DNA from: Marinicella meishanensis
GTDB lineage: Bacteria > Pseudomonadota > Gammaproteobacteria > Xanthomonadales > Marinicellaceae
Direction: 5' to 3'
DNA: 64,000 nucleotides
NCBI RefSeq assembly: GCF_019931145.1
Contig: NZ_JAIOUV010000005.1
Span: 1-64,000 of the forward strand
A program made the position numbers and the translations under genes. Under the pieces are notes generated by a model that saw nothing but the letters and a program-made list of their open reading frames with translations, was not told where the DNA came from and ran no database searches. Each line of letters starts with the position of its first letter. Positions within the stretch are counted from its first letter, which is position 1. Below, piece after piece: positions 1 to 64,000 of this stretch.

Positions 1-41
1 CGTTCTTTCACCTCGGGGGCGTAACGGATTCGTGTATTCAT
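1..41 (-). CDS. IS3-family transposase OrfA, N-terminal fragment cut by the window edge
   Basis: An ATG at 41-39 on the minus strand opens a frame reading MNTRIRYAPEVKER up to the window edge. An N-terminus of the type (M)xxRxRY(S/T/A)PEV(R/K)ERAVRMV is typical of the helix-turn-helix OrfA protein of IS3 elements, which binds the terminal repeats and is joined to OrfB by frameshifting. Only 13 full codons are visible, so the call rests on this short match together with the terminal repeat just upstream. Confidence 0.72.
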   Translation of the reverse strand, partial: MNTRIRYAPEVKE

Positions 42-91
42 AGACTAATTCTCTCAAACTATTTAGTCTCCGACAAACCCGGGGCGATTCA
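1..91 (-). mobile_element. End of an IS3-family insertion sequence (rest lies left of the window)
   Basis: Read on the minus strand, the element starts at base 91 with TGAATCGCCCCGGGTTTG, followed by TCGGAGACT. This is the terminal inverted-repeat style (TGAxCxGCCCC...GGAGACT) that I know from many IS3-family elements. An OrfA start codon follows about 50 bases inside. The target duplication cannot be seen because the other end is outside the window. The insertion cuts the C39-like peptidase gene. Confidence 0.8.
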
Positions 92-1109
92 AGATGGGAT
101 TGTTAAATGATTTTTTATCATACTCATAACCTGTTAAAGTAATTAAGTGTCCAGCAGAATAATCCCAATTACTATTCTTGTCTTTCTTTAGAACGTCAAC
201 TCCTAATAAAACTGGTTCTCTTTTTCGACTCTGGTACCCATAAACGATACTTTTGAGTATTTGAATTGATTCGGAAACCCTAAACTCTTCATATGTTAAA
301 TCAAATGCTTTGATTGCATTTTGAATTAAGTAAGGAGTTAACCCATGGGCTCCTGTTAACCTGTACTCTCCAACATGCCCTTTAGACTCAGCCAGTTTTG
401 TAATTTCTGATGGAGAGGGAGCTTGAGTGCGGCTTGTAGCCTTCACTCCATAAAAAAAGCTCCATAATGCACTAGATGCGCAAGCCGCGATCGCTGTATC
501 TTGTTCCTGAAATGGTAAAGATTTCTTGATAACCAACTCTTTACCAAATAAGTTTACCTTGATAGGTATGGTTACCAAAAAATTTCTTTTAACATTGAGC
601 TTTTTATTAGATGCATCCTTTGCTGTTTTATCCGACTTATAAACTCTCAAACATGTCCTACCAACAATTGAGTTCAATAAAGGTTTTATTACAACAAAAC
701 CGAGATAGCCTTCCTTGAAAGAAGAATTTGTAATTTTGTCAGACAGACCTCGTAAAAAATTAATAAAGTCTATCCTAAAAAAAATTTCGTTACTAGATGA
801 ATCTATCAGAGCATTTTTATCGAAAAAATGAATCCGGGTACACATTTTTCCCAGGTCTGAAAAACTTCTTACATGATAGTTTGCATAATCTTCTAAGAAG
901 TGTCTATCTATGTACTCAGATTCAACAATCACAGTTCTGGCCTTTTCTCTTTCAAGGTAGCCAATCAAGTAATTAATTTGAATATTGTTGTAGAGTTGAT
1001 TTAAATTGGTGTTTTCATCACCAAGGATGTTTCTAAGTATTCTTACAAACAGTTCACTGGAAAATTCACAAACTTGCAGCCGCTGATTAGAAGTAAGCTC
1101 ACTTTCCAT
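63..1109 (-). pseudogene. C39-like cysteine peptidase, 3' end removed by IS3 insertion
   Basis: The open frame has 348 codons and no signal peptide. Residues 200-345 resemble a papain-like C39-family fold: Gln203 as oxyanion residue, Cys210 in AIAACASSALW as nucleophile, and His321 in SAGHLITLTGYE. The acidic or Asn residue that normally follows the His by 15-20 residues would lie past the break. Codons 341-348 (NRPGFVGD) and the stop come from the inverted repeat of the IS at 1-91, so the native protein was longer. Residues 1-190 match nothing I recognise. No Shine-Dalgarno sequence is visible. A 51-codon frame ends 27 bases upstream. The truncated product is probably inactive or unstable, but this is inference. 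Confidence 0.6.
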
Positions 1110-1136
1110 ATGGTTGCTTGTGTGCTGTTAGCCAAA

Positions 1137-1292
1137 TCACCTAGAGTTGCTGAAACAGAATACTCTTTCTTTATCTGTTCGCTTAAGTCTCATGTCTAAA
1201 TTTCGTTTCTGCAGCTTGGCAGATAAGGCAGATAATTTTTCATTCAAGCCTTCTGAAAAGTCATCTTTCTGATTTTGTTCTCTTTTAGCCAT
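1137..1292 (-). CDS. Small unrecognised protein (51 aa) upstream of the C39-like gene
   Basis: ATG at 1292-1290, TGA at 1139-1137. The product is very polar: it begins MAKREQNQKDDFSEGLNEKL and continues with many Lys and Arg, and is probably helical. It ends 27 bases before the C39-like gene on the same strand, so the two could be cotranscribed. The ribosome site is weak. I do not recognise the protein, and a chance frame is possible in DNA this AT-rich, although its charged composition looks like coding sequence. Confidence 0.35.
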   Translation of the reverse strand: MAKREQNQKDDFSEGLNEKLSALSAKLQKRNLDMRLKRTDKERVFCFSNSR

Positions 1293-1527
1293 GAGTCACA
1301 TATAGCCGTCTAAACAGCTGATTTTTAGAAAGTAGAGGATTTTACTTCTATAAAGGCCCATTGTCAAATCATAAAAAATATGATAGGGATGTGGCAGTAT
1401 ATTAATTTTTATCTGTCATCTTAGAGGTTTTTTTATTAGAAATAATTTATGAAATATAGGGATAGTGTTCAAGCGAAATTTGCAATCACCACTTAATTAG
1501 TCAGATCAGCTGTATTATGGTCGGCGA

Positions 1528-1845
1528 TTTAGAGTTTTGATGTTATCGATGCCATTACCAGAGAAATGGTTGCTCTACTTGTGGTTTAGATATACAGAAT
1601 TTACTTCGATAGCCATGTTCTTTTGATAGCAATAAAGTAGTGTCAATTTTGGACTTATTCAAACAGGAAAACCTACTCAGAATGCATCTATCAAAAGCCT
1701 CACTGGTAAGTAGAAAATCTAAATTGGTACAAATCAATCGAGAAATTTAGCAGGTAGAGTAAACACTACAACAATATCATACCTCACAATTCATTTGGCT
1801 TTATGACTCCAGTGGCTTTTTCTTATCTGGAAACACAAAATGAAC
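1528..1845 (+). pseudogene. Decayed IS3-family OrfB transposase remnant
   Basis: Three blocks of an IS3 OrfB integrase core can be read on the plus strand in different frames. The first, FRV then DVIDAITREMVALLVV (1528-1589), matches the (R/T)FNVIDxxxREMLAxxV segment at the first catalytic Asp. The second, LIQTGKPTQNASIKSLTGK (1654-1710), matches the FIQPGKPTQNAFIESFNGR segment holding the catalytic Glu, which here is Lys. The third, HYNNIIPHNSFGFMTPVAF (about 1764-1820), matches the terminal YNxxRPHSSLGYxTPxxF segment. Stops and frame changes separate the blocks, and most of the region between the first two is missing. The strand is opposite to that of the IS3 at base 1, so this is a separate, older insertion. 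Confidence 0.72.
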
Positions 1846-2297
1846 TTTTCTCATCCAAGTGTAATATTGTGCTTGTTGAAAAACCGGCAGCTACAAATTA
1901 TCTGCTTGAAATTGATTCTAAATTTAGAATTGGACATACTGGTTATCAAATCAAAAAAATTGCTGAAAAAATAAATTCTTATAGCAACAAAAATTTCACC
2001 TAAATATTTTTTACACTTTTTGGCTGAATGTAAAATCAAGCTACTCAAGAAACAAACCCATTTCAAATTGGAATTTATTTATTCAAATATGTTGCTGTTT
2101 TATGAACATTACTATAATCTATAATGTACCAAATAGTTATCATAATTTACACACAAACTTGCCTAATGCTAATTCTATAGCCAAAAGAATCACCACTCGA
2201 ATCACACATTAATTTATGTCATGCAGTTGCTAGAATCGATTTTTTTAAAGCTTGTTGCAATTAGTTACATGGCTTTAGTTGTTCAACTTGAGAAAAG
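1846..2297. other. AT-rich stretch without a recognisable gene
   Basis: About 450 bases. The frame that continues from the IS3 remnant runs on to 2003 but resembles nothing. Two overlapping TATAAT hexamers at 2113-2118 and 2120-2125 could be a -10 region for the lipoprotein gene. The only -35 candidate, TTGCTG at 2092-2097, is 15 bases from the first. No hairpin terminator was seen. Confidence 0.4.
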
Positions 2298-3614
2298 ATG
2301 ATGATCGATATTTCTAGAATAGCACTAATACTGACTGCAATAATAAGCACATCAAGCTGCGGGAATTCTAAAGGTAAAACCAAGCCCAATACAGCTGAAA
2401 CAATTTCTTACAACCTACCTTTAACTAAAGCAAAAATCGAAACAATTCTAACTTTACGAGACTGCACAAGTGAGCCAAAAGCAAGCGCTAGTGTATCTAT
2501 TTTCCCAATAGCAACTGCAGATCTTGACAATAAGCTAGAACTTTCAGGAGAAAACCTCTCATCATTCTTTAAAAAGAAAAGTTTATCAATTGAGTTACAT
2601 CCGCATGGATCAATCAAGACAATTAATGCAACATCTACAGATGCTACAGCTGAAATAATAGGAGGGTTTATTAAACTGTTAACTACCACTGCGGGGGATT
2701 CGACCGGAACTAAGCTTACGGTATGTAATAAAGAAACTAATGATGCATTAGAAACTAGAGGGAAAATTAAATCTAGAATAGATACATTAAGAGGTACTAT
2801 TTCTTCAGACAAAGACCCATCTACTGTTTTAGAACAAATTAATGCACTCGTTAAAGAGATTTCCTACTTAGATACCGGTATTCTACAAATCAAATTAGAA
2901 AAAGAAATAGGCTTTGCTAAAGAGGTAAATGGAGATCCAATTAAAGGAGGTTTGATAAAGTGGAATAGAAATTCTTTTAACAAATGGCTTAAAGAGGATA
3001 GTCAAGCAAATCCTGGAATCGTTGACTCATTCATGCTTGCTTACTGCGTATATAAACAAATTGACAAAGGCAATACATCGTGTACTTTAGCTGAAGCTAC
3101 AGTTCATGCAAAAAAGCAGCCTGAACTGATTAAGCCACCTGCATGTAAAGATAAGAATAATTGCTCAAATACTGTTGTCTTCCGAGACCCTGTACCTGGC
3201 AGGTTGGTTGTCGTAACAGGATCTGATGGCGAATTCGTAAGAAGAGATGGTAAAAAAGTTAATATTGAAACTAAACTTGCACAAAAAGACTTACACATTA
3301 GCCAATGGGGCCAATACACATTTTTGCCATTATCAGTTGGATTTGGTCAAAGCAAAAATGTTAGTCTTTCTTTGGATCCATTCGGCAAGAAAGAAAAGTT
3401 TGGTTACAGCTCTGAAGCAAGGGGCTCAGGTATTGTAAAAGGCTTAAACACTATTAACGATGCAATTCAGTTAAGACAAGCAACCCTTGATGGTGAAGAG
3501 TTGAAAGAGATGCAATCCAAAGTACTTGAATTAGAAACTCAACAAAAACTAAATAAACTGGAAAACTGTCGCGCAATTCTAGAGAATGGTGGATTTGTTT
3601 GCCCTGACGAATAA
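2298..3614 (+). CDS. Unrecognised lipoprotein, possible partner of the astacin gene
   Basis: 438 aa. The N-terminus has a short hydrophobic segment (residues 5-16) ending in a lipobox-like STSSC with Cys21 as the lipidation site, so export and membrane anchoring are likely. The rest is mostly hydrophilic, with several Cys (CTSEP, LTVCNK, AYCVYK, SCTLAE, PPACKDKNNC, NCRAIL, FVCPDE) that could form disulfides in the periplasm. The C-terminal 50 residues look helical. I know no family for it. The stop is 8 bases before the astacin start, which suggests one transcript. Start choice is open between two adjacent ATG codons at 2298 and 2301. Base composition is island-like, pointing to acquisition. 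Confidence 0.7.
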   Translation: MMIDISRIALILTAIISTSSCGNSKGKTKPNTAETISYNLPLTKAKIETILTLRDCTSEPKASASVSIFPIATADLDNKLELSGENLSSFFKKKSLSIELHPHGSIKTINATSTDATAEIIGGFIKLLTTTAGDSTGTKLTVCNKETNDALETRGKIKSRIDTLRGTISSDKDPSTVLEQINALVKEISYLDTGILQIKLEKEIGFAKEVNGDPIKGGLIKWNRNSFNKWLKEDSQANPGIVDSFMLAYCVYKQIDKGNTSCTLAEATVHAKKQPELIKPPACKDKNNCSNTVVFRDPVPGRLVVVTGSDGEFVRRDGKKVNIETKLAQKDLHISQWGQYTFLPLSVGFGQSKNVSLSLDPFGKKEKFGYSSEARGSGIVKGLNTINDAIQLRQATLDGEELKEMQSKVLELETQQKLNKLENCRAILENGGFVCPDE

Positions 3615-3622
3615 TTACTATA

Positions 3623-4390
3623 ATGGCAAATTTAGATCTTAAGCAAATTAATTCGATAGGCACACCAAAAAATCACACTGTAAATATGCCATTTGTCGGC
3701 ATTCGAAATGTTGCGTGTTATGAGCAAAATGGAGTTTCACGAATTGAGGGAGATATTGTAATTCCCTCAAGTTACAAACTGTCAATGATAGATCGCATAA
3801 GAGACTTTTTTCATTTAGGTCATACTATTGAACCTTCAAATGAAAATTTCTTATGGCCAAATGGCGTCATACCATACGTTGCTTTTCAGCGGGTTAATGA
3901 ACTTGTCCAAGCAGCAATTGAGCACTGGACGAACTTCACTCCTTTCGAGTTTAAAACTTATGAAGGAGAGTCAGATTATATTTCATTTGAACCCAATTCA
4001 TTCAATGATTCTCTTGTTGGAAGACATGGCGGCAAGCAAGTAGTTAATATCATTCCAACAACATCTGTTGGCTGGGTTGTTCATGAAATCGGCCATGTAA
4101 TAGGTTTATGGCATGAGCATAGCAGACCTGATCAAGAGGATAACATTGAAATTTTGTGGGACAATATAAGTGCTAATGACTACAACCAATTCAGACCCAT
4201 TCTTACAAATAATCAAGTTGTTGGTCCATACGACTATTCCTCAATTATGCACTATCCTGACACAGCTTTCTCTGAAAATGGCCAACTTACAATTCGAAGG
4301 AAAGACGGAGGTCACCTTGGGCCTAGAAATGGACTATCTCCTGGAGATTTACTCTCATGCAGGCACTTGTACCCTGACATAGGATGGTGA
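3623..4390 (+). CDS. Astacin-family (M12A) zinc metalloprotease without signal peptide
   Basis: 255 aa. LWPNGVIPY (77-85) is the usual start of the mature astacin domain. The zinc site HEIGHVIGLWHEHSRPD (154-170) gives ligands His154, His158 and His164 with general base Glu155. The Met-turn SIMHYPD (207-213) contains Tyr211, the extra astacin ligand. All catalytic residues are present. Residues 1-76 would be the propeptide, yet they contain no hydrophobic signal sequence, whereas most bacterial astacins I know are secreted. It either acts in the cytoplasm or leaves by another route. The gene follows the lipoprotein gene by 8 bases; 281 bases separate it from the subtilase. The target is unknown. 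Confidence 0.9.
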   Translation: MANLDLKQINSIGTPKNHTVNMPFVGIRNVACYEQNGVSRIEGDIVIPSSYKLSMIDRIRDFFHLGHTIEPSNENFLWPNGVIPYVAFQRVNELVQAAIEHWTNFTPFEFKTYEGESDYISFEPNSFNDSLVGRHGGKQVVNIIPTTSVGWVVHEIGHVIGLWHEHSRPDQEDNIEILWDNISANDYNQFRPILTNNQVVGPYDYSSIMHYPDTAFSENGQLTIRRKDGGHLGPRNGLSPGDLLSCRHLYPDIGW

Positions 4391-4537
4391 AAATATTTTC
4401 CTCAACATTCATCATATTTAGCTGAACAGATTTTATTAAATATAAATTCCGTAAATTCAATAAAACTATTAAATGTAAGTCATGCTAACATCAATAGAAA
4501 ATATTATTGTATTTTATACATTATTATTTTGCATAAT

Positions 4538-4560
4538 ATGATAAATTTATTATTTATCAT
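4538..4560. promoter_or_regulatory. Perfect 9-bp inverted repeat upstream of the subtilase gene
   Basis: ATGATAAAT, five bases, then ATTTATCAT: a perfect dyad in the 281-base gap before the subtilase/MBL operon. No T-run follows on the plus strand, so a repressor site is more likely than a terminator. In DNA this AT-rich a chance dyad cannot be excluded. Confidence 0.35.
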
Positions 4561-4671
4561 AAGATTAATCATGCTCTAAAGAAGCAATTTATTGCCAACA
4601 AATAGATACTATAAGTATTAGTGTTGATTTTATCTTTCATAATAATGAATTGGAGTGATGGAGAGTTGGAT

Positions 4672-6819
4672 ATGTCAAAACATTCTTTTTCTGTTCATAA
4701 ATTAGACCCTAGATTAAGAGTAATAAAAAACGGAAGTGACCTAGTAAATAATTGCCGCTCAAAATTATCTACCCAAGTCGCATCTGGGTCTCAAACCTCA
4801 TTTAAATTTACACCATTAGAAGATGGCCTTGATATTGCGTCTGTTCAAACTGCATCATCAATGCTTTCATCCAAAAGCATAATTAAGCACAGAAAAAAAA
4901 CTAAGTCTGTCTTAAGGAAAAGAAAAAAATTGGAAGAGAGCCTTGCCCCTGATTCTTCATTTGTAAATGTAATGATTGATGTATTCAATAATGAATCAAA
5001 TGATTCAAAATCATTCGATGATTCAATTAATCGAATTATTCAACAATGTGATAAAGCGTTAGATGGACGAACAACACCAATCGGAGCTAGCAAACCATTT
5101 GTTAGAGGGAATCAAGTTGTTGCTACTGTTCCAATTTCTTTTTTAAAAACGTTATCGCAGAACCCTGATGTTTCTTTTGTTAGTTTAAGCGAATCAATTA
5201 AACTTGAATTACCTCAACCACGAAATGGAATCAATCCCACAAATCGAAGAATAAATAAATCAAACATTCACAATAATGGAAAAGACATTATTATTGGAAT
5301 CATCGATGTTGGCGGATATGACTTTTCTCACCCCGACTTTTTAGATGATTCAGGCAAAACTAGATTTTCAAGTATATGGGACCAAGGAGGAAACTTTAGA
5401 CCTCCCCCAAAAGGTTTTCAATATGGAAGCGAGTTTACTGAAGAGCATTTGAATGCTGCTTTAAAAGAACAAAATACTGGCAATGGAATACCTGCTGTCA
5501 TTTTAGAAAAACAATCTCAACAAACGACTTCTTCACATGCAACACATGTCGCAAGTATTGCAGCTGGAAACAAAGGTATATGTTCTAAGGCAGAAATCAT
5601 TGGTGTGTTGATTGATGTCCCACAACCACAAGATACATACGAGAGAAGGAGGCAAACCTTTTCAGACACCAGTCGTATAATTCACGCAGTTGATTATATG
5701 TTAAAAATTGCTGATGAAAAGAAAAAACAAATTTCAATCAATATAAGTTTAGGAACTAATGGTGGTGCACACGACGGATTAAGTGGAACAAATCGTTGGT
5801 TTGACAATGCATTATCAGTACCAGGCCGATCAATAACAATGGCGGCTGGAAATTCAGGCCAAGACAAGCCTGAGTATGAAGATGATACAACGTGGATAAT
5901 GGGTCGTATTCACACAAATGGAAAAATTGCTTCAAGAGGATTAAGTAAAGAACTTGAATGGGTCGTTGTTGGTAATGGAATAGAGGACCTTTCTGAGAAT
6001 GAACTGGAAATTTGGTACAACTCACAAGATAGGTTTATTGTCGAATTATTACCCCCAGGGGAAAGCAAGTGGATCAGCGCTAAACCTCAAGAGTTCGTAG
6101 AAAACAAACGCTTGAAAGATGGAACCAATATTTCAATCTATAATGAACTGTATCACCCTACTAATGGTGAAAACTATATATCAATATATTTATCTCCAAA
6201 TCTCGAACCAAGTGAAATTAGGGGTATTAGGTCAGGTATTTGGCGTGTTCGGCTAGTTGGTGAAGAAATCAGAAACGGACAGTACCATTGTTGGATCGAA
6301 AGAGATGACCCCCATGAGTTTGGAATCTACCAAGGAAAAAGGCTTTTTAGATTCCCTTCATTTTTCTCTTTAAACTCAAATGTTGATTCTCACTCAATAT
6401 CATCTTTGGCTTGCGGACGCTCTACTATCGCTGTATCAAACTATGATCAGAATAAGAGTAAAGTAAACTCAACAAGTAGCCAGGGACCAACCCGTGACGG
6501 TCGACAAAAACCAGATATTGCAGCACCAGGTACCGATATAATTGCTGCAAATGGTTTTGCTCAAGATGGAAAAAAATGGGTTTCAATGTCAGGGACAAGC
6601 ATGGCAAGCCCATATGTAACCGGAGTTATTGGCCTCATGATGAACTCAGCTAAAGGGCCGATCAATTCTATTCAATGCCTTGGAATACTACAAAGAACCT
6701 CTAGACCTCTTCCTGGTAGTACCTATGAGTGGAAAAATGATACTGGCTTTGGGTGTATTGACCCTGAAGAAGCAATCAAACAAGCAGAGTATTTTTCCCG
6801 AAGAATAGAAAAAACTTGA
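4672..6819 (+). CDS. Subtilisin-family (S8) serine protease, CspA-like layout, intracellular
   Basis: 715 aa from the ATG at 4672, chosen because GGAGAG lies 6 bases upstream; the frame is open to 4621. The catalytic set is complete: Asp212 (IGIIDVGG), His289 (SSHATHVAS, a variant of HGTHVAG), Asn394 (MAAGNSG) and Ser643 (SGTSMASP). About 190 residues lie between the Asn and the Ser blocks. That insertion, together with ISLGTNGGAHDG before the Asn, recalls the Csp-type subtilases of clostridia, which carry a jelly-roll insertion there. No signal peptide or membrane helix is visible. The N-terminal 190 residues, with a strongly basic patch around 73-90, may be a propeptide or sensing region. 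The MBL gene follows after 8 bases. Confidence 0.92.
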   Translation: MSKHSFSVHKLDPRLRVIKNGSDLVNNCRSKLSTQVASGSQTSFKFTPLEDGLDIASVQTASSMLSSKSIIKHRKKTKSVLRKRKKLEESLAPDSSFVNVMIDVFNNESNDSKSFDDSINRIIQQCDKALDGRTTPIGASKPFVRGNQVVATVPISFLKTLSQNPDVSFVSLSESIKLELPQPRNGINPTNRRINKSNIHNNGKDIIIGIIDVGGYDFSHPDFLDDSGKTRFSSIWDQGGNFRPPPKGFQYGSEFTEEHLNAALKEQNTGNGIPAVILEKQSQQTTSSHATHVASIAAGNKGICSKAEIIGVLIDVPQPQDTYERRRQTFSDTSRIIHAVDYMLKIADEKKKQISINISLGTNGGAHDGLSGTNRWFDNALSVPGRSITMAAGNSGQDKPEYEDDTTWIMGRIHTNGKIASRGLSKELEWVVVGNGIEDLSENELEIWYNSQDRFIVELLPPGESKWISAKPQEFVENKRLKDGTNISIYNELYHPTNGENYISIYLSPNLEPSEIRGIRSGIWRVRLVGEEIRNGQYHCWIERDDPHEFGIYQGKRLFRFPSFFSLNSNVDSHSISSLACGRSTIAVSNYDQNKSKVNSTSSQGPTRDGRQKPDIAAPGTDIIAANGFAQDGKKWVSMSGTSMASPYVTGVIGLMMNSAKGPINSIQCLGILQRTSRPLPGSTYEWKNDTGFGCIDPEEAIKQAEYFSRRIEKT

Positions 6820-6827
6820 GACAAGCT

Positions 6828-8147
6828 ATGAAAATCAGAATTTTTCAATCCGATCATGGTGATTGCCTATTGCTTCAAAATGAAGGACACAATATTCTCT
6901 GTGATGGTGGTTTATACTCAAGTATGAAAAGTCATGTTCGTAAACCATTAAAGAAGCTTGTAGAAGATAATGGAGGTTTACTTGATGCTATTTATGTATC
7001 TCATCTTGACCAAGATCACATTTCAGGAATCCTACAGTTAATGAGAGATGCAGTAGACTGGAAGGTGTTTGATTATCATAGGAACAATGGCGACATGGAT
7101 GTTATCGAACCTGGCTTTATTCGTCCACCAAAAATTGGAATGTTATGGCACAATTCTTTCAGGGATCAAGTTGGAAAGAATGTCGGTGAAATTGGAGACA
7201 TATTAGCAGCTGCAGCACCGGTCTTAATTAGCACTGGTGTAAAAGAATTTATTGAAGAAGCCCATGAAATTGGTAATGTGGCATCATCAATCAGAGAAGC
7301 TCTAGAGGTATCAAGTTACACGAAACCAGAGTTTTTAGATATAAAAACTAATATTCTGCCAGGGCACAATGGACCTGGTAAGTTATTGTTCAGAAAAGGA
7401 AATGGTACTAAGTTTTCAATTGGGTCAATGAACTTCACAATTGTTGGACCTTCAAAAGAAGCTCTAAATGACTTACGCGATGGATGGAATAATTGGCTAG
7501 AAAAAAGCGAAGGAATAAGGGGAACAAAAGCGATCAAAAAGAAAGTAAAAAAACAACTAGAACGATTTGCTTCTGGACAAACAAACCAATCACCTTTTGA
7601 TTTATACAACTGGAATGGTATCAGTTCATTTAGAGGAGTAACCGCTCCAAATGTAGCATCACTAGTTTTAATGGTAGAAGAAAATGGAAAACTCATTTTA
7701 TTGACTGGCGATGCTCAACAAGATAAATTACTTGAAGACCTTGAGGCAACAGGATACTTGTCGGAAGGCTATTGTCATCTTGATGTTCTTAAAGTTGCTC
7801 ACCATGGTTCAGAACATAATACTGATGAAAATTTCGTAAAGTTAATCTCAGCTGAAAATTATGTTTTTTGTGGGAATGGTGCAAATGGAAATCCTGAACC
7901 TAAAGTGCTTGAATACATATACAATTCTCGACTAGGCTCAAATAGAAAGCGCGCTTTATCTCCTCAAGCAAAAGACAGGCCATTTACTTTCTGGTTTTCC
8001 ACTAATTCAGAGGCGTTACCTCATGATAGCGAAGAACGTAAAAATTTTGAGGAAACAGAAAAAATTGTTAAGGATATGGCTAAAAATAGTAATGGGTTAA
8101 TGAAAGCAAACTTTGTTCGAAGAGAATACAGAACAATTGATATTTAA
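6828..8147 (+). CDS. ComEC/Rec2-like metallo-beta-lactamase-fold hydrolase
   Basis: 439 aa from the ATG at 6828; a TTG at 6816 is in frame but overlaps the subtilase stop. It opens with a beta-strand and GDCLLL as in ComEC-type MBL domains. SHLDQDHISG gives the metal ligands His59, Asp61, Asp63 and His64. LLTGDA holds Asp295, and KVAHHGSEHN (His325, His326) is the usual ComEC-type closing motif. There are no membrane helices, so this is a free-standing soluble hydrolase, not the DNA-uptake channel. Substrates of such stand-alone proteins are mostly unknown; phosphodiesters or nucleotides are plausible. The 8-base spacing to the subtilase suggests translation from one message and a shared role. 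Confidence 0.9.
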   Translation: MKIRIFQSDHGDCLLLQNEGHNILCDGGLYSSMKSHVRKPLKKLVEDNGGLLDAIYVSHLDQDHISGILQLMRDAVDWKVFDYHRNNGDMDVIEPGFIRPPKIGMLWHNSFRDQVGKNVGEIGDILAAAAPVLISTGVKEFIEEAHEIGNVASSIREALEVSSYTKPEFLDIKTNILPGHNGPGKLLFRKGNGTKFSIGSMNFTIVGPSKEALNDLRDGWNNWLEKSEGIRGTKAIKKKVKKQLERFASGQTNQSPFDLYNWNGISSFRGVTAPNVASLVLMVEENGKLILLTGDAQQDKLLEDLEATGYLSEGYCHLDVLKVAHHGSEHNTDENFVKLISAENYVFCGNGANGNPEPKVLEYIYNSRLGSNRKRALSPQAKDRPFTFWFSTNSEALPHDSEERKNFEETEKIVKDMAKNSNGLMKANFVRREYRTIDI

Positions 8148-8302
8148 CTAATGGTTTCACGAGCAAATCAGTCTAGTATTGTTAGCAATATCATGCTTAA
8201 AATTTTATTTCTAAACTTTGGAATGTAATGCAATAAAAAGTACAGCGTAGAACGTTCCACTATGTTGCCAACGCCAGTTACTAAATCAGTGTTAAATTTT
8301 TT

Positions 8303-8848
8303 TCAAGTAACTTCTGGAAATCTTTTGGGCTCTATTAATGGAATGATAAATGTATACATTGGCAATATTAGAGATGCAATTACCGGGCTATACCAATCAT
8401 AGAGTCTAAATGGCCCTTCCAATGTAAAAGCCCATATAAAAAATGCAATTGATGAAATTACTAACTGTGATGTTTTGTTAATACCAGCTACACGTTTTAG
8501 ATACAAAAAAGTTCCTAATAGACAAAATACAAATACAGACCAAAGAGCTATCTTACTTGTTTTCAAGTCTGTTGACATGATGATGTTTGTTAGACTGACA
8601 TAGAGAATTATGACTTCACCTGGAATATACTTGAGCAGCTTTGTCGTATAGTTATCTGCACCTTTATCAATCTTTGATTGGATATCTTTAATTTCTTGAT
8701 TTGCAGAAACAATCTTTTCATTAATTTCTTTTTGATTTTTTGACCCATAAGCATAGTCCAACTCTTCTAACTGAGTAGCTCCATTAATTTTATTATCTAA
8801 CTTATTTTTTAGCTTTTCGATTTGTTTTTCAGAAACTATTTCTCGCAT
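8303..8848 (-). CDS. Small membrane protein with N-terminal coiled coil
   Basis: 181 aa. GGAG lies 6 bases before the ATG, which supports the start. Residues 1-70 are Lys/Glu-rich and helical (a likely coiled coil). They are followed by four hydrophobic segments at about 76-92, 99-117, 127-143 and 152-172. KYIPGEVIILY marks the entry to the first. The gene converges on the subtilase/MBL pair with a 155-base gap. I recognise no family. A compact coiled-coil plus four-helix layout is common in membrane effectors of conflict systems, but that is only an analogy. Confidence 0.72.
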   Translation of the reverse strand: MREIVSEKQIEKLKNKLDNKINGATQLEELDYAYGSKNQKEINEKIVSANQEIKDIQSKIDKGADNYTTKLLKYIPGEVIILYVSLTNIIMSTDLKTSKIALWSVFVFCLLGTFLYLKRVAGINKTSQLVISSIAFFIWAFTLEGPFRLYDWYSPVIASLILPMYTFIIPLIEPKRFPEVT

Positions 8849-9416
8849 AATAACTCCGAATATATGGGTATCAGTTAAATTTCAGCTATCATAAATATGA
8901 TTCATGTTTAGAGATTATAGCCGTTTCAAAAGTAATTATTTATATCAATTTGAACAAAATGTACAAATTCAATGTGGGCAATAATAAAAAATATCCCTTT
9001 AAATCCAGCATTCGGTACTGATATTTTTAATTTGCTTTTTGAATTTAACTTTGGCTAGAAAAAAATTACTGCATTCGATTACTCCTAAGGTGATCCTTCT
9101 GGCTTTAGGTATTTCTTGGTTTAATCATTCATAACAAGCACCTCCAAAAATTACATGATAAATCTATGGTTTGGTATTTATTTCCAACAATCAAGGGACC
9201 TAATACTGATCAAATTATGTTAATACTATGATTAGTCCATCAATCAGGAATATACATGCTTTACAGGACAATAGAATATTCTCACAGGTAAATAAGAGTT
9301 TTCGTGGGTAACGTAATAGATTTTTATCAACAAAAGTCAAATTATTGAATTACATTTAATCGTCTATTTGCAATATCTGATATATATTTGCATCTTCTTT
9401 TGAAAATGACAGAACT
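8849..9416. other. AT-rich spacer of 568 bases, no gene recognised
   Basis: No frame with coding character, tRNA-like fold or clear hairpin terminator was found. The bases next to 8848 must hold the promoter of the membrane-protein gene; beyond its GGAG ribosome site I could not place -35/-10 boxes. A short plus-strand frame ending near 9135 (HSITPKVILLALGISWF) could be a gene relic but matches nothing I know. Confidence 0.35.
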
Positions 9417-10391
9417 TCACCCCTTTTTTATTTCATCGACTATATAACTGACGACCTCTAATCCAAATAAATCCACAAAGAAGCTAATAAAAAAGGTACA
9501 CAGCTCAAAATTTTGCTCACGTTCAGAATTGGCAAATAACCTAGAGTAAAAAGCTCTTGTTTCTTTATCGATTAGACCAAATTGTTTAATTAATTTAATT
9601 TTCTGGTCTCGAGTTCTTACTAGGTCAAATTTCTCAGCAAAATTCAGAAGAAATAATCTAAGCAACCTCTCATAATAGAATGTTGACTTAACATCTTTAA
9701 AATTTGTAAGTATGTTGTTGTTAACGAAATCATCTTCTGTCCATTTGTAACAAAATCTTGATTTGAGAAGGAGATACATTCTAAGAAAGCTGAAATTCGA
9801 ATTTGATATAACCGATTGAGTCATGATTGTTTCTCTAAACTCATTCATAATTAGTTTTTTGCAAAGGAAATGGCTTTCCATTTCAGCTTTTAAGATCAAG
9901 AGGATTAAGCCATCAAGTTGATCAGAAGCTTCAAGTAATCGGAGTTTTGAGATCTTTAAAGGAAGATTTTTCAGTGAAACATAAAACATGTTATTTGTAG
10001 GATTATTGTCCATAAGTATTCTGTGTATTTCTGACCCTGGCATTTCACTTAATATCTTGTCGAAATCGGAATCATGAGAAAAGTCTCCTGTAAGCGCCTC
10101 CCAAAAAATCATCTTGGCCCATTTTTCTGTTCCTGGGAAAAATATTTCAGCTACTTTTACATTTCTCCTCTTAGGGCTCCGGATTCCCTCTGAATAGTTT
10201 CTCCAATCTCTCGGAATTTTGGTTCCACCACCAGGGTTTTTATAAACTTTATCAGGAGCTAAAAAGAGTTGTAACTCATCTGGATCATCTATTCCAAGCT
10301 CGGAAGAAACGATACTTGCATATGTTTTTCTATATAGTTCTTTGATTGATGGAAGTTTTGCAAAACCTCTAACTATTTTTATTTCAACCAT
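9417..10391 (-). CDS. Unrecognised accessory protein (324 aa)
   Basis: Start taken at the ATG at 10391 because AGGTG lies 6 bases upstream; a GTG at 10400 is in frame. Residues 60-105 show a W-x-x-Y-x-x-G-x-x-x-P ... FPGT-x-x-W spacing (WRNYSEGIRSPKRR, then FPGTEKWAKMIFWEAL). I recall this spacing from other uncharacterised accessory proteins, and it may be a helix-turn-helix-like domain. The remainder is helical and rich in Leu, Phe and Lys, with no signal peptide or membrane helix. It is divergent from the 86-aa gene across about 100 bases, so the two may share control. No function can be assigned. Confidence 0.65.
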   Translation of the reverse strand: MVEIKIVRGFAKLPSIKELYRKTYASIVSSELGIDDPDELQLFLAPDKVYKNPGGGTKIPRDWRNYSEGIRSPKRRNVKVAEIFFPGTEKWAKMIFWEALTGDFSHDSDFDKILSEMPGSEIHRILMDNNPTNNMFYVSLKNLPLKISKLRLLEASDQLDGLILLILKAEMESHFLCKKLIMNEFRETIMTQSVISNSNFSFLRMYLLLKSRFCYKWTEDDFVNNNILTNFKDVKSTFYYERLLRLFLLNFAEKFDLVRTRDQKIKLIKQFGLIDKETRAFYSRLFANSEREQNFELCTFFISFFVDLFGLEVVSYIVDEIKKG

Positions 10392-10490
10392 AGCAAACAC
10401 CTAAGTGCGACTAATTCTGGCAAAACTTGTCTGTTAATTTTCATTGATGATTATTGTACATTTAAATCTATAGACAAGTTGGGTCAATCT

Positions 10491-10751
10491 GTGAATAAGA
10501 GTGAATATCAAAAGCTACTTGAAAATGAGTTAAAGGAGAAGTATGGGACTTTGATAAATAGCAAAGATTTATACCCTTTACTTGGTTTTCCATCACTTGC
10601 AGCCTTTAGAAAGGGTGTTCAAAGGAAAACCATTGAAATACCAATTCTTGTCTTTCCACAAAGGCAAGGAAAGTTTGCATTGGCAAAAGATGTGGCAGAG
10701 TTATTGACTAATGCTCGTTTTAAATCAGTTGGAGATGAAGAAATGAAATAG
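10491..10751 (+). CDS. Small protein, possible DNA-binding regulator (86 aa)
   Basis: Start taken at the GTG at 10491; a TTG at 10479 is in frame, and neither has a strong ribosome site. Residues 20-75 (LINSKDLYPLLGFPSLAAFRKG ... RKTIEIPILVFPQ, then FALAKDVAELL) resemble the two-helix plus wing layout of excisionase- or AlpA-like regulators: a helix, a 'F/Y-S-x-x-A-F-R' recognition-like helix, then a strand and a last helix. The family call is tentative. The gene is divergent from the 324-aa gene and followed by a strong terminator. Confidence 0.5.
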   Translation: MNKSEYQKLLENELKEKYGTLINSKDLYPLLGFPSLAAFRKGVQRKTIEIPILVFPQRQGKFALAKDVAELLTNARFKSVGDEEMK

Positions 10752-10772
10752 CCTTTTTAAGAAGCAAAAACG

Positions 10773-10805
10773 AAAAAACCCAAAGGCGGCAACCTTTAGG
10801 TTTTA
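10773..10805 (+). terminator. Rho-independent terminator after the small regulator-like gene
   Basis: AAAACC-C-AAAGG, loop CGGCAA, CCTTT-A-GGTTTT: an 11-bp stem with one mismatch, A-rich on the left and T-rich on the right. It sits 20 bases past the stop at 10751 and separates it from the transposase. Confidence 0.72.
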
Positions 10806-10999
10806 ACGTTAAGAAAGTATTTGTACACTGACTTTTCTTAATTATCGTACCTCCACATTGGAATGTCAAGAAATCATGCTACTTATTGTTGTCATGTGAA
10901 GGCTTCCTATTGCTTCTCAATCACCAGTTTTTTGTGTTGGTAACTGGTTAGTTTAGGAGCAGAAAATGTTTTCAATCCAAATAAAAAATGGAGGTAGAG

Positions 11000-12079
11000 A
11001 TGCCTCAACAATATAGACAGCGTGCAGAAAGGAGAGATTTAACGCTTGATGATATTTATCGAATGTCTGAGCAAGAAGCCATTCAGTTTATCGCTAAAGC
11101 TAGGTGGGGTTCAGATACAAAAGAAGTATGTCCAAGGTGCGGAGCCTTTGATTCGCATTATTATAAGAGAACCCGCAAGCAATGGGTTTGCAAACATTGC
11201 AATCATACGTTTAGTCTTACATCGAGCACTGTATTTGCAAACAAAAAAATTTCAGCAAGAAAGCTGTTGAAATTAATTTGCATGTTCGTGATTCCTGCAA
11301 AAGGCATTTGCGCAAACGATCAAACAGGCATGTTCGGCCTGAGTCATAAATGTGTATGGTTGATATCTCAAAAGATTCGTGAGGGACTATTAAGATCGAG
11401 AGACTTGAAGCCATTAACTGGTATGGTTCATATTGATGGCGCATATTTTTGTGGCAAACGAAGGCATGGAAGAATTCGTAACTACAAACTTGCACACAAG
11501 CATTATGAGGCAATGATTGCTTCGAAAGGGAAAAACAAACCTCCTCTGAATCCAACTCAGAGACGAAACTATGCTAGAAGGATGAAGTATAGACGCGTAT
11601 TACTGGTTTTCAGACAGGTAAGTCAGAAGCCAGGTGATGGGACTGACAGAACCATAGTAACTGTGGTCAAAGCTGAGGATGAGAACAGTGTTCGAAAACA
11701 TGTTGAAAGGTTTGTTGAGCCAGGAAGTACAGTTTGGACGGATGACCACAGTTCGTATAACTTTTTGTCCGAAGAGTATGATCACAGTACTGTTGAACAC
11801 TCAAAAGAATTCATGACAGTGGATGGCATTCATAATAATCATGCGGAATCCTTTTTCTCAAGGGTCAGACGTTCGGAATTGGGTGTTTTCCATGGTATGC
11901 GCACCAAATACTTGATGGACTATGCCAATGACATGGCATGGCGTGATGACATGAGAAGAAAGTCTATCAAAGAATTGATGACTACATTGATTTGCAAAGT
12001 GATGTCAGTAGGAAACTCAATTTGGTGGTCTGGTTACCAGCAAGGATTTAACAGAAGCGGCGAGCTTCTAGATTATTAA
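11000..12079 (+). CDS. IS1595-family (ISXO2-like) transposase
   Basis: 359 aa from the ATG at 11000. GGAGGT at 10990-10995 is the ribosome site and overlaps an earlier ATG at 10988, which argues against that start. An N-terminal zinc ribbon (CPRCGAFDSHYY, then CKHC) is followed by an ISXO2-like DDE domain: HIDGAYFCGKRR around residue 144, TVWTDDHSSY around 248, and the HNNHAESFFSRVRR block around 280 near the end. The frame looks intact. I could not define the terminal repeats. ACCAGTT at 10923-10929 and AACTGGT at 10942-10948 form a small dyad upstream. The last 12 bases overlap the convergent 161-aa gene. Confidence 0.88.
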   Translation: MPQQYRQRAERRDLTLDDIYRMSEQEAIQFIAKARWGSDTKEVCPRCGAFDSHYYKRTRKQWVCKHCNHTFSLTSSTVFANKKISARKLLKLICMFVIPAKGICANDQTGMFGLSHKCVWLISQKIREGLLRSRDLKPLTGMVHIDGAYFCGKRRHGRIRNYKLAHKHYEAMIASKGKNKPPLNPTQRRNYARRMKYRRVLLVFRQVSQKPGDGTDRTIVTVVKAEDENSVRKHVERFVEPGSTVWTDDHSSYNFLSEEYDHSTVEHSKEFMTVDGIHNNHAESFFSRVRRSELGVFHGMRTKYLMDYANDMAWRDDMRRKSIKELMTTLICKVMSVGNSIWWSGYQQGFNRSGELLDY

Positions 12080-12553
12080 TCTATATTTGCGAAATGGGCC
12101 TTTGTAACCTTTAGGTAATCTTTCTAAAACACCTTGGTTACAAAGGTTCTTCACACGATATCGTACTGAATTTTTGAGCGACTCAGATGTGATGTTTTTT
12201 CTTAGTAGAATGCTTCCTTTCGCAGCGACATAGAGGCTTAACTGCGTAATCGTTGCACATTGATTATCAAATGTCTCAAAAGCCTCACAAATTAACTTAG
12301 TTAACTCACCATAGTTCAATTTAGAGCCAACTCCTTGATCTTGTTTTGGAGGAATTATCTCTGGAGAAATTTTGATTTCATGTAATGATAAAGTCCTATC
12401 GATCGATTCTAAATCCAGTTTAATCTCTTTGATTTTGTTCTTACACCACCGATCATAAATTAGTTGTTCGTTCTGAAGTCGATTCAATTCTCCATGTTTC
12501 TCTGAACGTTTCTTAACAAGCCATTTAAGTGAGGAAGGGATACGATTTGTCAT
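12068..12553 (-). CDS. Unrecognised protein, C-terminal winged-helix-like segment (161 aa)
   Basis: Start at the ATG at 12553; a TTG at 12559 is also in frame. Residues 1-75 are Lys/Glu-rich and helical. Residues 95-160 (LTKLICEAFETFD, ITQLSLYVAAKG, LKNSVRYRVKNLCNQGVLERL, then a beta-hairpin) have the look of a winged helix-turn-helix with a basic wing (KGYKGPFRKYRLII). Its 3' end overlaps the transposase by 12 bases. It could be a passenger of that element or an independent accessory gene. It lies at the right edge of the AT-rich segment. Confidence 0.55.
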   Translation of the reverse strand: MTNRIPSSLKWLVKKRSEKHGELNRLQNEQLIYDRWCKNKIKEIKLDLESIDRTLSLHEIKISPEIIPPKQDQGVGSKLNYGELTKLICEAFETFDNQCATITQLSLYVAAKGSILLRKNITSESLKNSVRYRVKNLCNQGVLERLPKGYKGPFRKYRLII

Positions 12554-12699
12554 AAACAAATTGTATCAATTCCTCACATTTTAGCTATGTGCAACTGGGT
12601 AATTTTGGCGGTGGTTGAGTGAATTTTTTGCTTGTTCAGTTTTGATTCATCTGTGGCTGCAGATAATGAAAGAACTGGCAATCATAAAAAGAGGTACAC

Positions 12700-13386
12700 A
12701 TGAAACACCGAACATGCACCATACCCATCTTGCTGTTGTTTATGGCAGCTGCCCAGGCCGCAGAAATGCGTTTTGATCAACATGGTAATATGTTGTTGCC
12801 CGACCACACGTATCTGACCCAGGGCTTGAAAGACCATCGGCAAGGCTATCCCAATGATGCCATGCGAAATTTAAAAAAAGCCGCCAAGTTCGGCAACCCC
12901 TATGCGCAATCAGCCATTGCTTACATCCACCTGCAACAAAAAGAGCATCAGCTGGCGTTGGCTTGGTTTCAGTTGGTGGATTTGAAAATGATCGATAAAG
13001 ACCAAGCCATCATTGAACTGATGGATGCATTACAAAAGCATTTGTCCGCCGCTGAGTTGCAAGCAGTCGATCGCTTGTATCAGGCATTGAAATTGGAATA
13101 TGGCAAATCTGCGGCTCTTGAACATCGCATTGCCTGGCAAAACGGCATTGCCATTGGCGGCACCAAATTGAAGGGTAAGGTGCCTGGCAGGGTGAAAATT
13201 TACCCATCTGCCCGCATCGAGAAAAAAGGCATGGAAACAGAAATCTTTGTTTCTGGTACGGTGGTATCCGGTGAATCAGTGCGCTTGCAGATGGATGAAT
13301 TCGTGTTTGAATACGAATTGCGTTTCACCGAAGGCCGGGTGCGCATGGGCGAGCTGGAATTGCTGGAAGAAGAAGCCCAAATTTAG
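12700..13386 (+). CDS. Secreted Sel1/TPR-like repeat protein, first of a tandem pair
   Basis: 228 aa. The signal peptide has a Lys/Arg start, a hydrophobic core ILLLFMAAAQA and likely cleavage after AQA (residue 20). The mature part begins FDQHGNMLLPDHTYLTQGLKDH and then has a Sel1-type alpha-hairpin pair: NDAMRNLKKAAKFGNPYAQSAIAY and LALAWFQLVD. AGAGG lies a few bases before the ATG. It is a paralogue of the next gene, with the same signal, the same DxHxYLxxG opening, the same KAAxFGN helix and the same acidic tail. The function is unknown; Sel1 proteins usually bind other proteins in the periplasm. Confidence 0.72.
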   Translation: MKHRTCTIPILLLFMAAAQAAEMRFDQHGNMLLPDHTYLTQGLKDHRQGYPNDAMRNLKKAAKFGNPYAQSAIAYIHLQQKEHQLALAWFQLVDLKMIDKDQAIIELMDALQKHLSAAELQAVDRLYQALKLEYGKSAALEHRIAWQNGIAIGGTKLKGKVPGRVKIYPSARIEKKGMETEIFVSGTVVSGESVRLQMDEFVFEYELRFTEGRVRMGELELLEEEAQI

Positions 13387-13479
13387 CGGGAACCAATGCC
13401 CCCAAGCCGTGACTAAAAGCACTGTGATTCAAAAACTGGAATTGATATAACAATTAAACTGATTTTAAGGAGACCTCAG

Positions 13480-14148
13480 ATGAAAAAATTCACCCTCTTG
13501 TTGCTGTTCGTTGCCACCGTTGGTATGGCCAAAGATTATGGTTTGCATTTTGATGATCGCGGCAACATCATCAAACCCGATCAGCATTATTTGTGGAAAG
13601 GCATTGACGATGAAAAGGACGGCTTCCGTCAGTCCGCTTTCAAAAACTTCAAGAAAGCCGCGGAGTTTGGGAATTTTCATGCCATGTCGTTGGTGGCATT
13701 GTATTACATGCAAGACCAAGACTACCTTCAGGCCCATGCCTGGTTCAATTTGATTGATTTGGCGAAAATACCCAACCGGGCTTACATTGAAGAGATTGTT
13801 GGCAACCTGGAGCAGATCATGTCCAAGGATCAGTTGAAAAATGCCCAAGAGATGAAGGGCACCTTGGCCGAGACTTATGGGGCCTATCCCACCTTGTTGC
13901 GACGAGAGGAATGGAAAAAGAACATGAAGTTCACCGGCACCCACATCAAAGGTTACATTCCCAACTTCCTACGCATTCAGTTGAATTCAGGAGCGGTCGT
14001 GACCGGCAGTGATTTGAAAGAACAGATGGAAAAATTCATCTACGAATATGAATTCAGCTTTGGCCAAGGTGAAGTGACCTTGGATGAAATCGAACTGATT
14101 GAAGTGGATGAAGACGCTGCAAAAGGCGCTGACGACAACGAGCCATGA
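13480..14148 (+). CDS. Secreted Sel1/TPR-like repeat protein, second of a tandem pair
   Basis: 222 aa with signal peptide MKKFTLLLLFVATVGMA. The layout matches the preceding gene: FDDRGNIIKPDQHYLWKG, then FKNFKKAAEFGNFHAMSLVA and AHAWFNLIDLA, and a very acidic end (VDEDAAKGADDNEP). A strong AAGGAGA ribosome site lies 8 bases upstream. The gap of 93 bases from the first copy, the same strand and a terminator just after it suggest one operon formed by duplication. Confidence 0.72.
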   Translation: MKKFTLLLLFVATVGMAKDYGLHFDDRGNIIKPDQHYLWKGIDDEKDGFRQSAFKNFKKAAEFGNFHAMSLVALYYMQDQDYLQAHAWFNLIDLAKIPNRAYIEEIVGNLEQIMSKDQLKNAQEMKGTLAETYGAYPTLLRREEWKKNMKFTGTHIKGYIPNFLRIQLNSGAVVTGSDLKEQMEKFIYEYEFSFGQGEVTLDEIELIEVDEDAAKGADDNEP

Positions 14149-14189
14149 AGACGCCGTGACTGCGGTCTGAAAACAGGCAGCCATACAGG

Positions 14190-14219
14190 GCCAACCCCAG
14201 TCGGGTTGGCTCTTTTTTT
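14190..14219 (+). terminator. Rho-independent terminator after the tandem secreted genes
   Basis: GCCAACCC, loop of 5, GGGTTGGC, then TCTTTTTTT. The 8-bp GC-rich stem and T-run give a classical terminator for the plus-strand pair. It lies 41 bases past the stop at 14148. Confidence 0.92.
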
Positions 14220-14228
14220 GTGCGGACT

Positions 14229-14837
14229 TTATTCGGTCAGCAGGTGTTTGGCTTCGTCAATGTAGGCTTTGCGCTTGAACAGGATTTGCAGTTGTCCGCC
14301 GCCCACCTGTTTCCACAACACCGCAGCGCGAATACCGGCCAATAAGATGGCTCGAATTTTTTCGGTGATGGCTTGGTCTTTCAAGTGAAACGGCTGCCCA
14401 GCGACGATCACGCGGGGTTGCATTTGGCTGATGGTTTGTGAGTAGATTTGGGCCAGTTTGGCGACCACCGATTTGTTGAAAGGCTCCTCGGTGGTTTTTA
14501 GGACCTGTGAATCATTCAAGCCCTTTTCAATCACGGACAACATGTCAGGACGGTGTTGCAGCTTACTGGCCAAAGACAGCAGGGTGATGGTGTATTTCAT
14601 CACGTTGATGTAGTGGTTGTCTTTGTTGAAAGATTTGATCAAGGTGTTCAGTCCCAAAGCCAAGCCGGACATGTTTCGGTCAAACACCTCTTCGGTGCTG
14701 TCCACATTGAATCGGTACAGGCTGGCCAGGCTGGTTTCCCAGCTTTGGGGGTCGCGCACAGCGCCAGAATTGGCCAGTTCATGGGCCATGGTGGCGGCTT
14801 GGTATACGGCTGATAAAGCTATGGTTTGGTCTCTCAT
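14229..14837 (-). CDS. hflD: High-frequency lysogenization protein homologue HflD
   Basis: 202 aa, close to the usual length (about 210). All-helical and beginning [22 protein letters not shown]; the ALxxVxQAAxxVxxLA opening and central MRYTxxLLxLxxKL-type segment ([14 protein letters not shown]) are typical. In E. coli the protein is peripheral to the inner membrane and binds phage lambda CII; its cellular role is unclear. Its start overlaps the mnmA stop by four bases (ATGA), the standard mnmA-hflD order in gammaproteobacteria. purB, often next in line, is absent here. Confidence 0.9.
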
Positions 14838-15958
14838 GCTACTTTTTCTTGATGTTGTTTCAGTTCACAGGTGGGGGTCAACAGGGTGGATGACTCAATC
14901 ACCGCGCCACCCAGGCACACATCGCCATCGTAAAACACCACCGACTGGCCCGGGGTGATGGCCCGTTGTGGTTGCTCGAATTTGACTTGGACGCTGGACT
15001 CATTCAGGGCGGTGACGGTGCAGGCCTGATCTGCTTGTCGGTATCTGATTTTGGCATGGCAGTGCAACGGCCACGCGGGCGCTTGCCCGGCGATCCAAGT
15101 GACCTGTTTGGCCACCAATTGATCATCTTCCATCAAAGCCAAATGGTTGCTTTGGCCGACCACCAGTTCATTTTTTTGATGCGCTTTGGCAATCACAAAC
15201 CACGGTTCTGGCAAGCCGTCTTTGACCCCGCCTATACCCAAACCTTGGCGTTGGCCGATGGTGTAGTACATCAGGCCATTGTGTTGTCCAACCACCTGAG
15301 CTTCTGGGGTGACGATGGCTCCGGGATTGGGTTTTAAATAGGTCGACAGGAAATCCTGAAAGCGTTTCTCACCGATGAAGCAGATGCCGGTTGAGTCCTT
15401 TTTGTCGTACACATTCAGGCCCAGTGATTCGGCCATTTTTCTGACTTGGGGTTTCTCGATTTCACCCACTGGAAACAAGCTTCTGGACAATTGGTATTGG
15501 TTGATGGCATACAAAAAATAACTTTGGTCCTTGTTGGGATCCACCCCTTTGAGCAGTTGGTACTGGCCATGGCTCTCACCGCGCCGCACATAGTGACCCG
15601 TGGCCATCATGTCGGCCCCCAAGTCATCGGCGTGGTCCAAAAATGTTTTGAATTTGATTTCGCGGTTGCACAAGATGTCGGGATTCGGGGTACGGCCTTG
15701 CTGGTATTCGTGCAGGAACTCTTCAAACACATGATCCCAGTATTCAGTGGCAAAGTTGCGGCGATGTAAACGGATCCCCAGCTGGTCGCAAACCGCTTGG
15801 GCGTCTTTGACATCCTCGTCAGCCGTACAGACTTCCTGGGTGTCGTCTTCTTCCCAGTTTTTCATGAACATGCCTTCCACAGTCAATCCTTGTTGTTGCA
15901 ACAGGGCGGCACTGACTGAAGAGTCAACGCCACCAGACATTCCGGTGATAACTTTCAT
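14834..15958 (-). CDS. mnmA: tRNA 2-thiouridylase MnmA
   Basis: 374 aa, normal length. It adds sulfur to position 2 of the wobble uridine in tRNA-Lys, -Glu and -Gln, using ATP and sulfur passed from the Tus relay. The PP-loop GMSGGVDSS is at residues 6-14. The catalytic cysteines are Cys97 ([11 protein letters not shown]) and Cys193 ([12 protein letters not shown]). The sequence is intact. It is followed by hflD with a four-base overlap and preceded by a Nudix gene 12 bases upstream, so it may be translated from a longer transcript starting at the antiporter gene. Confidence 0.97.
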
Positions 15959-15970
15959 AAAGGGTCTGAA

Positions 15971-16423
15971 TTAATCGTAATAACTGAACACATCGGTGCT
16001 GGTTTGCTTACCGCTGATATGGAGGTCGATGTGATGTAAAACAAGGGGAGATCTGAGCCGATCGGCGTTTTCGGCCACTTCTTCTCGGGTCATCCACTGG
16101 GCACAGATGATGCCTTCATCCAACCGCTGATCAGGATCAAAATGCAAGGCCGTGCCGGCAAAGCAAGAACGCAAATAGTGGTTGCGGCTGTTGGGGCTGG
16201 TCCATTGGGAAAATTCGATCAAATGATCAATGCACACCTGCCAGCCGGTTTCCTCTTTGGTTTCGCGCACCGCCGCATCAACCAAGGTTTCACCCGGTTC
16301 CAAGTGGCCAGCCGGTTGATTGAGGATGCGTTGGCCATAAATGTCCTCTTCCACCATCAGGAACTTACCGTTTTTTTCGACCACGGTGGCCACGGTGACC
16401 CTGGGTAACCACTCCCGCATCAT
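15971..16423 (-). CDS. Nudix hydrolase, NudJ-like
   Basis: 150 aa from the ATG at 16423, which overlaps the antiporter stop as ATGA and has AAGGAAAG upstream; a frame extension to 16489 lies inside the antiporter gene and is unlikely. The Nudix box GHLEPGETLVDAAVRETKEETGW covers GX5EX7REUXEEXGU completely. RVTVATVVEKNGKFLMVEE and the C-terminal QWMTREE fit NudJ (YmfB), which hydrolyses nucleoside di- and triphosphates and thiamine pyrophosphate intermediates. In E. coli nudJ is next to mnmA, as here, which supports the call. Confidence 0.85.
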   Translation of the reverse strand: MMREWLPRVTVATVVEKNGKFLMVEEDIYGQRILNQPAGHLEPGETLVDAAVRETKEETGWQVCIDHLIEFSQWTSPNSRNHYLRSCFAGTALHFDPDQRLDEGIICAQWMTREEVAENADRLRSPLVLHHIDLHISGKQTSTDVFSYYD

Positions 16424-18087
16424 GCAGTCTTTCCTTTCCATTGCAGGCCCAGATACATGGTTATGGCCGCCAATACGATGGCCAACCACGGCGAGAAGCC
16501 AAAACTTGCCGGGATGATACCGACCACCATGGCAAAACCACCGGCATAAAAAGCATAGGGGATTTGCGTGCGGACGTGTTCAATGTGATCACAACCCGAA
16601 GCCATCGAGGACAATATGGTGGTGTCCGAGATGGGTGAACAATGGTCGCCCCATACGGCACCCGCCAACACGCTGGCTATGGTGCAGTACAAGAGGTAGA
16701 AGTAGGCCGGATCCATCACCCCTTGGGCCTCCATCATGTTCCAAGTGATGGGCACCACCAAAGGAATCAGGATGCCCATGGCGCCCCAACTGGAGCCAGT
16801 GGCAAAAGCCGTTAATGCCGCCAACAAAAAGGTCAGCAAGGGCAACCAGTGGACTGACAATGTATCGGCAATCAAGGTGGTGATGTATTGGCTGGTTTCC
16901 AATTGGTCGCAAACCGCCGACAAGGACCAAGCCAGGATCAGAATCACCATGGCCAAAATCATCGGCTTGATGCCCTTCAACCAGGCATTGACGGTTTGTT
17001 GCAAGGTCAAAATGCGTTGGACCAAACTCAAAATGGCGGCCACCAGGACCCCAGCCATGGTGCCCCATAACAAGGCTTTGTATGAATTGGCATTGCCCAC
17101 CACATCACGCAAGGTTTGGTTGGGGTTGTCCGGATCCAAACCGGTGATGTACAGACCAAACAGCACCACACCGATCAAAGTCGCGAATGGCAAAATGGCA
17201 TTGATGGCGCGGTGTGGTTTGTCTTCGACCGGATCAATTTCTTCGGTGGGGTGTTGAATGGTGACTTCTTGGACGGAGGTGGCATTGCGGGCTTTGACTT
17301 CGGCCTGGTACATCGGCCCGATGTCTTTGCCCGTGGCCGCCACCATGATGGTCAAAAACAAAGCCAATATGGGATAGAAACTGAAAGGAATGGTTTGCAA
17401 GAACACCCCATAGCCACCCATGTCGGTGTAGCCAACCACCTTAAGGGCGTCATCGATCAAGCCCACCTGATAGCCCACCCAAGTGGTGACCAAAGCCAGA
17501 CAGGCGATGGGAGCGGCGGTGGAATCAACCAGATAGGCCAATTTTTCACGGGAGATTTTCATGCGATCGGTGACTGGACGCATGGTGTTGCCCACCACCA
17601 AAGAGTTGGCGTAGTCATCAAAAAAGATGCTCAAACCCATGCCAACGGTGGCCAGTGAGGCCCGTTTCACGGAATTGGCCCAGCGCAAGATGAGGTTGAC
17701 AATGCCTTGCATGCCACCATTGCGAGAAGTGATCCCCACCATGCCGCCAATCATCAAAGAGAACAGGATGATGGAAGCGCGGTCTGCATCAGCCAGTGAA
17801 TTCACTGCATAAACTTCCAGGGTGGTCAATGGCGCGGTCACCAGGCCTGACAACTCCATGCCGCCCACCACCCACACTCCGAACACCAAACCGGTGAACA
17901 GGGCCGGAATGACCTGTCTGAAAATCAGTGCAATGGCAATGGCCAACAAGGGCGGGAGCACCGCCAACCAGGTGCCGGCGTGGGCCACTTTGACCGCTTC
18001 TTTGGTGGCTTCTTGGGCAATTGACAGGCCAGATAAAGCTAGTAATATCAAAGATATATAAAGTTTATTTAATGTAAATAATCGCAT
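16420..18087 (-). CDS. NhaC-type Na+/H+ antiporter family membrane protein
   Basis: 555 aa with 11-13 hydrophobic segments. The N-terminus (LYISLILLALSGLSIAQ) looks like a cleavable signal peptide before the first true helix. Family marks: FFDDYANSLVVG, STAAPIACLALVTTW, FATGSSWGAMGILIP and VWGDHCSPISDTTILSS, the last being diagnostic for the Na_H_antiporter (NhaC/YuiF) fold. The substrate could be Na+/H+ or an organic ion exchange; the sequence does not decide. The stop overlaps the Nudix start. Confidence 0.88.
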   Translation of the reverse strand: MRLFTLNKLYISLILLALSGLSIAQEATKEAVKVAHAGTWLAVLPPLLAIAIALIFRQVIPALFTGLVFGVWVVGGMELSGLVTAPLTTLEVYAVNSLADADRASIILFSLMIGGMVGITSRNGGMQGIVNLILRWANSVKRASLATVGMGLSIFFDDYANSLVVGNTMRPVTDRMKISREKLAYLVDSTAAPIACLALVTTWVGYQVGLIDDALKVVGYTDMGGYGVFLQTIPFSFYPILALFLTIMVAATGKDIGPMYQAEVKARNATSVQEVTIQHPTEEIDPVEDKPHRAINAILPFATLIGVVLFGLYITGLDPDNPNQTLRDVVGNANSYKALLWGTMAGVLVAAILSLVQRILTLQQTVNAWLKGIKPMILAMVILILAWSLSAVCDQLETSQYITTLIADTLSVHWLPLLTFLLAALTAFATGSSWGAMGILIPLVVPITWNMMEAQGVMDPAYFYLLYCTIASVLAGAVWGDHCSPISDTTILSSMASGCDHIEHVRTQIPYAFYAGGFAMVVGIIPASFGFSPWLAIVLAAITMYLGLQWKGKTA

Positions 18088-18160
18088 AAATGTTGGTGGT
18101 TGTAGTTCTCAAGCAGGCGGTCTGTGGCACCGCAGAATTGGTGTTTGATCGGTGATTCTA

Positions 18161-18871
18161 TCATCCCCTTTGATTTAATGCATCCAAGCGTTCAACACTG
18201 CCCACATCCACCCACAAGCCCTGGTGCAATTGGGCGGTGGCGCGTTGCTGACTGATGGCGGCTTGCAGATGTGGCAACAATTTGAACACCGCTTGCTCAA
18301 ATGGGGGTTGCAAGAATTCGGGGTGGTACAAACCTATGCCGGCATAGGTGTGATGAGCAGGAGCGTGTTCTTTGAGGGTCAATTGAGGGACTTGGTTGGG
18401 CGCGGTATTCAACCCAAAATCGCCGGCAGGGTGGTGCACAGGGTTGTTGACCAAAACCAAATTGACCGTGTGATTCGGTGGCAATGGCTGCAGGGTTTGA
18501 AAATCAAAATCGGTGAACACATCGGCATTGACCACCACAAATGGCTCTGGTTTGGCTTGACCGGTGGTCAACAGCGGCAGGGCTTTGAGCATGCCACCTC
18601 CGGTTTCCAGGGGGCCGTCGGTTTCGATGGAAAATTGCACTTGAGCGCTGGCCATGTGCGGCTTTTTGAGTAGCTCAGAAACGAAGTCGATGATTTGTTG
18701 GTGCAGCCAACTGACATTGATCACCCAGTCCGTGATGCCCGCCTGCAGCAAGGCTTCCATGTGGTATTGAATCAGCGGTTTACCGCGGACTGCAATCAAT
18801 GGTTTGGGGGTGTGATCGGTCAATGGCCTGAGGCGTTCGCCCCGTCCAGCGGCAAAGATCAGGGCTTTCAT
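18161..18871 (-). CDS. murU: N-acetylmuramate alpha-1-phosphate uridylyltransferase MurU
   Basis: 236 aa. Nucleotidyltransferase signature AAGRGERLRPLTDHTPKPL at residues 7-25, then VVNADVF with the metal-binding Asp. It makes UDP-MurNAc from MurNAc-1-phosphate in the cell-wall recycling bypass described in Pseudomonas. It overlaps the kinase gene upstream by four bases, the normal amgK-murU pairing, which sets it apart from other sugar nucleotidyltransferases. Confidence 0.93.
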   Translation of the reverse strand: MKALIFAAGRGERLRPLTDHTPKPLIAVRGKPLIQYHMEALLQAGITDWVINVSWLHQQIIDFVSELLKKPHMASAQVQFSIETDGPLETGGGMLKALPLLTTGQAKPEPFVVVNADVFTDFDFQTLQPLPPNHTVNLVLVNNPVHHPAGDFGLNTAPNQVPQLTLKEHAPAHHTYAGIGLYHPEFLQPPFEQAVFKLLPHLQAAISQQRATAQLHQGLWVDVGSVERLDALNQRG

Positions 18872-19866
18872 GCTTTGGTGACCAACTTCGGTTGTAAGTC
18901 AGCCATCATGTGGCCAAAGGCCTGTAAATCTGGGTGCTGGGCAGCCACCTGTAACACATATTTGAGGGTGCGGGGGATGTCGTGCAGGTAGCCGGCTTTG
19001 CCATCGCGGTAATTCAAGCGGCAAAAAATGCCGATGGCTTTGAGGTGTCGTTGCATGCCCATCAAGTCGAACCAGCGTTGGTATTGGGCAAAAGAAACCG
19101 CTGACTGGGTGGCCGGAGGCAGCCGCTGCCAATGATAATGACACCAGGCATCGATCTGCGCGGGCTCCCAACTGATGTAACAATCGCGCAACAAAGAGAC
19201 CATGTCATAAGTCAATGGCCCCCAGACCGCATCTTGAAAGTCAATCACCCCGGGGGTGACCTCATCTTTTTGGGGGTTGCCCAGCACCATCAGGTTGCGG
19301 CTGTGATAATCGCGATGCACCAGCACCTGTGGTTGGGCCAAAGCATTGGCCGCCAACAGCTCGAAAGTGTGATCGAACAAATGTTGTTGATCGGGGGTCA
19401 AGCTCAAGCCGAGGTGTTCTTGGACAAACCAGTCGATGCACAACTGCATCTCTTGCCTGAGCAATGGCGCATCATACAGCGGCAACCAAGTCGGTTGGGG
19501 GATGGCTTGCAGGGCCACGAGGGTGTCCATGGCACCTTGATACAAATGATCGGCGGTGTCGTCAGTCAACACATCCAAATACAAAGTGGAACCGAGGTCA
19601 CTGAGCAGCAAAAACCCTTGAGACAAGTCCTGTGCCAAAATTTGGGGGGCGGCAATTTGGTGTTGGATCAACAATTGTTGGACTGCCACAAATGGATGAC
19701 AGTCCTCGTGTTCGGGTGGGGCATCCATCAAAATGTGGCTGCCCTGATCACTGGAGACCCGGTAATAGGAACGAAAACTGGCGTCTTCGGAAGCCGCCGT
19801 TACCTGAATGGCTTGGTCACCATAATGGGCTGCCAGCCATTGCTGGCGCTGCGCCTTGCGGTTCAT
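18868..19866 (-). CDS. amgK: Anomeric MurNAc/GlcNAc kinase AmgK
   Basis: 332 aa, aminoglycoside-phosphotransferase fold. The catalytic loop VLVHRDYHSRNLMVL (HRDxHxxN) and the metal site VIDFQDAVWGP are intact. It phosphorylates the anomeric hydroxyl of MurNAc or GlcNAc, feeding MurU. The pathway lets recycled murein sugar re-enter UDP-MurNAc synthesis without fosfomycin-sensitive MurA. With anmK at 39,497 the window holds both entry kinases of murein-sugar salvage. Confidence 0.93.
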   Translation of the reverse strand: MNRKAQRQQWLAAHYGDQAIQVTAASEDASFRSYYRVSSDQGSHILMDAPPEHEDCHPFVAVQQLLIQHQIAAPQILAQDLSQGFLLLSDLGSTLYLDVLTDDTADHLYQGAMDTLVALQAIPQPTWLPLYDAPLLRQEMQLCIDWFVQEHLGLSLTPDQQHLFDHTFELLAANALAQPQVLVHRDYHSRNLMVLGNPQKDEVTPGVIDFQDAVWGPLTYDMVSLLRDCYISWEPAQIDAWCHYHWQRLPPATQSAVSFAQYQRWFDLMGMQRHLKAIGIFCRLNYRDGKAGYLHDIPRTLKYVLQVAAQHPDLQAFGHMMADLQPKLVTKA

Positions 19867-19878
19867 CAGGGGAGGGAA

Positions 19879-20181
19879 TCAGTTGGTAGGATTGGACTCG
19901 CTGGAGCGGTTTTTTTTCAACACCGTGGTGATCACGTGTTGGTGTTCAAAATAAACCACAAAATCGGCATACTCCCATCGGGTGATGGGTGGTTCACCCA
20001 CCGGTGCCGATTCGGCCATGGGGTCACCATAAGCGGCCCTGACTTGATTCATGGTGGCGGATTTCTGCGGCACATCCACGCCAGATTTGGCGGCCACTCG
20101 GTCAATCAGCAACACATCGGCTTGGGCTGACAAAGAAAAAAGCATCATTATGAACAGTGACTTGATTGCAGTGCTACGCAT
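19879..20181 (-). CDS. Small periplasmic protein next to amgK
   Basis: 100 aa. Signal peptide with hydrophobic core LFIMMLFSLSAQA and cleavage near residue 21. The mature part MNQVRAAYGDPMAESAPVGEPPITRWEYADFVVYFEHQHVITTVLK looks like a short SmpA/OmlA-type beta module. Similar small exported proteins lie beside this kind of gene in other gammaproteobacteria, but no function is known to me. It ends 12 bases before amgK and probably leads that operon. Confidence 0.75.
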   Translation of the reverse strand: MRSTAIKSLFIMMLFSLSAQADVLLIDRVAAKSGVDVPQKSATMNQVRAAYGDPMAESAPVGEPPITRWEYADFVVYFEHQHVITTVLKKNRSSESNPTN

Positions 20182-20323
20182 GGCTTATGACTCAATAAAA
20201 AAGACATTTATACAACATTTTGCAGTTTATGTCACATCATCTGGATAAAATGAGACTTGAATCGCAAAAGGCTCAATTCAACCGAGTCAATGAATTTGCT
20301 GTGTCATTAAAGCACCATTCCAC

Positions 20324-20329
20324 TATAAT
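20324..20329 (+). promoter_or_regulatory. TATAAT box six bases before the plsC start codon (possible leaderless promoter)
   Basis: A perfect -10 hexamer is followed by GCAGCG and the ATG at 20336. A transcript starting the usual 6-7 bases after the box would begin at the ATG. No Shine-Dalgarno sequence is present. The -35 region is poor (GTGTCA at 17-bp spacing). Confidence 0.45.
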
Positions 20330-20335
20330 GCAGCG

Positions 20336-21064
20336 ATGAAAAAATTCTGGGGTCAAATTTATCAAATTTACGTGTGGCTGCTGCTGTATCCGCTGGCTTG
20401 GTTGTTGACCATCGTGGTGGCCGTGTTGGTCAGTGTGTTCTCCATTCTGGGCGCTGCCCGCTTTGCCGGGCGCCATATCGCCCGCACTTGGGGGCGGTTG
20501 ATCTTGTGGATCACCCCGGTGTGGGTCAAGCGCCATGGCATGGAACGAATACAACCGGGTCAGTCATATGTGGTGGTGGCCAACCACCAAAGCACCTATG
20601 ATATTTTGTTGGTTTATGGCTATTTACCCCTGGATTTCAAATGGGTGATGAAGATTGAGCTGCGCAAAATGCCCTTTGTGGGTTTCGCCTGTGAAAAGAT
20701 GGGCCACATTTATGTGGACCGCAAAAACCGCAGTGCTTCCATCAAAGCCATGCAAGCAGCCAAAGACCGTTTGGTCAATGGCACCTCGGTGTTTTTCTTC
20801 CCCGAAGGCACGCGCAGCAACGGGGCCGATTTGAAGCCATTCAAGAAAGGGGCGTTTCGCATGGCCCGGGATTTGGGTTTGCCCATCTTGCCGGTGTCCA
20901 TTTCGGGGGCAGATCGGGTGATGCCCACCGGCAGCTTGAAAGTGTTGCCTGGCACCATCAACATGACCTTTCATCAACCCATCAGCAGCGACCAGGTACA
21001 GGAACTGGGGGACCAGGAACTGATCAAGATGACCGAAGCGTTGGTTGCCGCTGGCATTCATTAA
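20336..21064 (+). CDS. plsC: 1-acyl-sn-glycerol-3-phosphate acyltransferase PlsC
   Basis: 242 aa. It makes phosphatidic acid from lysophosphatidic acid at the inner membrane. Two N-terminal hydrophobic segments (11-38, 52-62) are followed by the acyltransferase motif NHQSTYD (His84, Asp89) and the glycerol-phosphate motif FPEGTR (155-160). VDRKNR and PILPVSISG complete the PlsC pattern. It lies upstream of lapA-lapB, so lipid and LPS functions are grouped. Confidence 0.93.
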   Translation: MKKFWGQIYQIYVWLLLYPLAWLLTIVVAVLVSVFSILGAARFAGRHIARTWGRLILWITPVWVKRHGMERIQPGQSYVVVANHQSTYDILLVYGYLPLDFKWVMKIELRKMPFVGFACEKMGHIYVDRKNRSASIKAMQAAKDRLVNGTSVFFFPEGTRSNGADLKPFKKGAFRMARDLGLPILPVSISGADRVMPTGSLKVLPGTINMTFHQPISSDQVQELGDQELIKMTEALVAAGIH

Positions 21065-21075
21065 CCCGTTCAATC

Positions 21076-21081
21076 TATAAT
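21076..21081 (+). promoter_or_regulatory. TATAAT box six bases before the lapA start codon
   Basis: TATAAT, then GCTGAC, then the ATG at 21088: the same spacing as at plsC, again with no Shine-Dalgarno sequence and no good -35. It could give a leaderless lapA-lapB transcript independent of plsC. Confidence 0.4.
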
Positions 21082-21087
21082 GCTGAC

Positions 21088-21441
21088 ATGAGCACGATCA
21101 AAAAAATATTCACTTTGGCGCTGGTCTTGTTGCTGTTGATTGCAGCGGTGGCCATCAGCAGCCTCAATGCCGACGCCGTGACCCTGAATTTATATTGGTA
21201 CCAATTGAGTTTGCCTTTGGGTTTCATGCTGTTGTTGTTTGTGGCTATGGGCTTGTTGGTTGGCTTGGTGGTGGGCTGGTTGTTTTGGACCTGGCCAACT
21301 GCCCGCCAGAAACTGTATTGGGAACGCGAGTATTTCAAGTTAAAACAGGCCGCTGAGCAAGCCACAGAGCAGGCTGCTGCAGCCGAATCCAAGCCAGCAG
21401 CCACGGCAGCAACGACACCGGTGGTGGTCAACAACCCATGA
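21088..21441 (+). CDS. lapA: LapA-family inner-membrane protein (DUF1049)
   Basis: 117 aa. Two membrane helices (about 6-26 and 42-66) flank a short LNLYWYQLSLPLG loop, the DUF1049/YciS pattern. An Ala/Glu-rich cytoplasmic tail (RQKLYWEREYFKLKQAAEQATEQ) follows. In E. coli LapA works with LapB to control LpxC breakdown by FtsH and so LPS level. The next gene, lapB, overlaps it by four bases. Confidence 0.88.
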   Translation: MSTIKKIFTLALVLLLLIAAVAISSLNADAVTLNLYWYQLSLPLGFMLLLFVAMGLLVGLVVGWLFWTWPTARQKLYWEREYFKLKQAAEQATEQAAAAESKPAATAATTPVVVNNP

Positions 21442-22619
21442 CCTCTCAGTTCCTTTGGGTTTCACTGGCTTTGTTGGCCGGCATCTTGATGGGCTTGTAT
21501 TTGGCAGTGATCCTGCGTTCAGGCAAAACCCAACGCACCTTTCAACAATTGAATCACCGCTATTTCAAAGGTTTGAACTACCTGCTTAATGATGAGTCTG
21601 ACAAAGCCATCGACGTCTTCATCCAGTTGGCCGAAACGTCACAAGAAACCTTTGAGCCACAATTGGCCTTGGGTAATTTGTACCGCCGCAAAGGTGAAGT
21701 GGATCGGGCCATTAAATTGCACCAAGCCCTGATTGCTCAGGCGGAACTGCCTGAACGCTATCGCACCCGCGCCTTGTTGGCCATCGGCAAAGATTACATG
21801 AGTGCGGGCTTGTTGGACCGGGCCGAAGTGCTGTTTTCTGAATTGGTTGAAATTGAAGCCCACACGCCGGAAGCCTTGCAATCGCTGGTGGAAATTTATC
21901 AGCAAGAACAAGACTGGCTGCAAGCCATCAAATCGGCCAGTCGATTCCAAAGCGCCTCCAACCGCAACATGCAAACCCCCATGGGTCATTATTATTGTGA
22001 GTTGGCCGATTTTTCGTTACAACAGGAAGATGAAGAGCAGGCGGAAAAATACCTGGCTTCGGCCTTGCGGGTGGACGAAAAGTCCGTGCGGGCACCATTG
22101 ATCCAAGCCAAAATTCATCAAAACAAAGGCCAGTGGCAAGCCGCCATTGAGCAGTATTTGGCGGCCAAACAGGCCGACCCTTCATTCATTCCTTTGTTCA
22201 TCAATGACATGGCCCAATGTTATTTGGAGTCGAATCAGGGTGATGAACTGGAACAGCTGTTGCTGTCCTGGATTCAATCCTACAAGGGCGTGTCGCCGGT
22301 GCTGACCCTGGCCAATTGGTATGCCCAAAAGTACGATGAGGCCAAAGCCACCGAGTTTTTGACCGAGCAATTGCATAATCGGGCGTCATTCAAAGGCTTG
22401 AATGCCTTGATTGAAATGAATAAAGCGGAACTCAGCCAATTGGGCAATGACTTTGCTTATTTCAATGTGCTCAAAGATTTGATCGATAAGTTATTGAAAA
22501 ACAAGCCCAAACTGCGCTGCCGAAAATGCGGATTTGGGGCCAAATCGCTGCATTGGCAATGCCCCAGTTGTAAGAATTGGGGGGTGGTGAAGCCGATCTA
22601 TGGATTGGAGTCTGAGTAA
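21438..22619 (+). CDS. lapB: Lipopolysaccharide assembly protein LapB (YciM)
   Basis: 393 aa, usual length. One N-terminal anchor (residues 5-27), then six to nine TPR repeats (ALGNLYRRKGEVDRAIKLH is a clear one) and a C-terminal rubredoxin-type zinc ribbon with CRKCGF and CPSCKNWG near residues 360-378. It is an adaptor in the LpxC-FtsH regulation of LPS synthesis. The four-base overlap with lapA and the 20-base overlap with the next gene show a tight operon. Confidence 0.95.
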   Translation: MTSQFLWVSLALLAGILMGLYLAVILRSGKTQRTFQQLNHRYFKGLNYLLNDESDKAIDVFIQLAETSQETFEPQLALGNLYRRKGEVDRAIKLHQALIAQAELPERYRTRALLAIGKDYMSAGLLDRAEVLFSELVEIEAHTPEALQSLVEIYQQEQDWLQAIKSASRFQSASNRNMQTPMGHYYCELADFSLQQEDEEQAEKYLASALRVDEKSVRAPLIQAKIHQNKGQWQAAIEQYLAAKQADPSFIPLFINDMAQCYLESNQGDELEQLLLSWIQSYKGVSPVLTLANWYAQKYDEAKATEFLTEQLHNRASFKGLNALIEMNKAELSQLGNDFAYFNVLKDLIDKLLKNKPKLRCRKCGFGAKSLHWQCPSCKNWGVVKPIYGLESE

Positions 22620-23568
22620 TCCAAGCCTGCTCAGCGGCCTGTTGGCCGTCATCACCGGGCTGTTGCTGTGGTGGTATGCCTACCACAGTCCCAAAGCGCT
22701 GATCGATGTGTCAGAGGACCGCAGCTTGCATCGAGGCCGGGCCATCACTGGAGCCGGTTTGTATTTGTTCCTGCCATTTGCGCTGATGGGCTTGTGGCTG
22801 TATCCCTTGTTTGTGCCGTTGTCGGTGATCCTGTTGTTGTCGGTTTTGGGCTACTTGGATGACCGGTTTAAATTGTCTTTCCAGTTGCGCCTGTGGTGCC
22901 AACTGGCCGCTGCCATGTTGACCCTGTGGTCGGTGGGGGTGGATGCCCACCTGGGATGGCAGTTGTTCTTGGTACTGGGCCTGTTGTGGTGGGTCAATTT
23001 ATTCAACTTCATGGATGGTGCCAATGGCATGGCCGGTTTGCACGCCCTCGTGAGTTTGGCCTGTTATGGAGTGATTTTTGGCCAAGCCTTCAGTCAGGAC
23101 AGTGTGTTCACTTACTTGACCTGGGCCGGGGTGGTGTTGATGCTGATTTATTTGCTGTTCAACCTCATCCTGAAAAAACTGTTCATGGGTGATTCGGGCA
23201 GTCTGCCCTTGGCTTGGCTGCAGGCGGTATTGGCCTTGTATGCCATGGCCTATGACCTGCTGACGCCGTTGCAGGTGGCCATGTTGCATGTGGTGTTCAT
23301 CGTCGATGCCACCGCCACCTTGATGGTGCGCCTCAAACGAGGAGAAAACATCACCGCAGCGCATTCGACGCACTTTTACCAACGTTTGATCAAGAGCGGC
23401 TGGGCCCATTGGCAGGTGTCGCTTGCTTATGCGGCGGTCAGCTTATTGTGTGGTTTGTTGGTGGTCATGACCCAAAGCGCCACAACCGTTGTACAATATG
23501 CGCAAAGTTTTGTGGTCTATGGCTTGGGTATGGCTGTATTTATTAAATTCTACAAACTGGGACGTTAA
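22600..23568 (+). CDS. WecA/WbpL-like undecaprenyl-phosphate sugar-1-phosphate transferase
   Basis: 322 aa with about 10 membrane helices, glycosyltransferase family 4 (MraY/WecA). LGYLDDRFKL has the DD motif at 87-88, NFMDGANGMAG (136-146) the catalytic Asp motif, and FMGDSGSLPLAW (195-206) the next loop. HSTHFYQRLIKSG is the sugar-recognition loop, of the WbpL type. It starts glycan-lipid synthesis for O-antigen or another surface glycan. The start overlaps lapB by 20 bases. The nucleotide-sugar dehydratase follows, as in wbpL-wbpM of Pseudomonas. Confidence 0.88.
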   Translation: MDWSLSNPSLLSGLLAVITGLLLWWYAYHSPKALIDVSEDRSLHRGRAITGAGLYLFLPFALMGLWLYPLFVPLSVILLLSVLGYLDDRFKLSFQLRLWCQLAAAMLTLWSVGVDAHLGWQLFLVLGLLWWVNLFNFMDGANGMAGLHALVSLACYGVIFGQAFSQDSVFTYLTWAGVVLMLIYLLFNLILKKLFMGDSGSLPLAWLQAVLALYAMAYDLLTPLQVAMLHVVFIVDATATLMVRLKRGENITAAHSTHFYQRLIKSGWAHWQVSLAYAAVSLLCGLLVVMTQSATTVVQYAQSFVVYGLGMAVFIKFYKLGR

Positions 23569-23578
23569 ACTGAGGAGC

Positions 23579-25447
23579 ATGAAAAATCGCTTGTTGCATT
23601 TGAGGTTGGCTGTGGTGGCGCATGATTTGTTCATGACCTGGCTGGCCTGGGTGTTGTGCTTTTATATTCGTTACAGCATTTGGCCTGACGCACCGTCATT
23701 GCCGTTGTGGTCCTGGGAAGTGGCCGTGGTGATCCTGCTGCAAGGCTTGATCAGTTTTGCCTTTAACATGTACCGTGGCTTGTGGCGATTTGCCAGTGTG
23801 CCTGACCTGATCAATTTGGTGAAATCAGCCACTGTGGGCACCATCACCATTGCCTTATTTTTCTTTTTTATCAATCGTTTGGAAGGCATTCCTCGCAGTG
23901 TGCTGCTGATGTACCCTGTGGTATTGGTGCTGTTGTGGGGCGGACCCAGAATCAGTTACCGGATGTGGAAAGACCAGTATTTCAATTTGGCTGACCGCAA
24001 CAAGCCCCGAGTCATGATCATTGGCGCCGGCCACTTGGCCGATCTGTTCATCAGAAACGCGGCCAGCAGCCAGTCATGTCATGTGATCAGCATCATTGAC
24101 GACACACAAAGTTTGAAAGGCACCCAACTGCGAGGGGTGAAAATCCAGTCGGGCATGAACGACCTGGCGCAGATGGTGCAGGATTTCGCGGTTAATTTGG
24201 TGGTGATTGCCAAGCAAAACCCCAGTGCCTCACTGGTCAAACATGTGGTGGATGAATTGGCGGCCCTGGATGTGGCCATTCGGGTGGCACCGGATCCGGA
24301 TGACTACGAAAGCCAATTGATCAATGTCAATCAGCTGGAACCGATCACGGTGGAAGATTTGTTGGGCCGGGAGAAAGTGGAGTTGGATTGGCAGCCAGTG
24401 GCCGAGTTCATCAAAAACAAATCGGTGCTGGTCACCGGTGGTGGCGGTTCCATTGGTTCTGAATTGTGTCGCCAATTGGCGCGCATTGGGGTCAGCCAAT
24501 TGAGCATCATCGACCATTCAGAGTTCAATCTGTACGCCATTGACAAGGCATTGAACAACGAACACACCCCCATCAAATCGCATTTGGGTGATGTCACCAA
24601 CAAAGCCCATCTGTATCACATCTTTAAGTCCACCCAACCCGATGTGGTGTTCCATGCGGCCGCCTATAAGCATGTGCCGTTGTTGGAAAGCCACGCTTGC
24701 GAAGGGTTTTTGAACAATGTGGTTGGCACCCAAAATGTGGCCGATTGTTGCGCGGAATTCGGGGTCGAAAAAATGGTTTTGATTTCCACCGACAAGGCGG
24801 TCAATCCCCACAGTGTGATGGGGGCCACCAAACGCCTGGCCGAGAAATACTGCCAATACAAGAACCAGCAAAGCCAAACCGATTACCTGATTGTGCGGTT
24901 TGGTAATGTGCTGGGTTCTGCCGGCTCCGTGGTGCCTTTGTTTGAACAGCAAATCGCCGAGGGTGGACCGGTGACCGTGACCCATGAAAAAATGGAGCGC
25001 TACTTCATGACCATCGAAGAGGCGTGTCAGCTGATCTTGCAAAGTTTGGTACTGGGCAATGGCAATGAGATCATGGTTTTGGACATGGGCGAACCGGTTA
25101 AAATCAAATCTTTGGCCGAACGGATGATCGCCCTGTCAGGCAAAAGCAAAGAAGTGACGATCAAAATCACGGGCTTGCGAGAAGGGGAAAAGCTCTATGA
25201 GGAACTGCATTATGACATGGAGGATTTACAGCCCACAACCGTGAGCAAAATCAGTGCCGTGAAGAACGGCCAAACCCATACCGATCAATTAACCCAGCAA
25301 ATCCTCCAAGGACAGCAGTTGGCCTTGTCTTTTCAACACGATGCCGTGAAAAAAGTGTTGCTGCAATTGGTCCCTGAATTCAAAAGCCATGAACTGAAAT
25401 TGGTTGAGCAGGTAACACCTGCGGCCGACCACAACCCACGCAATTAG
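23579..25447 (+). CDS. Membrane-anchored nucleotide-sugar 4,6-dehydratase (CapD/WbpM family)
   Basis: 622 aa from the ATG at 23579, with GAGGAG directly upstream; a frame extension lies inside the previous gene. Four N-terminal helices (to residue 125) are followed by a degenerate Rossmann domain (VMIIGAGHLADLF) and a catalytic short-chain dehydrogenase domain with TGGGGSIGSE at 286-295. The STDKAVNPHSVMGATKR block has Met414 in place of the usual Tyr, with Lys418. This Ser-Met-Lys arrangement is characteristic of WbpM/FlaA1 C6-dehydratases acting on UDP-GlcNAc. It works after the initiating transferase in surface glycan synthesis. Confidence 0.9.
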   Translation: MKNRLLHLRLAVVAHDLFMTWLAWVLCFYIRYSIWPDAPSLPLWSWEVAVVILLQGLISFAFNMYRGLWRFASVPDLINLVKSATVGTITIALFFFFINRLEGIPRSVLLMYPVVLVLLWGGPRISYRMWKDQYFNLADRNKPRVMIIGAGHLADLFIRNAASSQSCHVISIIDDTQSLKGTQLRGVKIQSGMNDLAQMVQDFAVNLVVIAKQNPSASLVKHVVDELAALDVAIRVAPDPDDYESQLINVNQLEPITVEDLLGREKVELDWQPVAEFIKNKSVLVTGGGGSIGSELCRQLARIGVSQLSIIDHSEFNLYAIDKALNNEHTPIKSHLGDVTNKAHLYHIFKSTQPDVVFHAAAYKHVPLLESHACEGFLNNVVGTQNVADCCAEFGVEKMVLISTDKAVNPHSVMGATKRLAEKYCQYKNQQSQTDYLIVRFGNVLGSAGSVVPLFEQQIAEGGPVTVTHEKMERYFMTIEEACQLILQSLVLGNGNEIMVLDMGEPVKIKSLAERMIALSGKSKEVTIKITGLREGEKLYEELHYDMEDLQPTTVSKISAVKNGQTHTDQLTQQILQGQQLALSFQHDAVKKVLLQLVPEFKSHELKLVEQVTPAADHNPRN

Positions 25448-25460
25448 AAGCAACAATGAT

Positions 25461-26327
25461 ATGAAGAAAATCACCAAAGCCGTTTTCCCTGTGGGTGGTT
25501 TGGGCACCCGTTTTTTGCCCGCCACCAAGTCCATACCGAAAGAACTCTTGCCCATCATAGACAAGCCATTGATTCAATATGCGGTGGAAGAAGCCATTGA
25601 GGCCGGTATCGAGACGCTGATTTTTATCACCAGCGCCGCCAAACATGCGATCAGTGACCATTTTGATCCGATGCCAGACTTGCGGGCCAAATTCATGGCC
25701 CAAGACAAACAGCACCTGGTCGACAAGCTGGACACTTTGCCCATCACCATCCAACGCGTGTTCATTCCTCAGGGTCAGCCGCTGGGTCTGGGACATGCGG
25801 TGTTGCAGGCCGCACCGATGATTGAACAGGGTGAAATGTTTGCCGTGATCCTGGCCGATGACTTCATCCAAGCCCCCAGCAATCCCCTGCAAAAACTGAT
25901 TGAGGCCGCCAGTCACACGGGCCGAGCCACCCTCAGTGTGGAAGCGGTGGCGGATGACCGGATCTCCAGTTATGGGGTCATTGCGCCCGGCTCATGGGAC
26001 CAAGGCATCACCCAGGTCAATGACATCATCGAAAAGCCAGCAGCGGCGTCGGCCCCTTCAGAATTTGGCGTGATAGGTCGATATGTGTTGCCGCAATCGG
26101 TGTTCGGCCAATTGAAAGCCACTGGCATGGACCACAACCAAGAGATACAACTGACCGATGCCTTGCATGAATTGATTGCGGACGGGGGCTTGCAAGCGGT
26201 GCAGTTACAAGGTCAACGCTTCGATTGTGGCAGTCAGGAAGGCTTTGTGATGGCCAATTTACATGTGGCCATACAAAATCCTAAGCTGCAACAACAAATC
26301 AAAACTTATTTGTCCAGTTGGGAGTGA
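25461..26327 (+). CDS. galU: UTP-glucose-1-phosphate uridylyltransferase GalU
   Basis: 288 aa. It makes UDP-glucose. GGLGTRFLPATKSIPKE (12-28) is the nucleotide-binding signature of the bacterial GalU family. VILADDF holds the metal-binding Asp, and EKP with SNEFG-like SEFGVIGRYVL follows. It sits 13 bases after the dehydratase and closes the plsC-to-galU envelope block. The 3' end overlaps cdd by 22 bases on the opposite strand. Confidence 0.95.
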   Translation: MKKITKAVFPVGGLGTRFLPATKSIPKELLPIIDKPLIQYAVEEAIEAGIETLIFITSAAKHAISDHFDPMPDLRAKFMAQDKQHLVDKLDTLPITIQRVFIPQGQPLGLGHAVLQAAPMIEQGEMFAVILADDFIQAPSNPLQKLIEAASHTGRATLSVEAVADDRISSYGVIAPGSWDQGITQVNDIIEKPAAASAPSEFGVIGRYVLPQSVFGQLKATGMDHNQEIQLTDALHELIADGGLQAVQLQGQRFDCGSQEGFVMANLHVAIQNPKLQQQIKTYLSSWE

Positions 26328-26707
26328 TCGAAGGCCTCAGGCAGCAATTGGGCTAAGCTCCTGCTCAGAAAAGTGCCTTCAGGTCCTTCTAAATAAACCA
26401 CTGTGGTGGCGTCCCCATGCTCAAACAAAATCTGTCGGCAAGCGCCGCAAGGTGGACAGGTTTCTCCGGCTTTGCCCACCACCAAGATTTGTTTGATGGT
26501 TTTGCCACCATTGATGATCATCTGCGCCACCGCCGCTTGTTCAGCACAACAACCGATGGGGTAGGCGGCATTTTCGATGTTGCAGCCACAATGGATTTGT
26601 CCGTGCTCATCACAAATGGCTGCCCCCACTTGAAACTTGGAATAGGGGGCGTGGGCCTTGTTTTGGGCTTGTTTGGCGTGTGGGTACAGTTCTTCGGGTT
26701 TCATCAT
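26306..26707 (-). CDS. cdd: Cytidine deaminase
   Basis: 133 aa, the small tetrameric type. Zinc site: Cys54-Ala-Glu56 (CAEQ) with proton-shuttle Glu56, and Cys87 and Cys90 in PPCGACRQ. FQVGAAI and GCNIENAAYP are the substrate-loop segments. It converts (deoxy)cytidine to (deoxy)uridine in pyrimidine salvage. It lies 11 bases downstream of hpt, giving a small salvage operon. Two adjacent ATG codons are possible starts. Confidence 0.94.
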   Translation of the reverse strand: MMKPEELYPHAKQAQNKAHAPYSKFQVGAAICDEHGQIHCGCNIENAAYPIGCCAEQAAVAQMIINGGKTIKQILVVGKAGETCPPCGACRQILFEHGDATTVVYLEGPEGTFLSRSLAQLLPEAFDHSQLDK

Positions 26708-26718
26708 GTGTGGCCCCG

Positions 26719-27258
26719 TCAGTCTTGCGGCAGGTAATAAATTTCGGGTAAGTGGCGCAGTTTTTCTTCCAAGTCCATGCCAAAGCCAAAAATATAGTGA
26801 TCGGGGATGTCCAATGCCACATAATCCGGTTTGTAGTCGGCATAGGTGCGGTCATGTTGTTTGTGGATCAGCACCACTGAAGTGGCCGACAGCGCCCCTT
26901 TTTCCAAACACCAAGCATGGGCGGCTGCCAAGGTGTGGCCTTCATCATAAATGTCGTCACAGAGCACCACATGGCGGTTGTTCAAGTTGATTTCGGGTTG
27001 GTATTTCCACACCAACTGACCGCCGGTTTGACTTTTGCCGTATCTGGACAGCTGTAAATAGTCCATTTCCATGTTGATGTTCAGGCGGGTGGATAAGGCC
27101 GAAGCAAAAATCATGCCGCCATTCATGATGGTCAAAAAAGCCACGTCTTTGCCGGCAAACTCGGCATTCATGCGTTGGGCCAATGCCAGGATGGCTTGAT
27201 CAATGGTGGCTCGGTCAATCAAGACTTGACTGTTGGCCGGTAAAATTTGTTCATACAT
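26719..27258 (-). CDS. hpt: Hypoxanthine-guanine phosphoribosyltransferase
   Basis: 179 aa. The PRPP-binding loop VVLCDDIYDEGHTL is at 97-110 and IMNGGMIFASAL is the N-terminal substrate loop. The catalytic base Asp is in this loop. KPDYVALDIPDHYIFGFGMD is the purine-contact region, including the usual FGFGMD. It converts hypoxanthine or guanine with PRPP to IMP or GMP. It is the first gene of the hpt-cdd pair, transcribed away from the peroxiredoxin gene. Confidence 0.92.
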   Translation of the reverse strand: MYEQILPANSQVLIDRATIDQAILALAQRMNAEFAGKDVAFLTIMNGGMIFASALSTRLNINMEMDYLQLSRYGKSQTGGQLVWKYQPEINLNNRHVVLCDDIYDEGHTLAAAHAWCLEKGALSATSVVLIHKQHDRTYADYKPDYVALDIPDHYIFGFGMDLEEKLRHLPEIYYLPQD

Positions 27259-27450
27259 GTTGTTTGTGGTTTCTCATGGGGTTGAAAATTGGTAGAATGA
27301 CATGGCTTTGCTGGGCCATGATCGACCCGACCGACCCAACCGCGTTCTGGCAGGGGCGTGGGGCGGGACATTGACTTGGAGTCATGGCATCCAAATACAC
27401 ACTTTTTTGGCTGTGTTTCAGCTATGGTTCCTCATTTTTAGGAGAGATTG

Positions 27451-28380
27451 ATGATCAACAAAACCGCCTTCACATTGATTTTGCTGGTGTTTAATTTTAT
27501 GGCCATCGCCGACAGTATGCAAGGCAAGCCAGCCCCATCATTTAATTTGCAAGACCAATCCGGTCAGGTCCATCAATTGGCTGATTATCAAGGCAAATGG
27601 TTGGTGGTGTATTTTTACCCCAAGAACGACACCACGGGCTGTACCATAGAGGCCAAGGCGTTCCGAGACAATTACCAAACCATCAGACACTTGGATGCCG
27701 AGGTGCTGGGTGTGTCGCTGGATGATGCCGAGTCACATCGGGCATTCATCGCCAAGTACGACTTGCCATTCAACTTGTTGGTGGACGCCAACAAACAAAT
27801 GTCCCGCGATTATGGTGTGGATGGTGGTCTGGCCGTGTTCAGCTATGCCAAACGCCAAACCTTCATCATTGATCCCAGCGGACAGGTTGCGGTACATTTT
27901 GAACAAGTGGACCCCAACACCCACGCTGAGGAAGTCATTGCGGCTTTACAGAAATTACAACAAAACAATGAGCACGCGCCTGCCGTCCATGTGACCGAGG
28001 TGATTGACGGCGATGCCGTGTATGGTCAATCCTGGCCCACCGCAGACGTCCCCAGCCAGGGCATTGCTGCCGCGTTACAGCAGGCCGATGTTTTTCTGGA
28101 AGGTCAGCATGTGATCACCGGACGGGTGACCCAAGTGTGTCAAAAGAAAGGTTGCTGGATGATTTTGGCCGAGGGCGATGCCTTTGCCCGGGTCGACTTC
28201 AATGACCACGCTTTCCTGATCCCCAAAGACACCCTAGGGGAAGCCGCGGTCTATGGCCGTTTGGTCAAAAAACAACTGAGTGAAGAGCAACGGGCGCACT
28301 ATGCCGAAGAAGGGGCCGGTGAATTACCCGCTGACAGCTACGAGTTGGTGGCCGATGCGGTGCGAATCTTTGGTTCCTAA
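27451..28380 (+). CDS. Exported peroxiredoxin (BCP type) fused to DUF4920
   Basis: 309 aa from the ATG at 27451; GGAGAG at 27441-27446 supports it over a TTG three bases earlier. Residues 1-20 form a signal peptide, so it acts in the periplasm. Residues 25-170 are an AhpC/TSA domain with peroxidatic Cys64 in YPKNDTTGCTIEA. The second Cys that E. coli Bcp has five residues later is Lys69 here, so this is a one-Cys form by sequence. Residues 180-309 are a DUF4920 domain with CQKKGCWM (Cys230, Cys235), a pair that might serve as the resolving dithiol. That last idea is inference. Confidence 0.88.
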   Translation: MINKTAFTLILLVFNFMAIADSMQGKPAPSFNLQDQSGQVHQLADYQGKWLVVYFYPKNDTTGCTIEAKAFRDNYQTIRHLDAEVLGVSLDDAESHRAFIAKYDLPFNLLVDANKQMSRDYGVDGGLAVFSYAKRQTFIIDPSGQVAVHFEQVDPNTHAEEVIAALQKLQQNNEHAPAVHVTEVIDGDAVYGQSWPTADVPSQGIAAALQQADVFLEGQHVITGRVTQVCQKKGCWMILAEGDAFARVDFNDHAFLIPKDTLGEAAVYGRLVKKQLSEEQRAHYAEEGAGELPADSYELVADAVRIFGS

Positions 28381-28389
28381 GACGGCTTA

Positions 28390-29784
28390 ATGGGGGTTGG
28401 TGTGGACATCGGCGTATTAGGCATTCTGCTGTCACTGGGCTTGTTGATGTACCTGGCCTATCGCGGCATCAGTGTCATCATTTTGGCCCCGGTGCTGGCC
28501 ATGCTGGCGGTGCTGATCGCCGGCGAAGGGCAGCAGATGCTGGGCATTTATACCCAGGTTTTCATGCAAAAAATGGGCTCTTTTGCGGTCAAATACTTCC
28601 CCATCTTTTTGCTGGGAGCCATTTTCGGTAAACTGATGGAGGATTCCGGTTCGGCCAAAGTCATTGCCCGGTCCATCATCCAATCCATTGGCATCAAACA
28701 CGCCTGCCTGGCCATTGTCTTGGCCTGTGGTCTGTTGACCTACGGTGGGGTCTCCGCTTTTGTGGTGGCCTTTGCCGTCTATCCGCTGGCGGCGGCTTTG
28801 TTCAAAGAAGCCAACTTGCCCAAACGCCTGATTCCGGCCACCATTGCCTTGGGGGCTTTCACTTTCACCATGACCTGTCTGCCAGGCACGTCGCAGATTC
28901 ATAACATCATCCCGGTCAGTTATTTTGGCACCGACATGTATGCCGCGCCAGTGATTGGATTGTTGGCTGGGATGGCGATGATGCTGGGTGGTTTGGCCTG
29001 GATCAATTGGCGCCTGAAAAACACCGATTCGGAAGGTTATGGTGATGGACACAGCAATGAACCCGTGGCCTTCACTGACAGCCGCTTGCCCCATTTGATG
29101 GTGGCGTTGTTGCCCATCGTGGTGGTGGTCACGGCCAATTACGTGTTGCAAAAAATCATGATCCCAACTTGGGACACCAGTTATTTGGCCAGCGATAAAT
29201 TTGGCAACATCGAAGTCGGCAAACTGAAATCCATCTGGTCCATGATCATGGCATTGATGCTGGCCATCTTAACGGTCCTGGCTTGCAATTGGCAGAAAAT
29301 TAAAGACATCAACCGTTCATTGACGCAAGGGGCCATGGGTTCCATGCTGCCAACCTTCAACACCGCTTCTGAAGTGGGCTATGGAGGCACCATTGCCTCA
29401 TTGGGGGCGTTTTTGTTGGTTAAAGAGGCCGTGATCAACATCTCCCCTGAGAATCCGTTGATTTCTGAGGTGGTGGCGGTCAACGTGCTGGCCGGTATCA
29501 CCGGTTCGGCGTCTGGAGGCTTGACCATTGCCTTGGAGGCCTTGGGCAACACCTATGCCGATTTGGCGCAACAATTCAGCATCAACCCTGAGTGGATGCA
29601 CCGTTTGGCCTCAATGGCTTCAGGTGGTTTTGATTCCTTACCTCACAATGGTGCGGTGATCACCTTGCTGACCATATGTGGCTTGTCTCACCGACAATCA
29701 TACAAAGACATCTTCATGGTGTCCTTGGTGATACCAGTCACCATCACAGCCATCACGGTGGCTGTGCTCAGTTTTTTGATTTAG
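28390..29784 (+). CDS. GntP/CitM-superfamily permease
   Basis: 464 aa with about 12 hydrophobic segments. Marks of the GntP family: LGAIFGKLMEDSGSAKVIARSI, LTYGGVSAFVVAFAVYPLAAALF, TFTMTCLPGTSQIHNIIP, and FDSLPHNGAVITLLTICGLSHRQSYKDI near the end. It probably carries a small organic acid in symport with H+ or Na+; the substrate cannot be read from the sequence. The start is 9 bases after the peroxiredoxin stop with little ribosome site, so translational coupling is possible. Confidence 0.85.
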   Translation: MGVGVDIGVLGILLSLGLLMYLAYRGISVIILAPVLAMLAVLIAGEGQQMLGIYTQVFMQKMGSFAVKYFPIFLLGAIFGKLMEDSGSAKVIARSIIQSIGIKHACLAIVLACGLLTYGGVSAFVVAFAVYPLAAALFKEANLPKRLIPATIALGAFTFTMTCLPGTSQIHNIIPVSYFGTDMYAAPVIGLLAGMAMMLGGLAWINWRLKNTDSEGYGDGHSNEPVAFTDSRLPHLMVALLPIVVVVTANYVLQKIMIPTWDTSYLASDKFGNIEVGKLKSIWSMIMALMLAILTVLACNWQKIKDINRSLTQGAMGSMLPTFNTASEVGYGGTIASLGAFLLVKEAVINISPENPLISEVVAVNVLAGITGSASGGLTIALEALGNTYADLAQQFSINPEWMHRLASMASGGFDSLPHNGAVITLLTICGLSHRQSYKDIFMVSLVIPVTITAITVAVLSFLI

Positions 29785-29806
29785 TCGCTCATACCCTCGA
29801 ACAGCC

Positions 29807-30565
29807 ATGCAACTCAGTCCCACAGAAATCGAACAATTCAAACAAGACGGCTACTTGGTGTTCCGTCAATTGATCGACATGGAACTGTTGAACGAAATCA
29901 GAAATCAGACCAAAAATCACCTGCAACTGCGCCTGCCACCGTTTGAACTGGAAGCTGAATTGGGGTATCCCAAAGCCCCGCAGTCGGTGGAAGATGAGGG
30001 TGGGCTCACCATCCGCCGATTGTTGTTGGCTTTCAGTCGCGATGCCTCATTCCGTGAGTGGGGTAAAAACCGCATGGTCAAAGCCATTTTGCAACAGTTG
30101 TTGGACTCAGAAGAGATCAAACTGGTGCAGTCACATCACAACTGCATCATGACCAAACAGCCTGAATACTCCAGTAAAACCATGTGGCATCGGGATGTCA
30201 GATACTGGAAGTTCAGTGACTCCGAACTGATCAATTCGTGGTTGGCCATGGGCTCGGAAACCAACGAAAACGGTTGTTTGAAAGTGATTCCTGGCTCACA
30301 CCGCATGGCCTTGTCTGCAGGCATGGTCGATGAAGAACTGTTCTTAAAAGTGGATCATCCCGATGCACAACCCTGGTTGGAACAAGCCATTGACGTCACT
30401 TTACAAGCGGGTGACGTGTTGTTGTTCCATGCGGCCATATTTCATGCGGCCAACCACAACCGCACCGACCAAGCCAAATTCTCTTTGGTTTATTCCTACC
30501 ATGGCAGCGCCACCCAGCCGCTGGCTGGCAGCAAATCGACCACTTTCGAAGAAATTTCAGTTTAA
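29807..30565 (+). CDS. Phytanoyl-CoA dioxygenase (PhyH) family oxygenase
   Basis: 252 aa. Fe(II) ligands His128 and Asp130 (MWHRDVRYW), with the distal His213 in IFHAANHNRT. LKVIPGSHR (158-166) is the family's core motif. It is an oxygenase that needs 2-oxoglutarate; the substrate is unknown. The family covers lipid and small-molecule hydroxylases. It ends with a 9-base overlap with the convergent TPR-GGDEF gene. Confidence 0.86.
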   Translation: MQLSPTEIEQFKQDGYLVFRQLIDMELLNEIRNQTKNHLQLRLPPFELEAELGYPKAPQSVEDEGGLTIRRLLLAFSRDASFREWGKNRMVKAILQQLLDSEEIKLVQSHHNCIMTKQPEYSSKTMWHRDVRYWKFSDSELINSWLAMGSETNENGCLKVIPGSHRMALSAGMVDEELFLKVDHPDAQPWLEQAIDVTLQAGDVLLFHAAIFHAANHNRTDQAKFSLVYSYHGSATQPLAGSKSTTFEEISV

Positions 30566-32419
30566 GGCGGTGGTGACGATTTGATTGCGACCATTGTGTT
30601 TGGCCCGATACATGGCTTCATCGGCACATTTCATGATGTCCCGCAAACGGCGGCTGCCGCGGCTGTGACATATGCCCGCCGATAAGCTGACTTTCAGGCC
30701 GGGCGCGGGGATGGAATCTGATAATTGCTGGGTGTTGAGGCGCAATTGTTCTATCATCTGATGTATGGCATCGGCCTCCATGTCTTCAAAGCCCACCAGG
30801 AATTCTTCACCCCCCATGCGGCCGATCAGTTTGGTGTGGGTTTTCAGCTCGCTGCACAAGGCACCAAACTCACGCAGCACCCGATCACCCAAAGCATGTC
30901 CATAGTTGTCGTTGATGGTCTTGAAATGGTCCAGATCAATCATCACCAAAGTGAAACGGTCCTCGTCATTCATTTTGGCCAATTTTTTGCGAATCCGGTT
31001 GACCACCGCGCCGCGGTTGCGTAAGCCTGTTAACTCATCGTAGTTGGCCAGCACGTGCAACTGGTTACTTTGCAGGCGATAACGGCGGTTGAACCACAGC
31101 AACAAGGCCAACAAACCACCCATCATGATCAAAGACAGGGTGAGCAACAGGCTTTGTCTCTTTTGGTTGGCTATGACGATGCTTTGGGCACTGTTTTCTT
31201 CGGCCAAAACTTGGTTTTTGAGGGCGTTTTTCTCCACTTCATAACGGGTTCTGATTTCATGCAACTTCTCACTGCTGTGTTGATTTTCCAACTCAGATTG
31301 CCGTTTGGTGGCTTCCACAAACAGGTTAAAAGCGGCGGCATGGTCACCCATGGCCGACAGCAAATGCGCCTGGCGCTTGTCCACCGCCACTTGGCCATAA
31401 CGGAATGTGCCTTCAACATTCAATGCTTTGGCGGCATCGATGTGGTCTTGGGCTTCGACGAATTCACCGGTTTCGGTTTTGACTTGCGCCAACAAGATTA
31501 AATTGTCAAACAGCAAATAATTGTTGCCGGATCGGGTGAATATGTCCGTGGCACGATCCAATAAGGATTCGGCTTGTTCAAAGTCTTTTTGCTTGATGTG
31601 GTGGTAGGCCAATTCGGTGTTGGCATAGGCCACGCCTTGGTCGTCGCCAACCGACTCAGACAGCTCAATGGACTGTTGCAATTGGCTGATGCCCAGTTCA
31701 TGGTTTTCCAATTCGATGTTGGCCCGACCCATTTCAAACAACTGAATGGACATGCCCAGGGTGTTGTTTTGTGCTTGTTCCAGGGCGTATGCCGCCTCGA
31801 AGTAGGGCAATGCCAAATCGAATTCATTGCGGGACACATAAATGCCTGCCGTGTGCGAAGACACATCGGCTTTGCTGATCAAAATGTGATCGTCCGGTGC
31901 CAGCTCAGTGGCTTGTTGAATCAATAACAAGGCGCGGTTGTAGTCTTCTTGGCTGATGTACAAATAGCTCATCTGGACCAAAGCCAGAGTGGCCAGAATG
32001 GGGTGCTGCTGCTGGTTCGACCAGTCCAGGATTTGCTCCAATTCAGCCATATGCGCATGACCTTGGCCCAAGCGATCATGGCCGTCGATTTTTGCCAGAA
32101 TCAACAGTTGACTGAGCCACGGTTCTTGGGCGGCATCGATGGCCGCCAAGCCGGCTTGACTGTGTTCAATGATTTTCTCAGGGTAATCAAGAATGGCGTT
32201 GATCTGGGATCGCACATACTCGACTTGAGCGCGTTCGGCCGCTGATTTGGCTTGGTGTCCTGCCAGGGAGTTCAAGGCTTGATTGGGGCTGGCTTCAGCG
32301 GTGGCCAATAGGGCCACGAAGTAATCGTTCAATTCACTCGTGTAAGGCCGATCAGTGGCATTGCCTGGGCTGATCCAAGCAAGCAAAACCCAACCTGTGA
32401 TTTTGAGTAATTTCATCAT
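30557..32419 (-). CDS. Exported-sensor TPR protein with diguanylate cyclase (GGDEF) domain
   Basis: 620 aa from the ATG at 32419; the frame is open 33 bases further. A signal sequence (LLKITGWVLLAWISPGNA) leads to a periplasmic region with about seven TPR repeats (for example DQGVAYANTELAYHHIKQKDFEQAE), a coiled coil, one membrane helix (LLLTLSLIMMGGLLALLLWF) and a C-terminal GGDEF domain. DELTGLRNRG and RMGGEEFLVGF are intact, so c-di-GMP synthesis is likely. The position of the RxxD inhibitory site (nine residues before GGEEF) reads THTK, so product inhibition at this site is unlikely. The input signal is unknown. Confidence 0.9.
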   Translation of the reverse strand: MMKLLKITGWVLLAWISPGNATDRPYTSELNDYFVALLATAEASPNQALNSLAGHQAKSAAERAQVEYVRSQINAILDYPEKIIEHSQAGLAAIDAAQEPWLSQLLILAKIDGHDRLGQGHAHMAELEQILDWSNQQQHPILATLALVQMSYLYISQEDYNRALLLIQQATELAPDDHILISKADVSSHTAGIYVSRNEFDLALPYFEAAYALEQAQNNTLGMSIQLFEMGRANIELENHELGISQLQQSIELSESVGDDQGVAYANTELAYHHIKQKDFEQAESLLDRATDIFTRSGNNYLLFDNLILLAQVKTETGEFVEAQDHIDAAKALNVEGTFRYGQVAVDKRQAHLLSAMGDHAAAFNLFVEATKRQSELENQHSSEKLHEIRTRYEVEKNALKNQVLAEENSAQSIVIANQKRQSLLLTLSLIMMGGLLALLLWFNRRYRLQSNQLHVLANYDELTGLRNRGAVVNRIRKKLAKMNDEDRFTLVMIDLDHFKTINDNYGHALGDRVLREFGALCSELKTHTKLIGRMGGEEFLVGFEDMEADAIHQMIEQLRLNTQQLSDSIPAPGLKVSLSAGICHSRGSRRLRDIMKCADEAMYRAKHNGRNQIVTTALN

Positions 32420-32550
32420 CAAAATGGGGCGCCAACTGGCACATGCCCTCAACCCCTATACCATTGATTATACGGCATATTCACCTAAAGTACATGGCTT
32501 TGTCTGGCGACCTTGAACAGAGCGACTGAGATGTGTCGTTATGCTCGGGC

Positions 32551-32585
32551 AAAAAAAAAACGGAATCCTGAGATTCCGTTTTTCA
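32551..32585 (-). terminator. Rho-independent terminator of the cold-shock gene
   Basis: On the minus strand: ACGGAATC, TCAG loop, GATTCCGT, then ten T. It lies about 22 bases past the cspA-type stop codon; the flanking A-run makes it weakly bidirectional. Confidence 0.92.
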
Positions 32586-32606
32586 GATCGTTTTTTTGGG
32601 GTCACA

Positions 32607-32822
32607 TCACAAAGCGACTATGTTCTCTGCTTGTGGACCTTTTTGACCTTGGGTGATGTTGAATTCAACTTGTTGACCTTCTTGCAAAGTTCTGAATCCA
32701 TCACCTTCGACGACGATGGCGCTGTAATGAGCGAACACATCGGCACCCGACTCTTGTTGAATGAAACCAAAACCTTTGGACTCGTCAAACCATTTGACAG
32801 TTCCTGTTACTTTATCTGACAT
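32607..32822 (-). CDS. CspA-family cold-shock protein
   Basis: 71 aa, one cold-shock domain. RNA-binding motifs KGFGFI (RNP1, residues 16-21) and DVFAHY (RNP2) are complete; family members usually have VFVHF, so AHY is a mild variant. It is an RNA chaperone that melts secondary structure. AGGT precedes the ATG at 32822. About 230 bases of AT-rich sequence without a gene lie upstream, consistent with the long 5' leader typical of cold-shock genes, though no leader fold was worked out. Confidence 0.95.
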
Positions 32823-33054
32823 ATGTATACCTAAATATTAAAAAAATAAAAATCACTCAAACACAAACCACAAGAGGTCAACTGGTCAATGGCGATGAAA
32901 TTGCTTTGAAAAGAAGCGTATATTCTGACTTGAGTTCGAGCAATCTGGAGTCTATAGAGAATGAGGGCTCAAGTCAATGAAAAACAAGCAATTTGCTTGG
33001 TAAGGCCCTGTTTTTTTGAGGATTCAGGGCCTCAGTATCAACAATTGGCGGTCA

Positions 33055-34701
33055 TCACATGTTTGAATAGTTGGGGCCGCCACCGCCTTCTGGCGTTACC
33101 CAATTGATGTTTTGTGACGGGTCTTTGATGTCACAGGTTTTGCAATGCACACAATTTTGCGCATTGATGCGGAACGTGGGCTGGTCGTTTTCTGTCACCA
33201 CCTCATACACCGCTGCCGGGCAGTACCGTTGTGCCGGTTCGGCCCATTGAGGCAAGTTCACCTCGATGGGGATCTTGGGATCGTGCAATTGCAAATGACA
33301 GGGTTGATCTTCTTCGTGGTTGGTGCTGGACAGAAACACCGAAGACAAGCGATCAAAAGTGATTTCATTGTCTGGCTTGGGATAGTCAATGGCTTGGCAT
33401 TGATCGGCCGGTTTCAAACAACTGTGATCCGGTTTTTTGTTGCGCCAGGTGAACGGCAGTTTACCGGCAAAAATGTTTTGGTCCAGGTAGGTGAAAGCCG
33501 CCCCGAAAAAGGTGCCCAATTTATTCAATCCCGGTTCAAAATTGCGGGTCCGATGCAACTCTTGGTGAATCGACGACTGTTTGATGCGGTCAGCGTAATC
33601 GGTGAGTTCACCGCCGGCGTTGTTCTGCAACAGGGCTGCCGCGATGGATTCGGCCGCGATGATGCCAGATTTCAAGGCGGTGTGGGTGCCTTTGATTTTG
33701 GCTGGGTTCAAAAAGCCCGCCTCACAGCCCACCAACAAGCCACCTGGGAAGGTCAGCTTGGGCAGGGATTGCAAACCGCCTTTGTTCAAGGCCCGGACCC
33801 CGTAAGACACGCGTTTACCGCCTTTGATGACGTCTTTGATCACGGGGTTTTGTTTCCACTGCTGGAAGGTTTCAAAGGGACTCAAGTAAGGATTGTCATA
33901 ATTCAATGCCACCACGAAGCCCAAGGCCACGGTGCCTTGATCCAAATGGTACAAAAAGCCACCGCCTTCGGTGTGGTTGTCCAATGGCCAACCCAGGGTG
34001 TGAACCACATGACCGGGCTTGGATACCGCCTCATCCACTTGCCACACTTCTTTCAAACCGATGCCGTAGTGTTGTGGATCGGCGTCTTTTTGCAAGTCAA
34101 ATTTTTGCATCAGGGTTTTGCCCAGCGAACCCCGGCAGCCTTCGGCAAACACAGTTTGCGGGGCCAACAATTCATAACCGGGTTCAAAACTGCCTTTTTC
34201 ATTGCCGGCGGCATCAATGCCCATGTCACCGGTGACGATGCCTTTGACCTGACCTTGCTCATCGTACAACACCTCTTTGGCGGGAAATCCCGGGAAGATG
34301 TTGACTCCCAGGTTTTCGGCCTGTTCGCCCAGCCATCGACATAAGTTGCCCAGTGAAATGATGTAATTACCGTGGTTACGCATCGGCTTGGGGATCAGGA
34401 AGCCGGGCACTTTGGTGCCTTTTTGCTCACCCCGGAGGTAATGAAATTCGTCGTCGGTCACGGCGGTTTTCACCGGCGCTCCTTGCGCTTGCCAATCAGG
34501 AAACAATTCAGTCAATGCCGCCGTTTCAATCACCGCGCCTGACATGATGTGGGCACCGATCTCGGAGCCTTTTTCAACCAAGGCAATTTGCCATTCTTTG
34601 CCATGTTCCTGCGACAATTGGGCCAAGCGACAGGCCGTGGCCAAACCGGCTGGGCCACCGCCGACAATGACGACATCAAATTCCATAGATTCTCTGTTCA
34701 T
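33055..34701 (-). CDS. Electron-transfer flavoprotein-ubiquinone oxidoreductase (ETF dehydrogenase)
   Basis: 548 aa, usual length. FAD site VVIVGGGPAGLATACRLA near residue 10; GAHIMSGAVIE and the ubiquinone-domain segment SYGVRALNKGGLQSLPKLTFPGG are as in known enzymes. At the C-terminus QNCVHCKTCDIKDPSQNI with an earlier Cys (RYCPAAVYEV) binds the 4Fe-4S cluster. It passes electrons from ETF, reduced in fatty-acid and amino-acid oxidation, to the quinone pool at the inner membrane. The start overlaps the coq7 stop by four bases; a link to quinone biology is evident. Confidence 0.95.
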   Translation of the reverse strand: MNRESMEFDVVIVGGGPAGLATACRLAQLSQEHGKEWQIALVEKGSEIGAHIMSGAVIETAALTELFPDWQAQGAPVKTAVTDDEFHYLRGEQKGTKVPGFLIPKPMRNHGNYIISLGNLCRWLGEQAENLGVNIFPGFPAKEVLYDEQGQVKGIVTGDMGIDAAGNEKGSFEPGYELLAPQTVFAEGCRGSLGKTLMQKFDLQKDADPQHYGIGLKEVWQVDEAVSKPGHVVHTLGWPLDNHTEGGGFLYHLDQGTVALGFVVALNYDNPYLSPFETFQQWKQNPVIKDVIKGGKRVSYGVRALNKGGLQSLPKLTFPGGLLVGCEAGFLNPAKIKGTHTALKSGIIAAESIAAALLQNNAGGELTDYADRIKQSSIHQELHRTRNFEPGLNKLGTFFGAAFTYLDQNIFAGKLPFTWRNKKPDHSCLKPADQCQAIDYPKPDNEITFDRLSSVFLSSTNHEEDQPCHLQLHDPKIPIEVNLPQWAEPAQRYCPAAVYEVVTENDQPTFRINAQNCVHCKTCDIKDPSQNINWVTPEGGGGPNYSNM

Positions 34702-35339
34702 ATTCTGTAACTCACCATTTTCATTAGTTTCGACATACCAGTCATGACCTGCTTGACAGGTTCTGGTAATTCCACGCCCCCGGCATTTTTGGCGTCATTG
34801 CCATGCCTGATTTCATCGGCCTGCATTTGCTGCAGGATTTTCAATGACTTGGCATCCTGTGCACCAATGTCATCGATGTGTTCTTGTAAGTGGGATTCCA
34901 CTTGCCGTTCAGTTTCGATCACAAACCCATAACTCACGGCATCACCAAACCAGGCCGCCATGGCACCGATGGCGAATGAATGCATGTACCAAAAAGGGTT
35001 GGTGATGCTGACATCTTCGCCCAATTCATCCAACCTGGATTGACACCAGTTCAAGTGATCATGCTCCTCTTTGGCAGCCTTCAGCAAATGTGCTCGGGTT
35101 TTGTCATCGCGAGCAAACATGGCTTGGCCATTGTACAAAGCTTGGGCACAGACTTCTCCGGTGTGGTTGATGCGCATCAAACCGGCGGTGTGTTTACTTT
35201 GTTTGGCATCCAACTCCGGTGCGGGTAATTCAGCTCCAGGTATGGCGTCTTGCCGGTCGGTTTTATGCGTCAACACTTTGAGCATGCGATCAAATTCAAT
35301 CATCAATCGATTGCCCAAGGATTCATGGTGTGTGTTCAT
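34698..35339 (-). CDS. coq7: Demethoxyubiquinone hydroxylase Coq7
   Basis: 213 aa from the ATG at 35339; a TTG at 35354 is also in frame, and neither has a good ribosome site. It is a di-iron carboxylate protein: Glu in NHTGEVCAQ, EExH in AKEEHDHLNWC, Glu in ETERQVESHL, and ExxH in ADEIRHGNDA. It hydroxylates demethoxyubiquinol in the next-to-last step of ubiquinone synthesis, bound to the inner membrane. It is first of a two-gene operon with ETF-QO. Confidence 0.94.
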   Translation of the reverse strand: MNTHHESLGNRLMIEFDRMLKVLTHKTDRQDAIPGAELPAPELDAKQSKHTAGLMRINHTGEVCAQALYNGQAMFARDDKTRAHLLKAAKEEHDHLNWCQSRLDELGEDVSITNPFWYMHSFAIGAMAAWFGDAVSYGFVIETERQVESHLQEHIDDIGAQDAKSLKILQQMQADEIRHGNDAKNAGGVELPEPVKQVMTGMSKLMKMVSYRI

Positions 35340-35485
35340 GGGAAATTGGGTCAAAATATGGCGGTTATTTTACCATTGAAAGCCAAAATAAAGATGAATT
35401 CTCAAAAATTAACCTTTGCTTGGTTGTATTTTGCGGCAGAACCGGTAAATTACGGCATTCAACCATTAGCAAAGGAAACCACACA

Positions 35486-36208
35486 ATGAAAAAAACCAAC
35501 TTACTCATGGCCCTGGCTGCCACCGGCTTGTACACCACCTCGGCGGTGGCTGATGACCACGAAGGCGCCAAATGGTCAGGCTCCGGCCAATTGGGCTTCT
35601 CCATGACTTCCGGCAACTCGGACACCGAGAATTTGACCGCTGGTTTGAAAATCAGACGCGAGTCAAACAACTGGGTCAGTGACTTGTCATTGGACCTGCT
35701 GCGGGCCTCCAACAACGATGTGGACACCGCCGAGCGCTATACCTTGAACACCAAAACCGGGTATAAGTTTGATGACAATGACTACGTTTACTATGGCACC
35801 CGCTGGGACAAAGACAATTTTTCCGGTTTTGACTACACCATCACCACCTCTGTGGGCTGGGGGCATAAATTCCATGACACCGACAGCCACCGTTTGATCA
35901 CCGAAGTGGGTTTGGGTTACAAAACCGAAGCTTTGGACATTGACCGCAGTGAAAACAACGGTGCGGTGCTGTCAGCCAAATTGGATTACATGCGCCAATT
36001 GACCGAAACCACCCAGTTTGAGGATGTGTTGGTGGTTGAGGCCGGTGATGACAACACCTTCATCCAAAACGATTTGGGCTTTGCCTTTAAAGTCAGTGAG
36101 AAATTTGCCGTGAAATTGGCCCACCAATACCGCCACAACACCGATGCACCGGCGGGTAAAGATTCCACCGATACGTTGGTGTCCGCTAACTTGGTGTATG
36201 ATTTTTGA
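35486..36208 (+). CDS. DUF481 (YdiY-type) outer-membrane beta-barrel protein
   Basis: 240 aa from the ATG at 35486, preceded by AAAGGAAA; the open frame to 35330 is spurious. Signal peptide MKKTNLLMALAATGLYTTSAVA with cleavage near residue 22. The mature chain shows alternating beta-strands: WSGSGQLGFSMTSGNSDTENLTAGLKI is the DUF481 opening, and YTLNTKTGYKFDDNDYVYYG and the final LVSANLVYDF strand ending in aromatic Phe fit BAM-dependent insertion. Salt-induced outer-membrane proteins belong here; the role is not established. Confidence 0.88.
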   Translation: MKKTNLLMALAATGLYTTSAVADDHEGAKWSGSGQLGFSMTSGNSDTENLTAGLKIRRESNNWVSDLSLDLLRASNNDVDTAERYTLNTKTGYKFDDNDYVYYGTRWDKDNFSGFDYTITTSVGWGHKFHDTDSHRLITEVGLGYKTEALDIDRSENNGAVLSAKLDYMRQLTETTQFEDVLVVEAGDDNTFIQNDLGFAFKVSEKFAVKLAHQYRHNTDAPAGKDSTDTLVSANLVYDF

Positions 36209-36232
36209 TCAGTCAGCTTCGCTTCTGCCAAC

Positions 36233-36262
36233 AAAAAAGCCCGCACATCAGCGGGCTTTTTT
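36233..36262 (+). terminator. Rho-independent terminator after the DUF481 gene
   Basis: AAAAAAGCCCGC, loop ACATCA, GCGGGCTTTTTT. The 12-bp stem with A-run and T-run can stop transcripts from both sides. It lies 25 bases past the stop codon at 36208 and just before the MITE-like repeats. Confidence 0.93.
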
Positions 36263-36288
36263 GATGGTTTTTAATTGCTGTCAGCTTA

Positions 36289-36553
36289 GGGCCTGTTAAC
36301 ACCCACTGAAAGGCGACTGCTGGATCGTATTTTTCAGCCATCAAGGCATCAGTCGTGATGTGTGGTCACTCCACATGAGCGACTGAATAACGCCGAGGGG
36401 GGGGAATACGATTCAGCCCCATGGGTTCAGCCTACAAAGGCCACACCCGGCGTTGCTCAGCGCTCGATTGGAGTGACCAAACCACGCTTTTCGCGCCTTG
36501 ATTGTGACCTTTGTAACCTGAACAGTGGTCATTCAGTGGGTGTTAACAGGCCC
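36289..36553. repeat. MITE-like fold-back repeat, copy 1
   Basis: 265 bp. The ends are inverted copies: GGGCCTGTTAACACCCACTG at the left and CAGTGGGTGTTAACAGGCCC at the right. The two halves are related to each other as an imperfect palindrome over about 105 bases per arm; shared blocks include ATCAAGGC, TTGGTCACTCCA or GTGGTCACTCCA, GAGCG-CTGA and AACGCCG. No frame codes for a transposase, so movement would need enzyme from elsewhere. The left flank ends in TA. A direct copy follows after one base. Confidence 0.85.
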
Positions 36554-36554
36554 C

Positions 36555-36815
36555 GGCCTTAACACCCACTGAAAGGCGACTGCTGAATCGTATTTTTCAG
36601 CCATCAAGGCATCAGTCGTGATGTGTGGTCACTCCACATGAGCGACTGAATAACGGCGAGGGGTGGAATACGATTCAGCCCCATGGGTTCAGAATGCAAC
36701 GGCCACACCCGGTGTTGCTCATCGCTCGATTGGAGTGACCAAACCACGCTTTTCGCGCCTTGATTGTGACCTTTGCAGCCTGAACAGTGGTCTTTCAGTT
36801 AGTCTTAACAGGCCC
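36555..36815. repeat. MITE-like fold-back repeat, copy 2, running into the tyrS 3' end
   Basis: 261 bp, in the same orientation as copy 1 and clearly near-identical by eye, with roughly 15 substitutions and one length change at a G-run near 36400/36661. Its left end lacks TG of the GGCCTGTTAAC terminus; its right end reads GTCTTAACAGGCCC and is followed by TAG. The right terminus overlaps the last codons and the stop of tyrS. TA on both outer flanks suggests TA target use, as in IS630/mariner elements. Confidence 0.85.
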
Positions 36816-38006
36816 TAGTTTGATTTTGGCGAATTTTCGCTTGCCCACTTGAAACACTTCTTGGGTGCCGACGGGAAAGGTTTGTTTCGGGTCGTCGGCT
36901 TTTTCACCATTGATTTTCACCGCGCCTTGTTTCACCATGCGGATGGCATCGGACGTGCTGACACACAGACCGGCATTTTTTAAAATGTGGGCCAAACCCA
37001 TTTCACCGCCTTCAGTTTCCAGAGTCACTTCATCAATGTCATCCGGGATGGCGCCTTTTTGAAACTGGGCTTTGAAGGCGGCCAGTGCCGCCTGGGCCGC
37101 CTCGGCGTCATGAAAGCGTTCAATCAATTCCATCGCCAAGGCAAACTTGACATCGCGGGGATTTTTACCCGCCGCCACTCCGTCTTTATACTGCTTAATT
37201 TGTTCATTGGATTTGAAGCTGAGCAAGTCAAAGTAACGCCACATCAATTCATCTGAAATGGACATGACTTTACCGAACATGTCGGCCGGGGCGTCTTCGA
37301 TGCCGATGTAATTGCCCAGTGATTTGGACATTTTATTGACCCCATCGAGTCCTTCCAACAAGGGCATGGTGATCACTATTTGAGGGTCTTGTCCCACTTG
37401 AGATTGCAAGTGCCGGCCCACCAATAAATTGAATTTTTGGTCGGTGCCCCCCAACTCCACATCGCATTGTAATGCCACCGAATCATAACCTTGCGCCAAG
37501 GGGTACATGAATTCTGAAATGGCAATGGATTGACCGGTTTTGTAGCGCTTGTTGAAGTCGTCCCGTTCCAACATGCGGGCCACATTGTATTGGGCCGATA
37601 GCTTGACCATATCGGCAGCGGTCATGTCATTGAACCATTTGGAGTTGAACTCAATGATGGTTTTTTCTGGATCCAAAATTTTGAAAATCTGGTCTTGGTA
37701 GGTTTTGGCATTTTCCAACACCTCTTCACGGGTCAGGGCTTTGCGGGTTTGGCTCTTGCCCGTGGGGTCACCGATCATGCCAGTGAAATCACCAATCAAG
37801 AAAATCACGTCGTGGCCGAGGTCTTGGAAATGCCTCATTTTGTTGATCAAGACGGTGTGTCCGACATGCAAGTCAGGGGCGGTTGGATCGAAACCGGCTT
37901 TGACCCGCAGGGTTTTACCGGCTTTCAGTTTGGCTTCCAGTTCTTCCAGTTTGATCACTTCATCGGTGCCGCGACAGATCAAATCCAAGGCATCTTGTAC
38001 AGACAT
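36795..38006 (-). CDS. tyrS: Tyrosyl-tRNA synthetase
   Basis: 403 aa. Class I synthetase with HVGH (47-50) as HIGH motif and KMSKS at 225-229; [13 protein letters not shown] marks the TyrS2-like bacterial subgroup. The C-terminal S4 RNA-binding domain (residues 340-400, [17 protein letters not shown]) is complete. The last six residues, GPVKTN, and the stop codon lie inside the MITE-like repeat; related proteins normally end a residue or two after the KRKFAxI/VRL strand, so function should be kept. It charges tRNA-Tyr with tyrosine. It is divergent from the M23 peptidase gene. Confidence 0.95.
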
Positions 38007-38094
38007 GTTGAAATATTCGTTAAAAAGGGGTTAATTCTACCGAAACGCAACAAATTATAGAACCTCAATTGAACCTATGCCGAAAAAAATCATC

Positions 38095-38100
38095 TATAAT
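38095..38100 (+). promoter_or_regulatory. -10 box of the M23 peptidase-anmK operon
   Basis: TATAAT on the plus strand in the tyrS/M23 intergenic gap. A transcript would start near 38107. The best -35 (TTGAAC, 38069-38074) is 20 bases away, longer than ideal. Confidence 0.4.
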
Positions 38101-38237
38101 TTCAGTCATCATTGAAACCGATTGGAATTTGACCTATCAAAGCACAAGCCGTTCGCAAATATAACCAGGGCAAAACCCTGGCGCTCAGTCTCAATCAATT
38201 CAAATCAATCATCAGCCCACTGACCTCTGGTAAAAAA

Positions 38238-39500
38238 GTGGCGGTGGCGCTGATTGCTTTGTTCGTGGTTTATGCGATCAGTGACATGATTTCGGTGGAT
38301 GCCGATGCCCACACACAGCCAGTCATCATTGAGCAAAACAAACAAATTGACATCCCTTCGGTGCCCTTGATGAGCTTTTCCGAAGAAGGACTGGTGGGTT
38401 CTGAGCAAATGATTCACCAAACGGTGACGGTGGAGAAAGGTCAGACTTTGTCCGGCATATTCACCGATTTGGGCTTGTCCCAGGCCTTGTTGTTGAAAAT
38501 CGCGCATTTCAATGACGACTCCAAAAAACTGGTGAAAGTGATGCCGGGTAATGATTTGCACTTCACCTTGAGTGCCGATGGCGAATTGCGTCAATTGCGC
38601 TACCAATCATCCAAGTTCGAAGAACTGATCATTCACAACGACATGAATCAATTGTCCACCGAGCTGATCACCCATGACCAGGAAATTCGTTTGGTCAGCG
38701 CCCAAGGCACCATCAACAATTCTTTGTTTGGCGCCGGCAAGGCCGCGGGTTTAACCGACAGCATGGTGATGCAATTGGCCAACATCTTCAGTTGGGACAT
38801 CGATTTTGTCTTGGAAATCAGGGCCGGCGACTCATTCAGCCTGATCTATGAACAAATTTATAAAGCCGGTGATTACATGGGTGAGGGCAAAATCCTGGCT
38901 GCCAGCTTCACCAACCAAGGCACCACCTATGAAGCGGTTTATTATGAAACCGAAAATGGCGAGGGCAGTTATTACGCGGCCGATGGCCGGGCCATGAAGA
39001 AAGCATTTTTGCGGGCCCCGCTGAATTTTTCATACATCAGCTCCAATTTCAATCCGAAGCGCATTCACCCCATCACCAACCGGGTCAAGGCCCACCGTGG
39101 CATTGATTACCGGGCGCCCACCGGCACCCCTGTTTATGCCGCAGGCGCTGGCCGCGTGACCCAAGCCGGGTACAATAAATACAACGGCAATTATGTGTTC
39201 ATCCAACACCCCAATGGCATCGTCACCAAGTATTTGCATTTTTCCAAGAAAGCGGTGAAAAAAGGGCAACGCGTCAAACAAGGTCAAACCATAGGCTATG
39301 TCGGCTCGACCGGGCTGTCAACCGCGCCCCATTTGCACTACGAGTTCATTTACAACGGGGTTCACCGCAATCCACGCACCGTGCAATTGCCGAAGTCCAA
39401 ACCCTTGCCAGATCAAGTGATGCCGGATTTCTTGACTTATTCCAAACCATTGCTCAGCCAACTCAGCGACTTGAAAACCTTGCTTGTGGCCCAACAATGA
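38238..39500 (+). CDS. M23-family murein endopeptidase, MepM-like
   Basis: 420 aa from the GTG at 38238; a membrane anchor lies at residues 2-15. VEKGQTLSGIFTDLGLSQALLLKI (65-88) is an OapA/LysM-like domain. The catalytic LytM domain has His286 and Asp290 (AHRGIDY) and His365-x-His367 (PHLHYEF), all zinc-site residues. It cuts D-Ala-mDAP cross-links during cell-wall growth. The start is uncertain: the frame is open from 38133, with codons for a basic N-terminus before the anchor, but no ATG, GTG or TTG occurs there. anmK overlaps the 3' end by four bases. Confidence 0.9.
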   Translation: MAVALIALFVVYAISDMISVDADAHTQPVIIEQNKQIDIPSVPLMSFSEEGLVGSEQMIHQTVTVEKGQTLSGIFTDLGLSQALLLKIAHFNDDSKKLVKVMPGNDLHFTLSADGELRQLRYQSSKFEELIIHNDMNQLSTELITHDQEIRLVSAQGTINNSLFGAGKAAGLTDSMVMQLANIFSWDIDFVLEIRAGDSFSLIYEQIYKAGDYMGEGKILAASFTNQGTTYEAVYYETENGEGSYYAADGRAMKKAFLRAPLNFSYISSNFNPKRIHPITNRVKAHRGIDYRAPTGTPVYAAGAGRVTQAGYNKYNGNYVFIQHPNGIVTKYLHFSKKAVKKGQRVKQGQTIGYVGSTGLSTAPHLHYEFIYNGVHRNPRTVQLPKSKPLPDQVMPDFLTYSKPLLSQLSDLKTLLVAQQ

Positions 39501-40588
39501 GCCTCTGCATCGGCGTCATGTCGGGGACATCTTGTGATGGCATCGATGTGGTGTTGGTGGATTTTAATGACTCCATGAAGCTGCTGGCCAGTGTCTTCAG
39601 GCCCTATCCAGAGTCGACCAAACAAAGCCTTTTGGAACTGTTACACCAGCCCCATACCACCTTATCAATCCTCAGTCACTTGGATGCCGAGTTGGGCCAT
39701 TTGTATGCCGACGCGGTCAACCACCTGTTGCAACAGCAGGCCGTTGATCGCAGTGACATTGGGGCCATCGGTTTACATGGTCAGACGGTATTCCACGATC
39801 CAGACCATGACATGGCCAACACCTGGCAGCTGGGTTCTGCGGCCATCACCGCGCACCAGACCGGGATCCCGGTGGTGTCCAATTTTCGCCAACTGGACCT
39901 GGCCGCCGGCGGGCAGGGCGCCCCCTTGGCGCCCATCTTACACCAGCAATTATTGGCTCACGTGGCCAGCACCGTGTGGGTCATCAATTTGGGTGGCATT
40001 GCCAACATCACGCGCCTGTCTGCTGGCCAAGTGATCGGTTTTGATACCGGACCGGCCAACTGTTTGATGGATGAATGGGTGCTTAAACACCAGCAACAAC
40101 CCTACGATGCCGGTGGCCAATGGGCCTCACAGGGCCAGGTGTTGGATGGTTTGTTGCAGTCCCTGTTGCAAGAGCCATATTTTCATCGCCAACCACCCAA
40201 AAGCACTGGCCGAGAATTGTTCAATCCGGCTTGGTTGGCCCGTCATTTGGCCGGAACAAACCATCAGCCGGTCGATGTACAACGCACCTTGTTGCAACTG
40301 ACGGTCGAATCATTGGCCATGGGCTTGGCTGCCGGCAACCCTGATGAGGATGCGTTCATTGTATGTGGGGGTGGGGCGCACAATGCGTTTTTGCTGCAGC
40401 AATTGGAACAACGGCTGCAAGCCCAGGTGGTGCCCAGCACCGAGTGGGGCATCCCAGTGGATGATGTGGAAGCCACTTTGATGGCTTGGTTGGCTGATCA
40501 ACACCTGCAAGGCCAACGTTTGGACCTGTCCGCCATCACCGGCACCGAAGGGGCCAAATTGTATGGGGTGTTGCAAATGCCGGCATGA
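39497..40588 (+). CDS. anmK: Anhydro-N-acetylmuramic acid kinase AnmK
   Basis: 363 aa. GVMSGTSCDGID (7-18) is the ATP phosphate loop. GLHGQTVFHD contains the catalytic region, INLGGIANIT and GFDTGPANCLMD follow, and VCGGGAHN closes the fold. It opens and phosphorylates 1,6-anhydro-MurNAc released by lytic transglycosylases such as the MltF encoded nearby, giving MurNAc-6-phosphate. Its coupling to an M23 endopeptidase fits a murein-turnover unit. Confidence 0.96.
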   Translation: MSLCIGVMSGTSCDGIDVVLVDFNDSMKLLASVFRPYPESTKQSLLELLHQPHTTLSILSHLDAELGHLYADAVNHLLQQQAVDRSDIGAIGLHGQTVFHDPDHDMANTWQLGSAAITAHQTGIPVVSNFRQLDLAAGGQGAPLAPILHQQLLAHVASTVWVINLGGIANITRLSAGQVIGFDTGPANCLMDEWVLKHQQQPYDAGGQWASQGQVLDGLLQSLLQEPYFHRQPPKSTGRELFNPAWLARHLAGTNHQPVDVQRTLLQLTVESLAMGLAAGNPDEDAFIVCGGGAHNAFLLQQLEQRLQAQVVPSTEWGIPVDDVEATLMAWLADQHLQGQRLDLSAITGTEGAKLYGVLQMPA

Positions 40589-40603
40589 GGGCCGTGGCGA
40601 GAA

Positions 40604-41311
40604 TCAGCCGCTGAATTCCAAGATGATGGCCGTGATGTTGTCAGAACCACCGTTTTCCAGCGCTTGAATCAACAATTGATCGCCAATTTCTTTGGGTGAC
40701 AAGGACTTGTTCATGATTTCGGCGATTTTGTCGTCTTCAACTTCTTCGGTCAAACCGTCTGAACACAGCAAAAATTTGTCGCCGGCCTTGATTTCACCGG
40801 TGCTTTCAGAGACTTTGATTTCACTGTTGTCGGTCACACCCAATGCCTGGGTCACCACATTGCGGTGTGGATGGGAGCGGGCTTGTGAAGCGGTGATCAA
40901 ATCTTGGTCCACCAGCTCTTGCACATAAGAATGGTCGGAGCTGATTGGAATCAATTGCTGTCCGGAAAGTTTGTAAATGCGGGAATCACCCACCCAGGCA
41001 CAATCAAAACTGTGGTTCTTCACTTTCAAAATGGCCACCGTGGTGCCCATCGGTAAATCACCCGGTTTTTCCAATGAACTGTTGATGATTTCCTGGTTGG
41101 CATCCAGGATGGCTTGTTTGATGGGGATGTTGCTTTTGATGGAACTCAAGATGTGATCCCTGGCCAAGGCGCTGGCGATTTCGCCATGGTCATGCCCCCC
41201 CATGCCATCGGCAACCAAGAACAAACCACTTTCCAGATCAATGCCATAAGTGTCTTCATTATGATCCCTCTTAATCCCTGAGTGTGAAGTGTGTCCAAGT
41301 CTAATGTTCAT
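40604..41311 (-). CDS. PP2C-family serine/threonine protein phosphatase
   Basis: 235 aa, a single catalytic domain. Metal-binding motifs are complete: RDHNEDTYG, FLVADGMGGHDHGE, LLCSDGLTEEV and GGSDNITAI. GDSRIYKL is the usual central motif. It removes phosphate from Ser/Thr of unknown proteins; bacterial Stp/PppA phosphatases often have a partner kinase gene beside them, but none is in this window. A TATAAT at 41335-41340 on the minus strand, 24 bases before the ATG, may be its promoter. Confidence 0.93.
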   Translation of the reverse strand: MNIRLGHTSHSGIKRDHNEDTYGIDLESGLFLVADGMGGHDHGEIASALARDHILSSIKSNIPIKQAILDANQEIINSSLEKPGDLPMGTTVAILKVKNHSFDCAWVGDSRIYKLSGQQLIPISSDHSYVQELVDQDLITASQARSHPHRNVVTQALGVTDNSEIKVSESTGEIKAGDKFLLCSDGLTEEVEDDKIAEIMNKSLSPKEIGDQLLIQALENGGSDNITAIILEFSG

Positions 41312-41411
41312 TCGTGTTTGCCATTTTTTTTTGGATTATAGCATTCCGCTTTTCTGTGCAATTGTAGCACTTTGTCACAACGGTTGAGTTGAAAAAAAAG
41401 TGTGACGCATT

Positions 41412-42827
41412 TCACAATATGGATTCGGGCGCCCGGGTCTCTCGAATTTCCTTGTTCATTTTCCAATTCATCAATTGTTTGTAAGTCATGATGTTGTTGA
41501 CGTAAGTCACGGCGGTCATGCCATCGGCATTGCCGTAGCGCAATTCGTGGGCAATGCTGGGGTTGTTGAGTTTGGCCAGAAAGGTTTCCACCACGAACCA
41601 ATCATCTGGGTCCAAGCCGGCGCGTTGGGTGAGAATCCTGGCGTCTTCCAAGTGGGCATAGCCAATGTTGTAGGCGGCCAAAGCAAACAAGGTGCGGTGG
41701 GGTTCTTCAATGCGGTCGGGGATTTTGTTTTGCATGTTGCGCAGGTACTTGATGCCACCTTCCAGGCTTTGTTTGGGGTCGGTGCGATCGGCCACCCCGA
41801 CTTCTTGGGCGGTGCTCGCTGTCAGCATCATCAAACCTTTGACCCCAGAAAAGGACACGGCATCCGGGTCCCAATGTGACTCCTGATAACTGATGGCGGC
41901 CAACAGCGCCGCATCAAAATCATGGGCGTCGGCCACCGCGTAGACCAGTTCTTTGATCTCCGGCCAAACGGTTTGTAATTTATCGAAAAAAGTGACGGTG
42001 TTGGCCGAATCAATGTTGGGAATGTACAGCAGGATTTCTTCTTTGAGCTGGGCCATCAAGCCACTGTCCTGGGCTTGGTTGATGAATGCATTCAGCTGTG
42101 CTTGCAATTGGCCAGAACGGTGGGGGCGCAGCATCAAGGCGGTGTCCAATGGTGCCGACACTTGCAGCACTTGGTAGATGCCTGGAATGAACTTTTGGTA
42201 AATGTTGATGATGGCCGAATCGGCCAATGTGTAGTCCACTTCCTTGAGATTGATGTTGCGAATGATTTCAAACAGGGTCAATTCTTGGGTGGTTTCCAGG
42301 CGTTGTGGCTGAAACGAGGGCAGTCGGTTCAACAATTCAGAATAGCTGCTGTTAGCAATGACCAGGCCTGACAAGTCTTCAAATGCCTGCAGGGTGTTCT
42401 TTTGTCGGTGGTCGTAATGGGTGACCAGATCGGTGGTGGTTTGGCCAATGGGCGCGGTGAACACAAACCGGTTTTCGCGTTCCTCGGTGACACTCAAATG
42501 CCCCCCGGCGACATCAATGCGGCCGCCACTGAGGGCCGCGAACAAGTCGCCGTTGTTGTTGAAGACATGCACCTCCAGTTGCAAGCCATGTTGTTCGGCA
42601 AAAGCCTCGAGCAAGCGGAATTCATAGCCGATGTCATTGTCGCCATCTTTGAAATAAGAAAGCAGGGAAGTGCGGGTGCCATAATGCAGCACCCCCCGCT
42701 GTTGGATCAATTCCCAAGTGTTGAGGGTGGGCCAGGGGCTGAGGGTGAACATCAGTGCCATCAGCACCAGCGCAGGCAGCAACAACCACTGCCACCAGTT
42801 GGCTTTGGGGTTCGACTGATTGCTCAT
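41412..42827 (-). CDS. mltF: Membrane-bound lytic murein transglycosylase F
   Basis: 471 aa from the ATG at 42827; a TTG at 42839 is also in frame. N-terminal membrane anchor (WWQWLLLPALVLMALMFTL), then a solute-binding-type domain (RGVLHYGTRTSLLSYF, GGRIDVAGGHLSVTEER), then a lysozyme-like SLT domain with catalytic Glu in SYQESHWDPDAVSFSGVKGLMMLT and NIGYAHLEDAR. It cleaves the MurNAc-GlcNAc bond, forming 1,6-anhydro ends, the substrate source for AnmK. The order of domains is that of MltF, not of a plain Slt. Confidence 0.93.
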   Translation of the reverse strand: MSNQSNPKANWWQWLLLPALVLMALMFTLSPWPTLNTWELIQQRGVLHYGTRTSLLSYFKDGDNDIGYEFRLLEAFAEQHGLQLEVHVFNNNGDLFAALSGGRIDVAGGHLSVTEERENRFVFTAPIGQTTTDLVTHYDHRQKNTLQAFEDLSGLVIANSSYSELLNRLPSFQPQRLETTQELTLFEIIRNINLKEVDYTLADSAIINIYQKFIPGIYQVLQVSAPLDTALMLRPHRSGQLQAQLNAFINQAQDSGLMAQLKEEILLYIPNIDSANTVTFFDKLQTVWPEIKELVYAVADAHDFDAALLAAISYQESHWDPDAVSFSGVKGLMMLTASTAQEVGVADRTDPKQSLEGGIKYLRNMQNKIPDRIEEPHRTLFALAAYNIGYAHLEDARILTQRAGLDPDDWFVVETFLAKLNNPSIAHELRYGNADGMTAVTYVNNIMTYKQLMNWKMNKEIRETRAPESIL

Positions 42828-42942
42828 TGAGTCAGTCAATGTTCGATTGAAGAATTAATGTCGGCAAAAGTGGACGCACCCTGTGTTTCTGATTTGCTGT
42901 CTATTATAATAACCTTTTTTTACACGAGAAAATCGTCCAATC

Positions 42943-43347
42943 ATGAATCTAACCGGATTTTTGGTGCGTTGGTTGTTTGCCTTGGGGCTGGTACTGGTCA
43001 CGTTTAACCCCACTGGTTATTCCATCACCCACTGGTTGTGGCCGTGGCAGAACGACCAATTGCCCTTGAAAATATTGGTCATCATGCTGCTGTTGGCTTG
43101 TTACTTATTTTTCGTCACAGCCACGGTCAAATCTTTGGGTTGGTTGGGCATCATTTTGGTGCTGGCCATTGGCGGCACCGTGATTTGGTTGTTTGTGGAT
43201 CAGGGTTGGTTGAGCTGGTCCAACACCGGAATCATGGCCTGGTTGTTGATCGTGATGATCTCAATTTTACTGGGACTGGGCATTTCCTGGTCACACATCA
43301 AAAAACGCATCACCGGTCAATTTGACACCGATGATGTTGGAGAATGA
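42943..43347 (+). CDS. DUF6524-type inner-membrane protein
   Basis: 134 aa with four membrane helices (about 7-24, 44-61, 66-84, 92-112). FNPTGYSITHWLWPW after the first helix is the conserved mark of this family as I recall it. A basic ISWSHIKKRITGQ and an acidic tail end the protein. A TATAAT at 42905-42910 lies 32 bases upstream. It overlaps the DUF6165 gene by four bases. The function is unknown. Confidence 0.75.
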   Translation: MNLTGFLVRWLFALGLVLVTFNPTGYSITHWLWPWQNDQLPLKILVIMLLLACYLFFVTATVKSLGWLGIILVLAIGGTVIWLFVDQGWLSWSNTGIMAWLLIVMISILLGLGISWSHIKKRITGQFDTDDVGE

Positions 43348-43742
43348 ACATGAGTCTTGTGAGTACCCCCATGTCGGTGGGCGAGTTGTTGGATAAAATC
43401 ACCATTTTGGAAATCAAATCCAGAGAAATCAAAGACGACAACAAATTGAAAAACATCCGCCATGAGTTGGCTTTGTTGCAACAAACGTGGCAGCAAACCG
43501 GCTTGCGCTCGGGTCAAACCGATGCGCTGCAACAGTCGTTGGAAGCCATCAACATGAAATTGTGGCGGATTGAGGATGACATCCGCATTTGTGAAAAGGA
43601 CAAAAACTTCGGTGAAACATTTGTGCAACTGGCACGCAGCGTGTACTTCACCAATGATGAGCGGGCCGCCATCAAAAAACAAATCAATGAATTGACTGGG
43701 TCAGATTTGGTGGAAGAAAAATCATACGAATCTTATGAGTGA
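43344..43742 (+). CDS. DUF6165-family protein
   Basis: 132 aa, soluble and helical. MSVGELLDKITILEIKSREI followed by DNKLKNIRHELALL is the family pattern; related proteins often occur near sugar or surface-polysaccharide genes. LWRIEDDIRICEKDKNFGETFVQLARSVYFTNDERAAIKKQIN is the conserved second half. Coupling by ATGA to the DUF6524 gene suggests joint expression. No catalytic motif is evident and the function is unknown. Confidence 0.8.
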   Translation: MNMSLVSTPMSVGELLDKITILEIKSREIKDDNKLKNIRHELALLQQTWQQTGLRSGQTDALQQSLEAINMKLWRIEDDIRICEKDKNFGETFVQLARSVYFTNDERAAIKKQINELTGSDLVEEKSYESYE

Positions 43743-43808
43743 TCGGCCGCTTTGGCAGTCACGCAAAAGTCCATCAACATCCTCCGGCAAATCGGTTAGA
43801 ATGAAAGG

Positions 43809-44786
43809 ATGACAACAACGAAAGCATCGCCCAAAAACCGCAGTGAAAAAGAACTCATTGTCATGGGTCTGAGCATCACCTATGCCATTTGTGTGGGCAT
43901 CTTTGCGGCCATCAGATTGCTCAATCAGGATTGGATGATCGGCCTGCTGGATGTGGTCTTGGCTTTGTTTGGGTTGTATGTTTTTGTGGTGGTGTGGCAA
44001 ACCAGAAAAACCGAGTTTCCGGCTTTGGCCATGGCCATCATCACGGTGGTTGGCACCATCGCCACCATCATTCTCAAAGGGCCTGATCAAGTGTATTGGG
44101 CCTACCCATCAGTGGCTTTGGTGTTCTATTTGCTGCCAACCCGTCAGGCATTGGTGTTGTGGCTGATCTCAGCTGCGGTGATTCTGTATTTGTTGATTGA
44201 CTTACCCACCATCAAACTGGTGTCCATTGCCATGACCTTGTTCATCACCAGTTTCTTTTGTCACGTGTTTTCATCGAAAATGCACCAACAACACGCCCGC
44301 TTGCGCCGGGCTGCTCATGAGGACGTGCTGACACAAATCAAGAATCGGCGGGCTTTCAATCGCGACACCGAGCTGTTGGAGTCTTCCACCCAACCGGAAT
44401 CGGCCATTTTATTTGACCTGGACCACTTCAAAAAGGTCAATGACTATTTTGGCCACGCCACCGGTGACCGGGTGTTGAAACAAGCCACCGAAGCGGTCAA
44501 AGCCCAACTGGATCACCCCGAATTGTTATATCGAATCGGTGGCGATGAGTTCGCCATTTTGTGCCCCGGGGAAGATTTCAACCATGCCTACCAATTGGCC
44601 AAGGACATTCACCAGCAGTTCAATGCCGGGGCTTTGCATGAAGAGCATGGCTTGACCTTGTCCATGGCGGTGTCACAAAAAGAATACAATGAAAGTGTCA
44701 GGGAATGGTTGGGGCGATTGGACAGCGCCTTGTTCAAAGCCAAAAAATCAGGTCGTGACTGCATCATCAAAGCAGTCAGATACTGA
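43809..44786 (+). CDS. Six-helix membrane diguanylate cyclase (GGDEF)
   Basis: 325 aa. Six hydrophobic segments (about 17-155) form an input region without a recognised sensor domain, followed by a GGDEF domain. DVLTQIKNRRAFNRD, LFDLDHFKKVNDYFGHATGDRVLK and RIGGDEFAIL are intact, so it should make c-di-GMP. The inhibitory-site position reads DHPE, not RxxD. TAGAAT lies exactly six bases before the ATG, with AAGG between. This is the second cyclase in the window, and the only one without TPR repeats. Confidence 0.92.
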   Translation: MTTTKASPKNRSEKELIVMGLSITYAICVGIFAAIRLLNQDWMIGLLDVVLALFGLYVFVVVWQTRKTEFPALAMAIITVVGTIATIILKGPDQVYWAYPSVALVFYLLPTRQALVLWLISAAVILYLLIDLPTIKLVSIAMTLFITSFFCHVFSSKMHQQHARLRRAAHEDVLTQIKNRRAFNRDTELLESSTQPESAILFDLDHFKKVNDYFGHATGDRVLKQATEAVKAQLDHPELLYRIGGDEFAILCPGEDFNHAYQLAKDIHQQFNAGALHEEHGLTLSMAVSQKEYNESVREWLGRLDSALFKAKKSGRDCIIKAVRY

Positions 44787-44842
44787 AGGAAACCGCGTGC
44801 AGGAGTCACGATTCTCAACTTTTGAGAACCGCCCGGGTGAAA

Positions 44843-47800
44843 ATGAACTCAGCCAACACAGTGCCTGGTAATGGCCCCATGACAGCCCAACAAATCAACC
44901 TGTATTTCAGCCATGAAGTGGAACAGCTGGCCGCACAGCTGAGCCGTCAACTGCAGCTGGAACGGACCCAAAGCAGCAATCCATTGCGGCCGGCGACGGT
45001 GATTGTACCCAATGCCAACATGCAGCGTTTCCTGCAGTTACACATGGCAGCCAGTACCGGTATCAGTGCCAATTTAGAGTTTCCGTTTCTGGAAAATGGT
45101 TTGAGCCAATACCTGAATTTACTGGAGCCACATGCCGCACCGGTGATGTGGACGCAGTCTGATTTGGCCATTCAGTTGTTCGTTTTGATGAGCGATTCAG
45201 GGATCATGCAACACCCAGACCTGCAACCCATCCAGCGCTATTTACAACAACCAGAGAATGCGGCCTTGCAAAGCCGCAAACGCTGGCAATTGGCCAACCG
45301 ATTGGCGGTCTTGTTCATCAGTTATGACTTTCAGCGCCCGGAGATGGTGGTGCAATGGCTGGACCAAAAGTTGCAATTCAAACACAGCAGCGATCCCTAT
45401 CTGCCAGCCATGGAGCAGGCGCAAATGCACTTGTATCAGCACTTGTTTGGGGGCCGGGCGGAGCCCGCAGGTCGCAGCTTGATCCAACGGTTTCGGGCGG
45501 TGGATTGGGCGCAAAGCTTTGAACTGAACAGCTCCATGCACTTGTTTACCCCAACGCGTTTATCGGCTTTTCATCGGCATTTGTTGGCGCATTTGGCCAG
45601 GCACCTGCCGGTACACATCTATCAATTGAATGTCTGTTGTGAATATTGGGAAGACATGACCACCGAAGGAGAAGACCGGTGGTTGAACAACGTCCGAGCG
45701 GCCGAAATCAAGGTCCACGATCAGGCTGGTGCGCGCCTGGCTGAGCCGATGGATGAGACGACCAATCAGGCGGAGTTGTATTTTGAAATGGGCGATGACA
45801 TGACCGAGAATCCATTGCTCAAAGCCTGGGCCAAACCAGGGCGTGAATCTTTGCGCCTGTTCAGCCAATTGGAAGACGATGCGATCCACCTGAATGTGGC
45901 GTTCAATCCAGATTGGTTGATCACCCCACGCAGCCCTGAACGGCATGCGTTACACATCATCCAAGACACCGTCTTACAACGCCTGCCGGCTGAGCCGGTG
46001 CTCAGCTGCATCGATCAATTGGCTTCATTACAACTGGCCCGGGCACCATCCATTCACCGCGAAGTGGAAGCGGTTTATCACAGTGTGTTGACTCAATTAC
46101 AGCAACAACCCGAATTGCAACTGACCGATGTGGCCATTTTGGTCACCGACATGGATGCTTATCGACCGGTGATTGAGCAGGTGTTTGCCGAACAAAACAG
46201 CCAGCTGCCGGTACAACTGCCGTATTCATTGATTGATTCATCGGCGCAAAACAACAGCCGTTATGCCCAGGCCGTGTTGGCGCTGTTGGATCTGTTGGCG
46301 CATGATTTTTTGCGGGCCGATGTGTTGCGCTGGTTGGCCAATGACTGTGTCCAACAAGCCTTGGGTTTGACCGGTGATCAATTGGCCGACTGGTTGCAAT
46401 GGTGCAGTCAACTGGGAATCTACAGCGGTTTTGACCACCTGTATGAAACCCGCGACAGCGGGGCCGACGGGCCGGCAGCAATGTCAGCTTTGTCGCGTCG
46501 TTTCACTTGGCAACAGGGGTTGCAGCGGATGCGCCTATCCCTGGTCAGTGAAGAGACCGCCTGGCATTTTCAAGACGTCGAATCATTGGGTCAATTGGCT
46601 TGGATCATTGAAGGTTTGGCGCATTGGCAGCGTCAATTACAGGCGCCAAAGTCGGTGCAGGCCTGGCATGCCATGTTGAGTCAATTGCTGGGCTCCTACG
46701 TGGCTGTGCCACCGGATCATCCAGCCGAAGAAGCGGTCCAATTGTCCTTGTTTGGTGCCCTGGACCAATTGCTGTTGCACGCGGCCGATACCACCATGGA
46801 CTTCACCGATTTGCGCGTGTATTTGGAGCAGGCCCTGGTTGACCTGACGGCCAACAAAGGCAGTTACCTCAGTGGGGGGTTGGTCTGTGCGGCTTTGCAG
46901 CCCATGCGGCCGATTCCTTTCAAAGTCATCCATGTGTTGGGTTTGGATGAACGGTCGTTTCCCGGTGAGGTGTTCAAAGATGCTTTGGATTTGACCCAGC
47001 GCAGTCGCCGTTTGGGTGACATCAACACCACAGAAAACATGAATTACTTGTTCCTCGAAACGTTGATGTGTACCCGGGAAAAGTTGTGTTTGAGTTATGT
47101 GGCACAAGACCTGATCAAAGACGAAACCATCTTGCCTTCATCCACATGGCAACAACTGCATGAATATGCCAGCAGCTTATTGGACACCCAGGCTTTGGGC
47201 CTGAAGTCCTATCCAGTGACCACCATTCCATTAGACCGGGTGGCCACCTCGGCACAGGCCCCTGATCCAGTGGATGCGGGTTGGTTGACCAATCACTCAC
47301 CGCTGGATCATCAAACAGCCGTGCGCAGCCACCAATACAAGCACAGCGGCGGCCAAAAACATGACCAAGCAGCGGTGGCAGAGGATCATCAAAGCTCAAT
47401 ACCCAGTGATGAAACCACCGATTGGCAGGTGTCGGATCTGGTGCGTTTGTTGGAAAACCCGTTGTTGAGTTATGTCGAACAAATGGGGGCTTCGAAACAA
47501 CTGATCGATGATGAGCTGAACACCGAACACGAACCTTTTGCCTTGGATGGCTTGTCCAGGCACCGCCTGTTTGAGGCGTCGATGGCAACCTATTTGGCTG
47601 ACCTGCAGCAAGCGGATGCCCCCAGTCTTGAATCGGTGTTGCGGCAGCAGTATGAACAGTTGGCCAATCAATCGCAGTTGCCGATCGCCTTGTTTGCAGA
47701 TTTGCAGACATTCAAACTGCAAGATCATGACAGTTTTCCTGAATTAATCAAGGCTCTGGCAAAATTGGAACCCCTGAATGGTCCCGTGGTGTTTGGCGAT

Positions 47801-48493
47801 GCCTGGCACGACTTGGCGGCGGCCAATCAATTGTCAGCCACCAGCCTCGAGGTGAATGGGCACATTCACCAGCTGCATGGCAGCTGGGCAGGCTTGTATG
47901 CCGATGATGGGGTCCTGTGCCATCAGGTGGTGGTCAGCTCCAGTGTATACAAAACTTGGCACAAAGCCTTGATCAAACCATTTTTGTGCTGGTGCCAGGC
48001 ACAATTGGATGACACATTGACAGTGGCTGAAAATTTTCAGTTGAGTGTGGTGTTTCGGGACCAAATCAAGACCATCACCTTGCGGCGTTGGTCAACCGGT
48101 GAAGTGTCTTTCAGCAGTGACAGCCAAATCCGTGCTTATCTGGCCGGTTTGTTGAGTGGGTTGATGGAGCCTCAAACGGTTAATTTGCCTTTTGATTCAT
48201 TGCATAGCCTGACAGTACCCATCAGTGAACGACCCCAACAAATTCCTTATTTAAAAGCCAGCAGCAAAGCCAAAACGGTGCATGCCTTGGCTTTGGACCC
48301 TGAGCTGTTGGAAGCTGGAGATTGGACCCAGATACAGGACACCTATCAAAGTAAGGCAGAAGCATGGATCGAAGAGAAAGGCTATTTTGAAATGCTCAAA
48401 GCGATCGATTGGGAATATGCCCCCAATGCCTTGACGACCTACCGACAACGTTTGCTGCCTTTGCACGTGATGGCCGGAGCAGAAGGATTGTGA
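44843..48493 (+). CDS. recC: Exodeoxyribonuclease V gamma subunit RecC
   Basis: 1216 aa from the ATG at 44843, chosen for a GGGTGA ribosome-like site; ATG 44879 is an alternative, since INLYFSHEVEQLAAQL is where homologues start. INLYFSHEVEQLAAQ, VIVPNANMQRFLQLHMA, LFTPTRLSAFHRHLL and VIHVLGLDERSFPGE are typical RecC segments. It is the Chi-recognition subunit of the RecBCD helicase-nuclease for double-strand break repair. The order recC-recB-recD with overlapping ends is the usual pseudomonad-type operon. Confidence 0.95.
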   Translation: MNSANTVPGNGPMTAQQINLYFSHEVEQLAAQLSRQLQLERTQSSNPLRPATVIVPNANMQRFLQLHMAASTGISANLEFPFLENGLSQYLNLLEPHAAPVMWTQSDLAIQLFVLMSDSGIMQHPDLQPIQRYLQQPENAALQSRKRWQLANRLAVLFISYDFQRPEMVVQWLDQKLQFKHSSDPYLPAMEQAQMHLYQHLFGGRAEPAGRSLIQRFRAVDWAQSFELNSSMHLFTPTRLSAFHRHLLAHLARHLPVHIYQLNVCCEYWEDMTTEGEDRWLNNVRAAEIKVHDQAGARLAEPMDETTNQAELYFEMGDDMTENPLLKAWAKPGRESLRLFSQLEDDAIHLNVAFNPDWLITPRSPERHALHIIQDTVLQRLPAEPVLSCIDQLASLQLARAPSIHREVEAVYHSVLTQLQQQPELQLTDVAILVTDMDAYRPVIEQVFAEQNSQLPVQLPYSLIDSSAQNNSRYAQAVLALLDLLAHDFLRADVLRWLANDCVQQALGLTGDQLADWLQWCSQLGIYSGFDHLYETRDSGADGPAAMSALSRRFTWQQGLQRMRLSLVSEETAWHFQDVESLGQLAWIIEGLAHWQRQLQAPKSVQAWHAMLSQLLGSYVAVPPDHPAEEAVQLSLFGALDQLLLHAADTTMDFTDLRVYLEQALVDLTANKGSYLSGGLVCAALQPMRPIPFKVIHVLGLDERSFPGEVFKDALDLTQRSRRLGDINTTENMNYLFLETLMCTREKLCLSYVAQDLIKDETILPSSTWQQLHEYASSLLDTQALGLKSYPVTTIPLDRVATSAQAPDPVDAGWLTNHSPLDHQTAVRSHQYKHSGGQKHDQAAVAEDHQSSIPSDETTDWQVSDLVRLLENPLLSYVEQMGASKQLIDDELNTEHEPFALDGLSRHRLFEASMATYLADLQQADAPSLESVLRQQYEQLANQSQLPIALFADLQTFKLQDHDSFPELIKALAKLEPLNGPVVFGDAWHDLAAANQLSATSLEVNGHIHQLHGSWAGLYADDGVLCHQVVVSSSVYKTWHKALIKPFLCWCQAQLDDTLTVAENFQLSVVFRDQIKTITLRRWSTGEVSFSSDSQIRAYLAGLLSGLMEPQTVNLPFDSLHSLTVPISERPQQIPYLKASSKAKTVHALALDPELLEAGDWTQIQDTYQSKAEAWIEEKGYFEMLKAIDWEYAPNALTTYRQRLLPLHVMAGAEGL

Positions 48494-51400
48494 TCACGGT
48501 AACCCAGCCAGAAGACATCGACATCCGGCGCCATGCGGTGATTGAAGCATCGGCCGGCACCGGGAAAACCTACACCATCACCCACCTGGTTTTGCGCCTG
48601 TTGCGCGACGGCTTGAAAATCAACGAGGTCTTGCTGGTGACCTTCACCGACAAGGCAACCAGTGAATTGAAAGCCCGTTTGCGTCAGTTGTTGCAGCAAT
48701 CGGTGTTGGATCCGAGAACAGCAGTGCACGATCGCAGCCTGCTGCAGGATGCCTTGCGGGATTTGTCACAAGCCAGCATCCACACCATCCATGGCTTTTG
48801 CCAGCGGGTGCTCAAAGAATGTGCTTTTGAGCAAGCCGCCGCCCTGGAAAAATCTTTGGTGGATGACCAAACCGTCTTGCTGCAACAACTGCATGCCTTA
48901 AAGCGCAGCTGGCCGGCCATCGAAGGCATTGAAATCAAGCTGTCAAAAACCGGTTTCCCCATGAGGAAATTGGATGAGCTGTTGCAAGATTTGGCACAAA
49001 AGATGCGCCCTGGGGATCAACTGATCCCGATGGACCCAGAATGGCGTCTGGCAACAGCCAAAGCCATCCATCAGGAATTTGACTTGCCAGATCAACAAGC
49101 CTTGGAAGATTCATTGCGAAATTTAAAAGGGTTGTCTAATGGAAAAAAACGTTTTCGCATAGAGCATTTAAATGCTTTGCTTAAAGAGACGTCACAACTC
49201 ATTGAAAAAACCCTGAATACTCAAATGCTGGCGCAACACGCCAGCGAAATGAAGGATCGTTTTGACAAACTGTTGAATGCAACAGAATTGCAGGAAGTCA
49301 TGGATGCCAATGATGCGGCTGCTGACAACCTGTTTTTAAGCACTTATCATCAGCTCATGCCCTTGGTGATGGCTTGTGATGCGGCTTATCAAGCCGATCG
49401 CTTTCAATTCGTCATCGAGCAGGTACAAGCCTTGCGCCAACGCGTCAAACAACACAAAGTCAGCCAGGGGCAGATCAGTTATGATGACATGATCGGTGAC
49501 TTGGCTCTGGCCTTGAGTACCGAAGCCGGGGAGGCCGAACAACCGTTGACGGCGCGCTTGCGGGCCCGCTACCGGGTGGCACTGATTGACGAGTTTCAAG
49601 ACACCGATCCGCAGCAATGGTCCATTTTCAAGCACTTGTTTGTGCCAGCAACTGCCGACCACCGCCTGGTCTTGATCGGCGACCCCAAACAAGCCATTTA
49701 TGGCTTTCGTGGGGCTGACATCCACACCTATGAAGCGGCGAAAAAGCACTTGTTGAGCCCAGCGGTGGGCGGTCAGGGCTATCGCCTGGCCACCAATTAC
49801 CGATCACTGCCAGAATTGGTAACCGGTTTGAATCAGTGGTTCACCTTCAACAGCGAGGAGGAACCCGCCTGGTTCCAGCCAGATGACGTGGTGGTGGACT
49901 CCCCCAGTGAAGAAGAACGGGTGAAAAATGGTGGTCCTGTGTTGCTTCAGGATGACAGCGGTTTGTCGGCCATCCATGCCATCACCACCGACAAACTGGA
50001 CCTGCCAGTCAATGGTTTGCGCCAAGCACTGGCCGAGCAAATGGCCCAAACCATGGCCCAACGTTTGCTTGGACGGGTGCGTTTCATGCGGGGGCAGCAG
50101 GAACAGACATTAACAGCGGGGGACATCTGTGTGTTGGTGCGCAACAAAAAAGAGGCCAAGGCGGTGGAGGCGGCGCTGGATGAGCGTTCCATACCGCATG
50201 CGTTTTACAAAAAAACCGACCTCTATCAGTCCGAAGCGGCGGTGCAAATCCAGTTGATTTTGACGGCCTTGGCCTTCCCGCATTTGAAGCAACACCTGAC
50301 CAATGCCTGGATGGGTTTGTTTTTTGATTTATCCACGCAGCAGTTGCAGCGGCTGCAAAGCCATGACACCACGGCCCATAACCACCCCGAATTGAAGGCC
50401 TTTTGGTCCTTGTGGCTGACCCTCAAAGCCCAGGCGGCACAACGTGATTGGGTGGCTTTGTTTCACACCTTACTGGCAGGCAGTGGCACCCGTGAACGCT
50501 TGTATCTGCAGCAAGAATGGCGCCTGTTGGCCAACCTCCAACAAATCATTCAAGAATTGTTGAAAGTGGCCTTGGCGCAACAAGCAGACGCTCATGGCCT
50601 GTTGCATCAGTTGTTGCAATGGCGCGCCAGCAAAGCCATCACCAAAGAAGATTGGCAACAAAAAGACACCGAACAGTCGGCGGTGCAAATCATGACCATT
50701 CACAGCAGCAAGGGTTTGGAATTCCCGGTGGTGTTCTTATTTGGGGGCTTTGCGGCCGATCAGCGCAACACCGCTGACTACAGCAAATACCCGGCTGAAG
50801 ATCGGTCTGGTCAGGTGTTTGATTTGGTCGAGAAGAACCACCCCAAACAACAAGCCGAATCCATGGCTGAACAGCGGCGGTTGTATTACGTGGCCATGAC
50901 CCGGGCGGTGTACAAGCTGGTCTTACCGGTGTACAGCGAAAACACCTACCGGCCCAATGGCCAGTCTTTTTATCATCACGATGTGATTAAGCGCAGCTTG
51001 GCCAGCGGTCTGTTAAGCCATGACATCAGGGCGCTGCCAAATCAGGATGTGGCAGAAGCCGATACCGGCAGCACCCCCATGCCGCCACCACCTTTGCCCC
51101 CGGTGCCCAATGATTTGGCGCAGCGGCGGCGGGTGATTCATTCATTTTCATCGCTGCAGCGTCCAGCGGCCGAACACACCGATGAACTGGATAACCACTT
51201 CGGCCAATTGTTGCGCCATGAAGGTTTGCAAGCCGATGACCGTGCGTCCATCGCGGAAGATGACATCGAGCGGCCATCGATTCCTGGCGGGGCGCAAACA
51301 GGCAATGTGTTGCACGGTATTTTTGAGCATGTGGATTTCGCTTTGGCCTTGCAAAATAATTTGACAGAATTCATTAAAAATCATCAAGTTAAAGCAGTGA

Positions 51401-51993
51401 TTGAAAGTCAAATGAAGGCTTTTTTGATGGCCGATGGTGTGTTGTTGGATGCACAAGGTGCGGTGCACAGCGCCTATTCACAAGAGTTTGCCGCCTGGGT
51501 GTGGCACACCCTGAACAAACCCATTGCGGCGTTGGATGGTCTGCGCCTGGGTGAGTTGAAACCGGCTGATCGCCGGCATGAAATGTCGTTTCATTGGTGC
51601 CATGCCGGGCAGTTTTTAACGGGTTTCATTGATTTGTTGTTCAAAGTCGATGGGCCTGACGGCAGTGAATACTACATTTTGGATTGGAAGAGTAATTTCA
51701 GTGCCCAGGGGTATGCACCTGAGGTGCTGTCACAAACAGTGATGCAAGCGCACAAATACCACGACCAATACAAATGGTATGCCTTGGCGGTGAAAAGTTG
51801 GTTGGCCCAAATGACCCAAAACCCAAAGGCTCGATTGGCAGGTGCCTTGTATGTGTTTTCTCGCGGTATTGATGCTGCGGTCGATGATCAAGCGGGTATT
51901 TTTTATCAAGACTTGAGCACCGATTCATTCGGCATTAAGCAACTGCAGCAACAGCTGTTGGCCCAGATCAACAACGGTGGGTCCCAGACATGA
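48490..51993 (+). CDS. recB: Exodeoxyribonuclease V beta subunit RecB
   Basis: 1167 aa from the GTG at 48490, which overlaps the recC stop as GTGA; the longer frame lies within recC. UvrD-like motor: EASAGTGKTY (Walker A, 19-28), LIDEFQDTDPQQW (motif II), LIGDPKQAIYGFRGAD and TIHSSKGLEFPVVFLF. The C-terminal nuclease domain has GFIDLLFKVDG and YILDWKSN, the Asp...Asp-x-Lys active site. It is the 3'-5' helicase and sole nuclease of the complex. The adjoining GTGA overlap should keep RecB and RecC amounts in step. Confidence 0.97.
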   Translation: MITVTQPEDIDIRRHAVIEASAGTGKTYTITHLVLRLLRDGLKINEVLLVTFTDKATSELKARLRQLLQQSVLDPRTAVHDRSLLQDALRDLSQASIHTIHGFCQRVLKECAFEQAAALEKSLVDDQTVLLQQLHALKRSWPAIEGIEIKLSKTGFPMRKLDELLQDLAQKMRPGDQLIPMDPEWRLATAKAIHQEFDLPDQQALEDSLRNLKGLSNGKKRFRIEHLNALLKETSQLIEKTLNTQMLAQHASEMKDRFDKLLNATELQEVMDANDAAADNLFLSTYHQLMPLVMACDAAYQADRFQFVIEQVQALRQRVKQHKVSQGQISYDDMIGDLALALSTEAGEAEQPLTARLRARYRVALIDEFQDTDPQQWSIFKHLFVPATADHRLVLIGDPKQAIYGFRGADIHTYEAAKKHLLSPAVGGQGYRLATNYRSLPELVTGLNQWFTFNSEEEPAWFQPDDVVVDSPSEEERVKNGGPVLLQDDSGLSAIHAITTDKLDLPVNGLRQALAEQMAQTMAQRLLGRVRFMRGQQEQTLTAGDICVLVRNKKEAKAVEAALDERSIPHAFYKKTDLYQSEAAVQIQLILTALAFPHLKQHLTNAWMGLFFDLSTQQLQRLQSHDTTAHNHPELKAFWSLWLTLKAQAAQRDWVALFHTLLAGSGTRERLYLQQEWRLLANLQQIIQELLKVALAQQADAHGLLHQLLQWRASKAITKEDWQQKDTEQSAVQIMTIHSSKGLEFPVVFLFGGFAADQRNTADYSKYPAEDRSGQVFDLVEKNHPKQQAESMAEQRRLYYVAMTRAVYKLVLPVYSENTYRPNGQSFYHHDVIKRSLASGLLSHDIRALPNQDVAEADTGSTPMPPPPLPPVPNDLAQRRRVIHSFSSLQRPAAEHTDELDNHFGQLLRHEGLQADDRASIAEDDIERPSIPGGAQTGNVLHGIFEHVDFALALQNNLTEFIKNHQVKAVIESQMKAFLMADGVLLDAQGAVHSAYSQEFAAWVWHTLNKPIAALDGLRLGELKPADRRHEMSFHWCHAGQFLTGFIDLLFKVDGPDGSEYYILDWKSNFSAQGYAPEVLSQTVMQAHKYHDQYKWYALAVKSWLAQMTQNPKARLAGALYVFSRGIDAAVDDQAGIFYQDLSTDSFGIKQLQQQLLAQINNGGSQT

Positions 51994-53978
51994 AAATTTC
52001 CCCCACTGTTGCCTACCTGCAACAATCGTTTCCGGGCCATGATTTGGACTGGTCCTGGCTGCAAGATCAGTTGCTGTTGGATTTGGCCCACATCCAACTA
52101 CTCAGAGATGGTTTTCGCGAGTGGTCAATGACCGATGAGCGGTTGTTGTTGGTGCTGTTGTATTTGGTTGATGCCGTCAACCGCGGATCCTTGTGTTTGC
52201 AGTTGTCAGATCGGCGCCTGAAAAACGCCACCCAGCACCACCAACTGGGCGATTTGGGCCCCCATCTGGCCACTTTGGCTTGGGCTGATATGACCTTGTG
52301 GGGCCATGAAATTTTGTGGTGGCAAGGTGATCTTTTGTATTTCAAGCGCCACCACCATTTGCAACAGGCTTTGCAACATGACTTGTCTCAACTGCTGGCC
52401 CAGCCAAACCACCCACCAGCCGATGCCATCGCGATCAAAACAGCGATACAAAGCGTGGTAAGAGGCTTGCCCTATGAACTGGAACCCCAACAATTGCAAG
52501 CCTTGCTGACGGCGGTGCTGCAGCCATTCAGCATCATTTCCGGGGGGCCGGGAACGGGTAAGACCACCATTGTGCTCAGTTTGCTGCGGGTGTTGCATCG
52601 CTTGGGTTTGGCAGTGGAAGACATGGCCTTGGCCGCCCCCACCGGTCGCGCGGCCAATCGCGTGACCGAGTCCATCCGCGCGGGTTTGTCAGTGGGCGTG
52701 GGGGCAACAGACCGCCAGCATGACCCTGGCGATGATGAACTGGCTGCGCTGGAGGCCACCACCATCCATCGTTTGTTGGGTGCCCACCCACTGCGCGCTC
52801 AAAACCGCTATCATGCCAACAATAAATTGCCGCAGCGCTTGTTGGTGGTGGACGAGGTGTCGATGGTGGATTTGGCATTGATGCAACAATTGATTGCAGC
52901 GGTCGATCCAGGCACCCGGTTGGTGTTGCTGGGTGACCAATTTCAACTGCCTTCGGTACAAAATGGGGCGGTGTTGGCTGATTTGATGCCGCCACTGGGT
53001 CATGATGCATTGAATTCGGCTGAGTTTGTGGCGGAATTGCGCTCCATGTGGCCCACGGGTGTGGCTGAGTTGCCGGCTGTGGCGACCACTCAAGCCCCTC
53101 AATTGTTGACCGATCGGGTCACCATTTTGCAAACCTCTAAACGTTGCGAGCCGCACATTGCGGCTTTGAGTGAGCAGGTCAAAAATGGCGCCGTGTCTGT
53201 TTTTTGGCAAGCCGTTTCAGCGACCAATGCGGATGCGGTCTTGACCGGCAAATCGGCCCATGGCGCGCTGTGGTTGGATGCCTTGAAGACGCCCTGGGAG
53301 CCACTGCCACTGGCCTGGTTTGAGCGTCATTTTTTGCGGCCATCAGGCGGGCGTCGCAGTTACCGGCAGTTGTTGCAGCATCTACATGGGCAACAAACGC
53401 CAGATCAAACGGTGTTCAATGCCTGTTTGGCTGAGTTGTTTGCCTTGCTCAACACCCAGCGGATTTTGACCTTGACCCACCAAGGACCCACCGGCACCCA
53501 ACGCATCAATGCCGCCGTGGCTGGCTGGTTACAACAGCGGTTGGGGGTGACCGGTACCACCGATTGTTTTCATGGCGCGGTGATCATGGTGTTGCGCAAT
53601 GACCCGGCGTTGGGTTTGTACAATGGTGACATTGGTTTGGTGTTGGAACGGCAGCCGCAACAGTTTGTGGTGGCTTTTGCCACCGAGTCTGGGTTTGTTA
53701 TGCATTCGGTGCACCTGATCCCCGCCTACCAGTTGGCTTTTGCCATGACGGTGCACAAAAGCCAGGGCAGTGAATATGACCATGTATTGATGCCGTTGAC
53801 GGAACAATTGGACAACCCTTTGTTGACCCGAGAAATCATTTACACCGGCATGACCCGAGCCAAACAATCGGTGTGTCTTTATGGCAGCCAAGCGGCACTG
53901 AGTCAGTCCATAGCCAATAAAACCACCCGGCACAGTGGATTGTCTTTTTGGTACAATCAGGCAAAAAACGAGGATTGA
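51990..53978 (+). CDS. recD: Exodeoxyribonuclease V alpha subunit RecD
   Basis: 662 aa. Walker A GGPGTGKT at 185-192; LLVVDEVSMVD is Walker B; LVLLGDQFQLPSVQNGAVL and TVHKSQGSEYDHVLMPL are further superfamily 1B motifs. It is the 5'-3' helicase of RecBCD and enables nuclease activity. The start overlaps recB by four bases. The VOC gene follows 2 bases after the stop. Confidence 0.96.
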   Translation: MKISPTVAYLQQSFPGHDLDWSWLQDQLLLDLAHIQLLRDGFREWSMTDERLLLVLLYLVDAVNRGSLCLQLSDRRLKNATQHHQLGDLGPHLATLAWADMTLWGHEILWWQGDLLYFKRHHHLQQALQHDLSQLLAQPNHPPADAIAIKTAIQSVVRGLPYELEPQQLQALLTAVLQPFSIISGGPGTGKTTIVLSLLRVLHRLGLAVEDMALAAPTGRAANRVTESIRAGLSVGVGATDRQHDPGDDELAALEATTIHRLLGAHPLRAQNRYHANNKLPQRLLVVDEVSMVDLALMQQLIAAVDPGTRLVLLGDQFQLPSVQNGAVLADLMPPLGHDALNSAEFVAELRSMWPTGVAELPAVATTQAPQLLTDRVTILQTSKRCEPHIAALSEQVKNGAVSVFWQAVSATNADAVLTGKSAHGALWLDALKTPWEPLPLAWFERHFLRPSGGRRSYRQLLQHLHGQQTPDQTVFNACLAELFALLNTQRILTLTHQGPTGTQRINAAVAGWLQQRLGVTGTTDCFHGAVIMVLRNDPALGLYNGDIGLVLERQPQQFVVAFATESGFVMHSVHLIPAYQLAFAMTVHKSQGSEYDHVLMPLTEQLDNPLLTREIIYTGMTRAKQSVCLYGSQAALSQSIANKTTRHSGLSFWYNQAKNED

Positions 53979-53980
53979 TC

Positions 53981-54355
53981 ATGCAAAAAGTTCGTGGTGT
54001 GGGTGGTTTGTTTTTCAAATGCAAAGACCCGGAAAAATTGGCGGCCTGGTATCAGGCTCACATGGGCATCGCTTTGGATGGCAGCACCTATGGCATGCTG
54101 GATCCGCATCAAGCACGAGAACATGACCGCATGGTGTGGAGCACTTTTGCTGCCGACAGCGATTATTTTCAACCATCTGAGCAAAGTTTCATGTTCAATT
54201 TCATTGTGGATGACGTGGGCGCCATGTTGCAACAAATGGTGGCCGGTGGCGCCACCCAAGTGGGTGAAGTGGTGTCAGAGTCATACGGTGATTTTGGGTG
54301 GTTCTTGGATCCAGAGGGATTCAAAGTGGAACTTTGGAGTCCAAAATCTTTTTAA
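53981..54355 (+). CDS. VOC-superfamily (glyoxalase/bleomycin-resistance fold) protein
   Basis: 124 aa from the ATG at 53981, with AGGA upstream; the frame extension reads into recD. VGGLFFKCKDPEKLAAWYQAHMG and FGWFLDPEGFKVELW are the paired beta-alpha-beta halves of the fold, with the usual metal-type Glu in KVELW. The first His or Gln ligand is not obvious, so activity is uncertain. It is a possible small-molecule lyase or binding protein. It lies 2 bases after recD and may ride on that transcript. Confidence 0.82.
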   Translation: MQKVRGVGGLFFKCKDPEKLAAWYQAHMGIALDGSTYGMLDPHQAREHDRMVWSTFAADSDYFQPSEQSFMFNFIVDDVGAMLQQMVAGGATQVGEVVSESYGDFGWFLDPEGFKVELWSPKSF

Positions 54356-54378
54356 ATTCATTCCTTTATTGAGTTTTT

Positions 54379-55209
54379 ATGAAGTCAATTCAAGACATCA
54401 GAATCCGCTTTGTCGGGGCTGGAAACATGGCCGCCAGCTTGATCGGCGGTTTGATCAACAAAGGCATGACCGCGGGTCAAATCACCGCCAGTGATCCGGG
54501 TCAAAACCAACGACAATACATTGAACAACAGTTCCAAATCTTGACCTATGATGACAACAACGCCCATTTTGGCATGCCAGACATGGTGGTCATTGCGGTC
54601 AAACCACAAATCATGAAGCAGGTGTTGCATGATGTGGCCAGCAGCATCGTGCGCAGCCACCCATTGGTGGTCTCGGTGGCCGCAGGCATCACCAGTGATC
54701 AAATCAGTCAATGGTTGGGGGCAGATTTGCCGGTGGTGCGCACCATGCCCAACACCCCAGCCTTGATTGGGCAGGGGGCCATCGGCATGTATGCCAACGC
54801 CGCGGTCACCCCACAACAACGGCAATTGACCGAACAGGTGATGGATGCCGTGGGCACCTCAATTTGGGTTAACAAGGAAGCACAAATCGATGCCGTGACG
54901 GCCTTGTCAGGCAGTGGCCCAGCGTACTTTTTTCTGTTCATGGAATGTTTGCAACAAGCCGCTGAAGACTTGGGACTCAGTGCCAATGATGCGGCGTTGT
55001 TGACCAAAAAAACCGCCATTGGGGCGGCTTTGTTGGCTGAACGCAGCCCGGAATCTTTGACCCAACTGAAAGACCGTGTGACTTCGCCCAATGGCACCAC
55101 CGCAGCGGCCTTGGCCAGTTTTGAGCAAGACTGCATTCAGCAAGTGATCCAGCACGCCATTCAAGCGGCCAATGACCGCTCGGTGACTTTGTCCAAAGAG
55201 TTTGACTGA
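54379..55209 (+). CDS. proC: Pyrroline-5-carboxylate reductase
   Basis: 276 aa. Rossmann motif RFVGAGNMAASLIGGL (10-25), VVIAVKPQIMKQVL, VSVAAGIT, RTMPNTPALIGQGA and the C-terminal signature DRVTSPNGTTAAALASFE are complete. It makes proline from pyrroline-5-carboxylate with NAD(P)H. Its usual gene neighbour (a YggS-type PLP protein) is not here. Confidence 0.96.
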   Translation: MKSIQDIRIRFVGAGNMAASLIGGLINKGMTAGQITASDPGQNQRQYIEQQFQILTYDDNNAHFGMPDMVVIAVKPQIMKQVLHDVASSIVRSHPLVVSVAAGITSDQISQWLGADLPVVRTMPNTPALIGQGAIGMYANAAVTPQQRQLTEQVMDAVGTSIWVNKEAQIDAVTALSGSGPAYFFLFMECLQQAAEDLGLSANDAALLTKKTAIGAALLAERSPESLTQLKDRVTSPNGTTAAALASFEQDCIQQVIQHAIQAANDRSVTLSKEFD

Positions 55210-55296
55210 TACCAAGAATTTCCGCGAACTTAACCCACCGGTCATCGGGCTGTTTTATAATGGACGGCTGTTGCCAATTTTTGTTCGCTTGTTTGC

Positions 55297-58200
55297 ATGC
55301 TCAAAACACCCATCAGTTTCAAAGGTCCGGCCGGTCTGATTCAGCGATATTTTTCTGAACACCGGGTGTTTCAAGCCACCCAGTGGTTGTTGCAAGGGCG
55401 CTTGTCAAACTGGCAACACAACGAGGTTTCTCAGACTTCACGGGCGCTGATCGACGATCCCCAAGGGACCCAGCATGCGGTGTCCATGACCTGGCCCTTG
55501 CCCAAAGTGGAGGGGGCAGAGCCGCTTCAGCCGGAATCGGGGTCTCAATCGGTCCCCTGGGGGCAATGCGATTGTACAGCCGCCAAACCCTGCGTGCATT
55601 TGGCCGCCCTGACCATCCACAACAAATACACCCTGGATCGGTTGTCACCTTTCACCCAACAAGTCAAAGCCCTGCAAGACATCAACCGCACCTTCAGTGA
55701 CTGGCTGCAACAACAGCGGCATGACCCATTTCCGAACATGGCGCGGCACCGGGTGGTTTATGTGTTGGATGAAACCGAAGACCAGCGCCTGCGGGTCAGC
55801 CTGCACAAGGCCTACCTGAGTCAAGATGACCGTTACCGCATCAAGTCGGACTTGGACAGCAGCCTGTATTTCAAGAAAAACCCACCCAAATTCCTCAGCG
55901 ACACCGACCGCCACATTTTTTATCAGATCAACCAACACGGGTTGGCCCAAATCCACCGATTCATCATTGATCCCCAGCGCGACGATGGGGTGTTGGACAT
56001 GATGTTGCAATCGGGTCGCTGTTTTTGGAAAGCGGTGTATCGGGCGCCCTTACAGCGGGTCACTGTTTCGGCCTGGCCGGAAAAACGCTTGCAGCCGTGG
56101 TCCTCGCATTTGGCCTTTTCCTTGCAGAGTCATGTGGTTTACCGCCTGATGACAGACACCCAGAGCCCGGCGAATCCACAGGATTTGAGCCAGCATGATG
56201 GGTTTCAACCCATTTTGACCTTGACTTCAGAGGTGTTGAATTTGCCCTGGCGTGAGCGGGCCCATTGTGCCATCGATGTGGCGCAAATCAGTTACCGGCT
56301 GGGGGCGATATCCTTTGACTTGAATGACTTGAGCCAAGCCCAGGTGCAATTAAGCGCGGCTCAAATTGAACAAGTCTCCGCGGCCAATTACCAGGTCGAA
56401 AAATTACCCTCGATGATGGCTGAATTTGAACCTTCGGTCACGCAGTTCTTTCACATCAATGACCGCCATCTGGGCGACGATTTCGTGGCCATTGCGCCCA
56501 TGCTATTGGCTTTACAACAGTCTGGCTGGGACATTCACTTTGCCCCGGAATACCGTTTAAACCACCAGCAGGTGGACCAATGGTACATTGAAGTCAACAA
56601 CAGCCAGGGCGCCCGTGATGCCGGGTGGTTCGATTTGAAAGTGGGGGTGGAAGTGGCCCAGCAACAATTCAACTTGATGCCATTCTTGATCAAAGCCATC
56701 AAATCAGGTGCGTTCAATGCGGATGACCCATCGGTGTTGATTCAGTTGGATGATGGCTTGATGGTGGGGGTGGACCCAGCACAACTGCAGCGCATCATCG
56801 AAACCATCGCGGAACTGTATACCAACCGCCAAAGCAAGGATCACTTGTCAGTCAGTGAAAACCAATTGTTGGCCTTGGTACAGACCCAGCATCAATGGCA
56901 GCAAACCCAGGACGCTGCCCAGGCTCCAGTCAGGTGGATGCCCCATGAATTGTTGTATAGCAAAATCCAAGCATTGCAGTCAATCAAACAATTGCCACCC
57001 GCCACGGTGCCAAGATCCTTGCAGGCTGACTTGCGTCCTTATCAGCAGCAAGGCCACGCCTGGCTGTGTTTTTTGGCCACGCATGGTTTTCATGGCTTGT
57101 TGGCCGATGACATGGGGTTGGGTAAAACCTTACAAACACTGGCTTTTATACTCACTACCAAGCAGCAACACCCTGATTACGCCACTTCATTGGTGGTGGC
57201 GCCCACCAGTCTGTTGGGTAATTGGCAGAATGAAGTTCGGCAATTCACCCCAGACTTGAAGGTGGGCATATTGGCCGGTGCCAACCGGGAGGACTTGTAT
57301 GATCAATTTGATCGCCATGATTTGTTGATCAGCAGTTATGGCACCGTCAGTCGTGATTACCAGCAGCTCAAAGACCGCCGCATCCATGTGTTGGTTTTGG
57401 ATGAGGCCCAAGCGATCAAAAACCGCCGCACCCAAGTGGCGCAAACCATCAAACAATTGAACGCCCGCCATCGACTGTGCCTCAGTGGCACGCCAGTGGA
57501 AAATCACCTGGGCGAGCTGTGGTCCATCTTTGATTTTTTGATGCCCGGTTTTTTGGGCCAACAGCAACAATTTCAACGACATTTTCAGTGGCCCATTGAA
57601 AAGGACAACAACCCCGAACGGTTGGCTGAATTACAAACCCGGGTGGCGCCATTCATATTGCGTCGCAGCAAAGCCGAAGTGGCCAAAGAACTGCCGGATA
57701 AAAATGAAATCGTTAAGTACATTGACTTGGGCGAAACCCAGGCAGCCATCTATGAGAGCATCCGTTTGAGCATGGTGGATGAAATCAGGCAAGCGATGCA
57801 ACAACAACAGCACAATGCCCTGATGATCAGCAATGCCTTGTTGCGTTTGCGGCAAGTGTGCTGTGACCCGCGTTTGTTGCCTGCCAAAACCCATGACTTG
57901 AAAGCAAATTCAGCGCAGTCGGCCAAAATGAATTGGTTAAGCACGGCCTTACAAAACCTGGTGGAAGAGGGGCGTCGGGTGTTGGTGTTTTCATCATTTG
58001 CCAAAATGCTGACATTGATCAGTGACCATTTACAAGACATGGGCCTGGGTCACCTGCTGCTCACCGGCAAAACCCCGGCAGCGCAAAGAACCGCTGACAT
58101 TGCCGCCTTTCAGGCCGGTGAACAGCCCATTTATTTGATCAGCCTGAAAGCAGGCGGTGCGGGCATCAACTTGACCGCAGCGGACACCGTGATCCATTTT

Positions 58201-58440
58201 GATCCCTGGTGGAATCCAGCGGCTGAGCAACAAGCCAGTGATCGGGCACACCGCATCGGACAAGACAAGCAAGTGTTTGTTTATAAGTTGATTTCACGGG
58301 GTACGGTGGAAGAAAAGATTCATCAGTTACAACAGCAAAAACAGCAATTGGCGGATGAACTGTTGGCGTCGCAAAGCGACATTGGACAGATCCTCAGTGA
58401 GCACCAATGGCAAAAGATGTTAAGCCCCATTGAATTGTGA
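55297..58440 (+). CDS. SNF2-family helicase with N-terminal SWIM zinc finger
   Basis: 1047 aa. The SWIM finger is CDCTAAKPCVHL (Cys91, Cys93, Cys99, His101). The SNF2 motor has DDMGLGKTLQTL (Walker A, about 604), LVLDEAQAIKNRRT (DEAQ box), LSGTPVENHLGELWSIFDFLMPG, and GGAGINLTAADTVIHFDPWWNPAAEQQASDRAHRIGQ (motifs V-VI), read here as adjoining pieces. It probably remodels or translocates on DNA-protein complexes. It is a core bacterial family and does not look like an island gene. TATAAT at 55257 lies 34 bases upstream. Confidence 0.92.
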   Translation: MLKTPISFKGPAGLIQRYFSEHRVFQATQWLLQGRLSNWQHNEVSQTSRALIDDPQGTQHAVSMTWPLPKVEGAEPLQPESGSQSVPWGQCDCTAAKPCVHLAALTIHNKYTLDRLSPFTQQVKALQDINRTFSDWLQQQRHDPFPNMARHRVVYVLDETEDQRLRVSLHKAYLSQDDRYRIKSDLDSSLYFKKNPPKFLSDTDRHIFYQINQHGLAQIHRFIIDPQRDDGVLDMMLQSGRCFWKAVYRAPLQRVTVSAWPEKRLQPWSSHLAFSLQSHVVYRLMTDTQSPANPQDLSQHDGFQPILTLTSEVLNLPWRERAHCAIDVAQISYRLGAISFDLNDLSQAQVQLSAAQIEQVSAANYQVEKLPSMMAEFEPSVTQFFHINDRHLGDDFVAIAPMLLALQQSGWDIHFAPEYRLNHQQVDQWYIEVNNSQGARDAGWFDLKVGVEVAQQQFNLMPFLIKAIKSGAFNADDPSVLIQLDDGLMVGVDPAQLQRIIETIAELYTNRQSKDHLSVSENQLLALVQTQHQWQQTQDAAQAPVRWMPHELLYSKIQALQSIKQLPPATVPRSLQADLRPYQQQGHAWLCFLATHGFHGLLADDMGLGKTLQTLAFILTTKQQHPDYATSLVVAPTSLLGNWQNEVRQFTPDLKVGILAGANREDLYDQFDRHDLLISSYGTVSRDYQQLKDRRIHVLVLDEAQAIKNRRTQVAQTIKQLNARHRLCLSGTPVENHLGELWSIFDFLMPGFLGQQQQFQRHFQWPIEKDNNPERLAELQTRVAPFILRRSKAEVAKELPDKNEIVKYIDLGETQAAIYESIRLSMVDEIRQAMQQQQHNALMISNALLRLRQVCCDPRLLPAKTHDLKANSAQSAKMNWLSTALQNLVEEGRRVLVFSSFAKMLTLISDHLQDMGLGHLLLTGKTPAAQRTADIAAFQAGEQPIYLISLKAGGAGINLTAADTVIHFDPWWNPAAEQQASDRAHRIGQDKQVFVYKLISRGTVEEKIHQLQQQKQQLADELLASQSDIGQILSEHQWQKMLSPIEL

Positions 58441-58457
58441 GCCCAGCCTGATGGGCG

Positions 58458-58919
58458 TCACAACGGCAATTCAGTGGTGTTTTTCTTTTGACGGAGGATC
58501 AGGTTGGTGTTGGTGGTTTGAACCAAACCGACATTGAGCAAGTCACGCATCAAGAAACTTTCCAGCTCTTCGGTGCTGCGGGCAATCACCCGCATCACAT
58601 AATCGAAATTACCGGCTGTCGAATTGCAGTCCAATATCATCGGGCTTTGTTCCACAAACTCATCAAATTTTTGCAATGTTCTCAGGTCTTGTTTCACCAT
58701 CGTCACTTGCACGTATGCCATCACCGTTAAGTCCAGCAGTTTGGGGTCCAGCAGAGCCACGTACTTTTTGATGTAACCTTGCTCTTCCAATTTTCTGACC
58801 CGCCGCCAACAAGGGGTTTTGGACAAATTAACCCGTTCGGCCAAGTCCTGCATGTTGATGCTGCTGTCGGCTTGCAAAATTTTCAAAATCTTCAAGTCAT
58901 GTGAGTCTAAGGGTTCCAT
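58458..58919 (-). CDS. Lrp/AsnC-family regulator, likely controlling phhA-phhB
   Basis: 153 aa from the ATG at 58919; a TTG at 58934 is also in frame. The N-terminal helix-turn-helix (DLKILKILQADSSINMQDLAERVNLSKTPCWRRVRKLEEQGYI) is followed by the RAM ligand-binding fold (VMAYVQVTMVKQDLRTL, ILDCNSTAGNFDYVMRVIA). It is divergent from the phenylalanine hydroxylase gene with 128 bases between start codons. That gap carries two 16-base direct repeats. Control of phhA by this protein is inferred from layout alone; Pseudomonas phhA is instead governed by PhhR. Confidence 0.9.
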   Translation of the reverse strand: MEPLDSHDLKILKILQADSSINMQDLAERVNLSKTPCWRRVRKLEEQGYIKKYVALLDPKLLDLTVMAYVQVTMVKQDLRTLQKFDEFVEQSPMILDCNSTAGNFDYVMRVIARSTEELESFLMRDLLNVGLVQTTNTNLILRQKKNTTELPL

Positions 58920-58948
58920 GGGAAATAATATCAATATAATTAATGTTA

Positions 58949-59004
58949 TTAGAATTATATTTCAATAAATCCAAAAATAGCAAAATGTTTAGAATTTTAT
59001 TTCA
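58949..59004. promoter_or_regulatory. Two direct repeats in the Lrp/phhA divergent region
   Basis: TTAGAATTATATTTCA at 58949-58964 and TTAGAATTTTATTTCA at 58989-59004: 15 of 16 bases are shared, 40 bases apart, close to four helical turns. This fits binding by an octameric Lrp-like protein on one face. TACAAT at 59016-59021 may be the phhA -10 box. Confidence 0.5.
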
Positions 59005-59047
59005 GCCAGATTAATTACAATATCTGCACGTCAAAAAAGCATGAAAC

Positions 59048-59860
59048 ATGTCACGATACACCTCCAACCAATACCAAGCCAAACAGGCTGATGCCCAAGG
59101 CGTCATTCACTACAATGACATTGAGCATGAGATTTGGTCTGAGTTGTATCAAGCCCAAATCAGTCTGGTACACCGGCACATGGTCAACGAGTATATAGAG
59201 GGATTGGCCATCCTGGATCTGCCCAACCACAGAATACCTCAATGTTCTGAAATCTCTGAAAAATTACACAACATAACCGGTTGGCAGGTCGAGCCGGTGC
59301 CAGCACTGATCGGCTACGATCGTTTTTTTGACTTGTTGGCCAACCGGCGATTTCCCGCGGCTTCATTCATCAGAACCCGTGAGGATTTTGCTTACGTCAA
59401 AGAGCCCGATATTTTTCACGAGATATTTGGCCACACCCCACTGCTGACCCACCCGCAAGTGGCGGCCTTTTCCCAAGCCATTGGTGAATTGGGCCGCAAC
59501 CTGACCGCGGACAACCATGCCTGGTTGGCACGGTTGTATTGGTTCACCATCGAATTTGGTCTGATCAAACAACATAACAATGACACAAGTGATGTGGTGC
59601 CCATGGGGTCAGGATTAGCGTCTTCTCCCACAGAGTTGATCTACGCTGCCACCAGCGAAGCGACAGAACGGCGCCCTTTTGATGTGATGGACGTTTTGAC
59701 CACACCTTATCGCATCGACATCAAACAGCCCATTTACTATGTGCTGGAGTCATTTGAGCAGTTGTCCGCAATTGCCGAAAGGAATTTGTTGGCAGACATC
59801 CTGCAAGCCCGTAAAATGGGCTTGCAGGAACCCCATCAAGCACTGGCCATGGCCAGTTAG
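59048..59860 (+). CDS. phhA: Phenylalanine 4-monooxygenase
   Basis: 270 aa, monomeric bacterial type. Iron site: His124 and His129 (DIFHEIFGHTPLL) and Glu169 (YWFTIEFGLI). It converts phenylalanine to tyrosine with O2 and tetrahydrobiopterin-type cofactor. The pterin dehydratase gene follows after 18 bases, giving the standard phhA-phhB pair. No strong ribosome site precedes the ATG at 59048, and a second ATG eight bases upstream is in another frame. Confidence 0.95.
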   Translation: MSRYTSNQYQAKQADAQGVIHYNDIEHEIWSELYQAQISLVHRHMVNEYIEGLAILDLPNHRIPQCSEISEKLHNITGWQVEPVPALIGYDRFFDLLANRRFPAASFIRTREDFAYVKEPDIFHEIFGHTPLLTHPQVAAFSQAIGELGRNLTADNHAWLARLYWFTIEFGLIKQHNNDTSDVVPMGSGLASSPTELIYAATSEATERRPFDVMDVLTTPYRIDIKQPIYYVLESFEQLSAIAERNLLADILQARKMGLQEPHQALAMAS

Positions 59861-59878
59861 CAACGAAGTCAATAAACC

Positions 59879-60223
59879 ATGCAAAACAATGATTTGTCAG
59901 CGGCACAATGTGAGCCGTGTCAGGGTGGCATCAAGCCACTGGCAGCGTCAGACATCCAGTCCTATCTGGCCGTCATCCATGCGGCATGGGTGCATGATGA
60001 GTCAGGACATCGCATCGAACGGGCGTTCAAATTCAAGAATTTCGCCAAAACCATGTTTTTCGTCAATGCCTTGGCGCACCTGGCAGACCAACAAGGTCAT
60101 CACCCCGATGTGACCTTTGGCTACAATTACTGCCGCGTGGCTTTCACCACCCACGAAGCCGGTGGCCTGACCCGTAATGACTTCATTTGTGCCAAAGCAG
60201 TGGATGGCTTGTTGGACACCTGA
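59879..60223 (+). CDS. phhB: Pterin-4a-carbinolamine dehydratase
   Basis: 114 aa. GHHPD (73-77) is the active-site motif, with FKFKNFAKTMFFVNALAHLAD before and YNYCRVAFTTHEAGGLTRNDFICA after it. It regenerates the pterin cofactor used by PhhA. The CEPCQGG segment at 11-17, seen in some longer bacterial members, has no known role. It ends just before a solo end of the MITE-like repeat. Confidence 0.95.
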   Translation: MQNNDLSAAQCEPCQGGIKPLAASDIQSYLAVIHAAWVHDESGHRIERAFKFKNFAKTMFFVNALAHLADQQGHHPDVTFGYNYCRVAFTTHEAGGLTRNDFICAKAVDGLLDT

Positions 60224-60232
60224 TCAGGTTGG

Positions 60233-60250
60233 TGTTAACAGACCCTAGTC
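60233..60250. repeat. Solo end of the MITE-like repeat
   Basis: GGTGTTAACAGACCCTAG matches the right terminus of the tandem copies (GGGTGTTAACAGGCCC, then TAG at the outer end). Only about 18 bases remain, 10 bases after the phhB stop; no second end was found nearby. Confidence 0.45.
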
Positions 60251-60259
60251 CGCGCATGA

Positions 60260-60850
60260 TCACAAAGGCTTGAAGTTTTTGACTTGTAGTACTGCACCTG
60301 GGGCTTGTGCATCTTCTGGCCCCAAAGGTTCACAGGCTTTGAAAGAGGCCAAACAGCGTTGGGTCAGGTTTTGATAAATACCGGTGCCTTCGGTTTTCCA
60401 TTGAATTTGTTGGTCGGTCACGGTCTTTTTGACCGCAGCGGGTGAGCCAGCAATGATTGAACGGGCAGGGGCCTGGAAACCCGGCTTGATGTAACTCAAA
60501 GCCGCGATCATGCATTCTTTGCCGATCTGGGCACCGTCCATGATCACCGATTGGATGCCGACCATGCTGTTTTCACCAATCACACAGCCATGCAGCACCG
60601 CGCCATGGCTGACATGGCCATTTTTCTCGACCCGCGTTTCACCATCCGGAAAACCATGGGCGATGCAGCCATCTTGAAAATTCACGCCGTCTTCCAGCAC
60701 AATGCGACCAAAATCACCACGCAGGCTGGCATGGGGGCCGATGTAACAGTTTTTGCCAATCACCACGGCCCCAATCACTGAAGCGGTGGGGTGGACAAAA
60801 CTGCTGGGATGCACTTGGGGTCTGACCCCATCGATTTCATAAAAACTCAT
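60260..60850 (-). CDS. PaaY/YrdA-like gamma carbonic anhydrase-family protein
   Basis: 196 aa of left-handed beta-helix hexapeptide repeats (VIGAVVIGKNCYIGPHASLRGDFG and on). Metal-ligand histidines: CIAHGFP, then HVSHGAVLHGC. YEIDGVRPQVHPSSFVHPTA and the long C-terminal helices with EGTGIYQNL and CEPLGPED match PaaY/CaiE better than the shorter YrdA. PaaY is a thioesterase in phenylacetate breakdown, but no other paa gene is here, so the role remains open. The next gene on the right is divergent. Confidence 0.88.
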   Translation of the reverse strand: MSFYEIDGVRPQVHPSSFVHPTASVIGAVVIGKNCYIGPHASLRGDFGRIVLEDGVNFQDGCIAHGFPDGETRVEKNGHVSHGAVLHGCVIGENSMVGIQSVIMDGAQIGKECMIAALSYIKPGFQAPARSIIAGSPAAVKKTVTDQQIQWKTEGTGIYQNLTQRCLASFKACEPLGPEDAQAPGAVLQVKNFKPL

Positions 60851-61010
60851 GGCACATTCAAAGTGTTTGCTGAGCCCACATTATAAAGGGATGTGGGTGA
60901 CGAAAAAACCACCCGCACAATGTAAACCAGTTTCGACATGGGTGGGGTGGTGTTTTGCTTGAATTGAGCGGCACAAATCAATACACTGATGGCCAATGCA
61001 AGGATCGGTC

Positions 61011-62450
61011 ATGCCATCCATTCCCGTAACCCACAAATCATCGAATCTCATGAAAAAAGCATTCAAAGTTCCCCACACCCTGATCTTGTTACTCAGCATG
61101 ATGCTGGTCGCTTACCTGGCCACCTGGTTGGTGCCGCAAGGATTTTTTGACACCGTGACACTCGAAAATGGTCGCCAAGCCGTGATACCTGGTACCTACA
61201 CCGAGTCCGAAACGCAAAAAATGCTGAGCCCGTTTGATTTTCTGATCGCCATTCCACGCGCCTTGGCGGCCGCTCAAGACATCATATTTTTTGTCTTCAT
61301 TGTGGGTGGGGTGCTGGCCATTGCCCGTGCTTCTGGCACCATTGATGCCTTGATCGGCAGTTTGTTGAATCGTTTTGGTACGCGGCCACACATGTTGATA
61401 TTCATGGTGGTGTTTGTCTTTGCCATGGCCTCCGGGGCGATCGGTACAGCCGGAGAATACATACCCTTTGTGCTCATATTGGTGGGGCTGTGCAAGGCCA
61501 TGCGGCTGGATGCTATGACTGCCGTGGGCATGATCGTGGCCGGTTATGGCATCGGCTATGGGGTGTCGGCTTTCAACCCGTTCACCGTGATGATTGCCCA
61601 AGAAATTGCCGATGTACCGCTGTACTCAGGCATTGAATTGCGCCTGGCCATTTTTGTGCCGTTTGTGTTGATCGGTTTTCACCATGTATGGCGTTATGCC
61701 AAAAGGGTGCAACAAAACCCAGAACAATCTCTGGTCAAAGGCCTGGCCTGTCCGTTGGAGGGGCAAAACGTGCATGATTACCCGGCCTTGAACATCCGCC
61801 ATAAATTGATTTTGCTGGGCTTGGTGGCCACCATTGTCGCCGCGGTTTGGGGCATTTCAGAACGGGGTTGGTATTTATATGAATTGGGCGCTTTGTTTGT
61901 GTTGTGGGGGGTGTTCACCGCCATTGTGGGTCGCATCAACCCCGACACCGCCGCCAATAAATTCATCGAAGGGGTGCAAGAACTGGCCACCACCGCCATT
62001 CTGATCGGGGTGGCCCGTGGCATCGCTTTGATCATGGAAGACGGTCAAATCTTACACACCCTGGTGCATGCCATGTCCTTGCCCTTGTCGTATTTGGGGG
62101 CTGAATTGGCCTCGGTGGGCATGTTCATCATGCAATCCGTTTTGAACCTGTTCATCCCATCTGGCAGTGGCCAAGCTTATGTCACCATGCCGTTGATGGC
62201 CCCGGTCGGTGATTTGATCGGGGTGAACCGACAAATTGCGGTGTTGGCTTATCAGTTTGGTGATGGCTTTTCCAACATGATCATCCCCACCAATGCGGTG
62301 TTGATGGGCATCATCGGCATGGCTGGCGTGCCATACAACGCTTGGTTCCGCTTTTGCTTGCCCTTGATCCTGAAATTGATGGCAGCGGCGGCCACGGTGT
62401 TGGTATTGGCGGTGGTGTTTGACTATGGGGCTTCGGTGCAGCCGATTTGA
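61011..62450 (+). CDS. YfcC-family membrane carrier
   Basis: 479 aa from the ATG at 61011, with AAGGA six bases before it. About 12 helices. VPHTLILLLSMMLVAYLATWLVPQG, GAIGTAGEYIPFVLILVGL, GYGVSAFNPFTVMIAQEIADVPLYSG and NLFIPSGSGQAYVTMPLMAPVGDLIGVNRQ (read here as separate segments) mark the YfcC/DcuC-like family. Members are thought to move C4-dicarboxylates, amino acids or peptides; the substrate cannot be fixed from sequence. It is a monocistronic gene by layout. Confidence 0.88.
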   Translation: MPSIPVTHKSSNLMKKAFKVPHTLILLLSMMLVAYLATWLVPQGFFDTVTLENGRQAVIPGTYTESETQKMLSPFDFLIAIPRALAAAQDIIFFVFIVGGVLAIARASGTIDALIGSLLNRFGTRPHMLIFMVVFVFAMASGAIGTAGEYIPFVLILVGLCKAMRLDAMTAVGMIVAGYGIGYGVSAFNPFTVMIAQEIADVPLYSGIELRLAIFVPFVLIGFHHVWRYAKRVQQNPEQSLVKGLACPLEGQNVHDYPALNIRHKLILLGLVATIVAAVWGISERGWYLYELGALFVLWGVFTAIVGRINPDTAANKFIEGVQELATTAILIGVARGIALIMEDGQILHTLVHAMSLPLSYLGAELASVGMFIMQSVLNLFIPSGSGQAYVTMPLMAPVGDLIGVNRQIAVLAYQFGDGFSNMIIPTNAVLMGIIGMAGVPYNAWFRFCLPLILKLMAAAATVLVLAVVFDYGASVQPI

Positions 62451-62573
62451 GTTGAGCTTAACTCAAAGTGGCTGGGTACTTCTTCAGTCTCAGCATGACA
62501 CTTGCCAAAGACTTTTTTAAGCTGACAGTTACATCTGTGATGCCGTTGGTACGCCGACGGCTCGCGGGCTTTT

Positions 62574-64000
62574 TCAATCGACCAAATTGGGGCGCAACGC
62601 TTTCTCAGCCACTGACAATTCAACACCTTTGCGCGTGGCATAGTCAGCCAGTTGTTCTTGGTTGATTTTACCCACCACAAAGTACTTTGAATCGGGGTGG
62701 GCATAGTAAAAGCCACTGACTGATGAAGCCGGATACATGGTCAGGCCAGAGGTCAGTTCGATGCCGGTGTGGCCGGTCACATCCAACAAGTCAAACAACA
62801 GCTCTTTTTGGGTGTGATCCGGGCAGGCAGGATAACCTGGGGCTGGCCTGATGCCTTGGTATTGTTCTTTGATCAAGGCGGCATTGTCCAACTGTTCATT
62901 CGGGGCATAAGCCCAGTATTGGGTTCTGACTTGTTGGTGTAAATACTCGGCATAGGCTTCGGCCAGGCGGTCGGCCAAGGCTTTGAGCATGATGCTGCTG
63001 TAATCATCGTGTTGTGCTTCGAAACGCTGGACGTGTGACTCAATGCCCAGTCCAGTGGTGACGGCAAAAGCCCCGATGTGGTCGTTCAAACCAGCATCCT
63101 TGGGTGCGATGAAATCGCTCAAGCACAGATTGGCTTTGGGTTTGTTGGCCTGTTGTCTGAGGTTCAACAGGCGGTGTTGTTGGCCCTGGTGTTCGATGAT
63201 CACATCATCACCTTCGGCGTGGGCTGGGAAAAACCCCAACACCGCTTTGCATTGCAGCCAGTCTTCGGCCACCAATTGTTGCAGCATGCGTTGGGCGTCT
63301 TCATACAACTCGCTTGCGGTTTGGCCCACCACCTCATCGGTCAAGATCGCTGGATAGCGCCCGTGCAGTTCCCAGGTTTGGAAGAAGGGCGTCCAATCGA
63401 TGTATTCAACCAAGGTGGCCAGTGGGGTGTCGTCAATCACCTTGACCCCAGTGAAGCTCGGTTGGGTTGGGGTGAACGTGGACCAATCCAAAGCCAAGGC
63501 ATTGCCGCGGGCCTGTTCCAGGCTGATCAAGGATTTTTGATCCGAGCGATTTTTTCGGCGTTCGCGGATCTCGTGGTAGTCCTGCTTGATTTGTTGGCAG
63601 TAAGCGAGCTGGTCTTTTTCTGACAGCAGTTGTTGCACCACACCCACCGCCCGAGACGCGTCTTTGACCCACACCGTGGCATGGTCGTACTCGGGTTCGA
63701 TTTTCAACGCGGTGTGGGTGCGTGAGGTGGTGGCGCCACCGATCAACAAGGGCAGGTTCATGCCTTTGTGTTTCATTTGTTCGGCCACGTAACACATTTC
63801 GTCCAGGGATGGGGTGATCAAACCCGACAAGCCGATGATGTCGGCTTGGTGGTCATTGGCCGCTTTTAGAATCTGTTCAGCTGGCACCATCACGCCCAAA
63901 TCAATGATCTCATAATTGTTACAGCCCAACACCACCCCCACGATGTTTTTGCCGATGTCATGCACATCCCCTTTGACCGTGGCCATGATGATTTTGCCTT
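62574..64000 (-). CDS. metH: Cobalamin-dependent methionine synthase MetH, C-terminal part (cut by the window edge)
   Basis: At least 474 codons, 5' end outside the window. The cobalamin domain has DVHDIGKNIVGVVLGCNNYE (His ligand to cobalt), IGLSGLITPSLDEM and LIGGATTSRTHTALKI. The activation (AdoMet-binding) domain follows, with VEYIDWTPFFQTWELHGRYP and RPAPGYPACPDHTQK (its RxxxGYxxxP site) and ends KALRPNLVD. It makes methionine from homocysteine with methyltetrahydrofolate. No premature stop is seen. The gap to the YfcC gene (62451-62573) holds no clear terminator. Confidence 0.97.
   Translation of the reverse strand, partial: GKIIMATVKGDVHDIGKNIVGVVLGCNNYEIIDLGVMVPAEQILKAANDHQADIIGLSGLITPSLDEMCYVAEQMKHKGMNLPLLIGGATTSRTHTALKIEPEYDHATVWVKDASRAVGVVQQLLSEKDQLAYCQQIKQDYHEIRERRKNRSDQKSLISLEQARGNALALDWSTFTPTQPSFTGVKVIDDTPLATLVEYIDWTPFFQTWELHGRYPAILTDEVVGQTASELYEDAQRMLQQLVAEDWLQCKAVLGFFPAHAEGDDVIIEHQGQQHRLLNLRQQANKPKANLCLSDFIAPKDAGLNDHIGAFAVTTGLGIESHVQRFEAQHDDYSSIMLKALADRLAEAYAEYLHQQVRTQYWAYAPNEQLDNAALIKEQYQGIRPAPGYPACPDHTQKELLFDLLDVTGHTGIELTSGLTMYPASSVSGFYYAHPDSKYFVVGKINQEQLADYATRKGVELSVAEKALRPNLVD

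Follow-up and report, generated by a model that had tools for sequence, protein, structure and literature searches.

In 2025, "gated pro-nucleases" that are activated by a partner trypsin or caspase were shown (Tuck et al., Science 2025, PMC12799240). According to that paper, the partner protease cuts or activates an MBL nuclease in Hachiman and AVAST, where it is a trypsin, and in canu, where it is a caspase; in Avs1a the sites are I134 and I234, and cutting unleashes the DNase. The canu systems are described there as caspase-nuclease loci with the protease gene upstream. In the same paper, the assayed HamMAB and CanABC members degrade DNA, HamM does not cut RNA, and more nuclease homologues are said to occur with proteases of other diverse families. 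In spore germination, the prodomain of the subtilase CspB remains bound and inhibitory until the germination signal, and SleC is cleaved by the Csp proteases at one site (PMC3567191). A polypeptide in which S8 and trypsin domains flank a NucA-type endonuclease was noted in a 2020 survey of conflict systems (PMC7159879); it is similar in concept to the S8-MBL pair described here and unrelated to it.

The window that contains this pair covers 64 kb from the start of contig 11 in the 3.99-Mb Marinicella meishanensis genome. No description of S8-MBL pairs was found in the open literature, and the main text of PMC12799240, as distinct from its figures and supplement, never names subtilisins; because nucleases are labelled in its Fig. 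4A according to the family of the partner protease, an S8 branch may show there. The kind of mechanism is already known; the new element would be a subtilase that replaces the trypsin or caspase, is encoded by a gene of its own and has no conserved sensor gene beside it. We consider it probable that the two genes form a stand-alone nuclease switch gated by the protease, and that its role is most likely defence against phages (by abortive infection) or against other mobile elements. Such a switch would extend protease-gated nuclease immunity to subtilases, and would link the germination zymogen-activator fold of CspB to bacterial immunity.

The gene pair and its subtilase

Both open reading frames are intact (Table 1), the S8 gene running from an ATG at 4672 to a stop at 6817-6819 and the MBL gene from an ATG at 6828 to a stop ending at 8147, with 8 nt between the first stop and the second start. 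An alternative GTG for the S8 gene lies at 4621; the ATG is preferred because the N-terminal motif is conserved in homologues. GC content is 30-41% from position 1 to about 12.5 kb and 51-55% past 14 kb, both genes falling in the AT-rich part. By inspection, no hydrophobic export signal is visible at the N-terminus of either protein, and neither Pfam nor PADLOC found a STAND NTPase among the window neighbours, with 4.6 kb visible upstream of the S8 gene because the contig starts at base 1. The initial annotation of this DNA had described two complete enzymes 8 bases apart in an AT-rich island, both without export signals and with no STAND NTPase in sight, and this description is borne out; its "variant HATHVAS block" is ordinary for the subfamily, in which HATHVAS and HGTHVAS both occur. 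The upstream astacin and lipoprotein genes were considered as members of the module and rejected, having no homologues at other loci. No integration site, whether tRNA or direct repeat, was found, and scans for promoters and terminators gave nothing above chance.

Table 1. Coordinates of the two genes and of their predicted or candidate features in the window
Feature	Position	Strand	Evidence
S8-I protease, intracellular CspB-like subtilase, 715 aa	4672..6819	+	Pfam PF00082 1.7e-23; CspB/CspA/CspC top fold match Z 31.5; invariant catalytic D212/H289/N394/S643
N-terminal motif exclusive to S8-I, residues 13-31, P-K-L-R-x3-N-G-x3-V-N-x2-R-A-E	4708..4764	+	In all S8-I; pLDDT 77-87 for residues 11-30
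Predicted I9-like prodomain, residues 96-172, beta-alpha-beta-beta-alpha-beta	4957..5187	+	AF2 secondary structure; CspA/CspC and pro-Tk-subtilisin alignments start at residues 94-97
Predicted beta-rich insert, residues 412-565, between Asn394 and Ser643, CspB jellyroll-like	5905..6366	+	AF2 strands; CspB/CspA/CspC top in structural comparison
MBL-fold predicted pro-nuclease, 439 aa	6828..8147	+	PADLOC LmuA 7.7e-46, Avs1a 4.2e-30, RTasMBL 4.9e-29 (best models); ComEC MBL domain 9ic4 Z 21.5
Candidate gating insertion 1, residues 111-160	7158..7307	+	pLDDT 58-79; absent from ComEC by span; aligns with Avs1a stretch holding KAIS
Candidate gating insertion 2, residues 221-270, conserved aliphatic L259	7488..7637	+	pLDDT 55-80; L259 aliphatic in 19/20; at most 1 residue from Avs1a I237 in alignment

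Three subtypes of the protease were seen, S8-I (that of the window), S8-II and a small S8-III. The catalytic residues of the window protein are complete, and the solved proteins closest to it, by sequence as well as by structure, are CspB, CspA and CspC (4i0w, 9pr8 and 6mw4), the germination proteases of clostridia, which head the structural comparison with alignments of 423-497 residues. The likeness extends to the fold, the N-terminal prodomain and the jellyroll inside the protease domain, as predicted here, and CspB is an activator of a zymogen. Unlike the Csp proteases, the window protein has no cspBAC/sleC spore context, its neighbours being the MBL gene and unrelated genes, and its type has an extra N-terminal motif, an MBL partner and a distribution in non-sporulating phyla. 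The AF2 model is of moderate quality (mean pLDDT 71.7, built on 16 sequences) and low in several stretches, for example 598-621. In this model, the N-terminal 190 residues appear to be mostly the predicted I9-like prodomain and the short motif, not an obvious docking domain. The motif was found in every S8-I protein and in no other open reading frame of the loci scanned, and its consensus, used as a query against 72,556 plasmids (7.3 Gb), matched only the 12 records holding the pair.

Conservation and spread of the pairing

The search for relatives of both proteins covered plasmids and, for 84,980 species, one genome each. Twelve plasmid records have a close MBL, defined as at least 33% identity across most of the protein; a close S8 was found in exactly these 12, next to the MBL in each. 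Among the genomes, 47 of the 49 scorable MBLs of the clade (non-ComEC relatives) have an S8 relative as the next gene upstream, in the same orientation. The two without an upstream S8 are L038 and L039, L061 and L083 look like near-copies within the tally, and four loci were left out of scoring, two as ambiguous assemblies (L048 and L068) and two as cut by contig ends (L053 and L065). An apparent S8-MBL fusion in L068, whose reading frame lacks the serine-bearing part of the S8 and loses the frame within the MBL, is probably a deletion or an assembly artefact and was left unused. For the window's subtype, the protease gene is immediately upstream of the MBL gene, on the same strand, in all species that have it (at least 17) and in all 12 plasmid records, and the pairs are spread over Pseudomonadota, Acidobacteriota, Actinomycetota, Planctomycetota, Bacteroidota and Chloroflexota. 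The adjacency is not accidental; it is beyond chance and conserved across at least six phyla. The initial annotation had proposed a survey of co-occurrence, with rare adjacency as the outcome that would make the pairing fortuitous, and the survey came out the other way. More distant S8 proteins on plasmids (about 30%) have neighbours other than annotated MBL genes, so the MBL partnership is specific to the S8-I subtype there. The S8-I/MBL pair was not found in viral contigs, which gave one S8 at 33% and four weak MBL fragments only. The pair is likewise missing from all 17 congeners that were sampled and from the rest of the sampled order, and was therefore probably acquired recently by this host.

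The two genes share 4 nt (an ATGA or GTGA overlap) in 16 of 21 S8-I pairs, taking the longer start for L013, and the rest lie within about 13 nt. The distance matrices of the two proteins are correlated in 19 S8-I pairs (Mantel r 0.85, p 1e-4) and in 26 S8-II pairs (r 0.65, p 1e-4), both values being uncorrected for species history. Translational coupling and coevolution would also fit a protease that is not an activator, either because the pair is a toxin with a restraining partner or because the two are independent enzymes selected together, for example an S8 that degrades the MBL protein and keeps it silent until a phage blocks translation. We regard this as unlikely, because the partner proteases of related MBLs are activators (PMC12799240) and the CspB relatives are activators of zymogens (PMC3567191).

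The MBL protein and its insertions

The metal-binding and catalytic residues H59, D61, D63, H64, D295, H325 and H326 are complete in the window protein and invariant in 40 sequences, the alignments of both proteins being built from the window and genome loci only. In a quick maximum-likelihood tree with ComEC domains as outgroup, the S8-partnered MBLs form one clade (support 100), which also holds the unpaired L038 and L039. This clade adjoins the trypsin-partnered MBLs including Avs1a (joint support 96), and the caspase-partnered MBLs are further out. The NCBIfam Avs1a model matches the window protein at 3.3e-35, with 121.6 bits against an equivalog cut-off of 420.

The predicted structure (mean pLDDT 87) finds its best solved match in the MBL domain of Moorella ComEC (crystal structure 9ic4; rmsd 2.6 over 239 residues; Foldseek rank 1). 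The active site is likewise that of the ComEC/Rec2 domain, with SHxDxDH, LLTGD and HHGS in order, and the term ComEC-like in the initial annotation holds for both fold and motif. In contrast to ComEC/Rec2, the window protein has no channel domain, which agrees with its earlier description as free-standing, belongs to another clade and has about 110-140 extra residues. It is very improbable that it is a housekeeping or competence protein, a detached ComEC nuclease for DNA uptake, as the fold and the SHxDxDH motif might suggest. The host has a separate, complete ComEC (407 bits), encoded on a different contig, which argues that the MBL protein is not ComEC; the pair, as noted above, is missing from the congeners and the rest of the sampled order; and the MBL partner is a protease, never a channel, so the association with a ComEC channel that the initial annotation had named as contrary evidence did not appear.

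The extra residues fall between two active-site motifs. From HxDxDH to NxxS, the span has a median of 207 residues in S8-I MBLs and is 190 in trypsin-partnered ones, against 66-96 in ComEC, measured on the three domains with both motifs, from which the size of the inserted stretch follows. It contains two blocks of low pLDDT, taken as a proxy for disorder, which may be gating insertions. L259, in the second, is aliphatic in 19 of 20 S8-I proteins inside an otherwise variable stretch, and the first has further conserved aliphatic positions at I122, L133, I155 and L159. When aligned with the Avs1a of Chimaeribacter (L098), window residues near 153-155 match its KAIS stretch (I136), and L259 falls within 1 residue of I237; from their position, these two isoleucines would be the equivalents of the cut sites of Erwinia Avs1a. 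I155, L159 and L259 are candidate cut residues in the MBL of the S8 family; the QG/EA motif of gate 1 may have a structural role. The MBLs of the S8-II clade have a much shorter insertion 2.

Fold comparison also brings in enzymes that act on other substrates. CbpE, a choline-binding phosphorylcholine esterase, is nearly as close to the model as ComEC (Z 21.0 vs 21.5), with RNase J and tRNase Z next, which would suit a proteolytic switch whose MBL, instead of being a DNase, would hydrolyse RNA, a nucleotide signal or the phosphodiester head-groups of lipids, with the S8 activating or destroying it. There is a small chance that this is so, but the sequence groups with Avs1a, LmuA and RTasMBL and is sister to the trypsin-partnered MBLs, whose assayed relatives act on DNA (PMC12799240).

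Proposed protease gating and a probable defence setting

The window pair resembles HamM and Avs1a in its MBL lineage (a sister clade), its ComEC-type fold with intact metal ligands, its two low-pLDDT insertions after HxDxDH and its adjacent, coevolving protease gene, all of them features of protease-gated MBL pro-nucleases. It differs in that the partner is a subtilase, lies upstream and is unfused to a sensor, and no conserved STAND, helicase, SMC or RT gene is found near the pair. It is not AVAST type I, since the protease is an S8 and not the trypsin-like Avs1b, no STAND Avs1c is among the neighbours, and the MBL scores below the Avs1a cut-off. With canu (CanABC) it shares a free-standing protease gene upstream and the MBL downstream, whereas the canu protease is a caspase with an Ig-like fold, a CanB-like partner is absent here, and the canu-type MBLs (L070-L072) lie outside the S8-partnered clade.

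We propose that the MBL protein is made as a pro-nuclease in which the two insertions would obstruct the ComEC-type active site, and that the CspB-like protease is restrained by its retained N-terminal prodomain. A trigger might be sensed by the S8 itself via the N-terminal motif, the prodomain or the jellyroll; the prodomain latch would then open, the protease would clip the MBL insertions, and the freed nuclease would degrade DNA so that the cell is killed or arrested. Latch release, MBL cleavage, DNase activity, the trigger and the defence role are all inferred, the latch step by analogy with CspB and the release of the nuclease by analogy with HamM, Avs1a and CanC. Conserved pairing, gene order and coevolution support this gated switch, as do the ComEC nuclease fold with its active-site residues and the CspB fold with its prodomain; the lack of a visible sensor gene, the several candidate positions for the cut, the short insertion 2 in S8-II, the weak defence enrichment (below) and the CbpE score count against it. 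The initial annotation had suggested a proteolytic switch on an MBL nuclease, akin to an AVAST type I pair without its STAND protein, which fits the evidence gathered and is partly supported. The switch predicted here is self-contained with only two genes, the simplest form of the protease-gated nuclease mechanism, and makes the triggering of a prodomain-latched subtilase testable in a small system.

Whether another component takes part bears on how the switch would be triggered. A required sensor such as a STAND, SMC or helicase protein could have been lost or could lie left of the contig end, at which the window begins; in addition, the protease of the trypsin systems is fused to a sensor, and CanA and CanB co-purify (PMC12799240). 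We nevertheless hold this to be quite unlikely, because no gene recurs in more than 3 of 20 S8-I loci, taken with as much as 5 kb to either side, apart from the chromosomal neighbours shared by two Cupriavidus. With no recurrent third gene, either sensing is done by the S8 itself or the switch responds to a general state of the cell. The former is a tentative proposal: a CspB-like, prodomain-latched subtilase with an exclusive N-terminal motif might directly perceive the infection cue and unleash the gated DNase without STAND, SMC, helicase, RT or adaptor proteins. If true, subtilases, recruited in at least three S8 subtypes, would join trypsin and caspase as the third class of protease that drives gated nucleases.

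A defence role is probably the right one, and is argued mainly from kinship. Judged with PADLOC against ComEC loci as control, the enrichment of defence genes around S8-MBL loci is weak and unconvincing; because the generic models mad3, mad8 and AriA match as often near the ComEC loci, enrichment in defence islands was dropped and is not claimed. Near some S8-MBL loci there are Shedu-domain, kinase/phosphatase, TIR, SIR2 and FRG genes, and PADLOC matches to HEC-01, Thoeris, TIR-SAVED and PARIS-like systems. Mobile plasmids together with the defence-type neighbours of some loci suit a role in defence: of the 19 plasmid records in which an MBL match was found, 13 are conjugative.

Possible accessory genes beside protease/MBL pairs

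The genes adjoining MBL-fold genes paired with S8-II, a second subtype of S8 protease, differ between loci in other genomes (L014, L015, L016, L017): upstream of the pair lies a TIR-domain gene, a patatin gene plus a hypothetical gene, or an FRG-domain gene, and in L014 a DUF2235 gene lies downstream. These variable flanking genes may be interchangeable extra effectors. In the window, the coiled-coil/multi-TM protein to the right of the S8-MBL pair is a possible accessory component. The sole homologue among the fetched genome loci is in L032 (Bacteroidota; 7405-7908), 29 nt upstream of that locus's S8 gene; two plasmids also encode homologues, and no annotated S8 genes adjoin them there.

Related proteases and caspase loci

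The plasmid loci L103-L108 encode distant relatives of the window S8 (about 30% identity) with unrelated partners, namely PLD-like, M4 and M6 genes and hypothetical pairs, which suggests that mobile elements carry a wider family of CspB-like proteases. Three caspase-MBL loci (L070, 5868-10432; L071; L072) are canu-like, and one of them, in Devosia, has two caspase-like genes in succession, then the MBL gene.

Other genes in and beside the AT-rich island

The lipoprotein-like and astacin-family genes, separated by 8 nt, look like an operon of their own within the AT-rich island of the S8-MBL pair; the latter matches the NCBIfam LegP model at 1.3e-51, under the equivalog cut-off. The 348-aa protein contains a cysteine and, much later, a GHLITLTGY stretch; judged by eye, it resembles a papain/C39-like peptidase. 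The Sel1-like paralogues, apparently exported, lie just beyond the island.

Genes accompanying the S8-MBL pair in the window
Position	Strand	Product	Remark
63-1109	-	Unknown 348-aa protein	No Pfam match
2298-3614	+	Lipoprotein-like	Lipobox STSSC (by eye)
3623-4390	+	Astacin-family (M12A) metalloprotease	LegP most similar NCBIfam model
8303-8848	-	Small coiled-coil plus multi-TM protein	No Pfam match
10988-12079	+	IS1595-family transposase (ISXO2-like)	Intact; near island's right edge
12700-13386, 13480-14148	+	Two tandem paralogous small proteins	Sel1-like stretches (by eye)
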